Shown here piece by piece: positions 1-64,000 of a stretch of 64,000 nucleotides of DNA. Every line of letters starts with the position of its first letter. Within the stretch, counting starts at the first letter, position 1. Source of the DNA: Blepharisma japonicum (Eukaryota; Ciliophora; Heterotrichea; Heterotrichida; Blepharismidae). A program made the translations under genes and the position numbers. The DNA is taken from assembly GCA_949751835.1 (NCBI GenBank), contig CATKHK010000100.1, positions 85,277 through 149,276 on the forward strand, in the 5' to 3' direction. A model generated the notes under the pieces. The model was not told the DNA's origin. It ran no database searches and saw only the letters and a program-made list of their open reading frames with translations.

Positions 1-2
1 AT

Positions 3-2180
3 TTATCTGAAATTAAATGCATAAAAAAGATGAGTTTAGGAATTACAAGTATTGATAGTGATAATAAATATTTCTATGCTGGGAGCTTAGATGGGAAAAT
101 TTTAATGGAGAGTTTAGAAGACGAAAATGATTTTTACGTTTTCCCAGGAAAATCCCCAATCACATGCTTATCCCTTTCTCCAAACCACAAAAGACTATAT
201 GCAGGCTCAGGTAATAACTTAAACATTTGGAGCACAAAAACAAAAGAAAAGTTAATTCAAATTGAAATGGGAGCTGAAGTAAAGAATATTTACTTCAAAT
301 ATCAAGACTATTTTATGACCTTTAGCTCTGATAATATGGCAAAAATTTGGAGCCAAAGAGATTATACATTAATTTCTAGCATGTCATTAAACAGTAGCAC
401 AAAAGCCATAATTTTATTGCAAAAAGAAAAATACATGATCACAGCCCAAAGCAACCATTTGCTTATTCACAGCAACCCTTTATCCTCTGTCTCCATATCA
501 TCCGTAGGTGAAGAAAAACACAAGCCAGAATTTATGAAATACCTCGTCAGCATTACTGAGCAAACTTCAAAAACCCACAAATTGGAAATGGACTCCTATT
601 TAATTACTCCGTATTTTATTAATGCGCTACATTTTTATGCATATTATAATATGAAAGATCATCTTTTAGAAGCCTTAAATTATGGATCTCCATTATTTAT
701 GTCAAAATATGGGTATTCACCATTGACAATTTCATTAGACCTTATGCATGACGATTGCACGATTATTATACTTAATCATATAAGGAAAGCTTTAAGGGAG
801 AATATTCATACAGGGTACCTATTGGAAAATGCGCTATTGGAAATAAATTTGAGAGGGTTTAGCAATATTAATAAACTTTATGACTCAATGCTACCTACAA
901 GCAGCTATAAAAATCTGCCGAAGTTTTGTAATGCTTATACTGAGCTTCCAGCTGTTATTCATTCTAAATATATCGAAATTTCCCCAAATAAATTCCCAAT
1001 AAATTACAAAAATAAAGACATTTCAATAATTTTCCAACAATCCACTACAAGATTTTCACTAGAAAACGGGTCAGTAGAAAGCATGAATTTTATTTCCAGT
1101 TTAATCCAATGTCCAAATAACCGAGTTTTTACCTCAGAAGTAGTGAAACATATTTTACGCGAAAAATGAAGAGTGGTGAGATGAAGCCTATATCTTCATG
1201 CTGTTATTTACATTCACTATTTAGCGCTTTTAAGTACTTATGCAGTTGCTTTTCAAAATGATAAATTTTATGCCTCATTAATTTTCGGAGGAAGCCTTAT
1301 TTTAATTTTGCCTGAAATATATAAAATTATTACAACAGGATTTAGCTATTGGTTTTCAGTTATGAATAACGTTGATATGTGAAGGTTTATAATGTGTACT
1401 TTATACTGCTCGTTTGTGTTTAAAGGAGTTGATGATCAATATACAAAAAGCTGGCTGGTTTTATTAGTCTTATTTTCGTGGATTAGAGGGATAGGGTTAT
1501 TTGCATTATTCGATAAAACAAGATTTTTGGTTAATATGATTAAGACTGTTATTATAGAAATGCTAGCATTTTTCATTGTTTTGGCATATTCTACGTTTGC
1601 TTTTGCGTTTTTTGAGCATGCGATAGAAGACTCTGACACATCAGGCGAATTTTTTGATTATTTATTAGCTGCCTATATGTTCACATTAGGAGATTTTGGA
1701 GATGGGGAATACTCGGATTCAGAATGGATTATTGTTATTGCAGTTTCCATACTTAACTCAATGATTTTACTTAATTTCTTAATATCAATCATTTTCGATA
1801 CCTTTGGCAGAGTTCAAGAAGAAAAAGACGCAATCGGTCAGCGCGAGCTCGCTAAAATTATTGTAGAAGGTGAATCCATACAGTTTTGGAAACGAAAAAG
1901 CAAGCTAAAATATCTACAAGTCTGCAAGTCGAATTTTGGGGATATAGATGAAGAATCAGATAAATTAAAAAAATATAGGAAAGAAATAATAAACGCAGTA
2001 AAAGAGACTAGTGAAGAAATAAAAACTTCAAAAGGAGAAATTATTGAGTATGTAGAAAGGAGCAAAGCTAATAACGAAAATGACCTGCAAAAGAATTTTG
2101 AAATTTTGGAAAAAAGACTGATGGAAAGTATGGAGAAAAAGTTTGGTGAAATTATGGAAAGGATTGAAAAAAGAGGTTAA
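3..2180 (+). CDS. WD40-TRP-type cation channel (5' partial)
   Basis: The frame is open from the first bases of the window, so the N-terminus lies outside it. It crosses TGA codons at 1167, 1182 and 1380 (read as Trp) and ends at TAA, giving about 725 visible residues. Residues 1-130 hold WD40-like repeats, followed by an ankyrin-like helical stretch at about 190-270. A membrane block follows at about 385-610: several hydrophobic helices, a pore-like motif (YMFTLGDFGDGEY) near 560-572 and a long S6-like helix ending in IIFDTFGRVQEE. The C-terminus is a charged coiled coil. The order of six helices, acidic pore and S6 is that of TRP-superfamily channels, so a plasma or ciliary membrane cation channel is inferred. 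The WD40 fusion is known to me only in general terms from ciliates. Ion selectivity cannot be read from the sequence. Confidence 0.85.
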
Positions 2181-2247
2181 TTATTAATAAAACACATTTT
2201 TAATTAAAATGTCTAAAATCAATCATATTTTAGTTTAGAATTTTTAA

Positions 2248-3183
2248 ATGATAAGAGGATATTTACCTATATCTGACCACATCAGCAACTCTAACCCTAG
2301 CTACATCTTTGAATCTCTTATAGGAGAAGGCAGCTTTGGCTGCGTTTACAAAGCTTATGACCCTACAAATAATATAAGTGTCGCTATCAAACGATCCTTA
2401 AAATCAGGCTGCATGGTTTCTCGGGAGTTTTCAATATTAAAAGAGACTGTAAACTGCCCAAACTGTGTAAAACTCCTTGATATTTTTTATTCCGTCACAG
2501 ACGACAATAAATTTATCCAACATCTCGTTTTCGAGTGTATGCCCAAGAACCTTGCACAATTTTTAGCAGAAAGATGGAGTCATGACCCTTTAAACGACCT
2601 TGAAATTACATCAATAATGAGGCAGCTTTTAAAAGGTTTGGAATATCTCCACAGTAAAAATATAATGCACAGAGACATAAAACCTCAAAATATTCTTATT
2701 GACGATAACGATGAATTTTACAAGGTAAAATTATGTGACTTTGGAAGCGCAAAGTTTGTGACTGGAAAAAATATGCCTTATATAGTCAGCAGATATTATA
2801 GAGCTCCAGAATTAATTCTTTTAAACACTGATTATGGTACTGAAATTGATATTTGGGCTGCTGGATGTGTTTTTATTGAATTATTTACAGGCTGCCCGAT
2901 TTTTCGAGGTGATACTGAAGCTGACCAATTTATTAAAATTGCAAATATTATTGGCCCTCCTACAGCGACTGATATGAAAAATCTTACGAAAAGTGTTCAG
3001 CTTAATACAAAAATGATACAAAGAATAATAAAAATAGGGAGAAAAATCCAATGAGTCCATTTATTTAAAAGAAGCCCAAAAGCTGAAGAAGCTTTTGATT
3101 TGGCTCAAAAAATGATATGCTGGGACCCTACAAAGCGATTTACAGCTACACAATGTTTAGAACACCCGTTTTTCTTAATTTAA
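2248..3183 (+). CDS. GSK3/shaggy-like CMGC protein kinase
   Basis: This 311-residue Ser/Thr kinase has a complete catalytic core: the glycine loop GEGSFG at about 26-31, the lysine in VAIK at 48, HRDIKPQN at about 141-148, DFG near 164 and the activation-loop end VSRYYRAPE near 179. The SRYYRAPE string and the following D-x-WAAGC are typical of GSK3 within the CMGC group. One TGA at 3052 is read as Trp, and without it the C-lobe (WDPTKRFTA, CLEHPFF) would be lost. The region between APE and the final helix is shorter than in animal GSK3, so it is a divergent member. It lies 67 bases after the channel gene and is convergent with the next gene, with only 16 bases between the two stops. Confidence 0.88.
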
Positions 3184-3199
3184 GGTAAAATATTAACAA

Positions 3200-5587
3200 C
3201 TAATTAGGTGTTCTTGATATTTTATGATTTGTAGAAGGCCTTGTATTGTCTTTGCTCATTTCTCTGCTATTTAAAGCTTTTTGGAATAAACCTCAAGGTT
3301 TGCTATAAAATTTAAACTGTAGTGGCATGTCTATTAAATTATTTTTTCTATTTCCTACCTTTTTTTCAGCCGATTTTACACGTTTCATTTTTTTTTCTAT
3401 ATCTTGGACTTCATGCAAAATATTTCGAGGCGAAAATGTGGAAAAATTTTTTTTTATTATTTTTGAGCTGGATCTTTTTTCATTCTCGTCTGAGTTATTG
3501 GATTTATTGATTTTTTCTAAAATTGGGGACGGTAAAATATTTCTCATTCTTTTCATGGCAGCTTCTTGTTCTGTAAGCCTTGAGTTTAGTTTTTCTTGAG
3601 ATTTTTGGATTTCTATGATTTTATAGATTCCTGGGGATTCAATTTCTGGGTCTTCTATATGAAGCAGTCTTGTGTTTTTTTCCTTTACTATGGTCGGAAT
3701 TCTGGCTACTCTGCGAATTTGAGGGGTTTCTTCTGATTTTATTGGTTCGATATTATTTTCTTGGATTTTTGATAATAATTGTTCAAGCTCTTCTAACTCA
3801 TTTACACGTCTTGCATTTAAAAGTAAAATTAAAGGAGAAATAACAGAGCATAGCCTCATTAATTGATGCTGATAAATCATATGGCTAGTAGAAACCAACT
3901 CATCTACTTCTAAAAATGCATGAAATGACCCTTTATCAGGCTGATTATTTTTATCATTCAAATAATTTTCAAGGATTTTTGAGTTCGTAAAATATAAAAT
4001 CATTGGTTGGTCTTTTAGTAAATTTGCAAATAATGTGCCGTCTTCGCTGTTTTTAAAGACTTTTATATATGAAGAAATTATTTCTGTTTTTTTTAACGAA
4101 AGATAAGGAACGACATTTTTTTTAAAATTTTCTATAGAAAAGCTTTCCTGGATTTGGTCGAAAAAATCAGTTTTGTATATTTTAGGCAAAACTGGAGTTT
4201 TTGTGTATGTGGATTCTCGCTTCTTTAAAAAGCCTTTTTGGAGCTCTTCTATTATAGATAAAGCGTCTGTGTATTCGCCTTCTTTATCAAGCCCTGATCT
4301 TGGGCATTTTTCTATTAGAATTTTCAATGAGTTTATTGAGATAATGGCAAGATTCATAATAGTCAAATATATTTTTAGTATCAACTGCTCTGATTCTTCT
4401 GTATGATCTATATTTGACGTAAAGTTGTCTTCTAAAGCAATTTTCGCATGGTTAAAAGTATAAGGCAAATTTTTCTCAGACATCCCAAAATCATCATTAT
4501 TTATTTTCAAAATTTGTAACTCATTATCCAGCTCTTCATATCTTTTCTGCAGTGCTAAAAAATCAAGTGTCAGCTGCTGAAATCTCGAGCTTAGCGACGT
4601 TTCTTGATATATTAAAAACTTATACATATCAATAATCCCATTGAGTGCCTCCTCATCAAGAGAGTCATAACAGTCTCTATCATATCTTTCTAATACTTCG
4701 TTTATTATACCCATTTGTTCTTGAAAACATTGATAAGCGTTTTCTATTCTTTCTTTTTCCTTTGATTCTTTTTCATGTCTTTTTAATTGTTTTTCAAGCT
4801 TATCGATCATTGTGGTGATTTCACGTCTTCTTTCAGCTTGCTTTATAGCGTTAGTACTTATGCTTCCGACGATGGTGTCGATGTCTTCTTGGATATGGTC
4901 GTAACGTTTACGCTGCTCTGTGTATACTTGGAAGTATTCTTCTTGACGCCGCACCATTTCTTGCTTAAATAAAAGCGCTTCATTTTGGCTTATAATGAGA
5001 TTGTTGATAGCATTTTGTTTAGAAATCATTGAGATTTCATGACTTTTGGTCACTCGTCTATGCATTTCGCTGAGCTGTTGAATTCGCTCTTTTCATATTA
5101 AATTCCCTGCTTTTTCTTTGGAAAGGACACTTTCGATTTTTAATTTTTCTTGCTCGTTTTCTTCGATTTTTATCGTATATCTGTCAATTTTTTCCAAAAT
5201 ATCTTCTCGTGACGGCGCAAAGGCACTTGATGTCTCTGAGCCTCTTTCTGTCAAATATCCACTGCCGCTTATAGCTTTAAACGTAGAAACATCACTGATG
5301 AAGGGATCATATAATCTAGCCTCCATCACAAGTTTTTTCAAATTTCTTCTCTTTTCTTTATTTATTGCAAGCAGTTTGTCAAGCTCCCTTTTAAGCTTGG
5401 TCTGCTCTTTATTCGAATATAATGAACGGTGTCTTTTTGCTTCTTTTACATGATGGTCATATTCAAAATCAAGGACTTCTTTGATTTCTCGGCGCAGTTC
5501 GCGGGTACGGTCAGTCAGTTGGCCATCGATACTGAAGACGTTTTTTGAGTTAACTTGAAAGCTTGGTAATGAGGATTGTGTGTGCAT
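3200..5587 (-). CDS. Coiled-coil protein of unknown function
   Basis: A 795-residue protein with internal TGA=Trp codons at 5093-5095 and 3293-3295. Reading through the latter adds 31 codons before the true TAG at 3200. About residues 15-330 are charged heptad-like helices rich in E, K, R and Q (many RRE, KLEKQLKR type segments), interrupted by a Ser-rich stretch near 110-125. A more globular middle (about 340-560) and a basic tail follow. There is no signal peptide, membrane helix or enzyme motif. It sits next to a WDR90-like gene on the same strand, so a structural, possibly ciliary or basal-body role is conceivable. That is inference from position and coiled-coil content only. Confidence 0.8.
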
Positions 5588-5670
5588 TGATTATTAGAAA
5601 ATAATTTTAAGCTCAATTTAAAGAAAAACTGATTGGTAAAAATAATAAGACTGATTTTGAATTAAAGAAA

Positions 5671-8600
5671 TTATTTTTTAAGGCTGCTTTGCGAGTTTTT
5701 CTTCTGGAAAAGAGATGTACTTATAGGTCTTTTTGCTACGTATACCCCTTCCTCTTCAATTTTTGGCAAATTTCCTACACTTCTTTCATAAGATAGACTT
5801 AGCTGGTCTGTATTTTCAATTTTTGGTATAAGCTGTACAGTAGCTCTTATATCATCATATGATTCTTCATCAATGATTTTGACAGCTTCTGGTTTTGTTT
5901 GTGGAGGTGGCGGGAGCTCTAATGGTGTTTTATCCCCAAAAAATTTTCATATAAAAATCCCATCCGGCCCTTGTGAACTAGAGATCAAGTAATTTCTATC
6001 AATACTCCAGCCAATATTTGATATATTGAAAGAATGCCCAATAAAAGCTTGACCTGATATAGAATTTGGCTTAGACGAATAGTCCCAAATTTTCACAATT
6101 CTGTCAGTCCCACCAGTCACTAAATACTTGCTGTTACTTGAGATAGAAAATGACAAAATTTCTGAGTTAGGGTGCAGCCCTTGAAGCTCTTTTATAGGAA
6201 TTGCTTCAAAACCGTTAAGCCCATAATATCTGACCCTAAATTCCTGGGCAGAATTTATAGCGATTATATCTTGACCATTAGGTGAAAATATGATCTTATG
6301 AATAATGGCACCAAGGGTATTTATTCGGAATTTTTGAGAAAAAGTCGAGCATTCCCATATAAAAATGGTAGAGCCTTGCGTCCCTAAGACAGCGAAATGC
6401 TTTGAATCGTGAGAAAAACAGACATCAACGTGGTCTCCTGGAATTTCGGGGAAAATTGATTTTACAGGCTGATATTTACGGCGGACATCATATAAACATA
6501 CCATAGCATCTTCACTTGCTGATAGAAGCAAGTTTCCATCCCCAGAGTGAACAACTTTTATACACTTGCAGTCATGCTGGAGAAATTCATCCCTTTCCTT
6601 TGTTGATTCTACCTCAAAAATCCTTACTGTCCCACTTTCAAACCCACAAGCAAAGAAATTTTCTTCCGGATGATAAGAAACGCTCATCGGTACATCTCCA
6701 GAAGACGTAAATTCATACTGCTCCTCAAAGGTTTCCAAGCTCCACACTCTAATTGTACAGTCAATACTAGCTGTCACTAAAGTTCCATTGGTAGGATGAA
6801 TATCAAAATTGACTATTTGCGAATTGTGGCCCCAAATTAAAGTCTTATTCATATTATTAGACACGTCAAGAACTCTTAGCGTGCTATTAGCAGTCCCACA
6901 CGCTATTTGTAGATTATCAGCGCTTATGTCAACCCCCATTATAGTAGACTCATTATTTACTTCAAAAGAATATTCAGAAAAGTCTAACGGCCAGACTCGC
7001 AAATAGCAATCTTGGCTGCCTATACAACAAAATTGTTCGCCAACTGTAATGCTTTGGATTCCTGAGTCATGAAGCTGCAAAATCCCTTCAAGTTCTAAAG
7101 TAAAATAGTTGACTTGGAATAAAAGACCTTGACTTGAGCCTACAAAAACACGCTTAGGGTGTTCAGTTTCAGCTGGGCTGAAAATTTCAAATGATAAATC
7201 TAAAAATTCAGCACCTCGAGCATGCTCTTTTAAGACCACAATAGTCCCTGTTAAATGATCTTTATTGATTTTCCACTGACGGATATTTTCTTTTCCACAG
7301 GACATTAAGAGTGTAGAGTCAATAGGAGAAAATTTTATGGTATTTATATGGAAATTTGACACTTGTCTTGCTTTAATTTTAACTTCTTGATTTATAGCCT
7401 GCTTTCCTTTGATTTCTTGATTTATATTAGAAATATCAAAAACAGTAATAATGTCTCTCTTTAAATTATCCACACTTGCTATTACTAAATTTTTGCTATC
7501 AAAACTTATATCAACCGCAGTCACTGAAAGGGTTTTCTGCAAGACAATTTGTGTAGGAGCCCTACGTGTTTTAATTTCCCACACCAAGACTAATGGATTT
7601 ATGCCCTCTTGGCCAGTAGCCACCAATGTCCCATCAGTACTTACAGCTAAACACGAAATAGGTGTTGTATGGCCAAAGAAAAATTGTTGTTTTCTAGTTA
7701 TAGGGTTCATAAATACCAAAGTGCAGCCTGATGGATAAATTAAAAATTTATTGTGGGAATTTTGAATAAATTCTGGAGGGTAGCATGAAAAATTGCTTTT
7801 CGGCCGCGACCATTTTACAGTGTTTGGCCTGTTTCCTGAAAAGCCTATAATATAAGATAGAGACATAATAGGGTCTGGATGCATTACGCCTTTAGGCTTT
7901 GGCTCTTCACGTCTAGCTGGGGTTTCGTATTTGTATGGAGTTTTTGTTAAATTGAATGATAAATCCTCTTTGCTGACCTCGAGGGATTCTCTCTCTTTTG
8001 AAGGGCTCCGGCGCTGATATTCGCTAGTAGGGATCATGTCTTTGCTGATGTTAAAAGAGTCAAGCGATTTTTCATTTTTTGGGCGAAGGAAGCTGTCTTG
8101 GGCTTTAATTTCTTCTTTTGGTTTGAATTCAGGGTAGTCGTGGAATTGAACATTGAATTTTTTAGGTTTTTCGTCAGTTTTAGCTATTTTTTGTTCAAAT
8201 TTTAAGGTCACTCCTTCATATTTCTGCGGGGTTTCTTCCAGCTTTTTTTTGCCTTCATCTACTATTTTTTTCTCAATAATTCCTTCCTGCTTTTGCTTAA
8301 TTTCTTCATTTTTCTCTGATTTTTCAGTCTCGATATGCTCAATTTCCATAAATTCTGACTCTTGTTCAGTCATTTCAAACTCTATAATTTCCCTCTCATT
8401 TTCATTAGGAAATTCCACCCAATCATAAAGTTCATTTCACGCCTTATTTCTGTCTGTCTTATAGGACATATCTCTCGGCAAATTATTTTGGGTATATAAA
8501 ATATCTGATGTAAAGACTCCTCGGATTATCATTGATGAGCATAAATTGAAAGATTTTAATGTGAATTTTCTATATAAATTGCCAAAATGCTGCCATAGCA

Positions 8601-9033
8601 AAGCCTTGATGTCAAGGAGGATGATAGTTCATTTATCTGATAAATGGCAGGCAATTTGAAGGCCAGAGCTGATTATTTTGCTTTCTTTGAATAAATTACT
8701 TAGTGAAATCCTCATAATTTCTTTTTCACCTGTGTTTTTATTTTCCAAAACAAATTCAAAATGCATTGAGTACAATTTATCCCTTGGAATCTGGACCTCT
8801 ACATAGCAAAACCTCCCAGTAAGACTCAAAGACTTCAACTGTGACTTTGGTCTAGGAATTTGAATATAGTTGGCGGCCGAAATAGCCCCTGAAATTCTAA
8901 ATGTTTTCTTTCCTATTGCTTTATCCACAACTTCTAAAACTTCTCCTTCTTTTTTAGCAACTCTTCATTCATTAATGTTGATAAACTTAAAGATATCAAC
9001 AAATGGATGCTGCCACATGTCATTTGATTTCAT
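5671..9033 (-). CDS. WDR90: WDR90/POC16-like: CFAP20 domain plus WD40 propellers
   Basis: Residues 1 to about 205 form a CFAP20 (DUF667) domain: WQHPFVDIFKF, RISGAISAANYIQIP and a closing PRDMSY...FPNENE. These match the order seen in WDR90/POC16. An acidic/basic low-complexity linker (about 210-385) leads to a long WD40 array (about 390-1025) with many W-x-W and GH..D units. TGA=Trp at 8629, 8437 and 5947 joins pieces that look separate under the standard code. A start at the ATG at 9033 gives 1,120 residues, and an in-frame TAA lies five codons upstream. WDR90/POC16 proteins localise to centriole/basal-body microtubules and support ciliogenesis, so that is the expected role. It starts 26 bases from the stop of the upstream gene on the same strand. 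Confidence 0.9.
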
Positions 9034-9058
9034 ATTTATTAATTCTTATTCAAATTAT

Positions 9059-9745
9059 TTATTGTTCTTCAATCGACATCTCTGACTTATTTGAGCTCAC
9101 TGGCATGAATTTTATCCCATTTCCAAAGGTTTGTGAAGCTTCTTGCTGGTTTGTAATAGGAAGCATCGAGCGTTGGACCCTCATTTCTGTGTTTGACTGG
9201 TTTTCTTCGACTTCGCTTACGTCATTTAAATCTATTATGCTTATTTCAGTGTTTTTGGTACTTTTTACATATTTGATGACCCTAATGTAAGTTACTAAAT
9301 ACCTCAAGCTTAATATAGTCATTGAAATTATTTGTAAACTGTAGCCTACTTTATCATGAAGAGACGAGCTCACAAGCGCAATTATCCAGCTTGTAAAGGA
9401 TAGAAATGAGTCTATTATATTGACTTTTTCTTGGAAAAATAAAGTCGATCCCAGCATAAGCACACGGTACAAAATTTCAAGGATCACCAAAATTAATAGA
9501 AACGCTTGAATACCAATAAACCAGCCATCTATTTCTTGTTCAGCTCAGTTAATTGCTGTATATATAATGCAAAATGCGGCAAGAACCGCAAGGATGATAT
9601 AAATATATTTAAATCACTGTGAATAATAAATTCTCGTCATCCTAACTTTGCATTCATTATGCTCTGTTCTCAATAAATGGTTCGTTGATATGATTTCTAT
9701 CGGCGAAAACAGTCCTTTGAAGTTCTTTTTGCTTTCTCCTTTCAT
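9059..9745 (-). CDS. Four-TM protein resembling an isolated voltage-sensor domain
   Basis: This 228-residue protein has a short basic N-terminus and four predicted membrane helices (about 46-66, 78-105, 113-133, 142-160), then a polar acidic tail. The fourth helix carries spaced basic residues (LSLRYLVTYIRVIKYVKS), as in S4 voltage sensors, and no pore helices follow. TGA=Trp occurs at 9614 and 9545. The start is the ATG at 9745. Isolated voltage-sensor domains are known from Hv proton channels and voltage-sensing phosphatases, but the diagnostic Hv S1 Asp and S4 RxWRxxR were not clearly found. It could be a degenerate channel fragment or another four-helix membrane protein. It is encoded just upstream of WDR90 on the same strand, 25 bases apart. 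Confidence 0.7.
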
Positions 9746-9808
9746 ATGTTTTTTTTGAATTTTTATAATTAAATGAAAAATCAGATTTTATTTTTCCTTC
9801 TTATTATC

Positions 9809-10921
9809 TTAATACGCTAACCCTAAAAGCAAGAAAATTCCTACTATCAGTCCATTCGCATTGCTTTCTTTATCATATTGTTTCTTCGCCTCCCAATAAG
9901 CTGGAAAATAAGTCTGAATTACGCAGTCTTCAGCATCATGAATTACTGAATAAATGTAAACATAGTTATCATAATACATCAGCTCATCAATTTTCTTTTT
10001 TTCCCACCAAGTATCCATACAGTTCTCACTGAACCTTGCATATGTATTGCATTTCAAAATCCCTTTGCTTTTAGTCCAGGATTTTATTATTTCAGAGTAT
10101 TTGACATATGGGGAATCCCCAGGGAAAATGTCACATACCCCACTGCCGTCTTTGGTATAGCTGCATAAGCAGTCTCTTTGGAAGGTTCTATTAAGTTTTC
10201 CAATTGTTTTTGAGACACAGTCAGTGTCTGCGGTGCAAGAAGTTGGTATATGCTTGCTTGATTTAGGCGCTGCATAGCATTGTGGGGTATCTCCTTTGTT
10301 TAATTCAATACAGAACCCAGATTTGCATAAATAATTAACGTCGCCTTCCATGGTGCAGTTAAGGTTGACAGGGTCTTCATTGCTGATTGAAAAATAAGGT
10401 CTGCAGGTATTAACTGTGGGATCTATAGAGCTCACTATATCACAGCCTGCATTGTTGACACAATCAGAGTCGTCTATGCTGCAGCCTTTTCCTCCAGCTG
10501 GAATTTGAGGTACACAGGTATTTTGGTGGCATCTTAAGCCGACGTCACAGTCTGCATGGACAGAGCAGGAGTGATTTTCTAGATATCCTTTGCAATACCC
10601 ATTTACGCAAGTGCTATTTGAATAGCAGTCTTCGTCATAAAAACAAGATTCACCTGCCAATCTTTGATGTGGCGGAGGAGGAAGCGGCCTTGTGCAATTG
10701 GCAGATTTCTGAGCGAGCATGGCTGGGCAATAATACCCATAATTGCAAGGGTTGACGTAATAAATACCATTTGCTTCGTCATAGTTCATGCAGGTGCTAG
10801 GATCAGGGAAAGGATACTCTTTTGTCTTGCATTGGTATTTAGGACAAGTTAAGGCTTCAATTGAAGGAAAGATCGCAAGCAAGAGAAAGATGACGATCAT
10901 ATTTACCATTATATTTGTCAT
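9809..10921 (-). CDS. Cys-rich secreted or GPI-anchored surface protein
   Basis: A 370-residue protein. It begins with a hydrophobic signal sequence (about 1-23, ending SIEA) and ends with a short hydrophobic tail (LIVGIFLLLGLAY) after a small-residue region, as in GPI-anchored proteins. In between it holds roughly 35 cysteines in repeated patterns such as GESCFYDEDCYSNSTC and CSVHADCDVGLRCHQNTC, which resemble the C-x6-C-x5-C units found in many ciliate surface proteins. Several N-glycosylation sequons (N-S-T, N-C-T, N-R-T) are present. TAA ends it. No enzyme motif was recognised. A role on the cell surface or in the secretory path is inferred. Confidence 0.85.
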   Translation of the reverse strand: MTNIMVNMIVIFLLLAIFPSIEALTCPKYQCKTKEYPFPDPSTCMNYDEANGIYYVNPCNYGYYCPAMLAQKSANCTRPLPPPPHQRLAGESCFYDEDCYSNSTCVNGYCKGYLENHSCSVHADCDVGLRCHQNTCVPQIPAGGKGCSIDDSDCVNNAGCDIVSSIDPTVNTCRPYFSISNEDPVNLNCTMEGDVNYLCKSGFCIELNKGDTPQCYAAPKSSKHIPTSCTADTDCVSKTIGKLNRTFQRDCLCSYTKDGSGVCDIFPGDSPYVKYSEIIKSWTKSKGILKCNTYARFSENCMDTWWEKKKIDELMYYDNYVYIYSVIHDAEDCVIQTYFPAYWEAKKQYDKESNANGLIVGIFLLLGLAY

Positions 10922-11318
10922 TTTTATAGAGAATGAGGATTTACTTGATAAAAGTTTATTAATAACCTTTAAAGGGATGTTGTCATAATAAGAAATTATA
11001 TTAGCTTTTTATAAAATTCTTCAAAAATTAAAAGCATTTTTATTTAAAATATGGATTTCTGGATTTTAAATAATGCTTAAGTATAAACTTAGGAAGAAAA
11101 TTTATAATTTATATCTACATGGAATTCATAAATTTATTTTAAGCAATATTATCTATTCTTTTACTAGAATTATTTAAAAATTCACATATACCTATATTTT
11201 ATAAATTTTCTTTAATTTAAAATTCAATATGATTCTCATAACATTTTTTCAATTTTCTTTGTCAGATAACAAAATGTCCATTTTTCATGAATAATGGTCA
11301 ATAATTTATAAATATAAA
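10922..11318. other. AT-rich intergenic region between divergent genes
   Basis: These roughly 400 bases separate the divergent Cys-rich gene (minus) and first C2 gene (plus). The stretch is very AT-rich, with no open frame, no repeat shared with the rest of the window and no RNA fold that I could recognise. It should contain both promoters, but no motif can be named. Confidence 0.6.
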
Positions 11319-11765
11319 ATGGCTCAGCAATTGCGTCGTGGAAGCTTAATCGTAAGACCAATCAGCGCCAAGCTGATCAAAGACACCGCCACAGGGACTA
11401 TGGATCCATATGTTGTCATAAGAGTTGGGGCTCACGAACAGAAAACAAACTATTGTCGGAATGGCGGTAAGACACCCAACTGGGATGAGCAGCTAAACTT
11501 CATTGTTTCTGGCGAAGACCAAATTAATATTTCTGTGTGGGATAAAAGAACCTTAGCCAAAGATAAAGAAATCGGGGCCACAACACTCCCATTGCAGACT
11601 GTTATTAATGCAAAACATTTTGAAGATTGGGTGGATTTAATTCATAAAGGGAGAAACGTCGGACAAGTCAGGCTTCATCTGGTGTTTAATGAAGAATTTC
11701 AAGCTGGACAACAAGGTGTGGGGCAGCCAGGTGTGGGTCAGCAGATCTCTCAATCAGGATTTTAA
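11319..11765 (+). CDS. Single C2-domain protein (copy 1)
   Basis: A 148-residue protein that is almost entirely one C2 domain (about 8-128). It has the SLIVRPISAKLIKD first strand, a loop with TGTMDPYV, the NWDEQLNF strand and a second acidic loop (WDKRTLAKDKEIG). The Asp residues in both loops are in the places used for calcium binding, so calcium-dependent lipid binding is likely. A short Gly/Gln-rich tail (repeats of GQQGVGQPGVG type) follows. Its neighbour 22 bases downstream is a paralogue in the same orientation. There is no signal peptide, so it should be cytosolic and recruited to membranes. Confidence 0.88.
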   Translation: MAQQLRRGSLIVRPISAKLIKDTATGTMDPYVVIRVGAHEQKTNYCRNGGKTPNWDEQLNFIVSGEDQINISVWDKRTLAKDKEIGATTLPLQTVINAKHFEDWVDLIHKGRNVGQVRLHLVFNEEFQAGQQGVGQPGVGQQISQSGF

Positions 11766-11787
11766 TGCTAATTAATTTATTAAAAAA

Positions 11788-12237
11788 ATGGAGCGTCCTG
11801 GAAAATTAATTGTTCGGCCTCGGTCTGCGAAATTGTTTAGGGATACATCAATAATTTCTATGGATCCTTATGTTGTGGTTAAATGTGGCTCACAAGAACA
11901 GAAAACAAGCTATTGTAAAGATGGAGGGAAAAGCCCAACGTGGAGTGAAGAATTAATTTTTACTGTGACATCAGAAAACGCAATTTATATAGCAGTGTGG
12001 GACAAAATTCCTTCAGCTATTGATAAAGAAATTGGAAGCGCAATTTTACCATTTGAAAGTATAACTTCTGCTAGCCAAGAAGGTATTACCATTGATATTT
12101 TCCATAAAGGATTAGTAGCTGGACATGTGATAATTGGTTTTCTTTTTTATCCTGAATCTATAAGTGGTCTATATTTTGGAAATAAATCTAAAAATCTGAC
12201 TGAAGATAATAAATATAAAGCCCTTTCTGAGCTCTAA
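11788..12237 (+). CDS. Single C2-domain protein (copy 2)
   Basis: A 149-residue paralogue of the preceding gene. Shared elements include KLIVRPRSAKLFRD, SMDPYVVVKCG, EQKTSYCKDGGKSPTW and WDKIPSAIDKEIG, so one C2 domain fills about residues 5-125. The Asp in MDPYV and those in the second acidic loop are kept. The Gly/Gln tail of copy 1 is replaced by an unrelated polar tail. The 22-base spacing and similarity point to tandem duplication followed by divergence. Confidence 0.87.
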   Translation: MERPGKLIVRPRSAKLFRDTSIISMDPYVVVKCGSQEQKTSYCKDGGKSPTWSEELIFTVTSENAIYIAVWDKIPSAIDKEIGSAILPFESITSASQEGITIDIFHKGLVAGHVIIGFLFYPESISGLYFGNKSKNLTEDNKYKALSEL

Positions 12238-12796
12238 ATAAAATTTAAATGGAATTTTGGTAATGGAACTTAAAAGGAAAAGAGCACTAATAGCTTAATT
12301 TATGAGACCACAAAAAATTATATTTGGAAGCAAGATTGATTACAATTTTCAGAGGCCACAGAAATTAATTCTGATAGAATAGTCATCTAATTAAACAAAA
12401 AGGTAATTTTTTGAATTTTTAGCCAATTTTAAAAGAATTTCTTAAGCCAATACTATTTTTAAAAAATAAGGTATAGATAGAGATAGTTTAAATAATCAGA
12501 TAATCTGAAACTAACATGAAGCTAGCATCAGAACACATAAAAAATTTTTAAGTGATGGCAAAAAATGGTGAATAAGTCAGAAAAAACTCCTTTAATCAGA
12601 ATTTCACTATATTTCTCTATATTCTTTCTTAGTCCTTCTTCTTCCCCATCTTTTATGTCCTATTTCTTTTTGTTTCCATAATCCCTCCTCTTTCCTTTTT
12701 CTCACTTTCTCTTATATATATTCTTGCATTTCTCTCAAATTTTTCTTAAAATTAGTTGACTCCTTATGCGTTTTTAACTTCAATAAATAATAGAAG
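12238..12796. other. Intergenic region with pyrimidine-rich leader of the cyclin gene
   Basis: No gene is visible. Bases of about 12585-12745 on the plus strand are strikingly C/T-rich (long runs of TTCTTCC, TCTCTC type) and end about 50 bases before the cyclin ATG. This is probably the promoter or 5' leader of that gene, as no other feature explains the strand bias. Confidence 0.5.
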
Positions 12797-13606
12797 ATGT
12801 CTAGAAAATATAATCAAGCATATGAAAACAATATTGATTCCTTAAACTTCCTTCTATCCAGAGAACGTGAAAAGCCACCCCTCGGCGACTTTCTTGCTGG
12901 CAACGATATCCAAGCCTCCATGAGAGACAAGCTTGTCCAATGGATGTTCAAGCTGTCCCAAGACCTATCCCTACGCCTCGAAACTACCCAATTTGCTATA
13001 TCTTTGATGGATTTATTTCTTTCCAAGGTAAAAACTGCGAAAAGTGTAATCCAGCTGCTTGGAGTTGTCGCATTAATGATTTCCACCAAATTTAATGAAA
13101 ACAAGCAATTCACATTGGCAGATGCGTTATTCTATGCTGGAAAGCAATATAAAATTAATGAAGTACAGTTGACAGAAGTCTTCATTTTACACAAACTTGA
13201 ATGGAGACTTAATATAACGACAGCCTCAGAGCTGGTGAGGAGGCTTTTTATACTTACAGGGCTTGAAAATGATTTTTCAAGAATTTATGAAAGAATTGAT
13301 GCTTTTACTTGTGTTTGTTATGGGAATTATGAGCTTTCGCAGTACAAAGCTTTAGAAATCGCGATTGCAAGCTCGATATGCGCCCTTGAACAGTTTAATC
13401 AGATTAATTTTAGAAATCAGTGGGCGCAGCTGATGTTTAATCAGAATATTTTGGATGTGGGGAGGGTTGATTTGTGTAAGAGGACACTGCTGAGGGTGCT
13501 TTATTCACAGACATCAGCTTATGATGCACATAAGCTTAATCCGATTACGCTGGATAGCATTGAAACTTATATAAGGAGAAATAATGATGAAAAATCTCAA
13601 TTTTAA
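12797..13606 (+). CDS. Cyclin (cyclin-box protein)
   Basis: A 269-residue cyclin. The N-terminal cyclin box covers about residues 25-150: MRDKLVQWMFKLSQDLSL matches the usual R-x-x-L-V-x-W start, followed by FAISLMDLFLSK, LLGVVALMISTKFNE (the L-x-x-x-x-x-x-A-x-K segment) and a second helix set up to ILHKLEWRLNITTA. The basic and acidic residues that contact a CDK are at the expected places. A less conserved second fold follows. It is shorter than A/B-type cyclins, with no destruction box seen near the N-terminus, so D-like or ciliate-specific cyclin is the best guess. ATG at 12797 is preceded by A-rich sequence. Confidence 0.85.
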   Translation: MSRKYNQAYENNIDSLNFLLSREREKPPLGDFLAGNDIQASMRDKLVQWMFKLSQDLSLRLETTQFAISLMDLFLSKVKTAKSVIQLLGVVALMISTKFNENKQFTLADALFYAGKQYKINEVQLTEVFILHKLEWRLNITTASELVRRLFILTGLENDFSRIYERIDAFTCVCYGNYELSQYKALEIAIASSICALEQFNQINFRNQWAQLMFNQNILDVGRVDLCKRTLLRVLYSQTSAYDAHKLNPITLDSIETYIRRNNDEKSQF

Positions 13607-14044
13607 TTAACAATGCATAATTAGTTAATGTGTTTTCCCTTGACTGAAAATTCTCATGTAAAAAGTTATATTATTTGTACGACCTTTCTAAGCTTGATTT
13701 TATAAGTGTTAGAAGGTATAAAATTATTAAAATTAATGAAAATAAAAATTAGGGAAATGATAAATTTAAATAATATTTCATAAAGAATGATCTTAATAAA
13801 CTTTTAAGATTTCAAAACAAAATATTTTAAGTATCAATATTAAGGCTACAAAAAGCATAAATCATAACATTTTTGCATAAATTTTTCAAATTTCTTAAAA
13901 AAATTAATATATTAATTTAGCATTTCAAAAATCATAAGCCTCATATTATTCCTTAATCTATGCTTTCCTTATCATCAATCCCAATATTTTTCCATATCAG
14001 AATAATTCCATCATGCTTACGTAATCATGTAAAAAAATCAAAAT
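13607..14044. other. AT-rich intergenic region
   Basis: About 440 bases between the cyclin and the decarboxylase gene. It is extremely AT-rich with no coding frame of note and no sequence shared with other parts of the window. The promoter of the downstream gene should lie here but cannot be placed. Confidence 0.5.
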
Positions 14045-15121
14045 ATGAAACACTTCATCAGCAGAGCGTTTGGAAAATATACAGTCAAAGCGCCTACAAA
14101 TATCGCGCTTATCAAGTATTGGGGCAAGTCCAACGAAGACATAAACCTCCCTCTCAACTCCTCAATAAGCTTGACTGTTGACATTGAGCAATTTTTTACA
14201 CAAACTTCCATAGAATTAAATGATGAAAAAACCCAGCTTATCCTGAACAATGAGCCAGCTGAAATCACAGGAAGAATTTCTCGTGTGATTAACATGCTGA
14301 AATCTCTCACAAAACCAGAAAATTTAGAAAAAAAAATAAAAATCGAGTCTAGCAATAATTTTCCGACTGCCGCGGGAATGGCAAGTTCAGCTTCTGGGCT
14401 GGCAGCTTTGACCTTTGGACTGGCAAAAGCATATAAGGTGAATATTAGTATGGAAGAATTATCAGGAATCGCAAGACTTGGCTCTGGAAGTGCTTCAAGA
14501 AGCTTTTTTGGCGGAATTGTCGAATGGAGTGCAGGAAATTCTCATGAACAAAGTGTCGCAAGGCAGCTTTATGAAAATTCCCATTGGGACGAGTTAAGAC
14601 TACTAGTAATCTTAACCGATTTAGAAAAGAAAAAAATTTCCAGCACTAATGCAATGAAATTAAATAGAAAAATGCTGCTAGAAAGGGCCAATGAAAGAGT
14701 CCCAATTCGTATAGAAAACTTAAAAAAAGCTTTAGAAGCCAAAGATTTTGAAAATTTAGCCAAAATTACTATGGAGGAAAGCGAGGATCTGCATTCTGTG
14801 ATTGAGGCGGCTAATGTGAAATACCTGAATGCTAAAAGTGAAGAAATAAAAAGGCTTATCCATGAGTTTAATTCACAAGGAATTCGTGCAGCTTATACCT
14901 TTGACGCTGGCCCAAATCCTTTTATATTGACAAGGAAGCAGGATATTAACGACTTAGCCAGCCATTTATTGATGAGTCTGAAATTAAGGTCTCACAATGA
15001 CTTAAAATTGCATGGGCAGCTGCCGAATGACCCTTTCTTATTTTTACAAAGTAGTGCAACTATTCCAGTCTTTGGGATAATTGAAAGCAAAATATCAAGG
15101 ACAGGGCCTATTTTACTTTAA
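14045..15121 (+). CDS. MVD: Mevalonate diphosphate decarboxylase
   Basis: A 358-residue GHMP-family enzyme of the mevalonate pathway. It converts mevalonate 5-diphosphate to isopentenyl diphosphate with ATP. Diagnostic segments are all present: APTNIALIKYWGK near the start, LPLNSSISLT, the phosphate-binding loop NNFPTAAGMASSASG at about 104-118, the GSGSASRSFFGG segment with the catalytic-region Arg/Ser near 148-158, SHWDELR, and TFDAGPNP near 285. Length fits the family (330-400). No TGA occurs inside, and the start ATG (MKHF) directly precedes the conserved region. It is a single-copy metabolic gene expected in the cytosol. Confidence 0.96.
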   Translation: MKHFISRAFGKYTVKAPTNIALIKYWGKSNEDINLPLNSSISLTVDIEQFFTQTSIELNDEKTQLILNNEPAEITGRISRVINMLKSLTKPENLEKKIKIESSNNFPTAAGMASSASGLAALTFGLAKAYKVNISMEELSGIARLGSGSASRSFFGGIVEWSAGNSHEQSVARQLYENSHWDELRLLVILTDLEKKKISSTNAMKLNRKMLLERANERVPIRIENLKKALEAKDFENLAKITMEESEDLHSVIEAANVKYLNAKSEEIKRLIHEFNSQGIRAAYTFDAGPNPFILTRKQDINDLASHLLMSLKLRSHNDLKLHGQLPNDPFLFLQSSATIPVFGIIESKISRTGPILL

Positions 15122-15145
15122 TTTATTAGAAATTTATGAAGTAGG

Positions 15146-15894
15146 TTACTTATTTGTGGTATTAATAAATTTCCCTTTCATGATTTGCACCATTAGTTCT
15201 TTATCCATAAATTCGTAGTTTTTTGGAATGAAGAGTTTGTGCCTTTCTTCTTGGTAGTATTTTACCCAGGGACTGTATTTAGCATTATCTGGGATTTCAA
15301 AATAGGAGACTTCGGTAGGAAATAAATCATCTTTTAACCTTATAGAGTCTTCGTATTGTATAGGTGGAGTTAGTAAGTTAATAGGCATTGTATAATAGTA
15401 TTTTTTGCTTCTTCTTCCAAGCCAACTTAAATATCCAATATCTATATGAATTCCATCTCTATTAAGCTTCACTTCATGGATAGTAATTGATTTATTAGCC
15501 AAAATCGCCCAATTTCTCCATAGACTATACACACCGTAAAATAAGAATACAGGTAAACACAATGGTTCTTGATTAACTCTATTTGACAATTACATGGCCA
15601 TGGATTCTTGACTAAAAGAATAAAACTTCCTATAGTTGTAGCGAGACGTCCTAAAAACCTCCCCATTGTTTTTGAAAATGAAGGCTCATAAGAGTACACA
15701 AGGAGGCTTCCACTTTCGTCAAATTCAAGAATTTTAGATGGGCTGTAAACATTGACTCTATTTTGAAGTTACTGAGAAGGCTTTGCACGTAGCGGTTTTG
15801 GCTCCCAAGGGTTTATGAGTTTTTTTGCAGGGGCTTTGACTGTTTTCTTTGTATTGACTAAGGACCCAAAGTTCTTTAATACAGCTTTGAGCAT
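15146..15894 (-). CDS. Small membrane protein with two mini-introns
   Basis: Three reading pieces join after removing a 15-nt intron (15758-15772, GTAACTTCAAAATAG) and a probable 17-nt intron (15577-15593). The result is about 238 residues. The first 40 residues are basic and rich in K, A and P, like a mitochondrial presequence. Two hydrophobic segments follow (GRLATTIGSFILLV and LPVFLFYGVYSLWRNW). The rest is a soluble beta-like domain (LNRDGIHIDIGYLSWLG, INLLTPP). The layout recalls TMEM70/TMEM186/TMEM223-type mitochondrial assembly factors, but the match is by shape only. The stop TAA is 24 bases from the convergent MVD stop. The start is divergent from the EME1-like gene, 65 bases away. 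Confidence 0.72.
15577..15593 (-). other. Probable 17-nt intron
   Basis: The downstream coding frame is shifted relative to the upstream one. Removing GTAATTGTCAAATAG (15 nt) would create a TAG, whereas removing 17 nt, to the next AG, gives a clean join (NPWP-F-NQEPLC). The longer length is deduced from frame only. Confidence 0.55.
15758..15772 (-). other. 15-nt spliceosomal intron
   Basis: On the minus strand the sequence GTAACTTCAAAATAG contains an in-frame TAA. Removing exactly 15 nt keeps the frame and joins PLRAKPSQ to VNVYSPSKILEF. The GTAA...ATAG ends and the 15-nt length are those of heterotrich introns. Confidence 0.85.
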
Positions 15895-15959
15895 ATTTAA
15901 TCAAATAGGGTAGGTATTTGTATATACTGAAATTTATACTTTTCATATACAAAATTAAA

Positions 15960-16772
15960 ATGGGATACCAAGCCCCTAGTCAGCTTACATGTGAAATTAG
16001 TCTTTACATTCCTACATATTTTCAGAACACAAGCCTAATAGCTCATTTAAACAGAAAAAATATCCCATATATCGTATTTTCCTCTGAAAAACATCACCCA
16101 AATTCTATTTTATTCTATCGGCACACTATTTCTTCCAAGGTAAACTCCGAAGAATTTTTATTAAATAATAAAAAAGTCCTTGCGATATTATTAGAAGGCG
16201 ATTTTAGTGACGAAAAAGAGCTGCTGGAAGATTATTTGTCAATTTACTATAAAAATAAAATTCGAGTAATTTTAGTTCTGCAAGGGCTAAAAGAAGCCTT
16301 AGAAACAGTCCAATTTACACAGCGAAAAGGGTTTACCCATGAAACTTATGCAGAATGAGTAGCCCAAATGATGATAAAAGGGGTCGATTGTATAGAAACT
16401 GAGAATTTCCGAGATACTGCTGATTATTTAGAAAGGGTTATTAACACCTTAAATAATGGACCATATAGGCCACTCCCTACTGTTTTTCATTTGCAGTCTC
16501 GAAAACTATCACTAAATCATAATATGTCTGGATCTTCAGCTTTGTGGGCAGCTCAATTGATAAATATTCCTGGGATTTCTGAAAGTAAAGCAAAATCGAT
16601 TATTGATAAGTACCCTACCTTAAGCTCGCTAATGGAAGTTTACGAGTCTGAAGAAATTCCAGAAGCAGAAAAGAAATTAATCTTGGCACAAATTGGGGAG
16701 AGAAAAGAGAAAAAAAGTTCAAGCAAAATTTATCGATTTTATACCAGTGAAAATCCTGATGAAATATTGTAA
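15960..16772 (+). CDS. EME1: EME1/Mms4-like subunit of the MUS81 structure-specific nuclease
   Basis: A 270-residue protein with TGA=Trp at 16356. The C-terminal third matches EME1: a W-x-x-Q-L-x-x-I-x-x-IS-x-x-x-A tandem helix-hairpin-helix (LINIPGISESKAKSIIDKYP, SLMEVYE), then a helix with LILAQIGERK and a final KIYRFYTS. The N-terminal part has the alternating strand/helix pattern of an ERCC4 nuclease fold but lacks the ERK-x-x-x-D active site of MUS81/XPF, as in EME1, which is the non-catalytic partner. EME1-MUS81 cuts branched recombination intermediates in the nucleus. FAAP24 is the main alternative. An in-frame ATG also exists at 15918, but 15960 leaves a sensible leader. Confidence 0.75.
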
Positions 16773-17520
16773 GAATTTTAATTTAAATTTATTTTTCGGT
16801 TTTTATATTGCTTGACTATTACTCTGTGCAATTAATTACAGATAAATGATACAACTTTTGGTTTGAAATTTTCTTAATTAAAAATAAGCGCCTTTAAATA
16901 ATAAAATTCAAGCTTAAAGAAGGATTCAAAATCTAAGTTAGGAAATCAGTAAGAAATCTAGTTAGGCAGCCTTCTAATCTTATCATCAAGCTACTGAAAC
17001 CCTCAATTCCTAAATAATTCATATTAATTTTTTCTCAATTTATATTTAAACGCATTATTCTATCATTTTAAGAAATTGCTTTTACTATATATTTTATAAT
17101 CTTAAAATTTATAAAATACTGAATTTTTATCTTTAATTGCAAAAATTCAGCATTCTCCTCTAAATAATGGCAAGTTATGAGGCTTGGTCTTTGAGGTAAG
17201 TGAGCTTAAGAATTGAAAAAATCTTAATAAGTAATGAAATTAATTAAATATTTAAATTAAAATATGCAAACTTCATAAAATAAATGTCTTGATGTCATCA
17301 CTTTAACATGTATTGTTATTAATTTTTTCACAGGTTTTGCTTGCAATATCAAGAATATTTAGCATTTTCATACCAAATTTCATATAAATATTCTTAAAAT
17401 AATGTATTCCTTGGAACAACCTATTCATGTTTCATAAATAAATAAATAATATCACCAAGCTAAATAATTAAAAATTTAATAAGGTATTTGATCACTTTCC
17501 AAATATTAATTCAGTTTTTC
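16773..17520. other. Gene-free AT-rich stretch at the boundary of the two regions
   Basis: About 750 bases with no coding frame and no match to the repeats further right. It marks the change from close-packed single-copy genes to the repeat-built half of the window. Confidence 0.6.
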
Positions 17521-18130
17521 TTCGCGTTTTAAACTTAATCTTTTCAAAAGAGGTGAAATATTTATTTCCTTCAACTTATGTTTCATTTCTTTCTTTCCAT
17601 TGAGCTGATAATAGGTTTTATTGATGCATCAAAGCTAATTCTTCTTTTATCTGGTTTTGTTTTTTCGATTTCTTCCTTTTTAGTTGATATTCTGCCTCTT
17701 CATAATCAAAAAATTTTCTTTTCTTTTAAATTTCTCCTTTCAATCTGTAATCCTCTCCTCTCTTATGATATAAACCTCTAATAAGCTTTTTCTTCAGAGC
17801 TCTCGCAATTATCCTTTTAATTTCATTATTTTATAAAGCCTTTCATAACTCAAACATAAAAAATTAGCCGTTTTTATAAAATTAAGCCTTTCAAATCCCA
17901 TCATCGCAATTTCAAATAAATCGTCGAATCTCAACAATTTCCATAATAAGGCAGATATCAGCTTTCTAAAATTATTATTTTGCTTAAAACTTTAGTTCAT
18001 CAGTAAATTCTTAACTAAAATTAATTATTTTTTAGAATAATTTATTTACAGCTGATAAAATCGCTGAGACTTATCCAAATTCTTACTGTCAAATATTTCA
18101 ATTTGTATCTTATATCTAATGCAAAATTTT

Positions 18131-18154
18131 ATGCAAAAGTGTGCTTTTTTGCAT
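18131..18154 (+). promoter_or_regulatory. Conserved dyad upstream of module S gene (copy A)
   Basis: ATGCAAAA and TTTTGCAT flank a short GTGTGC-containing centre, forming an inverted repeat 74-97 bases before the ATG. A further ATGCAAAATTTT lies 12 bases upstream. Equivalent sites are at 21850-21873, 40561-40584 (one change), 53109-53132 and 62700-62723. Constant position and near-identity suggest a control site, but recent duplication alone could also keep it. Confidence 0.4.
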
Positions 18155-18227
18155 GTATCTTTCGCAACTCTGCCATATTTTTATGGATAAAACGGCTAAG
18201 AGAAATCTAGCGATTATAATAAATACA

Positions 18228-18752
18228 ATGAAAATCGTGCTCTTACTCATACTCAGCCTGACTGCATTTGGAATGAGAAATGATTTGTTCAAGCCTATAT
18301 TCTTACAACAAGATACTGATTCCTCAGATACTGATTCCTCAGATACTGATAGCTCAGATACTGATAGCTCAGATAGTGATAGCTCAGATACTGATAGTTC
18401 AGATAGCGCTCCAAGTGAAATATCTGCAGCTCTCAAAGAGGTAGCCACAGACATTGCTGAAACAACTGAAGAAATAGCTTTAGATGCTTTGGAGACAAAA
18501 CATGCGATTGAAGAAGAAGTTGAAGTGGCAGTTGAAGAAGCAGTTGTTCACACAGTTGAAGCAGTACATATGGTTAATGGAGCAGTTGAAGGAGCAGTTG
18601 AAGAGGTAGTTGGAGAAGTAGTTGTTCACACAACTGAAGCAGCACAAATGGTTGAAGGAGCAGTTGAAGAGGCAGTTGATGAAGCAGTCTCACGCGTATC
18701 TGAATTAAACACCGCTTTCATTCAAACAGTAGAAGATATTACAGCAGAATAA
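18228..18752 (+). CDS. Secreted acidic repeat protein, module S copy A
   Basis: A 174-residue protein of unknown function with a clear signal peptide (MKIVLLLILSLTAFG). A conserved short segment (LFKPIFLQQ) follows, then six 15-bp DNA units encoding DTDSS (18312-18401) and an acidic amphipathic region with a repeated pattern of VEEAV, VEGAVEE and HTTEAA. It ends SELNTAFIQT...DITAE. The Met at 18228 is chosen over an in-frame Met at 18141 because in copies C, D and E one or more extra bases put the earlier Met out of frame while MKIV stays. SELNTAFIQT is followed in copies D and E by a long SGEA repeat, so copy A seems to have lost it. A secreted or granule protein is inferred. Confidence 0.8.
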   Translation: MKIVLLLILSLTAFGMRNDLFKPIFLQQDTDSSDTDSSDTDSSDTDSSDSDSSDTDSSDSAPSEISAALKEVATDIAETTEEIALDALETKHAIEEEVEVAVEEAVVHTVEAVHMVNGAVEGAVEEVVGEVVVHTTEAAQMVEGAVEEAVDEAVSRVSELNTAFIQTVEDITAE

Positions 18753-18947
18753 ATGGAAACACCTAGAAGGTAATTAATATAATTTTATTTTATTAATCAA
18801 TTCCATCACTCTAAATAATAAAAAATTATAAATTATAGCAATTAATGCTAAAAATATATTAATATTAAAGTAATATAAGATTCTTTTAATTTTAATAAAT
18901 AATTTATTTCTTATTAATTTTAGTCTTATTTTTGAACTTTTCGTTAA

Positions 18948-19065
18948 TTAAAAGCTGAGAAATACTAATCCAAGCCCAATCAAAGACAGATAGACTCCAC
19001 TGTCATCACTCATCTTTGCATTAGAGTAAGCGAAGCCTAACCTTTGGTTATCCATATCAAAATTA
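18948..19065 (-). pseudogene. Aspartic protease remnant (copy A)
   Basis: Only the last roughly 39 codons of the pepsin-like gene seen intact at 22634-23845 remain, including the hydrophobic GPI-like tail. Upstream of that the sequence changes abruptly at 19065. Both catalytic Asp segments are missing. Confidence 0.85.
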
Positions 19066-19589
19066 CTTTGGCACAACTGTAAGGCAATTATCTGAGATGA
19101 AGGGTTTAGTTTAATAACTATATTTATAAATTAAATTAACTCACATAAGATAAAACAATCTAAATTAGGGAATTAATGAATAAATGTATTTACTTCTTGT
19201 TTTACACATAAATCTAGTGTTTAAATGAAAATTCAAGCTTAATATAATTGAATACGCTTAGATAATATGCTTGATGCTTTTGATTTTTTTCCAAACTTTG
19301 GTTTTTAGTGTCATAAATAGTCAATATGATTCCCTCATTATACTAATAAGATAAAGAGGTATTGTTAATGGTAAACCTCGGAATATTCTTGTTAACCCGG
19401 CTTAGCTGCTGATCAGAAGTAGAGTTTTGTCTCTCATAAAAAAGCAAACCCTTCATTCTCCTCTTTTTCTGGATCAAAGCAGTGGCTTTTTCACACCTCA
19501 AAACAAAACTGTTTGGCTTTTAATTATTTTTAATTCTATAAAATATATCAAATCTTTTGAGCTTAGTTAATATATATTATTATAAAGGA

Positions 19590-20430
19590 ACGACCTCGAA
19601 TTTTAATGCTCTCCATTGAATAATACCTTCTTCTTTAAAAATCGTAAAGCATTGCGTTTTTGTCTCTCCTCTTCCAGTTTTCTTTTCTCTTGAAGTTGTT
19701 AAGCCATTGAATTTTCATTTTGCCATGTAAAAGCCACATATATCATATTCAATGGCAGCTCTGCAATTTCCATAGGGCAATGAGGATCCAATGAGTTCAT
19801 TGTAAATACTCCAAAGCCCATAGAGTCTACAACAAATTCATTGTAAGCTACACAATTAATATTTTTGCATATCCCAATAAAAGAAATTCCTTTTTGAGCA
19901 AATCTCATTTAAAAGGATTTTCACTGAATTGAATCTCTATTTTATTGTCCAAATTATTAAAAGCAAGCATAGGATACAAGCTTCCATAGTTTGCTGAAAT
20001 TTGTGTATAACAATTGTACTTCCAGCGCGTATACCTCAATTCGAACTCGGCTATTTCTTTTATCTCAACATATATTCTTTGTGTCAAATGATAGCATTAT
20101 TTCATCTTCTCCACATTCAATGAGTTCAGATGCCAAGCCCATGAGCTGCCCAATAGATCAATATAGACTTATCTTCATTGGAAATTGGTTATACGATTCA
20201 TTTTGAAAAATAATATCAATAATAGGGCTTTCAATACCAAAATAGGGCTTTTCTAACAATTGTATTGAAAACGATATCACATCATTTTCATGACTATGAT
20301 CTGAAATTCTAAATAAAGATAAATCCGATCAGTGTTCACAAGTAAAATCATAACTCTTATCACCCATTTCTGAATTTTCATTAAGTGCTCTTCTGATTTT
20401 GCTCACTTCAGAATCTGATGAAAAATATAA
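19590..20430 (-). pseudogene. Broken copy of the three-Ubl/Cys-module gene
   Basis: It aligns with the intact gene at 58693-59829 over about 830 bases. The Cys module (CKNINCVAYNEF, DPHCPME) and Ubl parts are recognisable, but single-base losses near 19769 and 19911 shift the frame. The 5' end is missing, replaced at about 20430-20460 by the B-box fragment. The flanking DNA from about 19145 also matches 58270 onward, so this is one duplicated segment in direct orientation. Confidence 0.85.
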
Positions 20431-20449
20431 TCGATTAAATCAAAATAAA

Positions 20450-20637
20450 ATTAAGTTACTTTTAAGCAAAAAATAATAAATGAAGAGTGGCTCTAAAAAT
20501 ATTAAGTTAAAAGTATGAGTCCTACTGCTCGATCTATGATGCTTTGATAAGTGTTTACTGCACGAATAAGTTTCAGGAGAGCATGAGTATTCAGCTTCAC
20601 TCTGACAACTTTGCTTAAAGCATCGCATGATGTTCAT
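20450..20637 (-). pseudogene. B-box N-terminal fragment of the TPR gene
   Basis: About 45 codons (MNIMRCFKQSCQSEAEYSC..., SKHLSKHHRSSSRTHTFN) are near-identical to the start of the TPR gene at 44635-46092. They lack the four residues CNCS-S of its Cys cluster and break off after IFLEP. The leader of that gene (46093-46250) is also duplicated here, at 20638-20900. Confidence 0.85.
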
Positions 20638-21060
20638 ACTATCTATAATTTTAATTGCCTTTAATTTATTAAATTGATATTAACTTTGATGTATTTTTTA
20701 ATGATTCGTAAATTTCCTAAGAGAAAAACTTAATCACAAGGTGGCTTTGCCTTATGGTTCAGGATTTAGTAGCAAGAATTGGATGATATAAAGAATCTGA
20801 TAAAGAAAAGATCTTAAGCAAAAGGGAAATGATATCAAAGAATTTGATAAAATCATCTGGGCGATACTCACATGATGGGCTTCAATTGAGGAGAAAGGGT
20901 ACTGGAAATGGAATTTGCAGTCATTTTTTATTTAAGTTGCTAATCTGTTTTCATTTTATAATTATTTTATTCATATATCAGAAATTTGTTAACTTACACT
21001 ATATTGCAATTAATTTAATAGCTAGATAAATAAAATTAACTGAGCATTAGCATCATCAGT
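20638..21060. other. Duplicated leader sequence, no gene
   Basis: The first roughly 250 bases match the region upstream of the TPR gene at 46093. The rest is AT-rich and shares about 100 bases (TTGCTAATCTGTTTTCAT...) with the areas at 39640 and 52270 that precede module S copies C and D. Confidence 0.6.
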
Positions 21061-21849
21061 TCGTAAAATTTATAAATGGAGTTTAAAAAAGAAAGTCAAG
21101 CTAAATTGTTAAATTTTCAACTCAATTCAACTGATCTTAATAAAAGGTGTTGCGCCTTTGGAGTGCTCACACTTTGTTTTATCCTGGAACTTTGGATTCT
21201 GACAATCCAATTACTTTTGCATTAATTTATCCTAATAAAAACAGAATTTTCCCTTTCTGTGAATAGTTGCTGCATAAGAAAGAGTTTCTCAATTCGTGTT
21301 GCTGAATATCTAAGTTAGTATAAAAAATCGGATATAATTAAATATGCCTCAAGCTAATTCTTCTTCTATCTGTTTTTGCTTTTTGATTTCTTCCTTTTTA
21401 GTTTTTATATTCTGCCTCTTCATAAACAATAATTTTCTTTTCTTTTAAATTTCTCCTTTCCATCTGTAATCCTCTCCTCTCTTATCATATAAGCCTCTAA
21501 TAAGCTTTTTCTTCAGAACTCTCGCAATTATCCTTTTAATTTCATTATTTTATAAAGCCTTTCATAGTTCAAACATAAAAAGTTAGCCGTTTTTATAAAA
21601 TTAAGCCTTTCAAATCCCATCATCGCAATTTCAAATAAATCTTCAAATCTCAGCAATTTCCATAATAAGGCAGATATCAGCTTTCTAAAATTATTATTTT
21701 GCTTAAAACTTTAGTTCATCAGTAAATTCTTAACTAAAATTAATTATTTTTTAAAATGATTTATTTACAGCTGATAAAATCGCTGAGACTTATCCAAATT
21801 CTTATAGTCAAATATTTCAATTTGTGTCTTATATCTAATGCAAAATTTT

Positions 21850-21873
21850 ATGCAAAAGTGTGCTTTTTTGCAT
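21850..21873 (+). promoter_or_regulatory. Conserved dyad upstream of module S gene (copy B)
   Basis: Same inverted repeat ATGCAAAA / TTTTGCAT as in copy A, at the same distance before the ATG. Confidence 0.4.
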
Positions 21874-21946
21874 GTATCTTTCGCAACTCTGCCATATTTT
21901 TATGGATAAAACGGCTAAGAGAAATCTAGCGATTATAATAAATACA

Positions 21947-22438
21947 ATGAAAATCGTGCTCTTACTCATACTCAGCCTGACTGCGTTTGGAATGAGAAAT
22001 GATTTGTTCAAGCCTATATTTTTACAACAAGATACTGATTCCTCAGATACTGATTCCTCAGATACTGATAGCTCAGATAGTGATAGCTCAGATAGTGATA
22101 GCTCAGATACTGATACAGCATCACTCTCTGCAAGTGAAATATCTGCACATCTCGAAGAGGTAGCCACAGACATTGCTGAAACAACTGAAGAATTTGTTTC
22201 AGATGCTGTCGAGGCAGGACATGTGATTGAAGAAGAAGTTGAAGGGGCAGTTGAAGAAGTAGTTTCTCACACAGTTGAAGCAGCACATATGGTTAATGGA
22301 GCAGTTGAAGGGGCAGTTGAAGAGGTAGTTGGAGAAGTAGTTTTACATACAACTGAAGCAGCATATATGGTTGAAGAAGCAGTTGAAGAGGCAGTTGATG
22401 AAGCAGTTTTACACGTAGAAGAAATTACAGCAGAATAA
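21947..22438 (+). CDS. Secreted acidic repeat protein, module S copy B
   Basis: A 163-residue protein with signal peptide MKIVLLLILSLTAFG, LFKPIFLQQ, six 15-bp units (DTDSS/DSDSS type, 22031-22120) and the acidic amphipathic region (EISAHLEEVATDIAETTEE..., VEGAVEEVV). It ends HVEEITAE without the SELNT segment. It is convergent with the intact protease gene, with 195 bases between the stops. The unknown function is shared with the other copies. Confidence 0.8.
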   Translation: MKIVLLLILSLTAFGMRNDLFKPIFLQQDTDSSDTDSSDTDSSDSDSSDSDSSDTDTASLSASEISAHLEEVATDIAETTEEFVSDAVEAGHVIEEEVEGAVEEVVSHTVEAAHMVNGAVEGAVEEVVGEVVLHTTEAAYMVEEAVEEAVDEAVLHVEEITAE

Positions 22439-22633
22439 ATGGAAACACCTAGAAGGTAATTAATATAATTTTATTTTATTAATCAATTCCATCACTCTAA
22501 ATAATAAAAAATTATAAATTATAACAATTAATGCTAAAAATATATTAATATTAAAGTAATATAAGATTCTTTTAACCTTAATAAATAATTTATTTCTTAT
22601 TAATTTTAGTCTTATTTTTGAACTTTTCGTTAA

Positions 22634-23845
22634 TTAAAAGCTGAGAAATACTAATCCAAGCCCAATCAAAGACAGATAGACTCCACTGTCATCACTCATC
22701 TTTGCATTAGAGTAAGCGAAGCCTAACCTTTGGTTATCCATATCAAAATTAATATAGTATCTCCTAATAAACGAATCTCCCAAAAGCCAATTTTCTTCAT
22801 CATTTTCGAAAATAATCAATGCATATTTTCCCTTGACTTTATACAGGTAGTCTGTTGGAGCTAATTCCAAGGTAATTCCTGTTGCTTGGAAATAGATACT
22901 TGGGAGTTCTGAAGAAACTTTATTGCAGATGACAGTTCCAGCATCATTCTCATACTTGCATCCAAAAGAGGTAGAACTTGTAAGGTATGCAGTTATCGCA
23001 GTCACATCCTTTGTAGGAGCATATATGAAGCTTGTCCCTGTATCAATAATTCCATTAACAGCAATGTCAAGGACTTGTGTTCCTAGCATAGTTTGAGCAA
23101 AAGTAATTTCCCAAAAATCAGGAGGATTTGTATTGATTAGGTTGACATAAGTAAAAGCAGTCTGGTTAGAGTATTTTACGAGATCATACCCATCAATCAT
23201 AAGGTTTGACTGTGGTGAGCTTCCTTCATAATTTAAGAAAAATGCAAAAGTCCTACTTTGGATTTTATTTTGGGTTTGTAACACTGTCATTAATGAAGGA
23301 TATCCTTGCCCCAAATCGTCAAATGCAAATCCAATGAGACCATCTGGAATGAACCCATCATCGTCTGTTTCATTGGTTGCCATTAAAAAGGCATATTCGC
23401 TAGCACTTAGAACTGTGGAGTCACCAATTCCAACGACGTCAGAGACCATTTCTCCTGAAGTTGACCCAATCCCATATTGAATATCCATGGTTTTGCCTAA
23501 ATCTTTGAAAGTTGAGGACTTGGCAGGATTATAAGTTTGATCACATTTATGGCATTCTGTGCAGCCTGTTTTGACTACCCACAAGGTAGTGCTACCAGTG
23601 TCATATTGGCAGGTGAATTTTTTAGCTGGAGTGCCAATAGAAATAGTTCCATAATAAATTGTCTAAATAGCAAATACATCGTCTGCATCTTTTAGCATTG
23701 AAGAGGTGCCATCTCCTAATAACTCGTTCTTTTCGATGCTATTTTGGAAATGCTCCCAATGCTCTTCATTCGACTTAAAGTGTGAGTTAAGATCAATCGA
23801 AATTGATGCAAAAACTGCTGGGAGAATAAAATAGAGGAATTGCAT
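22634..23845 (-). CDS. Pepsin-like aspartic protease (A1 family), intact copy
   Basis: A 398-residue protease after removal of a 15-nt intron at 23663-23677, which carries an in-frame TAG. It has a signal peptide (MQFLYFILPAVFASI) and an acidic/basic propeptide-like stretch. The first active site YDTGSTTLWV is followed by a flap region with YGIGSTSGEM, the second active site is IIDTGTSFIYAP, and a C-x-x-C-x-x-C pair (TGCTECHKCDQ) is present. Both catalytic DTG motifs are intact. The end (SGVYLSLIGLGLVFLSF) is hydrophobic like a GPI-anchor signal, so a surface or vacuolar protease is likely. It is the only complete member of four in the window. Confidence 0.92.
23663..23677 (-). other. 15-nt intron in the protease gene
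   Basis: GTATTTGCTATTTAG contains the TAG that would end the frame. Its exact removal joins KDADD to TIYYGTISIGTP, the standard N-terminal strand of pepsin-like enzymes. Confidence 0.88.
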
Positions 23846-23860
23846 TTTATTATGGCGAAA

Positions 23861-25200
23861 TTTAAGACTTAATGAAATGGTGATGAAAATGACGATAAAA
23901 GCCTAAAAAATTTAAAGAGAAGAAAAATTGCTATAAATAGGATAGGAGATGCAACGTTGAATAAGCAAAAACGTAAAGAAAAGATAAGAAAAGAGAGAAG
24001 AGAAAAATTGATATTATTTTAGAAAAACGTTATAATGCAGATTTTGAGTTTCAACTAAATTTGGAAAATATGCTTGAAAGTAATAGAATGAAAAAATAAG
24101 GATAAAATAAGTTCTGGTTCATTTGCAAACATAATTGAAGGCTTTCAAGCCATTTTCGATATTTTTATATTTGGATAATTTTATTCACCATTTATTCAAG
24201 GCCCGAAAAATAATTTAAAGATTGATTTTGAGGGATTATTATTTATTTGTCAATTTGAAATAAGACTAAAACAATATTGCTATGAATTGCAAAAATTTCT
24301 TGGTTTTTTGTAATAAAATATCAATTTGAAGCACAAAGACAATTAGATAGCATTTGATTAAAATAGATATTAAGGCTTTAACTATAATTAAAATAAATAT
24401 AATGAGAAGCAAAAGAAAAGTAAAATAAAAAGGCTAATATAAAGACTTTAGTTTTTTCCTGATGTCGTCACTTTTCATATAAAAAATATGAGCTCCAATG
24501 GATTAAACTGCAAAGAACAAGAATACCCAAGAAAGATTGAGAATAAAAATGCATTCCGTAGTAATTTCTAATAAATGCAATATTAAAATTACAAAATAAT
24601 TAAACATTTTCCATATTTTTTATTAGAAGCTGCCTGAGCGCAATGTCAAATAGATAATAGCTTAAAGCATTGTCTGCATTAGTTTATTAATCAATCATAA
24701 TAGAATTTAAGGAGGCAATATCAGTATTTTCATTTGGTCTTGAATTAAGTAAGAAAGTCAATATGAGTAGTGAAGCAACAATAACAAAAATGTCACTGCT
24801 AGCTGATTAATAATCCCAATGCTTTAAATATAAATTTATGAAAAGAGTTTCGATCGGTTTGTAGCTATTCTATGTAATCTGTATGAGAATCTTCAGATTT
24901 CTTTACTATTTGGAAATAGGAAATGCCTCTATTAATTTTCTGGTGTCTTTAATATTTCTCTCTTTACTTTCAGTGCCATCATATAAATAATTTTTAAATG
25001 TGAGAAAGATACTTGTTTTGTATTAGCATTCTTTTATTTATTGAAATTAAAAGATTTTTTGAACAATTGGGAATTTATCTTTTGGAGAGTTTTGATATTA
25101 ATTCCTGCAGAGCATCATGTTAAAATTCTATATAATGAACAGTTTTCTGCAAAATTAAAATTTTAAGTTGATTTCTTTGTAAAACTAAACTTTATTAATT
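23861..25200. other. Gene-free stretch
   Basis: No credible coding frame. Bases of about 23860-24600 are unique in the window. From about 24625 the sequence is a near-identical direct copy of 55125 onward (for example CAATGTCAAATAGATAATAGC in both), leading into a degenerate Ubl/Cys-module pseudogene in each case. Confidence 0.65.
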
Positions 25201-25204
25201 GTAA

Positions 25205-25740
25205 CAACTACTTCAAGTTCAAGTTTTATATATCTTCATTGAAGGCTATTTCCATCTTTTTAAAAGCTGTAAACCTATCTTAACTTGCTTTTCCTTAATC
25301 TGATTTCCATTCCATACCTCTAAATTTTCAGTTTACAAAATAAAACCACAATTATAAAGCTCAATTATCTTTTTGCAGTCTTATATAGGCAATACAGTAT
25401 GACCGCACCAAAAGAAAATAATTTATATCCAAAGCAGTCAATAGCTTTATTATAAGCGGTACAATTCTTATTTGCAGAAGCTGAAAAGTAGATGCGGATA
25501 TACAATTCTTCATTGGGAGTAGTTTCATTGAAATTCAATTTAATTTAATTTTCCAACTTCCTGGCATACCTGGTCGTCCCTCTATCATTTTCAATTTTAA
25601 ATGAATTATAGATACACTCATATGATAATCTTTAAGAGTCCGAGCATTCTCTAAATTTATACCAGCAAGTGCTAGATGCAGGGCTCCAGCTTTTTCTCCA
25701 AATTTTTCAATTATCAGGCGCTTTAATTATAAAATTGAAG
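25205..25740 (-). pseudogene. Degenerate Ubl/Cys-module copy
   Basis: On the minus strand, pieces of the Cys module (CG/KN..C, AYNK, WKFR, FTAFKK) are readable but broken by several frameshifts and TAA codons. The N-terminal ubiquitin-like part is barely recognisable. A sister pseudogene with the same lesions lies at 55700-56230. Confidence 0.7.
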
Positions 25741-25899
25741 ATTCATAAAGGACATCTAAAGTAATTATCCTTCCATACTTAAGTTCTAGTATGGATCTAA
25801 AAATTGCCTACGTCATGATTCCTATAATAAAACTATATAAATTAAAGATTTTTGAGTGGCGATTTATTTTAAAAAAATTAAATCGTTGTTTTCAAAACA

Positions 25900-26790
25900 T
25901 TAGTCATAATGCCATACTTGAAATCTTAAATCTCTCCATATAATGTTATCTCCATCTTTAAAAGTTGTAAAAACGTCATCACGAGCTCGTCCTTCGCCTT
26001 GAATTTTTTCTAAATCTTCTTTCACACCAACAAATTTTCATTTCACACCATAAAACCCACAATTTTCTGAAATAATATTCTTTTTGCAATCTTTCATAGG
26101 GCACTGAGCAATAAATTTACTCATAGTAAACAATCCTACTCCATGGCAACTAATAACTTCTCGATTATAAGCTCTGCAATTCTCATTTGTGCATCGACCT
26201 AAAAAGCAGATGCCTTTAGAGACTCTTCTCCACTCAGGAGCAAATACACTGAATTCAAGTTCTATTTGGTTTGTCAACTTATTAAAATTTATTGGTAACG
26301 TACCCGGTCCTCCTCCTCCTGGCGCAGACTCAGCCAACTCAAGTCAAGAGCTATTTTTAATACCATAAGATTTAAGAGTTCTTTCATCCTCTTTTATATA
26401 TTCGCTATTAGAAAATAATCTCTGCTCTCTCAATGGAATGAAAAATTTATCACGTAAAATCTTCTTTAGATCTCCGATGGTCATTTCATCCGAGATCTCT
26501 ATTGTTATTGTTTCTTCTTCATATTTAACCAAAAAACGAATAGGTTGTGCCCCAGCAAAAATAGCTGGCGATTCATACTCTTTTTCTACAAGTTGTAGAG
26601 GCTCTAGTAAATCCATCTCGATTGTATTATATTCCCATACTTCCTTACCTTGGTAGTAATAAGCTTGACGAGATGATACGATACCAGATATTTCTTCAAC
26701 CATGCCTTTTATAGAGTCGACTGAGCCATATGTTTCCGAAACATTGATGACATAATCATCATAAATCGATGAAATGCAAAGCATTTCCAT
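25900..26790 (-). CDS. Ubl-Ubl-Cys-module protein
   Basis: A 296-residue protein with TGA=Trp at 26344 and 26038 among others. Residues 1-75 form a ubiquitin-like fold pattern ([39 protein letters not shown]). Residues of about 80-150 form a second (TIEISDEMTIGDLKKILRDK, ERTLKSYGI). A Gly-rich link (APGGGGPGT) follows. The C-terminal module of about 130 residues has CTNENC, a CPMKDC pair, CGFY, then W-KFVG and FTTFKDGDNIIWRDLRF. The two C-x4-C pairs look like a zinc site. Function is unknown. The fusion recalls ubiquitin-protein fusions that are cut after Gly-Gly, but here the Gly stretch is not a clean LRGG. Confidence 0.85.
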
Positions 26791-27500
26791 TTCTATAATT
26801 ATTAGCTAAATATGAAATCGCTAAAAAAAGATCTATTTGACCTAATATGAAATACTAATCTGAGTAACAATATCAATTTATTCATAATTAGGTTTATGCT
26901 TTCTATTTTTATAATCATTTGAAGCCTATATAAAAACCATCTCAAACATCATTAATGTGATAGAATTTTTTATTTAATATATGAAATAAATTATTCTGAT
27001 GAGGATTAAGAGTTAAATAAAATTTATTCCAAGTCTTTATGCTTTTATTTTCGATCCTATAAATTAATCCTTAATATCCTCTATCACCATTTTTCTTCTC
27101 TCTACAAAAATATCAGGAATTGATAGTCTATCATCAACTGAATAGGATAAAGTTATCGGTTTCTCTTTTTAGAATTCAAAAGACTGTTATATATTATAGG
27201 ACTGCGATAATAATTGCTAAGAATTTCCTTTATAAGCTTTTATTTTAATAAGTTTTTCTTTACTCTGAAACAACTTGATCGCTTTATGGTATTGTTAATA
27301 AGAAAGCATATCTAATAATCCTCTTTGAAGGTTTTATTAAGAAGAAGTAAATTGAGCCAAAGGCTTAAAATTAAATTTAGATAATAATTTAATACCAAAA
27401 GCTAGCAAGAAATAGCCACAGAAATGCTTTGAGTCTGCTTTAAAATTGATTATAAGCTTATTGTGCTTGTTTACTGTATTAAAACTCATGCTTGATGAGT
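26791..27500. other. Module U spacer
   Basis: An AT-rich spacer between the Ubl gene and the PAP2 remnant. It aligns with 29470-30170, 33095-33850 and 57374-58050. No coding frame. Confidence 0.6.
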
Positions 27501-27524
27501 AGCAGTAAAAAAGTATATCCTGTT

Positions 27525-27970
27525 GTATAGAATGACTGCAAACCGATGTAACTCATTCAATAAGTTTATATTAAAGAATTTGAATTTATTACACATTATC
27601 ACCTAGGCTTCCTGACTTTAAGTTTTGGCATAATAGGAGCTGCTTTATCTGCTCAGCTGAAACTTATATATACCCAGCCAAGAACTTATTGAAAAATTCT
27701 CATATTACTGATTTAGATTGTGTCACAGACTGAGGAACCCCTCAGGTCATACTTTTAGTGCTGGCTGCGTTCTATTTTATATTGGGCCGATCGGATTAAT
27801 TCCTCTAAAAGAAAACTATGAAAAATATGCCTAATTATTTTTTGCTGCTTTTATTACAGGATTTAATAGCAATTATTTTGGGTGCATTTTAATACCAAAG
27901 TCGTGCTTGGGTATTCTTATTCTTTGCTATTTATATTCTCTCGTGGCGTATCCTTATTTAAGACACGAGA
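27525..27970 (+). pseudogene. PAP2 phosphatase pseudogene
   Basis: It aligns with the middle of the intact gene at 34019-35158 (membrane helix, QPRTYW, SGH-like region, GPI..INSSKRKLW, HF-like segment). It has small indels (for example at 27745 and 27810) and lacks the start and the last third. Confidence 0.85.
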
Positions 27971-28490
27971 AAAAAAATCAAAGAAGGAGAAGTACACTCT
28001 TTGATTTTTGTTGAATCCTACAGCATACTTCTCTATGCTTCTAGTGGTCTATGGTCATGTGGTTCAACTCTTTTATTATCAGGAATTATATTTATTTCAA
28101 GAGCGAGTCATGGCCAAACCTCCTCAAGCTCAGAGTTTCTGCAGTTACTACCTGTGTGTGAACTGTGCTCTATTGATTTACTTACAATTAGAAACTCATA
28201 TAATTTTCAATTTCTTATAAATTCCAATGCTACAGCTTTATTAATTTAATAACACTGAAAAATATGCAAATATCAAATAAGTAGCTATATTCTTAATTTT
28301 AGCACATGATACAATTGCTTTCAAATGATAAGATAAATAAAGCATGGATTTGGATTTAAAAGAAAAGGTGTTCAAAAAGCTCCATTCCTCAAAATCATTC
28401 GTAAATTTAATTCACATAGATTCCAGAGGTCTATATATAAAATAGATTATCGTTCACATGCAAAATAATACTTATTTTTATTAATTTTCG
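27971..28490. other. Stretch without a supported gene
   Basis: An open plus frame at 28008-28220 (70 codons, containing VYGHVVQLFYYQELYLFQE) has coding-like composition but no homologue in the window and no recognisable domain. It may be a fragment of a lost gene. The remainder is AT-rich. Confidence 0.35.
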
Positions 28491-28569
28491 CTTTCCTCAT
28501 TCTATATAAATTAAAGATTTTTTAGTGGTGATTTATTTTTAAAAAAATTAAATCGTTGTTTTCAAAACA

Positions 28570-29469
28570 TTAGTCATAACGCCATACTTGAAATCTTAAA
28601 TCTCTTCATATGATGTTATCTCCATCTTTAAAAGTTGTAAAAGCGCCATCACGAGCTCGTCCTTCGCCTTTAAATTCATCTTCATTTTCTGTCAAACCAT
28701 TAAATTTTCAGTTCGCGCCATAAAATCCACAATTTTCTGGAATAATCTTCTTTTTGCAATCTTCCATAGGGCAGCGAGCAATAAATTTACTCATAACAAT
28801 CACTCCTTCTTTACAGCTACTAACAACTTCCTGATTATAAGCTCTACAGTTCTCATTTGTGCATCGACCAAAAAAGCAGATGCCTTTAGAGATATTTCTC
28901 CATTGGGGAGCAGTTCTCCTAAATTCAATTTTTATTTCTATTTGGTTTTTCAAGTCATTAAACTTTATTGGTAAAATATTATACGTACCCGCTATTCCCC
29001 CTCGCATTCTCTTAGCCAATTGAAGTTTATAGTTATTTTGAATACCATAAGATTTAAGAGTTCTTTCATCTCTTATTAATTCGCCCGCATATAATAATAT
29101 CTGCTCTCGTAATGGCATGAAAACTTTATCACGTAAAATCTTCTTTAGATCTCCAATTGTCATTTCATCCGAGACATTTATTTTTAGTTTTTTGCCTTCA
29201 GTTTCAACAAAAATATTAAAAAATTGTGCCCCAGCAAAAAATACTGGCAATTCATACTCTTTTTCTACAAGCTGAAGAGGCTCTAGTAAATCCATCTCTA
29301 TTGCATTATATTCCCACACTTCCTTACCTTGGTAGTAATAAGCTTGCCGAGATGATGCGATACCAGATATTTCCTCAACCATGCCTTTTATAGAGTCGAC
29401 TGAGCCAGATGTTTCCGGAACATTGATGACATAATCATCATAAATCGATGTAATGCAAAGCATTGCCAT
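28570..29469 (-). CDS. Ubl-Ubl-GG-Cys-module protein
   Basis: A 299-residue paralogue of the gene at 25900. Ubl 1 covers about 1-75 and Ubl 2 about 80-155, ending in RMRGG, followed by IAGTYNILPIKFNDL and the Cys module. The module has CTNENC, RCPMEDC, PENCGFY, WKFNG and FTTFKDGDNIIW. TGA=Trp codons at 28708 and 28606 carry the module to its true TAA at 28570. The Gly-Gly at the end of Ubl 2 sits where ubiquitin precursors are cut by deubiquitinases, so release of the Cys module is possible. No active site is present, so binding or modifier roles are more likely than catalysis. The start ATG (MAMLCITSIYDDY) is conserved in three copies. Confidence 0.87.
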
Positions 29470-30170
29470 TTCTATAATTATTAGCTAAATATGAAGAAAA
29501 AAAAGATCTATTAGACCTAATATAAAAAACTAATCTGAGTAACGATATCAAATTATTCATAATTATAATTAGGTTTATGCTTTCTATTTTTATAATCATT
29601 TGAAGCCTATGCCTATAAAAATTACTTCAAACATCACTATATGTGATAGAAATTTTTATGTAATATATAAAATACACTAAAGATTAAGAATTTTCGAGTT
29701 ATAAAATTATTCCCAGTCTTTATGCTTTTATTTTCGCTTATATAAATTAATCCTTAATATCCTCTATCACCATTTTTCTTCTTTCTACAAAAATATTAGG
29801 AATTGATAGCACTATCATCAACTGAATAGGATAAATGTTTTCGATTTCTCTTTTTAAAATCCAAAAAAAAAGATACTATAAGACAGCGCTAATAATTGCT
29901 TAGAATTTCCTTTATAAGCATTTAGCTAAATGAGTTTTTCTTTACTCTGAAACAACTTGAATCCTTTATGAGATTTTGAATAAGAAAGCATATCTAATAA
30001 TCCTCTTTGAGAGTTTTATTTAAAAGAAGTAAATTGAACCAAACGCTTAAAATTAAATTTAAATAATTATTTAATACCAAAAGTTAGCAAAAAATAGCCA
30101 CAGCAGCGCTTAAAGTCTGCCTTCAAATTGATTATAAGCTTATTTGTACTCATTTAATGTTTTAAAAATC
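29470..30170. other. Module U spacer
   Basis: Homologous to the spacers at 26791, 33095 and 57374, with no coding frame. Confidence 0.6.
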
Positions 30171-30179
30171 ATGCTTGAT

Positions 30180-30690
30180 GAACAGCGGTAAAAAAGTATT
30201 CTTACAAATAATCACCCAAGAGCAGTTTGAAAACTCCAGCGCAGACTATATAGAATGACTGAAAACCGATGTAATTCTTTCAGTGAATTCATATTTAAAG
30301 CATTTGATCGCCTAGGCTTTCTGACTTTAAGCCTTGGCATAATAGGAGCTGCTTTATCTGCTCTGCTGAAACTTATATAAGCCCAGCTAAGACCTTATTG
30401 AAATATTCTCATATTACTGACTTAGATTGTGCCACAGACTGAGGAGCCCCCTCAGGCCATGCCTTGAGTGCTGGCTGCGTTCTATTTTATATTGGGCCGA
30501 TCTGGATTAATTCCTCTAAAAGAAAACTATGAAAAATATGTCTAATTATTTTTGCTGTTTCATTACAGGATATAATAGAAATTATTTAGAGGCACATTTT
30601 TATTCCCAAGTCATGCTTGGACATTCTTATTCTTTGCTATTTATATTCTAATGTGGCATATCCTTATTTATGTGGGAGTAAATAAAAAAC
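30180..30690 (+). pseudogene. PAP2 phosphatase pseudogene
   Basis: It matches the intact gene from TNNHPRAV-like residues (ILTNNHPRAV region, EQFENSSADYIEW) to the Y-S-L-L-F helix. An internal deletion of about 60 bases occurs before the RLGFLTLSLG helix, with several indels, and the 3' third is missing. Confidence 0.85.
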
Positions 30691-30899
30691 TTTCTGAAAA
30701 CATAAAATTTTTATTTCCTTCAAAAGAATCAAGCTTAATTTATTGATTTTCTATCACTTCGTCGACGAAATCCAATTCTGAAGTCGAGGGGCTATCTAAT
30801 TGAATCCATGACGAGCCTGGTGTGTGATAGGTAAGGTATCATGAAGCAGGAACAGAAGCAGAGGTCATCAATGATGCAGATATTTAGGATCTACAAATA

Positions 30900-31300
30900 T
30901 TAAGGTTTGTAATTAATCACTTCAAATCTTAATTCTCTCCACAGGGTGTTTTCTCCATCTTTAAAAGTTGTAAACGTAGAATGTCCCGACTTTCCTTGGC
31001 CTTCTTTTCATTCTCTCTTGTTTGTTCTGCCTCTAAATTTTCAGACCGCAAGATAAAACCCGCAATTATCAGGCTCAATTTCTTGCTTGCAATTCTCCAT
31101 AGGGCAGCATGGCTCTATCGCACCCAAAGAAAATACTCCATATCCTAGGCAAGAAACAACAGAGCTATTATAAGCTGCACAATTCCTATTTTTGCATAAG
31201 CCAATAAAGCAGATGCCTGGATAGACAGTTCTTCATAGAGGAGCAGAACTACTAAAATTCAATTCAATTTTATTTCCTGTTTGAAAGGAATTTTTTCCCT
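30900..31300 (-). pseudogene. Orphan Cys module of the Ubl family
   Basis: About 125 codons read cleanly with TGA=Trp: LCKNRNC, CCPMENCKQEIEPDNCGFY, WKFRGRTN, FTTFKDGENTLWRELRFEV, stop TAA at 30900. The two ubiquitin-like domains are absent upstream, and the similarity ends near NKIELNF. Either a 5'-truncated pseudogene or a stand-alone module. No good start codon is seen. Confidence 0.65.
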
Positions 31301-31319
31301 TTCTAATTTCAGAAGCCTA

Positions 31320-31930
31320 TTGATTTATTGAAATATTCAGAAATTTCAAATCTTCTTTATTTGTTTCCATAGCTGAAAAAAGTACCCAATTGATTTTCCT
31401 TCTCCTTTCAAGTTTTGACTGGGCGTATTATTTGCCTTCTTCAGCTTCAACTCACTCTTCTTGATATTTCACGTAATAATTCCCCCGAGTAAATTCTTTG
31501 TATAAGCTTTTTAATTTTAACTTATCTCTGTTTCTATCTCCCCTTGCTATTTCTTTTCCTAATTTAGCTCTAGCAATATTTTTGCTAACCGTAATTTTTC
31601 TCTAGTTTTCAATATTTCCTGCATTTCTTCTCACTTTTGACTTTTTTTTTGTTGAATCTCTACTCTTTCTTCTCTTTTGGGCCTTTTTTGCATTTTTTGA
31701 ATTATTTGCTTTCTTTCTTTTTTTAAATTTTTACTTTTTAAACTTTCCTTTTATTTTGTCATTCAATTTGCAAGACACTCGGTTGACTGACTGTTCAGCC
31801 AATATCAGCTTTCTGCTATCCAACACTTCTCCCTCTTTACTTGGTGCCCAAGCTCGACTTTTCTCTTTCACCTCAAGCTCTATTTCTTTCTCTTCTATTT
31901 TCATCACTTTCCTCTAACTCCAACATCTCT
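31320..31930 (-). pseudogene. Remnant of a Lys/Arg-rich coding sequence
   Basis: On the minus strand a biased, coding-like frame runs from about 31900 to 31430. It includes VKEKSRAWAPSKEGEV, long KKRKKANNSKNAKK-type basic stretches and KYQEEWVEAEEGK, and is interrupted by one TAA and one TAG that no GT..AG mini-intron removes cleanly. It has no homologue in the window. The opposite strand is the low-complexity T/C-rich shadow. Confidence 0.35.
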
Positions 31931-32245
31931 TCATCTTTATTTTATCCTTCCTAAAAAATCAATCAAATTATTAAAGCTATCATCTAGATATCCAGCATCC
32001 GTTGCCCATCAAAAATATAATGTAATAGAATCCACTAACGCATATACACATTTCTACATTCCATTCTCAGGCATCAGCGGTATTTTTAAGCCAGGTGAGA
32101 GCTGATTTTTCACAAAAATAAAAAGTTTGTGCCATCAATAACACATTTTTCATTAGTTCTTGCTTAATTATTTTATATAAATTTAAAGATTTTCTGATTT
32201 ATTTAAAATGTAAATTTAAATTGTCACTTTTCAAAACATCATTTA
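31931..32245. other. Short gene-free stretch
   Basis: AT-rich sequence with nothing recognised. The last roughly 80 bases are the 3' flank shared by module U genes. Confidence 0.5.
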
Positions 32246-33094
32246 TTATATTACTTGAAATTTTAATTCTCTCCATATGATACTATTTCCATCTTTAAAA
32301 GTTGTAAAACTGTCCCCAAGAGCATCTCCTTTGCCTGATATTCATTCTCTATTGTCTGTCAAACCTCTAAATTGTCAACATGCCTTATAGAACCCACAAT
32401 TTTCTGGATCAATATTCATTTTGCAATCTTTCATAGGGCAATAAGCGATAACTGAACTCATAGAAAATACCCCTTTTCCAAGGCAGCTAATAACTTTTTT
32501 ACGATAAGCCGCACAATTCCGATTTTTACATCGGCCAATAAATGAGATCCCTGGGGAGACAATTCTCCATGGAGGAGCAGTTTTGCTAAATTTAATTTCT
32601 TCTCGATTTCTCAAGTCATTAAAGTTTATTGTTGGCATTCCCGGTCAATCTCCTCCTCCTCTCAATCTAAGTACCAGATGAAGAGTAGAATCACTTGGAA
32701 TTCTATAATAATTAAAAGTTTTATCATCATCTAATTGTTTACCAGCAAAGATTAAGCGCTGCTGATCCAGAGGAATATCCTCTATATCCTTTATTTTTAT
32801 CTTTAGATTTTTAATGGTATCTTCCCTAGAGAGACAAGAAAAAGTAATTGTTTTCATCGTAAGAGTTTCTACAAAAATATGAAAAATTTGCACAAGCTGA
32901 AGAGGTTCTTGGAAATTCATCCTTATTGCATCATATTCTCTTACTTCCTTCCCTTGGTAATAATATCATTGCTCATTTGGTGAAATACCAGATATTTCTT
33001 CAACCTTATCTTTTATAGTTTCCAAGTCGCCAGATGTTTGTGGAACATTGATGACATAATCGCCATAAATTGATGTAATGCTAAGTATTTCCAT
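32246..33094 (-). CDS. Ubl-ubiquitin-GG-Cys-module protein (most ubiquitin-like copy)
   Basis: A 282-residue member whose second domain is close to real ubiquitin: [46 protein letters not shown], followed at once by [14 protein letters not shown] and the Cys module (CKNRNC, YCPMKDC, NCGFY). The first domain ([14 protein letters not shown]...) is the divergent Ubl common to the family. TGA=Trp at 32965, 32645, 32375 and 32343. The complete LRLRGG at an internal position makes cleavage by a ubiquitin hydrolase likely, as in ubiquitin-ribosomal protein fusions. This is inference. It pairs with the intact PAP2 gene downstream. Confidence 0.88.
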
Positions 33095-33859
33095 TCCTTC
33101 TATAATTATTACCTAAATATGAAGTCGCTAACAAATGGGCGATCTATTCTAACTAATATGAAAACCAATCTCCATAACTAATCTATATCAATTATTCTCA
33201 ATTATAATTAAGATTTATGCTTTTTATTGCTTTAATCAATTATTGAAGCCTATGCTTATAAAAATCATCTCAAATATTACTATAAATGATAGAATTTTTT
33301 ATTTAATATTGAAATACACCTTATTTTGATAAGAATGGTTAAGGTCACCAAATATACAATTGTTTTCAAGGTTTTATGATTTTATCATTCCCCTATAAAT
33401 TAATCCCTAATATATGCTATCACCATTTTTCTTCTTTCTACAAAGCTATTGGGTTTTGATAGCGTTATTATAACTGAATAGAATAAAAGGCTTCGATTTC
33501 TCTTTGTAGAATTCAAGACAATCGTTAGACCTCATAAGATACCGCTAATAACAGCTAGAGATTTCTTTTATCAGCTTTTATCTAAATCAATTTTTCTTTA
33601 CTCTGAATCAACTTGAACTCTATATGAGATATTTAATAATAAAGCTTAACACTAATTCTCTTTGAGAGATTATTTAATTGATCCAAAGGCTTAAAGTTAG
33701 AATTAAATAATAACTTATTACAAAAGACTTTCAAGAAAAGCCACAGCAGGGCTTTAAATGATTATAAGTCTATTTGTGTTTGTTTACTGTTTTTAAAATC
33801 GTGCCTGATGAATAGGGATAAAAAGCATTTTTCTATTGTAAAAATATTGATAGTTATAA
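33095..33859. other. Module U spacer
   Basis: AT-rich and homologous to the spacers of the other three module U copies. It probably contains the divergent promoters of the Ubl gene and PAP2 gene. A GTAAAAATATTGATAG sequence near 33838-33853 could be a 16-nt intron of a longer PAP2 5' end, but the frame does not confirm it. Confidence 0.5.
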
Positions 33860-34018
33860 ATATTTATTATTATTATTGATCATGCCTATGGAATAGTCAA
33901 TATAACTGCCACTCAAATTTTCTTTACTTATGAACAAAATTTATTGTTTGATTCGATCTCCGGACGATTTTTTGACCCTAAAAAAAGTGATAGATTAATT
34001 AATATTAAGTTTAAGCGT

Positions 34019-35158
34019 ATGGAACTTAACCCAAGCACCCTCAATATCATAGTAACAAGCATTTTCGCACTAATCTGCACACTCTTACAAATAATCATAC
34101 AAGAGCAGCTTGAAGACTCCAGCGCAGACTATATAGAATGACTGCAAGCCGATCGTAACTCATTCAGTGAATTCATATTTAAAGCATTTGGATTTATTAC
34201 ACAACTAGTTTATGTAGGCACTGGAGTTATTTTATTCCTTAATTTTAATCGACACATAGGCTTTCTGACTTTAAGTTTTGGCTTAACAGGAGCTGCTTTA
34301 TCTACTTTACTAAAACTTATGTATGCCCAACCAAGACCTTATTGAAAATATTCTCATATTGCTGGCTTAGACTGTGCTACAGATTGAGGTACCCCATCAG
34401 GCCACGCCTTGAGTGCTGGCTGCGTTCTATTTTATATTGGGCCGATCTGGATTAATTCCTCTAAAAGAAAACTATGAAAAATATGCCTAATTATTTTTGC
34501 TGTTTTTATTACAGGATTTAATAGAAATTATTTAGGGGCACATTTTTATTCCCAAGTCGTGCTTGGATATTCTTATTCTCTGCTATTTATTTCGATTGTA
34601 GCTCATCCTTATTCATATGAAAAATTAAGGAAGATTAGCAGAGAGGTGGTATATGCTACTCATGGATTAGCGGGGATTATGTTTTTGACAGCGAGTTTGC
34701 TGTATTGTTTTAGAAAGCCTTATTGGGATGAAGAGTGGGGGAGAAATTATAGTGAAAAATGTGGAGGGAAGCTGCATGATGGGCAACCGATGATAAGTGA
34801 TTTTACGCAGACTAGCTATATTTGTATAGTCGCAGGATTGAGCTTGGGATATTATAAGTTGGAAATTAAAGGGCTACCAAAATTTACAATTAAAAACTTT
34901 GCAATTTCTATAGGAATTGCAGGGGTTTGTGCTGGGATAATCTTAGGCTGCGCTTTTTTGTTTTCTCTATTTTTGGATGGAATATTTTTAGCTTTTGCTG
35001 TAGGAATTACAGGGTATTTTGGAGGGTTTTCATTAGGCAATGTGGTTCCTTTAATTATTTATAAGATATTAGGAGTCAAAATTGATAAAGGCGAGTTTGG
35101 CTTTAAGTTTCGTGAAATTGACGAAGTTGATTTGCCAAGGGTGGGGTATAAAGGATAA
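34019..35158 (+). CDS. PAP2-family lipid phosphatase, intact copy
   Basis: A 379-residue multi-pass membrane protein with the three PAP2 signatures: KLMYAQPRP (motif 1, K-x6-RP), TPSGHAL (motif 2) and NRNYLGAHFYSQV (motif 3, with Arg and His, the usual final Asp replaced by Gln). At least six hydrophobic helices follow the usual order. Several TGA=Trp codons (34140, 34344, 34386, 34473) fall at expected Trp positions. The family removes phosphate from lipid phosphates or glucose-6-phosphate at membranes with the active site on the luminal side. The open frame extends upstream to 33860 without an ATG, so the start could lie behind an undetected mini-intron. Confidence 0.85.
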
Positions 35159-35296
35159 TTTTATAATTAAACTGAAATTTTATTGCTTATAATTTAATAG
35201 ATTTTATGAAAACTCTCATTATATGGCAGAATTATTACATAAACTCCATTTTTATATGTTATATTTTGACTAAAATTTTATGCATAAATCTTAAAT

Positions 35297-37090
35297 ATGA
35301 ATCCAAAACAATGCTCTGAGCCAGACTGTGAACTTGAAGCTGAGTATGGATGCCAATGTACCACTCCTGAGACTTACTTATGCAAACTGCACTTAATGGA
35401 ACATTGTGAATTGCCCAATAGGGATCATAGCGTCGAGTCTGTTTTTCTAAACCCATATGAAGGGACACAAAAAGCAATTCTAGAATTCCTCGCAAGCCAA
35501 CTGTCTGAAAATGAGAAATCAAGGGAAAATATCACTGCATCCTTTGGACAACACCTTAACAGCTCTGAAGACAGCTTTGAGAATTTCTTAAAAACGCTAG
35601 ACTCTGAATCAGCAGAAATTAAAAGTTGCTTTGAAAAGATTTCTGAGGCTAAAAAGCTATCAAAACTGGAGCAGGATCCTCTGCTAAAGTTATTAGCTTT
35701 ACACCCTAATGAAGCTATTGAGAAAATTAAATCAATGCTATCATGCAAACCAAATTCATATAGAAATATCAATTTATTTTGCGGTCTGACTGAAGAAATC
35801 GAAAAAATAATCGAAGCTTTTATCAAAAACAAATTCGAAAAAATTTTAGAAAATAAGCTGTCTGGCCTAGAAAAAACTCTTGAAAAGCATGATATAATTA
35901 TCAAATCGACTAATAATTATGTAGAAAATCTTAAAGACTCTGTTTCTAGCCTAATAGCGGAGAATAAAAAGAGTAAAAGAGATTTTGAAGAATGGAAACA
36001 AGAAATTGAGCAAAAAACAAAATGGGAAGTAGCCTCAAGAAATTCCCAACTCTCCAGCAGTATCACAGATATTCTCAAAGTTCCAAATTTTAACAAAAAG
36101 CAATTGAATTTTAAAAAATGAAGCCCAGAGGTTCAAATAAATGAAATTAAATCTGCAGCATTAAGCGAGACTTTTAACTCAGAAATAGAGCAAGATTCTA
36201 TCAGTGTTTGCTCATTATATGAAAGTGAAATCCTCCCAATTTCTGACTCACAATATCTTTATCAAGACAATTTTGATGCAGGAGTTCAAAAAAAATCACT
36301 TTATCTTATTGAAAAAGGTATAAACAAAATTACAAATTTGCTTATTTTTGACACGGAAAATGAAATAGAAGACATAAAAGCCCTGAATATTCCTGATCAA
36401 TTAGACTCTGGCACATGCATAGCACAGCTTCCTGATGGAAAATTATTCTGTTTTGGCAAATGTTACCCATCTTCTGGAATTTCACTGACAATTGACAAAA
36501 ATTTTCGAATTCATATGATGCCATCAGGAACACCTTGCTGCTACTCATCAGCTATCTATTTTAATAGAAATATTTATTGTTTTGGAGGGTGAAATGACAA
36601 GAAAACACCTTTAGCCTTATCAGAAAGATTTGATATGAACAAAAATAAATGAGTTAAATTAAGCCCATTACCAAATCCAGATTGCTGCTGCCATTCTTTG
36701 ATTTTTAAGAAAAATATTTTAGTATCTGGAAGTGAAAATCGACATCTTTTGAGATATTCTATTTTCGGGAATTCTTTCACAACAATTCCTTTTGAATTTG
36801 CAGAAAGGAAAAGGAAAATAATGGTAAATGCAGTCAAGTTGTATTTGATTGAATGTGGCGGATTTATTTATGAAAGTGAAATTGAAGATGATACAGCATG
36901 GAAAATCGTAGCTGTATCAGCAATCAGTGAAATTTGTCCATGGCAAGTTTATTGCTCAAATAATAAGGGGAAAATTTATATTGGGTGCAGAGATCTGAAT
37001 GAATATTACAACTTTAGTTTGGATAGCAAAAAGATGGTTGCACATTTGCAATCCTCTCAACAAAACTGTTCGACTTTCTTTTATTTTTAA
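35297..37090 (+). CDS. B-box-like zinc, coiled-coil and kelch protein
   Basis: A 597-residue protein with TGA=Trp at 36119, 36590 and 36650. The N-terminus has a B-box-like Cys/His cluster (CSEPDCELEAEYGCQC, LCKLHLMEHC) in the first 40 residues. A long helical region with coiled coil follows (about 60-270). The C-terminal half (about 340-590) holds kelch-type propeller blades (LPDGKLFCFG, AIYFNRNIYCFGG, ALSERFDMNKNKW). The order Cys/His domain, coiled coil, propeller is like TRIM proteins without a RING, so a protein-binding adaptor is the best guess. The first 150 residues match the TPR gene at 44635. Confidence 0.85.
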
Positions 37091-37257
37091 TTCAATAGCT
37101 TTTGTTTTATTTAATAATGTCAAAAGGAAGGGGTGAGTTGATTCGTCACACCATTTAATATGTATTGAAAGACTAAATGATTTTATTAACTATTAATTGG
37201 TAAAATTATGATAAAAAGGCAAAAATGAAGCTATATCTTCAGTGCCATCTATGCTAT

Positions 37258-38530
37258 AAACTTATTTTTTACTCTCGTAGAGCCTTTACAAGTTTCTCAG
37301 ATTTTCTCTTACTTAAAAGGCCAGATATACTAGATTTTTTTAGCCTTGCTGCAAGTATTCTACTTGCATTCTATATAGTAAAATTTGAGGATATACTGAA
37401 GCTAGAGATTATAGAATGATCAAAATTTCTCTTTTACATGAGAAAGTCCAATTCCTTTTGTACTCATGTGGGTGAACACACTATTATTTCTTGCTTTCTT
37501 ACATAAGAGGAAGAGAGAAGATATAAAAATGACGACGTGAATAAACCGTCTATGTTATTCTCCAAAATTGAGGTTGATTCCTTGATAAGAATGCAGGCAG
37601 ATCTTATGGCTGTATCGAAAGGCCCCGGTGCGTTACAATATATCCAATATTTTATTTCTGGCTCTGATGCTATCTTCGATTTTCCAGGATGCCGAATCCA
37701 AATATATAATAAAAAATGCATGAGCTTGAGTTTTTTTTTTTCATAAGAGCTTCATATATCATTCGAACCCAACACATAAATTGATAGAAGCCGCTAATTT
37801 GAAACTAAATAATATTAAATAAGACTTAATTTAATGAAATATTTTTAAAGTAACTCCTCATGAGTTTTTCATTCAAATCAAATTTGTAGAATTTGATATT
37901 ATAACATCCAATAAGCCCTAAATCATTTTATAAATAGAATTTAGTATTATTGGTTTGTCCTATTTTTTTCAAAAAAAGCCATTTTGAAAAAAGAAAATTG
38001 GATAATAATTAAATTATTTTGTGTTAAAAGAAGTATAAATTCTAATAAAATTTAAATCTATAACATTTTAAAGCATTTCAATTTATTATCCTAAGAGGCA
38101 GCATGCATATATATTCCTCCTTTATTATACAAGAAGGTTGATTGCAAATACCAACAGTCTAATATTGGGTTTCCTATTATTTTCCGAGCATATCCATCTT
38201 CACATTGATAGATCCTTCATTTATTACTCTCAATCATATACAATCTCTGAGAATTTATCAAAATTTTTATTTTATTCTTTGAATTGTTCAAAATTATAAA
38301 GATCTATAGAGAATATTGTAAAAGATACCTATTTTCATACCTGAAATCAATATGTTTCCATTAAATATTCCACTATAGCAAATTAAATAAGTTTTAGACA
38401 TTGGAGCTAATTTAATTCATCGATTTCTATCAAAGTAAAATATAATAGACAGATTACTATAAACTATTAGCCAATCCTATATAATCCAAATTTAATCCAA
38501 AGGTCATAGCTGATGAGTAACCTGAAGGCT
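37258..38530. repeat. Left arm of a large inverted repeat
   Basis: Its reverse complement aligns with 42010-43960, with small indels, across both kelch-derived and non-coding sequence. The block GGCCCCGGTGCG at 37620 pairs with CGCCCCGGGGCC at 43484. An open frame (37225-37500, MKLYLQCHLCYK...) is not conserved in the other arm and is not called as a gene. Confidence 0.8.
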
Positions 38531-39572
38531 TTCCAAATGGTAGTAATTGGACTCTATGATCAGCATCTATTATTAGTGCTTCGTCTGAATATGTTTCACT
38601 ACCAAAACATAATGATTCGTTAATTGGAAGCTTGACAATGCATATGCCTTCGTCTAATGATTTACTTTCTATTTTTTAATTTCTTTTTTACCACTTTCAG
38701 TGTTATTAATTATCAAAAAAGTTACCTCTTCAAGGTAAAGATATGTGATCTAGTGATAAATTTTGATGTATTCTTGGTAAGCTTGGATTAACGATAAATC
38801 AAAAATAAGATTTTGGCTTTTATATAATTAGCAAGTTTCCTTAAAATCTTTCTCTATTTCTGGGGAGTTATTTGCTGAGTTTAAAATTTCAGATGTTTTA
38901 GCTCGAATGCCTTAAGTAGAATAATAATTGATTTTCTTAGTCTATTTGACTTTGGATTTGTTTTGTTGCATTATAGCAAGATTAATTGAGTTGAAAAGTA
39001 AGCAATCTGTCATTGCTAAGGACTAATGCTCCATTTTCTAATTTTTAGGCTTGGTCAAATATATTTTTGACATTTATCTTTTTATAAAATAAAATCATCT
39101 AGCTCAATTCTTTTGTTTCTTTAGTATTTTTGATAATTCTGTATTAGCATAGATAATCGATTTTAATGCTTTATGAACATTTAAGAACAAATTCTTATAA
39201 AATTTCTCTCTATTTCTTTGACTCTAATATCTTAATCATAACCTTTAACTTTTGATAACAAATTAATCTGACCTTCATCAGGCGTAGAAATATTCTTTTC
39301 AATAAATTGAGTTTTACTTGATTTTTCAATTTTTAAATAATTAGAAATTGTTTCAGAGATTCCCAATCTTCCCAGCTTTTCATAAAGCCATTTAATCTCC
39401 CTATCTTTTTCTTTAATTATTTGCGTTGAATACTCTAAATTTTTTTAAGAGATTCAATCTCTTTGGTATGCTTTTGCATTATTTTTATACATGCAGTTAG
39501 CTTTCTTTCAAGTAATAAATTTTTTTCTTTTTCTGAATTATACAAAGCATTGAAGTCTTCAAGTTGTTCCAT
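38100..39572 (-). pseudogene. Kelch-family pseudogene
   Basis: It starts at an ATG at 39572 with a coiled-coil N-terminus (MEQLEDFNALYNSEKEKN, LTACIKIMQKHTKEIESL) shared with 51005-52198. It continues into kelch-like pieces, but many frameshifts and TAA codons break it. Its C-terminal half lies in the inverted-repeat arm. Confidence 0.75.
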
Positions 39573-40560
39573 TTTTGATAATTTTTAAAATTAAATTTCT
39601 TTCCTATTAATAGCTTCTAATAAGCATGATCTGCAGTCATTTTTATTTAAGTTGCTGATCTGTTTTCATAATTATTTTATTCATATATCAGAAATTTGTT
39701 GACTTACACTATATTGTCATTAATTTCATAGCAAGACAAACAACATTAACTGAGCATTAGCATCATCAGCTAGTTAAAATTTATAAATGGAGCTTAAAAA
39801 AGAAAGTCAAGCTAAATTGTTAAATTTTCAATTCAATTCAACTGATCTTAATAAAAGGGGTTGCGCCTTTGGAGTGCTCACATTTTGTTTTATCCTGGAA
39901 CTTTGGATTCTGGCAATCCAATTACTTTTTCATTAATTTATCCTAATAAATACAGAATTTTCCCTTTCTGTGAATAGTCGCTGCATAAGAAAGAGTTTCT
40001 TAATTCGTGCTGCTGAATATCTAAGTTAGTATAAAAAATTCGGATATAATTAAATATGCCTCAAGCTAATTCTTCTTCTATCTGTTTTTGCTTTTTGATT
40101 TCTTACTTTTTAGTTTTATATTCTACCTCTTAATAAACAAAAATTTTCTTTTCTTTTAAATTTCTCCTTTCCATCTGTAATCCTCTTCTCTCTTATCATA
40201 TAAGCCTCAAATAAGCTTTTTCTTCAGAGCTCTCGCAATTATCTTTTTAATTTCATTATTTTATAAAGCCTTTCATAACTCAAACATAAAAAGTTAGCCG
40301 TTTTTATAAAATTAAGCCTTTTAAATCTCATCATCGCAATTTTAAATAAATCTTCAAATCTCAGCAATTTCCATAATAAGGCAGATATCAGCTTCCTAAA
40401 ATTATTATTTTGCTTAAAACTTTAGTTCATCAGTAAATTCTTAACTAAAATTAATTATTTTTTAGAATGATTTATTTACAGCTGATAAAATCGCTGAGAC
40501 TTATCCAAATTCTTATAGTCAAATATTTCAATTTGTGTCTTATATCTAATGCAAAATTTT

Positions 40561-40584
40561 ATGCAAAAGTGTGCTTTTTCGCAT
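40561..40584 (+). promoter_or_regulatory. Conserved dyad upstream of module S gene (copy C)
   Basis: Same position as in the other copies. One base differs in the right half (TTTTTCGCAT). Confidence 0.35.
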
Positions 40585-40658
40585 GTATCTTCCGTAACTC
40601 TGCCATATTTTTATGGATAAAACGGCTAAGAGAAATCTAGCGATTATAAAAAATAGAA

Positions 40659-41150
40659 ATGAAAATCGTTTTCTTACTCATACTCAGCCTGACTGCATTT
40701 GGAATGAGAAATGATATGTTTAAGCCTATGTTCTTACAACAAGATACTGATTCCTCAGATACTGATAGCTCAGATACTGATAGCTCAGATAGTGATAGCT
40801 CAGATAGTGATAGCTCAGATACTGCTTCAGGACCACCCTCTCCTAGTGAAATATCTGCAGCTCTCGGTGAGGTAGCCACAGACATTACTGAAAAAACTCA
40901 AGAAATAGCTTCAGATGCTTTGGAGACAAAACATGCGATTGAAGAACAAGTTGAAGTGGCAGTTGAAGAAGCAGTTGCTCACACAGTTGAAGCAGTACAT
41001 ATGTTTAATGGAGCAGTTGAAGGGGCAGTTGAAGAGGTAGCTGGAGAAGTAGTTTTACACTCAACTGAAGCAGCACAGATGGTTGAAGAAGTAGTTGCAG
41101 GGGCAGTTGAAGAAGCAGTTTTACAAGTAGAAGAAATTACAGCAGAATAA
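40659..41150 (+). CDS. Secreted acidic repeat protein, module S copy C
   Basis: A 163-residue protein: MKIVFLLILSLTAFG signal peptide, MFKPMFLQQ, five 15-bp DTDSS/DSDSS units (40743-40817) and the acidic repeat region (SEISAALGEVATDITEKTQE, VEGAVEEVAGEV, STEAAQMVEEV). It ends LQVEEITAE. Here the upstream in-frame Met of copies A and B is out of frame, which supports the MKIV start for the family. It is convergent with a protease pseudogene. Confidence 0.8.
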   Translation: MKIVFLLILSLTAFGMRNDMFKPMFLQQDTDSSDTDSSDTDSSDSDSSDSDSSDTASGPPSPSEISAALGEVATDITEKTQEIASDALETKHAIEEQVEVAVEEAVAHTVEAVHMFNGAVEGAVEEVAGEVVLHSTEAAQMVEEVVAGAVEEAVLQVEEITAE

Positions 41151-41336
41151 ATGGAAACACCTAGAAGATAATTAATATAATTTTATTTTATTAATCAATT
41201 CCATCACTCTAAATAATAAAAAATTATAAATTATGACAATTAATATTAATATTAAAGTAATTCAAAACACTAAGATTCTTTTAATTTTAATAAATAATTT
41301 ATTTCTTATTAGTCTTATTTTTGAACTTTTCGTTAA

Positions 41337-42008
41337 TTAAAAGCTGAGAAATACTAATCCAAGCCCAATCAAAGACAGATAGACTCCACTGTCATCACTC
41401 ATCTTTGCATTAGAGTAAGCGAAGCCTAACCTTTGGTTATCCATATCAAAATTAATATAGTATCTCCTAATAAACGAATCTCCCAAAAGCCAATTTTCTT
41501 CATCATTTTCGAAAATAATCAATGCATATTTTCCCTTGACTTTATATAGGTAGTCTGTTGGAGCTAATTCCAAGGTAATTCCTGTTGCTTGGAAATAGAT
41601 GCTTGGGAGTTCTGAAGAAAATTTATTGCATATGACAGTTCCAGCATCATTCTCATACTTGCATCCAAAAGAGGTAGAACTTGTAAGGTATGCAGTTATC
41701 GCAGTCACATCCTTTGTAGGAGCATATATGAAGCTTGTTCCTGTATCAATAATTCCATTAACAGCAATGCCAAGGACTTGTGTTCCTAGCATGGTTTGAG
41801 CAAAAGTAATTTCCCAAAAATCAGGAGGATTTATGTTGATTAGAGTACTTTACGAGATCATACTCATCAATTATAAGGTTTGACTGTGGTAAGTTTCCTT
41901 CATAATTTAAGAAAAATGCAAAAGTCCTTGTTCGGATTTTATTTTGGATTTGTAACACTGTCATTAATGAAGGATATCCTTGCCCCAAATCGTCAAATGC
42001 AAATCCAA
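41337..42008 (-). pseudogene. Aspartic protease pseudogene (copy C)
   Basis: The C-terminal 150 codons, including the second active site IIDTGTSF, are open. Upstream an 18-19-base deletion and an indel near 41840 break the frame. The gene stops at 42008 before the first active site. Confidence 0.88.
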
Positions 42009-42039
42009 TGAAAGCCTTCAGGGTACTCTACTCATCAGC

Positions 42040-42480
42040 CATGACCTTTGGATCGATATTGGATGTTATAGGATTGACTCATATTTCGTCCAGGAGTATC
42101 TATTCGATTAAAATGCTATATTTATTTCAATCGAATCATCTATTACTTTGGATTTAGACCAATAGTTTATAGTAGTCTGTCTATTATATTTGACTTTGAT
42201 AGAAATCGATGAATTAAATTAGCTCCATTGTCTAAAATTGATTTAATTTGCCATAGTGTAATGTTTAATAGAAACATATTGATTTCTGGTATGAAAATAG
42301 GTATCTTTTACAATATTCTCTATAGATCTTTTATAATTTTTGAACAATTCACACTTCTTTTGAAAGAATAAAATAAAAATTTTGATAAATTCTGAGAGAT
42401 TCTATATGATTGAGAGTAATAAATGAAGGATCTATCAAAGTGAAGATGGATATGATTAGAAAATAATAGGAAACTCAGTA
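42040..42480 (+). pseudogene. Kelch-family fragment
   Basis: The plus strand reads kelch-like pieces (YIYFNRIIYYFG, IFDFDRNRWIKLAPLSK, MFNRNILISG) with frame breaks and no start. It is fused directly to the end of the truncated protease of copy C. Confidence 0.7.
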
Positions 42481-42752
42481 TTAGACTATTGGTATTTACA
42501 ATCAGCCTGATTATATAATAGAGAATTATATATATGCTGCCTCTTAGGATAATAAATTGAAATGCTTTTAAACGTTACAGATTTAAATTTTATTAGAATT
42601 TATACTTTTTTTAACATAAAATAATTTAATTATTATCCAATTTTCTTTTTTCAAAATGGCTCTTTTTGAAAAAAAAGGACTAGCCAATAATAATACTAAA
42701 TTCTATTTTAAAAAGATCTAGGGCTTATTGGATGTTATAATATCAAATTCTA

Positions 42753-43218
42753 AATTTTTATTTAATAGGCGCTTTTCGCGCCAAAAAAGAGGAAAAGAAC
42801 CAAGTGAAAGTGAAGGTGACGGAGACTCTGTGAAACTGTGAAGATATGTCCTGCTACTGGTGGCCTATTTCGGAGGCTCGAATAGGTGGTGCATCAACAG
42901 CAGATCTTGTATTGGAGATTGTGCAGTAGACATGGAGATTAATTTGGAGTTCTTGAAGGTGAAATTTTTGAAGTTGAGTTTTTGAAGGTGAACCTGATGA
43001 TGCTGAAGGAATTTTTAGTTGGCCGATTTGGGATGAGGAATGTTCCAATCGGTTTTGCATCAAAAAATTCAGGAAAAAAGGGATTTTTGAGTTTCCTGAG
43101 ACTGTTGAGATTTTTGGTTTTTTGGTTTTTGGGATTTTGGGATTTTTTGTGATTTTATTGATTTAAAACGAGAGAAATGCTGCACCAGCAGCGTTAAAAT
43201 AAATTAATAATAATAATA
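42753..43218. mobile_element. 466-bp insertion with target-site duplication and (TAA)n tail
   Basis: It is flanked by identical 16-bp copies of ATAATATCAAATTCTA (42737-42752 and 43219-43234). The uninterrupted site occurs once in the other arm of the inverted repeat (about 37885-37910). The body is more GC-rich than its surroundings. It begins near a GGCGC-TTTTC-GCGCC hairpin (42769-42783) and ends in an AAT/TAA tandem repeat. These are features of LINE- or SINE-type retroposons. No reverse transcriptase or clear Pol III box is visible, and the (AAT)n tail makes the exact 3' edge uncertain. Confidence 0.75.
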
Positions 43219-43843
43219 ATAATATCAAATTCTACAAATTTGATTTGAATGAAAAACTCATGAGCAAGTTACTTTAAAATATATTTCATCAAATTAAGGC
43301 TTATTTAGTATTATTTAATTTCAGATTAGTGGCTTCTATCAATTTATGTGTTGGACTTGAATGATATATGAAGCCCTTATGAAAAAACTCAAGCTCACGC
43401 ATTTTTTATCATATATTTGGATTCAGCATCCTGGAAAATCGAAGATAGCATCAAAGCTGGAGATAAAATATTGGATATATTGTAGCGCCCCGGGGCCTTT
43501 CAATACAGCCATAAGATCTGCCTGCATTCTTATCAAGGAACCAACCTCAATTGGAAAATAACACAGACGGTTCATTCATGTCGTCATTTAATGTATCTTC
43601 TCCTTTCCTCTTCTGAAAGAATGCAAGAAATAATAGTGTGTTCACCCATATTAGTACAAGGAATCGGATTTTCTCATGCAGAAGAGGAAGAGATACTCTG
43701 ATCATTCTATCATCTCTAGCCTCAGTATATTCTCAAATTTTACTATATAGAATGCAAGCAGTATACTTGCAGCAAGGCTAAAAAAATCTAGTATATCTGA
43801 CCTTTTAAGTAAGAAAAAAATCTAGGAAATTTGTAAAGGACGA

Positions 43844-43917
43844 ATAGTTAGTATGTGGGATTAAAATAAAAACATTAAGAAAATCAAAATTAGAAACACT
43901 TAACTATCAGCAAAAAT
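43844..43917. other. Small insertion with short inverted ends
   Basis: The right arm has about 90 extra bases here. Within them ATAGTTAGT and ACTTAACTAT form imperfect inverted ends around 74 bp. The left arm joins the flanks directly (TTGTAAAGGCTCTACG). It could be a miniature element or an internal-eliminated-sequence-like piece. Confidence 0.4.
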
Positions 43918-43984
43918 AAATTACAAGTCTCTACGAGAGTAAAAAATAAATAATGGTAATTTATCGTTTCAACGTAGAAAATAA

Positions 43985-44340
43985 AAAGAAGACATAAAAA
44001 TGCTAGCGAATCCAGTAGCATTAGAGGGGCACACAAATTGCTAAACTTTGAGAGACCGAATTATTCTGCTTTGATAAGAATAATCATATTTATGGCCTTG
44101 CACTGATTGACAAGGATTATAATGTTCAAAATGCATATTGTTTTGGAGTATAAAATAATCGTAATGCCTTAACTTTATCATTAGATTTGACTTGGATGAA
44201 AATCCTATTTAAAAATACTTTGTTGCCCAAAGCTCATTACTGTAGCAATATTATATTATTTAATGGTAAAATTTTGATTCTGGAAATAAATATAGGCAAT
44301 TTTGCTTTATTTAGTAGAGATCGAACCCTTCTCGATAATC
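43985..44340 (+). pseudogene. Kelch-family fragment
   Basis: Short kelch-like strings (LFCFDKNN-type, NAYCFG, FNGKILILE) appear in changing frames. No start, and decay is advanced. Confidence 0.45.
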
Positions 44341-44634
44341 CCTTATGTGTATTTTCTAATGATAAGCAAAGATTCTAATAAACACATATAGATTTTGTTT
44401 AATTGAAGTAATAGCTGATATATGCTAATTTATGAAAGTGAATAGTAATGAGTATTGTTGGAAGCAAATACAAGCCAATAATAAATGAGCCATTCAACAT
44501 CATTTTTAAAATATTAAAAGTAAAATGGATTCAAGCTATGATTATAATTTTTAACGATATAAATAATTATTTGTTACTATTTTAATATTAATTAACTTAA
44601 AGTGTTCCTGCTTAGCAGCTTCATAAAAGCATTT

Positions 44635-46092
44635 CTAAGCTTCTTCTCTCCTGTTTAATGCTTCAAGAGCGTTTTCTTTATTTCTAGGGTAAACTGCTGA
44701 ATTTGGATTTATTCTAATTGCAATGCTATAATATACTACTGCTTCATCATATTTCTTTTTATCGTAAAAGATATCTCCTATGTCGCTGTATGCTGCATCA
44801 AACTCTTTATCAATTCTTACAGCCTCTCGAAAGCATTCCAAAGCTTCTTCTTTTCTATTTAAAGCATAAAAAGCATTTCCTTTATTTCTATAATAAATTG
44901 CTAAATTTGGATTGATTCTGATTGCATCGCTATAATATTTTATTGCTTCTTCATAACTCTTTTCATTATATAAGATAATTCCTATGCCATTATATGCGTA
45001 ATCTTCATGTGGATCAACTTTAATAGCTTCTTTATAGCATTCCATAGATTCTTCTCTTCTGCTTAAATCATAAAGAGCATTTCCTTTATTGTTATAGTAA
45101 ATTGCTGATTTTGGATCGATTTTGATTGCAATACTATAATATTCTAGTGCTTTTTCGTATTTCTTTTTGTCGTAAAAAATATCTCCAATATCACTACAAG
45201 CAGCATCATAGGTTGGATCAATTCTAAAAGCCTCTTCAAAGCATTCCATAGCTTCTTCTTTTCTATTTAAAAAATAAAGAGCATTTCCTTTACTTCTATA
45301 ATAGACTGCTTTATTTGGATTGACCCTAATTGCATCGTTGAAATATTTTATTGCTTCTTCATAACTCTTTTCATTATATAAGATAGTTCCTATTCCGTTG
45401 TATGCATTATCATTGCTTGGGTTTATTTTGATAGCTTCTTTATATTTGCTTAGGGCTTGGTCTTCACCTCTTTCTCTAATTTCAAGTGGCACAGTTTTAC
45501 CTGGCGATTCAAGATTTATTTTTATTTTAAAAGTATGCCTTGAGGGGATAAGGAGCTTTTCTTTATTAAACTTCTTTAATATTCTATCGATTTCAATGTT
45601 TATATGGCAGAGCATTTCTGCTTCATCTTTTATGTCTTTATTTGCTTGGAAAATTACTTTAGCTTTCTCAACGGCTTCATGGGGATCCAAACTCAATAAA
45701 TTTAAAACTGGATCATCTTCCAATTTCGAAAGTTTTTGCACTTGTCAAACCTTTTGGAAGTGGCCACTGAATTTTGTGGAGCCAAAGTCTATTTCTTTTA
45801 AAAGTTGTTTTAAAGTATTTTCATAATTGCAAAGAGTTTTGGCAAAAGAAGCTACGAGTTTGAATTTTATTGCATCATTTTTAGTCATTTCTTCTGCAAT
45901 ATATCTAAGAATTGATTCCTTTACTCCCTCAACTGGCTCTAAAAATATTGAGTTAAAAGTATGAGTCCTACTGCTCGATCTGTGATGCTTTGATAAGTGT
46001 TTACTGCACGAATAAGTTTCAGGAGATGAGCAATTGCATGAGTATTCAGCTTCACTCTGACAACTTGGCTTAAAGCATCGCATGATGTTCAT
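44635..46092 (-). CDS. B-box-like zinc and TPR-repeat protein
   Basis: A 485-residue protein, TGA=Trp at 45745, stop TAG. The N-terminus has CFKPSCQSEAEYSCNC and CSKHLSKHH, the same Cys/His cluster as in the kelch protein at 35297. A conserved helical linker (KLSKLEDDPVLNLLSL) follows. From about residue 205 there are eight TPR units of 34 residues (for example NAYNGIGTILYNEKSYEEAIKYF), the last one incomplete. The repeats form a four-TPR block that recurs almost exactly (AYNGIG.., KGNAL.., DIGDIFYDKKKY.., KGNAL..). TPRs bind peptides or chaperones. An adaptor role is inferred. Confidence 0.88.
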
Positions 46093-46745
46093 ATTATCTA
46101 TAATTTTAATTGTCTTTAATTTATTAAATTGAAATAACTTTGATATATTTCTTTAATGGTTCGTAAATTTCCTAAACAAAAGGGAAATGATGTCAAAGAA
46201 TTTGATAAAAACGTCTGAGCGATACTCATATGATGGGCTTCAATTGAGGAGGTACTGAAATGGAGTCTTGTCCAGATTCATTCAAACGTGATAACTGCTA
46301 AAAATAGAGATGAGAACGAAGATGAAAACTATGCATTTAATGGATTAATTGAAGATAAGAACAAGAAATGCGTACTCAAGAAAGTGAATAGGAAGTTGAT
46401 GGTTTACCTACAATGAGTCTTGAAGAGAGAAAAAAAATGGCGAAATGGCTGATGATGTATTGGGTGAAAGAGGAAATCATTTATTCTAGAACTGGTTACC
46501 TTAGGGAATGAATGCATTTAAATGCAGAAAAACTAGCAAAAGAGAAACAGTATTAAATGGTGTGGAATCTGTGTAAAAATTATGAAATAAGAAGTTATCA
46601 GTTCTTTGTTAGATATGTGGCCTTAAATTGGACACCTCATATCATATCATAAATGAATATATAAGGCATAAGTAGAAGGGCTACTTAATCCAGGGCTATA
46701 ACCGCGTTTGGCATTTATTCACTTTTTATTTAGCATCTAATACCC
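46093..46745. other. Possible degraded gene of unknown type
   Basis: The first roughly 160 bases are the TPR leader, duplicated at 20638. At about 46410-46555 a plus frame reads MSLEERKKMAKWLMMYWVK and continues through a TGA to about 47 codons before TAA. A TAG lies a few codons upstream. Coding-like, but not recognised and probably not functional. Confidence 0.3.
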
Positions 46746-46749
46746 CTTT

Positions 46750-47540
46750 AATAGGATTCCACTTATTTAATTGGGCAGCTCAACTATCCAAATTTCATAA
46801 ACCATATTAATAGAATTTTGGATTTTTTCATCAAAGTGATGTATTTCTGCAATTTATAGTGTATCTCTTTGAAGCTTGGTCTTCAACCCAAGCATTTAAG
46901 CAGCATTTTTGCAGCAATTGACCAAGTCAAACCGGTTCAATTGCCTGTAAAGTAGACAAATAATATTATCGATTTCAGAAGTCCAAAGACTCGAGGCACA
47001 CATTTGTAAAACTACAAGACCTAAAGAATAAACGTTAGATCTTTCAATACCATATGATTTTTCTTTCCTTTTAATTTTTCTTGAGAAAAATAATTAGAGC
47101 CGCTTTGAGCAACTGCAATTTATAATTAGGAAAAGCACAGCAGCTTTCGATTTTATGTTTTGGAGTTATAAAGCCACTTATTTTAAGCTGGGAATTTTTA
47201 TTTAATAAAATGCTTTAGATTGTCGTGATAATACCCATTATCTTTTAAAGCAATAAGCCCTTACAGAAGAACGTCAAATAAGCATTTTAACTCTTCTTTG
47301 TTATAATAATTATATCCTCTAGCCCTAATGGATATGCCAATCATTAAATTGCCTTCATATAATTCTGTAATAAGTAACAAAGATTATTTTCATTATATAT
47401 AGCTATTTCAAGCCATAGCATTTCAATAAATTCAGACTCTTTGCTGTTAAGCTTTTCCAATCTACTTCTTTAAGAAATGGAAATAATCTTTCAGATTCTT
47501 TATATTAGAAGATTAATAAATATGATAAAGGTTTTTTTGA
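46750..47540 (-). pseudogene. Protein kinase pseudogene
   Basis: The minus strand gives scattered kinase-like pieces: a YYHDNLK string like a degenerate HRDLK catalytic loop, and YGIERSNVYSLGLVVLQM like the DVYSLG helix of the C-lobe. Many TAA/TAG codons and frameshifts separate them. Identification rests on these two segments only. Confidence 0.4.
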
Positions 47541-48797
47541 ATGGCTGCTTGATACAACTGAAGATAGCAATACTCCTCAATTAGAAATTGGAGATATGGG
47601 AAATCCAAGAATTAAAAAAAGAAGAATGATGATGATCCATTTAGTGAAGCCATAAAAAAAAATGTTTCAATTGAGAAGATTTCAATTTTATGATTTTTCT
47701 ACCACATCTACTAAAGACCTCTACATGCTTTGTGAAAATTTTTAAATAGAATATTAGAATCTAATCTGCTATATAACATCGAGTCTATATTTTTAGAGAG
47801 CTGAATGAATTGAAAAAATTTAGTTAATCTAGTATTCAAATACATGAAACTCTGAAGAAAATCTTATATCACTCAAATATAGAGCGTCATCAGCTTTCAG
47901 AAATTAAGTATAGAAGCCGCATGATATTGACCTTTATCTCAGAAATGATATGGATTTGTTTTCCGATAGGAATGTAGTTAAGCCCTCTTAAATATAATTA
48001 CAAAAATCTATTGTATCTTCTAATGTTCATATCGGCACTAGTATGAATGATTTCAAAAGATGTACATCAAATTTTTTAAAAAAATATTTTTTGTTCTCAC
48101 CTAGGAAAGGGTAGACATTCAATGAATATTTTCTTTTCTTAAGAGTTATAAGTCTAAATTTTGACACAAAAAATGGGTCTGAGATTATTGTTGTCCACTT
48201 ATTATGTATGTTCTAAAAAAAGGAATTTGATAGAGATTTTGAAAGTTATAGTGGAGGATATTCATATGAAAAATTATATATAATGGATTTTTATTGCGAT
48301 ATAGATCTTGCTTTTTTGACAAGCTGAAGAGCTATTCATAACAATTCCCTTTTCGTTAATTCAATAAATTCTTCAATATCATATCCATCATTCTTTATTT
48401 ATATACATAATATAAGTAAATATTGGATGCTATGAAATGATATATATCTATACTACAAATTTGAATAAAAAATATATGAGCAAGATAATTTTAAATAGGC
48501 TTCTATAAATAAGGTTTATTTAATATTCTTGAGGATTTATTTCCAACAATAAAGCTTATGTAAGCTCATATATTATTTTATTAGTTGTGGCACTTAAATC
48601 TTAAAACCTCTATTTCCAATAAGATTCTCATCTTTTTTATACTTAAATTTATGGCATAATAACAAAGTCTACTATTTTAATAATTTTCTGGCACCTATGA
48701 TAAAATGTTTACTCATAATAAAACTTAAAAATTTAAAGAGATATAGTTAAGCATTTTAGCTAAAAGTAAATACTTTGCTAACTTTTAAAAATTATAA
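47541..48797. other. Gene-free stretch
   Basis: Sequence with many stops in all frames. Weak traces of kelch-type C-terminal sequence (YYKFE..) appear near 48450. No RNA gene was recognised. Confidence 0.5.
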
Positions 48798-49850
48798 ATG
48801 GGCGTCGAAGCAATTTATCAAGCTAAATTGCTAAATTTCCAACTCAATTCTTCCTCTGAAAATTTCATTAATGAAGAAAAACAAGCTGAAAATGATCTCA
48901 ATCAAAATAATTCAAACCAATTATTAACTCTTCAAGACTTAAAAGCCAAAATATCTTCAATTTTAAGCAAAGCAAATAATGATCCAGAAACAGAGCGAGA
49001 TTTCAGGAAAACTTGCTATAGATATGAAAACCAGAGTTCAATTTCTTTTCCATCACTCAGCCAAGCTTATTATGAATATGTCAGCATTTACCATCACATC
49101 ACATCGCTTTATCTTATTACTGAAGATGACAGGCGAACTATTTTGACTATTTACAACACTGAAAGTGAAAGAACGAATACAGAAGTATTGGAAATTTCAG
49201 GGAAATTTGACCATAGCACATGCATTGCTCAGCTTCCAAATGCAGAGCTATTCTGCTTTGGCAGTGGATATCCTATTACTGGAACTTCCTGCATAATTGA
49301 CATTAATTATAAAGCTCGTTCATTACCATCTGGACCGCCTTGTGGATATTCCTCAGCTATCTACTTCAATAGAAGTGTTTATTGCTTTGGAGGAAGAAAT
49401 GTATTTGACTATTTAACAGTATCTAGTAGATTTGATTTGGATAGAAATCAATGATTTAAACTAACTCCAATGCCAAAAGCTGATCTTTGTTGCCATAGCG
49501 TGATATTTAAAGGAAATATATTGATATCAGGATGACTAAATAATATTTGGCTCTATTCTATTGATATTGACTCTTTCTCAGAAATTCCATACGAGTTTGG
49601 CTATAGTAAAATAAAGATTTTAATAAATAGAGGAAAGCTATATTTGATTGAGAACTCTATAGGAAAGATCTATGAAAGTAAAGATGAATATGATTGAAAT
49701 CAAATAGCAAACGCAATAATTGGCGCTGATTCTGACCAAATTTATTGTATATATAATAAAGGATGAATATATAATGCTTGCTATGCAAATAATAATATCA
49801 ATTATTACAAATTTAATTTGAATGAAAAATTTATGATTAATTTACCTTAA
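48798..49850 (+). CDS. Kelch-repeat protein without B-box
   Basis: A 350-residue protein, with TGA=Trp at 49452, 49533, 49695 and 49764. The first roughly 90 residues are polar (MGVEAIYQAKLLNFQL, KQAENDLNQNNSN) and unlike the B-box start of the 35297 gene. From about 100 on there are kelch blades: LYLITEDDRRTILTIYN, IAQLPNAELFCFG, IYFNRSVYCFGG, SSRFDLDRNQW, HSVIFKGNILISGW, KLYLIENSIGKIYES. A six-bladed propeller may be incomplete, with about five blades visible. It is the only full-length member of this subfamily in the window and is followed by broken copies on both strands. Confidence 0.82.
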
Positions 49851-50104
49851 AATAGTTTTTTAGAATAAGACTTGTTTAAATATTCTTAATGTATTTAGTT
49901 GGAATATAAAAATTTGACAGTTTAAGCGATGCAATAAATTGTAGAGCAGGCACTGCTTAGAAAGCATCTTTTTCTATATCATCACTTATTTACTATTAAA
50001 ATTATATACGACAATCAGCAGAAGTGTTTTCATTCGTAATGAATGGTGTATAATAATATAATCTGTTGAGCTATTGATAATTATTATAATTATATTCTAG
50101 AATA

Positions 50105-50228
50105 TAAAATTAGTATCTATTTTAACAACAATGTTTATTGCTTTGGAGGATGAGATGAAAATTATACTATTTTAGATCTGTCTAGTAGATTTGACTTGGA
50201 TGGATATCAATGAATTAAATTAAATTAG
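50105..50228 (+). pseudogene. Kelch fragment
   Basis: About 40 codons (NNNVYCFGGWDENYTILDLSSRFDLD...WIKLN) with no start or continuation. It meets a minus-strand fragment head-on at about 50230. Confidence 0.7.
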
Positions 50229-50234
50229 AGTTTC

Positions 50235-50985
50235 ACTGTCATTAACAGCTCGATTTTGACTGAAAAAATTCTTCCCTTCCTATCAACTTCGCACACGAAC
50301 ATTTTCCAGCAATCAAAATATTTTGATTAAGTACTAAACTGTTGTAACAGTTATCAGTGCTTGGCATTGGGCATAATTTAATCCACCTGTTTTCATCTAA
50401 ATTAAATTTTTCTGATAGAGTTAAATTCCTATTTTGAAAATCTGATCCTCCAAAGCAGTAGACATTTCTATTCGAGCATATACACTTGGTGTTGAATTAT
50501 TTTATTATAGAATCTATCACTTTCTCATTAAATTCAACTCATAAAAGATAGCAGATGGCCAATAGCAAGCAGTTCCAGAAACTGGTAAATTACCAAAACA
50601 GAAAAATTCATTATTTAGAAGTTGTGCTGCTCAATTTTATGGAAGTATCTAGCAGCTTTACGCTTTCTGCTTTTTCCTCTTCAGTGTTATACACAAATAG
50701 ACCCGTTTTATTATTAACCTCTCTAATAAAGTAAAGAGAAACATCTTGGCTTAGCGATGAATCAAAGTCTTGGTTTTTCGTTTTTTAACTGATTAGAAAA
50801 TGTTTCAGAGATGCCCAATCTTCCAAGCTCCTCATAGAGCCATTTAATCTCATTATCTTTTGTTTTAATGATTTATGCTGAATGCTCTAATTTTTTTTCA
50901 GAGAATCAATCTGTATGATGTTCCGGGCAAATAATATTATTTTCCTACATATTTTTTAATCATTGTTATAATAAAATATTAGTCA
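50235..50985 (-). pseudogene. Kelch-family pseudogene
   Basis: Minus-strand kelch pieces (for example NVYCFGG and the coiled-coil N-terminus near 50790-50900) with indels. A near-identical broken copy lies at 60418-61135, followed in both places by a second kelch pseudogene. Confidence 0.75.
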
Positions 50986-51004
50986 ATGTTAATGAGCACC
51001 AAAG

Positions 51005-52198
51005 TTAGAGCTTAGTCATCACTTTGCTAATCAGGTTAAACTTGAAGTAATTGGGTTTTGAACTGCATCCTATATAAATTTCTCCTTTATTATATGAGCA
51101 ACATATTTGAGTTGGATGATAATTGATTGTTGATTTTCCTATTGGCATCCAAACGTACTCATTCCCAAACTCGCTTTCATAGACCTTCCCCTTACCGCTC
51201 TCAATCAAATACAGCCTTCCTACATTTATCAAGATCTTAGCTGCAAAATATTCAAAATTGTAAGGAATTATCGAGAAAGAGTTAGTCGCAGTTGAATATA
51301 CTCCATGAAAGTTTTCCAGCAATCAAAATATTTTCATTAAATACTAAACTATGACAATAGGTATCATTATTTGGCATTGGGCATAATTTTATTCATCGAT
51401 TTTGCTCTAAATTAAATCTTTCTGATAGGGTTAAATGTCTACATTCATAATCTGATCCTCCAAAGCAGTAGATGTTTCCGTTGAAATAAATAGCTGATGA
51501 CCAAGAACAAGCAGTTCCAGATGGCAAAACTTGGACTCTCAATTTTCTATCAATGATTAGGGTAATTCCAGAAGCTGGGAAATTACCAAAACAGAATAAT
51601 TCATTATCTGGAAGTTTCGCTATACATGTATATTCGCTCAATTTTATGGAGGTATCCAGAACCTTTTCGTTTTCTAATTTTTCTTCTTCAGTGTTATACA
51701 CAAATAAACTCGCTTTATTATTAACTTCACAAATAAGGCAGAGTGCAGAATTTTGATAAGAAACCTGCTTTATTAGAGAATCAGAAGCAGGAATCTTGTT
51801 TTCATATAATTGAAAAGTTCTTATAAAATTTCTCTCTATTTCTTTGACTCTAATATCTGTATTAACCTTTTACTTTTGATAACAAATTAATCTGACCTTC
51901 ATCAGACGTAGAAATATTCTTTTCAATAAATTAAATTTTACTTGATTTTTCAATTTTTAAATAATTAGAAATTGTTTCAGAGATTCCCAATCTTCCCAGC
52001 TCTTCATAAAGCCATTTAATCTCCCTAACTTTTTCTTTAATTATTTGCGCTAAATGCTCTAAATTTTTTTTAAGAGAATCAATCTCATTGGTATGCTTTT
52101 GCATTATTTTTATACATGCGGTTAGATTTATTTTCAAGTAATAAATTTTTCTCTTTTTCTGAATTATACAAAGCATTGAAGTCTCCAAGTTGTTCCAT
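51005..52198 (-). pseudogene. Kelch-family pseudogene
   Basis: It starts with MEQLGDFNALYNSEKEK at 52198. A one-base change near 52140 shifts the frame, a TAA replaces a sense codon at 51931, and an 8-base deletion near 51300 (relative to 61490) shifts the last blade. Three long open pieces remain, so inactivation seems recent. Confidence 0.82.
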
Positions 52199-53108
52199 TT
52201 TTGATAATTTTTAAAAGTAAATTTCCCTCCTATTAATAGCTTCTAATAAGCATGATCTGCAGTCATTTTTATATAAGTTGCTGATCTGTTTTCATAATTA
52301 TTTTATTCATACATCAGAAATTTGTTGACTTACACTAGTTTAAAAAAGAAAGCCAAGCTAAATTGTTAAATTTTCAACTCAATTCAACTGATCTTAATAA
52401 AAGGGGTTGCGCCTTTGGAGTGCTCACTCTTTGTTTTATCCTGGAACTTTGGATTCTGGCAATCCAATTACTTTTGCATTAATTTATCCTAATAAATACA
52501 TAATTTTCCCTTCTGTGAATAGTTGCTGCATAAGAAAGAGTTTCTTAATTCGTGCTGCTAAATATCTAAGTTAGTAAAAAAAAATTCGGATATAATTAAA
52601 TATGCATCAGAGCTAATTCTTCTTCTATCTGTTTTTGCTTTTTGATTTCTTCCTTTTTAGTTTTATATTCTGCCTCTTCATAATCAAAAAATTTTCTTTT
52701 CTTTTAAATTGCTCCTTTCCATCTACAATCCTCTCCTCTCTTATCATATAAGCCTCAAATAAGCTTTTTCTTCAGAGCTCTTGCAGTTATCCTTTTAATT
52801 TCATTATTTTATAAAGTCTTTCATAACTCAAACATAAAAAGTTAGCCGTTTTTATAAAATTAAGCCTTTCAAATCCCATCATCGCAATTTTAAATAAATC
52901 TTCAAATCTCAGCAATTTCCATAATAAGGCAGATATCAGCTTCCTAAAATTATTATTTTGCTTAAAACTTTAGTTCATCAGTAAATTCTTAACTAAAATT
53001 AATTATTTTTTAAAATGATTTATTTACAGCTGATAAAATCGCTGAGACTTATCCAAATTCTTACTGTCAAATATTTCAATTTGTGTCTTATATCTAATGC
53101 AAAATTTT

Positions 53109-53132
53109 ATGCAAAAGTGTGCTTTTTTGCAT
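53109..53132 (+). promoter_or_regulatory. Conserved dyad upstream of module S gene (copy D)
   Basis: ATGCAAAA / TTTTGCAT inverted repeat as in copies A, B and E. Confidence 0.4.
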
Positions 53133-53206
53133 GTATCTTCCGCAACTCTGCCATATTTTTATGGATAAAACGGCTAAGAGAAATCTAGCGATTATAATAA
53201 ATACAA

Positions 53207-54040
53207 ATGAAAATCGTTTTCTTACTCATACTCAGCCTGACTGCGTTTGGAATCAGAAATGATATGTTTAAGCCTATGTTCTTACAACAAGATTCTGATA
53301 GAGCACCACCCTCTCCAAAAGAAATATCTGCAACTATCCGAGAGGTAGCCACAGACATTGGTGAAACAACTGAAGAAATAGTTTCAGGTGCTCAAGAGGC
53401 AGGACATATGATCGAAGAAAAAATTGAAGGGGCCGTTGAAGAAGTAGTTTTTCACGCAACTGAAGCAGTACATATGTTTAATGGAGCAATTGAAGGGGCA
53501 GTTGAAGAGGCCATTGGACAAGTAATTTTACATACAACTGAAGCAGCACAGATGGTTGAAGAAGCAGTTGCAGGGGCAATTGAAGAAGTAGTTTTACACG
53601 CAAGTGAATTAAACACCACTTTCATTCAAACAGAAGAAGAAATTTATAGCTACTCTGAACTTAAAGCTATTGTTGAAGAATACATCGAATCAAATGAAGC
53701 TGAAAGTGATATTCAGGAAGCTTTAGCTGCAGTTGAAAGTTATATTGAATCTGGAGAAGCCGAAGCTGATTTTGAGGCAGCAGAAGCCGATGCTAAAGCC
53801 TATATTTCATCAGGAGAAGCAAAATCAGATGTAGCAGAAATTGAGGCAGTTATTGAGGAGTACATAGAATCTGGAGAAGCAGCTCAAGATGCTAAAAAAT
53901 TTGATGATGCACTTGACGAAGCAATTGAACAAATAGCAGAAGACGCTTATGAATATGTTGATAGTGGAGAAGCAGAAGCAGATGCTGCAGCAGCAATAGA
54001 TCTCGCTGAGGAAATAGAAGAAGATATTACAGCAGAATAA
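53207..54040 (+). CDS. Secreted acidic repeat protein with SGEA repeats, copy D
   Basis: A 277-residue long form. Signal peptide MKIVFLLILSLTAFG and MFKPMFLQQ are as in the short forms, but the DTDSS repeat is reduced to one remnant (DSDRA). After the acidic amphipathic region and SELNTTFIQT comes a C-terminal array of about five roughly 25-residue units around YIESGEAEAD (also YISSGEAKSD, YVDSGEAEAD), predicted helical and very acidic. It ends EDITAE like the short copies, so the array looks inserted before a shared end (or deleted from the short forms). Function unknown. Confidence 0.8.
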   Translation: MKIVFLLILSLTAFGIRNDMFKPMFLQQDSDRAPPSPKEISATIREVATDIGETTEEIVSGAQEAGHMIEEKIEGAVEEVVFHATEAVHMFNGAIEGAVEEAIGQVILHTTEAAQMVEEAVAGAIEEVVLHASELNTTFIQTEEEIYSYSELKAIVEEYIESNEAESDIQEALAAVESYIESGEAEADFEAAEADAKAYISSGEAKSDVAEIEAVIEEYIESGEAAQDAKKFDDALDEAIEQIAEDAYEYVDSGEAEADAAAAIDLAEEIEEDITAE

Positions 54041-54232
54041 ATGGAAACACCTAGAAGATAATTAATATAATTTTATTTTACTAATCAATTCCATCACTCT
54101 AAGTAATAAAAAATTATAAATTATAACAATTAATATTAATATTAAAGTAATTTAAAACACTAAGATTCTTTTAATTTTAATAAATAATTTATTTCTTATT
54201 AATTTTAGTCCTATTTTTGAACTTTTCGTTAA

Positions 54233-55067
54233 TTAAAAGCTGAGAAATACTAATCCAAGCCCAATCAAAGACAGATAGACTCCACTGTCATCACTCATCT
54301 TTGCATTAGAGTAAGTGAAACCTAACCTTGGTTATCCATATCAAAATTAATATAGTATCTTCTAATAAACGAATCTCCCAAAAGCCAATTATCTTCATCA
54401 TTTTCGAAAATAATCAATGCATATTTTCCCTTGACTTTATACAGGTAGTCTGTTGGAGCTAATTCCAAAGTAATTCCTGTTGTTTGGAAATAGATGATTG
54501 GGAGTTCCGAAGAAACTTTATTGCAGATGACAGTTCCAGCATCATTCTCATACTTGCATCCAAAAGAGGTAGAACTTGTAAGGTATGCAGTTATTGCAGT
54601 CACATCCTTTGTAGGAGCATATATGAAGCTTGTCCCTGTATCAATAATTCCATTAACAGCAATGTCAAGAATTTGTGTTCCTAGCATGGTCTGAGCAAAA
54701 GTAATTTCCCAAAAATCAGGAGGATTTGTGTTGATTAGGTTGACATAAGTAAAAGTAGTCTGATTAGAGTATTTTACGAGATCATACCCATCAATCATAA
54801 GGTTTGACTGTGGTGAACTTCCTTCATAATTTAAGAAAAATGCAAAAGTCCTTGTTTGGATTTTATTTTGGGTTTGCAACACTGTCATTAATGAAGGATA
54901 TCCTTGCCCCAAATCGTCAAATGCAAATCCAATGAGACCATCTGAATGAACCCATCATCGTCTGTTTCATTGGTTGCCATTAAAAAGGCATATGCATTAG
55001 CACTTAGAACTGTGGAGTCACCAATTCCAACGACGTCAGAGACCATTTCTCCTGAAGTTGACCCAAT
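54233..55067 (-). pseudogene. Aspartic protease pseudogene (copy D)
   Basis: It is very like the intact copy, with the second active site IIDTGTSF kept. A one-base deletion near 54329 shifts the last residues, one base is missing near 54942, and the 5' part including the first DTGS is absent beyond 55067. Confidence 0.9.
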
Positions 55068-55092
55068 AAAAATTTAATTTGGCCTTTAGGTC

Positions 55093-55690
55093 ATCAAAAA
55101 CAATTCTAATTCTGATGATTGCTTGGGGCTTAGCGCAATGTCAAATAGATAATAGCTTAAAGCATTGTCTGCATTAGTTTATTAATCAATCATAATAGAA
55201 TTTAAGGTGGCAATATCAGTATTTTCATTTGGTCTTGAATTAAGTAAGAAAGTCAATATGAGTAGTGAAGTAACAAAAATGTCGCTGCTAGCTGATTAAT
55301 AATCCCAATACTTTAAATATAAATTTATGAAAAGAGTTTCGATCGGTTTGAAGCTCGTCTATGTAATCTGTATGAGAATTTTCAGATTTATTTACTATTT
55401 GGAAATAGGAAATGCCTCTATTAATTTTTCTGGGGTCTCTAATATTTCTCTTTTTACTTTCAGTGTCATCATATAAATAATTTTTAAATGTGAGAAAGAT
55501 ACCCGTTTTGTATTAGCATTCTTTTATTTATTGAAATTAAAAGATTTTTTGAGCTATTGGGAATTTATCCTTTGGAGAGCTTTGATATTAATCGCTGCAG
55601 AGCATCATGTTAAAATTCTCTATATAATGAACAATTTTCTGCAAAATTAAAATTTTAAGTTGATTTCTTTGTAAAATTAAACTTTATTAA
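55093..55690. other. Gene-free duplicated stretch
   Basis: Direct copy of 24625-25200, with no coding frame. Confidence 0.65.
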
Positions 55691-55699
55691 TTGTAACAA

Positions 55700-56230
55700 C
55701 TACTTCAAGTTCAAGTTTTATATATATTCATTGAAGGCTATTTCCATCTTTTGAAAAGCTGTAAACCTATCTTAACTTGCTTTTCCTTCATCTGATTTCC
55801 ATTCCATACCTCTAAATTTTCAGTTTACAAAATAAAACCACAATTATAAAGCTCAATTATCTTTTTGCAGTCTTATATAGGCAATACAGTATGACCGCAC
55901 CAAAAGAAAATAATTTATATCCAAAGCAGTCAATAACTTTATTATAAGCGGCACAATTCTTATTTTTGCAGAAGCTGATAAGTAGTTGCGGATATACAAT
56001 TTTTCATTGAGGAGCAGTTTCATTGAATTCAATTTCAATTTAATTTTCCAAATTTCCTAACATACCTGGTCCTCCCTCTATCATTTTCAATTCCAAATGA
56101 TTATAGATTCACTCATATGATAATCTTTAAATTCCGAGCATATTCTAAACTTATACCAGCAAGTGTTAGGTGCAGGGCTCCAGCTGTTTCTTCAAATTCT
56201 TCAATTATCAGGCGCTTTAATTATAAATTG
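55700..56230 (-). pseudogene. Degenerate Ubl/Cys-module copy
   Basis: Sister of 25205-25740. The Cys module is readable in pieces (FCKNKNCAAYNKVIDCFGY, then degraded), with frameshifts and TAA codons. Confidence 0.75.
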
Positions 56231-56473
56231 AAGATTCATAAAGGACATCTAAAGTAATTATCCTTCCTTACTTAAATCCTAGCATGCAACTAAAAATTGC
56301 CTCTGCAATGATTCACATAATAAATATACTTCAAATTCTTTGATCTTCAAATGTTGCAAGTCTAAGAGGATACTTATTTTATTAATATTCGCTTTCCTCA
56401 TTCTATATAAATTAAAGAATTTTTGAGTGGCGATTTATTTTTAAAAAAAAATTAAATCGTTGTTTTCAAAACA

Positions 56474-57373
56474 TTAGTCATTACGTGTTACTTGAAATCT
56501 TAAATCTCTCCATATGATGTTATCTCCATCTTTAAAAGTTGTAAAAGCGTCATTACGAGCTTGTCCTTCGCCTTGAATTTTTTCTCAATTTTCTTTCACA
56601 CCAACAAATTTTCATTTTGCACCATAAAACCCACAATTTTCTGGAATAATATCCTTTTTGCAATCTTCCATAGGGCAACGAGCATGAAGTGTACTCATAA
56701 CAATCAATCCTACTCCATGGCAACTAATAACTTCTCGATTATAAGCTCTACAATTCTCATTTGTGCATCGACCTAAAAAGCAGATACCTTTAGAGACAAT
56801 TCTCCATTGAGGAGCAGTTTTACTAAGTTTTTTTTCTATTTTGTTTGTCAAGTCATTAAAATTTATTGGTAACATACTACATAAACTCGGTCCTCCCCCT
56901 TTCATTGTCACACCAATTGTAAGCTTAGAGCAATTTTCAATACCATAAGATTTAAGAGTTCTTTCATCTTCTTTTATAGTTCGATTATCACATATTAATA
57001 TCTGCTTTCGCAATGAAACGTAAGTTATATCACGTAAAATCTTCTTTAGATCTCTAACGGTCATTTCATCCGAGACTATTATTGCTTGTTCGTCGCCAGT
57101 AGGTTTAACAACAACAATTGAAATAAGCTGTGCCCTAGAAATATTAACTGGCGATTCATACTCTTTTTCTACAAGCTGAAGAGGCTCTAGGAAATCCATC
57201 TCTATTGCATTATATTTTGACACTTGCTTACCTTGGTAATAATAAGCTTGACGAGATGATTCGATACCAGATATTTCTTCAACCATCCCTTTTATAGAGT
57301 CGACTGTGCCAGATGTTTCCGAAACATTGATGACATAATCATCATAAATCGATGAAATGCAAAGCATTGCCAT
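56474..57373 (-). CDS. Ubl-Ubl-GG-Cys-module protein
   Basis: A 299-residue paralogue of the genes at 25900 and 28570, with the same start context (MAMLCISSIYDDY). Ubl 2 ends in a Gly run (MKGGGPS) before LPINFNDLTNKIE. The Cys module has CTNENC, RCPMEDC, PENCGFY and FTTFKDGDNIIWRDLRFQV, and TAA at 56474. TGA=Trp occurs at 56612 and 56585. The gene is intact, while the pseudogene upstream and the PAP2 gene downstream are lost, so the Ubl gene seems to be the part that is kept. Unknown function; a ubiquitin-like modifier or binding protein is likely. Confidence 0.87.
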
Positions 57374-58260
57374 TTCTATAATTATTAGCTAAATATGAAG
57401 TCGCTAAAAAAGATCTATTTGACCTAATATGAAAAACTAATCTGAGTAATGATATCAATTTATTCATAATTATAATTAGGTTTATGCTTTCTATTTTATA
57501 ATCATTCGAAGCCTATATAAAAACCATTTCAAACATTACTATATGTGATAGAATTTTTTATTTAATATATGAAATATACAAAACAATTAAGAAATAAAAT
57601 TTATTCCAAGATTTATGCTTTTATTTTCGATCCTATAAATTTATCCTTAATATCCTATATCACTATTTTTCTTCTCTCTACAAAAAATCAAGAAGTGATA
57701 GCGCTATCATAAACTGAATAGGATAAAAGTTTTCGGTTTCTCATTTTAGAATTCAAAAAACCATTAAATATTATAAAATAGTGCTAATAATTGCTAAGAA
57801 TTTCTTTATGAGCTTTTAGCTAAATAATTTTTGAACAACTTTAACTCTTTATGATATTTGGAATAAGAAAGCATCCCTAATTATCCTCTTTAAGGGTTTA
57901 TTTAGAGAAAATAAATTGAGACAAAGGCTTAAATTAATATTAGATGATTATTTAATACCAAATGCAAGCAAGAAATAACCACAGAAAAGCAGTAAGTCTG
58001 TGTTCAAATTAATTATAAGTGTATTTGTGTTTATTTAACGTTTTAAAAATCATGCTTGATGACTAGCGTTAAATGGTATATCTTTTTGTTTTTGTAGTTT
58101 TAAATATTCATGATTATTATTGATAAGAGATATGAAATAATTAAAATAAGCGCCTCTGAAGTGTTTTGTTCTACTGGAGAAAAAATTATTTTTAATTTGA
58201 TCCGAGGACAATTTTTGTAGCTAAAAAAAAAGTTAAAATAATAATAATAATAATTATAAT
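57374..58260. other. Module U spacer with faint PAP2 trace
   Basis: Homologous to the other module U spacers. Near 58190-58235 a short stretch resembles the 5' part of the PAP2 gene (TTTGATCCGAGGACAATTTT). Nothing else of that gene is left. A (TAA)n run is at about 58236-58270. Confidence 0.55.
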
Positions 58261-58692
58261 AATCATAATAATCAATCTAAGTTAGGGAATTAATAAATAA
58301 AAGTATTTACTTATTGTTTTAAACATAAATCCAGAAAATAAATGAAATTTTACTTAATATAATTGAATACGCTTAGATAAAATAATTGATGCTTGATTTT
58401 TTTCAGCTTTGGTTTTAATGTCATAAATAGTCAATTATCATTCCCTCATTATACTAATTAAGATAAAGAGATTTTGCTAATGGTAAGCCTCATAATATCC
58501 ACGTTAACTCAGCTTAGCTACTGATCAGGAGTAGAATTTTGTCTCTCATATAAAAGCAAACCCTCCTTTCCCTTCTTTTTCTGGAATCAAAGCAGTGGCT
58601 TTTTCACACCTCAAAACAAAGCTGTTTGGCTTTTAATTATTTTTAATTCTATAAAATATGTCAAATCTTTTGAGCTTGGTTAATTTATATTA

Positions 58693-59829
58693 TTATAGAG
58701 GAACAACCTCAATTTTTAATGCTCTCCATTGAATAATACCTTCTTCTTTAAAAATCGCAAAGCATTGGGTTTTTGTCTCTCCTCTTCCAGTTTTCTTTTC
58801 TCTTGAAGTTGTTAAGCCATTGAATTTTCACTTTGCCATGTAAAAGCCACATATATCATATTCAATGGCAGCTCTGCAATTTTCCATAGGGCAATGAGGA
58901 TCCAATGAGTTCATTGTAAATACTCCAAAGCCCATAGAGTCTACAACAAATTCATTATAAGCTACACAATTAATATTTTTGCATATCCCAATAAAAGAAA
59001 TTCCTTTTTGAGCAGATCTCCATTTAAAAGGATTTTCACTGAATTGAATCTCTATTTTATTGTCCAAATTATTAAAATCAAGCATAGGGATGCAAGCTTC
59101 CTTAAATTGCTGAAATTTGTGTATAGCAATTGTACTTCCATCACGTATACCTCAATTTCGAACTCGGCTATTTCTTTTATCTCAACATATATTCTTTGTA
59201 CCAAATGATAGCATTATTTCATCTTCTCCACATTCAATGAGTTCAGATGCCAAGCCCATTAACTGCCCAATAGATCAATATAGACTTATCTTCATTGGAA
59301 ATTGATTATACGATTCATTTTGAAAAATAATATCAACAATAGGGCTTTCAATACCAGAATAGGGCTTTTCTCACAATTGTATTGAAAACGATATCACATC
59401 ATTTTCATGACTATGATCAGAAATTCTAAATAAAGCTAAATCTGAGCAGTGCTCACAAGTAAAATCATAACTCTTATCACCCATTTCTGAATTTTCATTA
59501 AGTGCTCTTCTGACTTTGCTCACTTCAGAATCTGGCGAAAAATACCATGAAAATTCACGATTTTCTTGTTGTAAAATAACCTTAACTAAAACCTTCATTT
59601 CTACAAGCTGAAGAGGATTTCCTATATCCATAAAACTTGTATTGTAAAAACTATTATCGTGCAATTTATGATTTGAGTGGAAATAATGCTGAAAGTCTTC
59701 CTGGATTCCAGATTCTCTTGCTACTGCGTTTTTTATTGTGCTGATTGGACCAGTCTCACTTGGAACTTCAATTACATAGTCATTAGTTATCGATAAAATG
59801 CTAAGTGTCTTGCCATTTCTAAAATTCAT
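58693..59829 (-). CDS. Three-Ubl/Cys-module protein
   Basis: A 378-residue larger relative of the module U proteins, with several TGA=Trp codons (59371, 59275, 59178, 59151, 58828). Residues 1-85 are a divergent Ubl (ILSITNDYVIEVP, PLQLVEM). About 85-170 form a second, with an inserted CEHC. About 175-270 form a third (VDIIFQNESY, SIGQLMGLASELIE, DEIMLSFGTKNICWD, GIRDGSTIAIH). The C-terminal Cys module follows (CKNINCVAYNEF, HCPMENC, DICGFYMAKWKFNG). No Gly-Gly precedes the module, so this form should not be cleaved there. The start is placed at 59829 by alignment with the shorter paralogues, although the frame is open to 59931. Confidence 0.83.
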
Positions 59830-60227
59830 TTTAATAGTAATATTTAATGATCCACCACTTTTTCTACACTTTTTAACATATGATAAACTTATTTCGAACA
59901 AAATTTTTTTTGCACTTAATGCTAAAGACAAATTTTTATGCTAAATAAGGATAATTTAATCGGTATCTAAAATGTCTATCTAGCATTTATAAATGACTAA
60001 AAAATATATAAATTCTATTGAAAATATACTAATTCTATTTTTTTTAAAGTATATCAAAAATAATCAAGAATTTGTTCTTAAATGTTCATAAAGCATTAAA
60101 ATCGATTATCTGTGCTAATACAGAATTATCAAAAATACTAATAGAAGCAAAAGAATTGAGCTAGATAAGTGTAAAGTTATAAAAAGATAAAAATCAAAAA
60201 TATATTTGGCCAAGCCTAAAAATTAGA
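59830..60227. other. Intergenic stretch
   Basis: No gene. Bases of about 60055-60225 are an inverted copy of 39036-39200 (part of the kelch pseudogene region). Confidence 0.6.
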
Positions 60228-60412
60228 AATGGGCATAAAGGCCTTACTTTCGCTCTTTCGTGAGCGAAAAAATAATTTTTTAGCTCACGCAGAGGCATAC
60301 TTTGGATACCGAGATCCAGCGGTCTGTGGTCCTGTGTGTTTAAGGTGTGGTGGTGGATCTGGAGCGGTGTACTCCGTATTAACGTAAAACACATTGAATC
60401 TATTAATTAATT
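60228..60412. other. GC-rich insertion-like segment
   Basis: About 185 bp, clearly more GC-rich than its flanks, placed exactly between two repeat-derived segments. It starts near a hairpin (TTCGCTC...GAGCGAA, 60248-60269) and ends in an ATTA tandem run. This layout resembles the element at 42753. No target-site duplication was found. Confidence 0.4.
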
Positions 60413-60417
60413 AATCA

Positions 60418-61135
60418 ACATGAACATTTTCCAGCAATCAAAATATTTTCATTAAGTACAAAACTGTTGTAACAGGTATCAGTACTTGGCATTGGGCATA
60501 ATTTAACCCATCTATTTTCTTCTAAATTAAATCTTTCTGATAGAGTTAAATTCCTATTTTGAAAATCTGATCCTCCAAAGCAGTAGACATTTCTATTGAA
60601 GTATATAGCAGATGGCCAATAATAAGTAATTCATTATCTGGAAGTTGTGTTGTACGTGTATACTCGCTCAATTTTATGGAAGTATCTAGCAGCTTTACGC
60701 TTTCTGCTTTTTCTCTTCAGAATTATATACAAATAGACCGTTTTATTATTAACCTCTCTAATAAAGTAAAGAGAAGCATCTTGGCTTAGCGATGGATCAA
60801 AAGTAGGAATATTGTTCTCATATAATTGAAAAGTTCTTATAAAATGTCACTCCATTTCTTCGACTCTAATATCAGTATTCCAATATTTGAGTTTTGTTAG
60901 CAAACTAATTTGACTCTCATCATGCTTGGGAATTTTTTTTCTCAATAAATTGAATTTCACTTGGTTTTTCATTTTTTAACTGATTAGAATTGTTCAAGAG
61001 ATGCTCAATCTTTCTAGCTTCTCACAAAGCCATTTAATCTCATTATCTTTTGTTTTAATGATTTGTGCTGAATGCTCTAATTTTTTCAGAGAATCAATCT
61101 TTCTGATGTTCCGGGCAAATAATATTATTTTCCTA
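60418..61135 (-). pseudogene. Kelch-family pseudogene
   Basis: Broken sister of 50235-50985, with further internal deletion near 60620-60640. Confidence 0.75.
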
Positions 61136-61192
61136 GATATTTTTTAATCATCGTTTTAATAAAATATTAGTCAATGTTTATGAGCACCAAAG

Positions 61193-61985
61193 TTAGAGCT
61201 TAGTCGTCACTTTGCTAATCAAGTTAAACTTGAAGTAATTGGGTTTTGAACTGCATCCTATATAAATGTCTCCTTTATTATATGAGCAACATATTTGATT
61301 TGGATGATAATTGATTGTGGATTTTCCTATTGGCATCCAAACATTCTCATTCCTAAACTCGCTTTCATAGACCTTCCCCTTACCGCTCTCAATCAAATAC
61401 AGCCTTCCTACATTTATCAAGATCTTAACTGCAAAATATTCAAAATTGTAAGGAATTATCGAGAAAAAGTCAGTCGCAATTGAATATAGTCGAATTCTCC
61501 ATGAAAGTTTTCGAGCAATCAAAATATTTTCATTAAATACTAAACAATGACAATAGGTATCATTCTCTGGCATTGAGCATAATTTTATTCATCGATTTTG
61601 TTCTAAATTAAATCTTTCTGATAGGGTTAAATCTCTACATTCATAATCTGATCCTCCAAAGCAGTAGATGTTTCCGTTGAAATAAATAGCTGATGACCAA
61701 GAACAAGCAGTTCCAGATAGTTTAATTAAATTTTCTATCAATGATTGAAGTAATTCCAGAAGCTGGGAAATTACCAAAACAGAATAATTCATTATCTGGA
61801 AGTTTCGCTATACATATATATTCCCTCAATTTTATGGAGGTATCCAGAACCTTTCCTCTTTCTAATTTTTCTTCTTCAGTGTTATACACAAATAAGCTCG
61901 CTTTATTATTAACTTCACAAATAAGGCAGAGTGCAACATTTTGATAAGAATCCTGCTTTATTAGAGGATCAGAAGCAGGAATCTT
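61193..61985 (-). pseudogene. Kelch-family pseudogene
   Basis: Sister of 51005-52198. The last blades read cleanly for about 200 codons with TGA=Trp (IYFNGNIYCFGG, SERFNLEQNRW, KLCSMPENDTYCH, GRLYLIESGKGKVYES). A deletion near 61725 breaks the frame upstream, and the N-terminus is lost near 62010. Confidence 0.8.
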
Positions 61986-62029
61986 GCTCTCATATAATTG
62001 AAAAGCTCTTAGTAAAAAAAAGTTAACTT

Positions 62030-62067
62030 TGCTAGGCAGGCAACTTCTGTGGTGTTAGAAGCCTAGC
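62030..62067. other. Hairpin at a repeat junction
   Basis: GCTAGGC at 62030 and GCCTAGC at 62061 can pair, with inner CTTCT/AGAAG pairing. It lies where the kelch remnant meets module S copy E, in a short GC-richer segment. Function unknown. Confidence 0.35.
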
Positions 62068-62699
62068 TCTAGTCTATTTTCAGGCTGGGTTTGCCTCGTT
62101 TTAAACTTAATCTTTTCATAAAGAGGTGAAATATTTCCTTCAACTTATGTTTCATTTCTTTCTTTTCATTGAGCTGATAATAGGTTTATTGATGCATCAG
62201 AGCTAATTCTTCTTCTATCTGTTTTTGCTTTTCGATTTCATCCTTTTTAGTTTTTATATTCTGCCTATTCATAATCAAAAAATTTTCTTTTCTTTTAAAT
62301 TGCTCCTTTCCATCTGCAATCCTCTCCTCTCTTATCATATAAGCCTCAAATAAGCTTTTTCTTCAGAGCTCTCGCAATTATCCTTTTAATTTCATTATTT
62401 TATAAAGCCTTTCATAACTCAAACATAAAAATTAGCCGTTTTTATAAAATTAAGCCTTTCAAATCCCATCATCGCAATTTTAAATAAATCTTCAAATCTC
62501 AGCAATTTCCATAATAAGGCAGATATCAGCTTCCTAAAATTATTATTTTGCTTAAAACTTTAGTTCATCAGTAAATTTCTTAACTAAAATTAATTATTGT
62601 TTAAAATGATTTATTTACAGCTGATAAAATCGCTAAGACTTATCCAAATTCTTACTGTCAAATATTTCAATTTGTGTCTTATATCTAATGCAAAATTTT

Positions 62700-62723
62700 A
62701 TGCAAAAGTGTGCTTTTTTGCAT
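62700..62723 (+). promoter_or_regulatory. Conserved dyad upstream of module S gene (copy E)
   Basis: ATGCAAAA / TTTTGCAT inverted repeat, same distance to the ATG as in the other copies. Confidence 0.4.
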
Positions 62724-62796
62724 GTATCTTCCGCAACTCTACCATATTTTATGGATAAAACGGCTAAGAGAAATCTAGCGATTATAATAAATACAA

Positions 62797-63651
62797 ATGA
62801 AAATCGTTTTCTTACTCATACTCAGCCTGACTGTTTTTGGAATCAGAAATGATGTATTCAAGCCTATGTTCTTACAACAAGATACTGATTCAGAACCACC
62901 CTCTCCAAGTGAAATATCTGCACATCTCCAAGAGGTAGCCACAGACATTGGTGAAACAACTGAAGAAATAGTTTCAGGTGCTTTCGAGGCAAAACATGTG
63001 ATTGAAAAAGAAGTTGAAGGAGTAGTTGAAGAAATAGTTTCTCACACAGCTGAAGCAGTACATATGGTTAAAGGAGCAGTTGAAGGAGCAGTTGAAGAGG
63101 CAGTTGGAGATGTAGTTTTACACACAACTGAAACAGCATATATGGTTGAAGAAGTAGTTGAAGAGGCAGTTGATGAAGTAGTTTTACACATAACTGAATT
63201 AAACACCACTTTCATTCAAACAGAAGAAGAAATTTATAGCTACTCTGAACTTAGAGGTATTGCTGAAGAATACTTTGAGAGTGGAGAAGCTGAAGCCGAT
63301 GCTTACGCACTCGGATCCACTATAGATTCTTACTTTGAATCTGGACAAGCATTTTCTGATGCTGAAGCAGCAAAAGCCGAAATAAGCCAATATGTCGAAT
63401 CAGGACAAGCAGCAGCAGATGCAGCAAAAATTGAAGAAGTCTTCGAAGAGTATGTTGAGAGCGGACAAGCAGCAGAAGATGCTCAAAAGATAGACCAAGC
63501 AAAGGATGAAGCCATTGAAAATGCTGCTTATGTACTTGCAGTATACGTAGAAAGTGGAGAAGCTCAGGCAGATGCTGAAGCTATAGCAACTGCCCTTGGA
63601 GCTGTAATTGAAGAGGCTAAAGTTCAACTTGAAGGAGAAACCTCTCAATAA
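62797..63651 (+). CDS. Secreted acidic repeat protein with SGEA/SGQA repeats, copy E
   Basis: A 284-residue long form. Signal peptide MKIVFLLILSLTVFG, then VFKPMFLQQ and a single DTDS remnant. The amphipathic acidic region (EISAHLQEVATDIGETTEE, VEGAVEEAVGDV) and SELNTTFIQT-like ITELNTTFIQT come next. Five repeat units follow around YFESGEAEAD, YFESGQAFSD, YVESGQAAAD, YVESGQAAED and YVESGEAQAD. It does not end in ITAE but in VQLEGETSQ, so its 3' end differs from all others, matching the loss of the downstream protease. Secreted, very acidic, probably helical; function unknown. Confidence 0.8.
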   Translation: MKIVFLLILSLTVFGIRNDVFKPMFLQQDTDSEPPSPSEISAHLQEVATDIGETTEEIVSGAFEAKHVIEKEVEGVVEEIVSHTAEAVHMVKGAVEGAVEEAVGDVVLHTTETAYMVEEVVEEAVDEVVLHITELNTTFIQTEEEIYSYSELRGIAEEYFESGEAEADAYALGSTIDSYFESGQAFSDAEAAKAEISQYVESGQAAADAAKIEEVFEEYVESGQAAEDAQKIDQAKDEAIENAAYVLAVYVESGEAQADAEAIATALGAVIEEAKVQLEGETSQ

Positions 63652-64000
63652 TATATTAATAACCAATTAGTTCATTTTTTTAGAAGAGAGATAATTTAAA
63701 AAGCTCTTAGTTAAAGGTAGCTTCTATTCACAAATTATTTTACATATATTGATGGCAAAATGCAGAGATTAATCGTATAGAATTGAAAAAAATTGAATAT
63801 CTATTATTTTACTCAAAAATAGACAATTAAAGAAAAATAAAAAACTATTAATTTTTTTAATTTTAATTAGTTAAAAAATCCCTTATGATAAATTTTAAAT
63901 CTTTCATTACAAAATAAACATATGCTATTTTTTGATATAAAATCTTTGTTATAAGAGTTTGTGACATAATTTGAAGCGACATTGCCAATAAATTCTAATC
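63652..64000. other. Gene-free end of the window
   Basis: AT-rich, with no coding frame or repeat recognised and no telomere sequence. Confidence 0.6.

Follow-up and report, generated by a model that had tools for sequence, protein, structure and literature searches.

Protein D of Blepharisma japonicum carries two ubiquitin-like domains (Ubl1 and Ubl2) ahead of a Cys-rich module, and this order recurs in paralogues across the genome. We give a probability of roughly 0.5 to the reading that D is a member of an expanded, mostly uncleaved family in which two or three Ubls, serving as docking arms, are joined to the Cys module. The window analysed is the whole stretch of 64,000 nucleotides at C100:85277-149276, in an assembly of 45.2 Mb in 224 contigs, and its end is the contig end (149276). 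The gene of protein D is open only when TGA is translated as Trp (table 4), with four in-frame TGA codons at residues 43, 150, 240 and 251. Residue W240 lies in a Trp column that is invariant in the alignment of the six window relatives, which supports this code. Further repeated families lie at window positions 18120-63651, among them acidic SSDTDSSD proteins, and pepsin-like proteases and kelch-like or B-box-like proteins that were named by eye.

Table 1. Protein D, its parts and its paralogues in the window
Feature	Position in window	Strand	Remarks
Protein D, 282 aa (P0001)	32246..33094	minus	TGA = Trp
Ubl1 of D, divergent, residues 1-68	32891..33094	minus	pLDDT 78-85; di-ubiquitin/ISG15 structure matches, about 150 columns
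Ubl2 of D, near-ubiquitin, residues 72-147	32654..32881	minus	PF00240 best stretch 73-145; ubiquitin identity 49/75 columns
LRLRGG of D's Ubl2	32671-32654	minus	
Cys module of D, residues 158-282	32249..32623	minus	Alignments with relatives; two C-x4-C pairs and CGFY
Paralogue A, Ubl-Ubl-module, junction APGGGG	25900..26790	minus	
Paralogue B, Ubl-Ubl-module, junction RMRGG	28570..29469	minus	
Paralogue C, open frame is module only, upstream part not readable	30900..31316	minus	
Paralogue E, Ubl-Ubl-module, junction TMKGGG	56474..57373	minus	
Paralogue F, 378 aa from first Met, without GG ahead of module	58693..59829	minus	
Broken copy, Ubl and module pieces, in-frame TAA	25359..25774	minus	Decay or unrecognised intron
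Broken module copy with TAA	55830..56057	minus	
Broken F-like module copy	19583..19961	minus	

The preliminary description had read in D a near-ubiquitin second domain ending in LRLRGG, a divergent Ubl ahead of it, and a following module, some 125 residues long and marked by two C-x4-C pairs and CGFY; all three were recovered. The ubiquitin family PF00240 matched the protein at 93.2 bits (E 8.6e-27) in two stretches, the best of which falls in Ubl2, and the identity in Table 1, which refers to human ubiquitin, includes two unchanged stretches of 12 residues each. Past LRLRGG, 135 residues of the chain remain. The C-x4-C pairs are C189/C194 and C219/C224, CGFY occupies residues 233-236, and the module holds seven Cys and zero His. 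It is probably metal-binding, the label 'zinc' deriving from Cys spacing only, with a poor structure model of the module.

Structure prediction of residues 1-282, as the preliminary description had suggested, delivered the tandem Ubl and left most of the Cys module below a pLDDT of 50. This AlphaFold2 model, computed on the six window relatives, gave pLDDT values per ten-residue block of 78-85 over residues 1-70 and of 82-90 over residues 71-140; the module modelled alone reached a mean of 38, too poor for a structure search. With the model of D, the best solved Foldseek matches were to linear di-ubiquitin (E 4.6e-15), with ISG15 from rank 33. Because the rmsd is high (5.5 to 13.7 in the rows listed, with ranges not printed), these matches speak for the fold of D and not for the relative arrangement of its two domains. 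In profile comparison, Ubl1 gave a weak second match to the ubiquitin profile (20.6%), and it ends without GG. Two adjacent Ubl folds, a feature of the ISG15 type, are thus predicted in D with fair confidence, while the module has no reliable model.

The module had been described as lacking a named family, and the profile searches agree: D's module had no Pfam match, and nothing in the family modules rose above any printed Pfam cut-off. NCBIfam, PADLOC and PDB sequence profiles gave no match that exceeded a printed cut-off or had a convincing E-value, and no known ubiquitin-system enzyme appeared above a printed cut-off in the C-terminal part. An alignment of modules from 15 of the 25 places shows nine invariant columns, which include both Cys of the first C-x4-C pair and a single Cys further on; the invariant Cys columns number five in the six window modules and three in the 15. 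The nearest Pfam score was for zf-4CXXC_R1 (PF10497), for which C85 reached 22.4 bits, under the cut-off of 22.7, and C128, its 82%-identical sister, 13.8 bits. Among the 15 modules only these two matched at E 1 or better, with none in C3, C63, C6 or the six window modules, and we treat this family as a lead for the module and not as membership. Tim29, at 19 bits against a cut-off of 25 and in C6 only, was set aside as an identity for the module, and RAG1, with E 0.3 in the PDB sequence profiles and 0.15 in Pfam, was not relied on. No RING profile was found with Pfam in the window and dispersed modules, and IBR_1 gave one match among the 15 (E 0.2). Viral and prokaryote contig collections yielded no confirmed relative of the module in scans seeded with short peptide patterns, by which distant relatives may be overlooked.

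With the D, F, C78 and C85 modules as queries, protein searches located the module at nine places on C100 (A-F plus the three broken copies), all within the last 45 kb and inside the window. At least 16 more were found on other contigs by protein searches of the genome, for a total of at least 25, three broken; these counts are lower bounds that include C5 on one weak match (E 6.1e-4). The earlier statement that the Cys module is repeated in several genes is confirmed. Paralogue F has a longer N-terminal part with, by eye, about three Ubl-like stretches, and its PF00240 score of 20.7 bits lies under the cut-off of 25.4. A frame at window positions 19583-20679 has a beginning that resembles the Cys-rich N-terminus of the 44635-46152 protein, and it continues as a remnant of an F-like Ubl and module; by eye, we judge it to be a chimeric broken copy.

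Ubl-class sequence followed by the module was found in five window genes and 11 dispersed ones. In Pfam scans of ten such proteins, the Ubl ahead of the module exceeded the cut-off in seven (A, B, D, E, C78, C70, C85) and gave a signal under it in F, C32 and C94. In profile comparison the three classes of the family join over Ubl2 and module at 97.0, 98.6 and 99.8%, joins that may be carried by the module rather than the Ubl. The Ubl class of C26a, C128, C3, C63, C34a and C27 was assigned through these joins and not by single Pfam scans. Against ubiquitin alone, the Met-Gly-Cys class scored 0.8% (E 0.068). The C78 class reached 93.1% against our 'ubiquitin' profile, a value that is not independent, as the profile held the Ubl2 of D, A and B and its matches to those are circular.

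The module also appears in other company. Taking starts at the first Met of the open frame, 8 of 16 dispersed module proteins (L024, L025, L074-L078, L023) begin with Met-Gly and a Cys at position 3 or 4, which we take to be a possible lipid-anchor signal; part of the family probably sits at membranes. Two proteins, C34b and C95 (L026, L027), carry the Cys module behind an unrelated N-terminal part starting MEKTLLSKVG, and C6 has no Ubl by Pfam.

We compared the junction between Ubl and module in the 16 proteins with a readable Ubl-class stretch ahead of the module (A, B, D, E, F, C32, C70, C78, C26a, C128, C85, C3, C63, C94, C34a and C27); paralogue C, the three broken copies, C26b, C6, C34b, C95 and C5 were left out of this count. 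The motif LRLRGG occurs in one of the 16, D, the only member in which an intact ubiquitin C-terminal tail is followed by more chain. Any GG within 35 residues ahead of the module was seen in seven (A, B, D, E, C70, C78, C26a), and the junction is Gly-rich in some members, such as A and C78. The remaining nine have no GG there, including all seven members of the Met-Gly-Cys class with Ubl-class sequence ahead of the module. Conservation of Gly-Gly among paralogues, a feature of cleavable precursors, is thus absent from this family, which argues against a family of such precursors. The cleavable modifier-zinc protein system that had been proposed did not hold up as a system among the paralogues in D's own genome. 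Cleavage may still occur in D, the only one of the four proteins compared (A, B, D, E) to keep the ubiquitin face and tail. In-frame introns were rejected as the cause of the Ubl-module join: the intron-like GT...AG words in A and D measure 16 nt, a length whose removal would change the frame, and that in E falls in residues common to the paralogues.

The recognition face sets D apart. We took 15 ubiquitin positions to be the recognition face and tail, and Ubl2 of D keeps 15/15 of them, though 25 of 74 aligned positions have changed (P 0.00086). When the tail positions are left out, 9/9 face positions are kept (P 0.019). B keeps 6/14, A 3/14 and E 3/15, no more than chance. K11, K27, K29 and K48 are also retained in D. 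Because the ubiquitin face is conserved anyway, these values indicate non-random retention in D and not function; D may still be bound as ubiquitin, or cut.

The closest relatives of D's Ubl2 in the whole genome are standard or near-standard ubiquitin units, at 66% identity. Of 17 Ubl2 positions that are changed both in D and in A/B/E, four carry the same residue (18S, 20E, 26L, 38L), so D probably has a common origin with these paralogues. The shared changes, and an identity to own-genome ubiquitin of just 66%, make it less likely that D recently received an inserted ubiquitin gene. The simplest history, judging from these comparisons, would be a ubiquitin-like ancestor kept by D and lost by its neighbours.

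The three parts of the protein differ in how alike they are. Ubl1 (taken with the short spacer) is 83-89% identical in amino acids among A, B and E, Ubl2 51-59% and the module 70-79%, with dN/dS of 0.33-0.62, 1.36-1.93 and 0.97-1.01, respectively. For D against A, B or E the corresponding dN/dS values are 0.47-0.82, 0.67-1.02 and 0.70-0.99. The ratio of changes in Ubl1 versus Ubl2 gave Fisher p values of 0.024, 0.046 and 0.056 in three non-independent tests, and Ubl2 versus module showed no difference (p 0.80, 1.0 and 0.45). For the three-gene Ubl2 set, one codon model rejected an omega of 1 with a hand-calculated p of about 0.02 (2 x 2.73 log units), in a test where the parameter held in the fixed GY2K run is uncertain and the omega value was not printed. 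The rejection vanishes when D is added, and other codon models were weaker. We therefore do not advance positive selection on Ubl2 as a firm claim: it is model-dependent, lost with D, and Ubl2 does not differ from the module. The evidence for selection on Ubl2 among A, B and E is suggestive only.

Several known systems resemble D in part. Ubiquitin-ribosomal protein fusions (S27a, L40) join ubiquitin to a Cys-bearing partner, and phmmer matched D to such chains, but the matched stretches reach no further than query residue 155 in the 60 chains listed out of 398. D differs from these fusions in its extra Ubl ahead, its other partner module and a GG that is not conserved in its family; neither S27a nor L40 was found as its partner, the module having no Pfam match. 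Rad23-type integral Ubl proteins keep the Ubl as an uncleaved docking domain. The rad23 profile matched D weakly (28.9 bits against a cut-off of 207.3), and D has a Cys module instead, with no UBA match by Pfam. Ubiquitin-family proteins of other protists and of rotifers may have a similar Cys pattern. ISG15 and linear di-ubiquitin share the tandem Ubl fold with D, whose second Ubl ends in LRLRGG, whereas 15 of the 16 family members lack that motif; we know of no ISG15 followed by a 125-residue Cys module. In the titles and abstract openings listed, we found no description of D's Ubl-Ubl-Cys-module family. Background on ISG15 and ubiquitin fusions is treated in PMC11354881.

The closest precedent in print is in Bigelowiella natans, where a 273-residue protein joins two ubiquitins to a zinc RING finger; Guillardia theta has two zinc-RING-like ubiquitin fusions of 145 and 199 aa (PMC6332867). 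Like D, with its 282 aa, the Bigelowiella protein combines two ubiquitin units with a zinc module (zinc in D being read from Cys spacing only). Unlike D, it is said to contain complete ubiquitin monomers and a RING finger, a comparison made by description and not by sequence, and the account of the Bigelowiella and Guillardia fusions in that source mentions no expanded divergent family (PMC6332867). The earlier statement that no described family has exactly this order was too strong in view of the Bigelowiella fusion, although its module is matched to D's by description only.

We propose that the Ubls of this family act as built-in docking domains, which would take the place of ubiquitin in contacts with ubiquitin-binding partners. 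The Gly-rich stretch of some members could be a linker that gives flexibility, and the Cys module, which probably binds metal, might bind a target or hold the fold. In D, the second Ubl still carries the ubiquitin recognition face and tail, and of all members D is the likeliest for the cell to read as real ubiquitin; the neighbours A, B and E no longer have this face, and they resemble each other least in Ubl2. We see a real prospect, somewhat short of even, that D is also cut by a deubiquitinase after Gly147, in which case D itself would not fit the uncleaved reading. A fuller version, in which D is a processed precursor whose cleavage after Gly147 releases a conjugatable, ISG15-like Ubl1-Ubl2 ending in LRLRGG and a free Cys module, is unlikely. 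It is favoured by the Gly that follows LRLRGG, the complete face with its four lysines, the tandem-Ubl structure matches to ISG15 and the presence in the genome of the deubiquitinase families PF00443 (143 matches) and PF01088 (5 matches). The motif is confined to one of 16 members, however, Ubl1 of D lacks a terminal GG, and no relative shows a sign of the module as a leaving group. The PF00443 sequences include large arrays of USP-type sequences on contigs C107, C46 and C170, many with in-frame TAG, which may reflect short in-frame introns or decay. At C66:151090-158409 a USP-like sequence adjoins clustered, divergent units of ubiquitin, and three or more of these contain TAA or TAG.

The copies near the contig end could instead be mostly relaxed or decaying duplicates, with D resembling the ancestor through least change. 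The three broken copies, the dN/dS of 0.97-1.01 for the module among A, B and E and of 0.67-1.02 for Ubl2 of D against them, and the probable common origin of D with these paralogues are all consistent with decay. But A, B, D, E and F stay open over 282-378 codons, Ubl1 dN/dS is 0.33-0.62 among A, B and E, substitutions in D avoid the recognition face, and five Cys columns hold in all six window relatives, so that we consider decay improbable. Less probable again is an ISG15-like arms race in a protist, in which D would be a working cleavable modifier with a metal-binding leaving domain and the fast-changing Ubl2 of its neighbours a decoy or sensor against attackers of the ubiquitin system. 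Lowest of all we place the idea that the Cys module belongs among RING-like or other E3-type domains and the proteins are ligases with built-in ubiquitin-like arms, which we regard as very unlikely. A RING has eight ligands, more than the five or three invariant Cys of the module alignments, though D itself has seven Cys. No RING, IBR or other E3 family scored above a printed cut-off, the IBR_1 match being the single one already given. The paired Cys of the module favour this idea, as do the fusions to zinc RING and zinc-RING-like domains in Bigelowiella and Guillardia (PMC6332867).

This genome offers a graded series. A single array shows a ubiquitin unit inside a protein from full likeness (D) to the loss of most of the face (A, B, E). 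Within one genome the Cys module is found both joined to Ubls and apart from them, and some of its proteins have a start that may be a lipid anchor while others lack it. Should D be cut, a protist would have an ISG15-like precursor.
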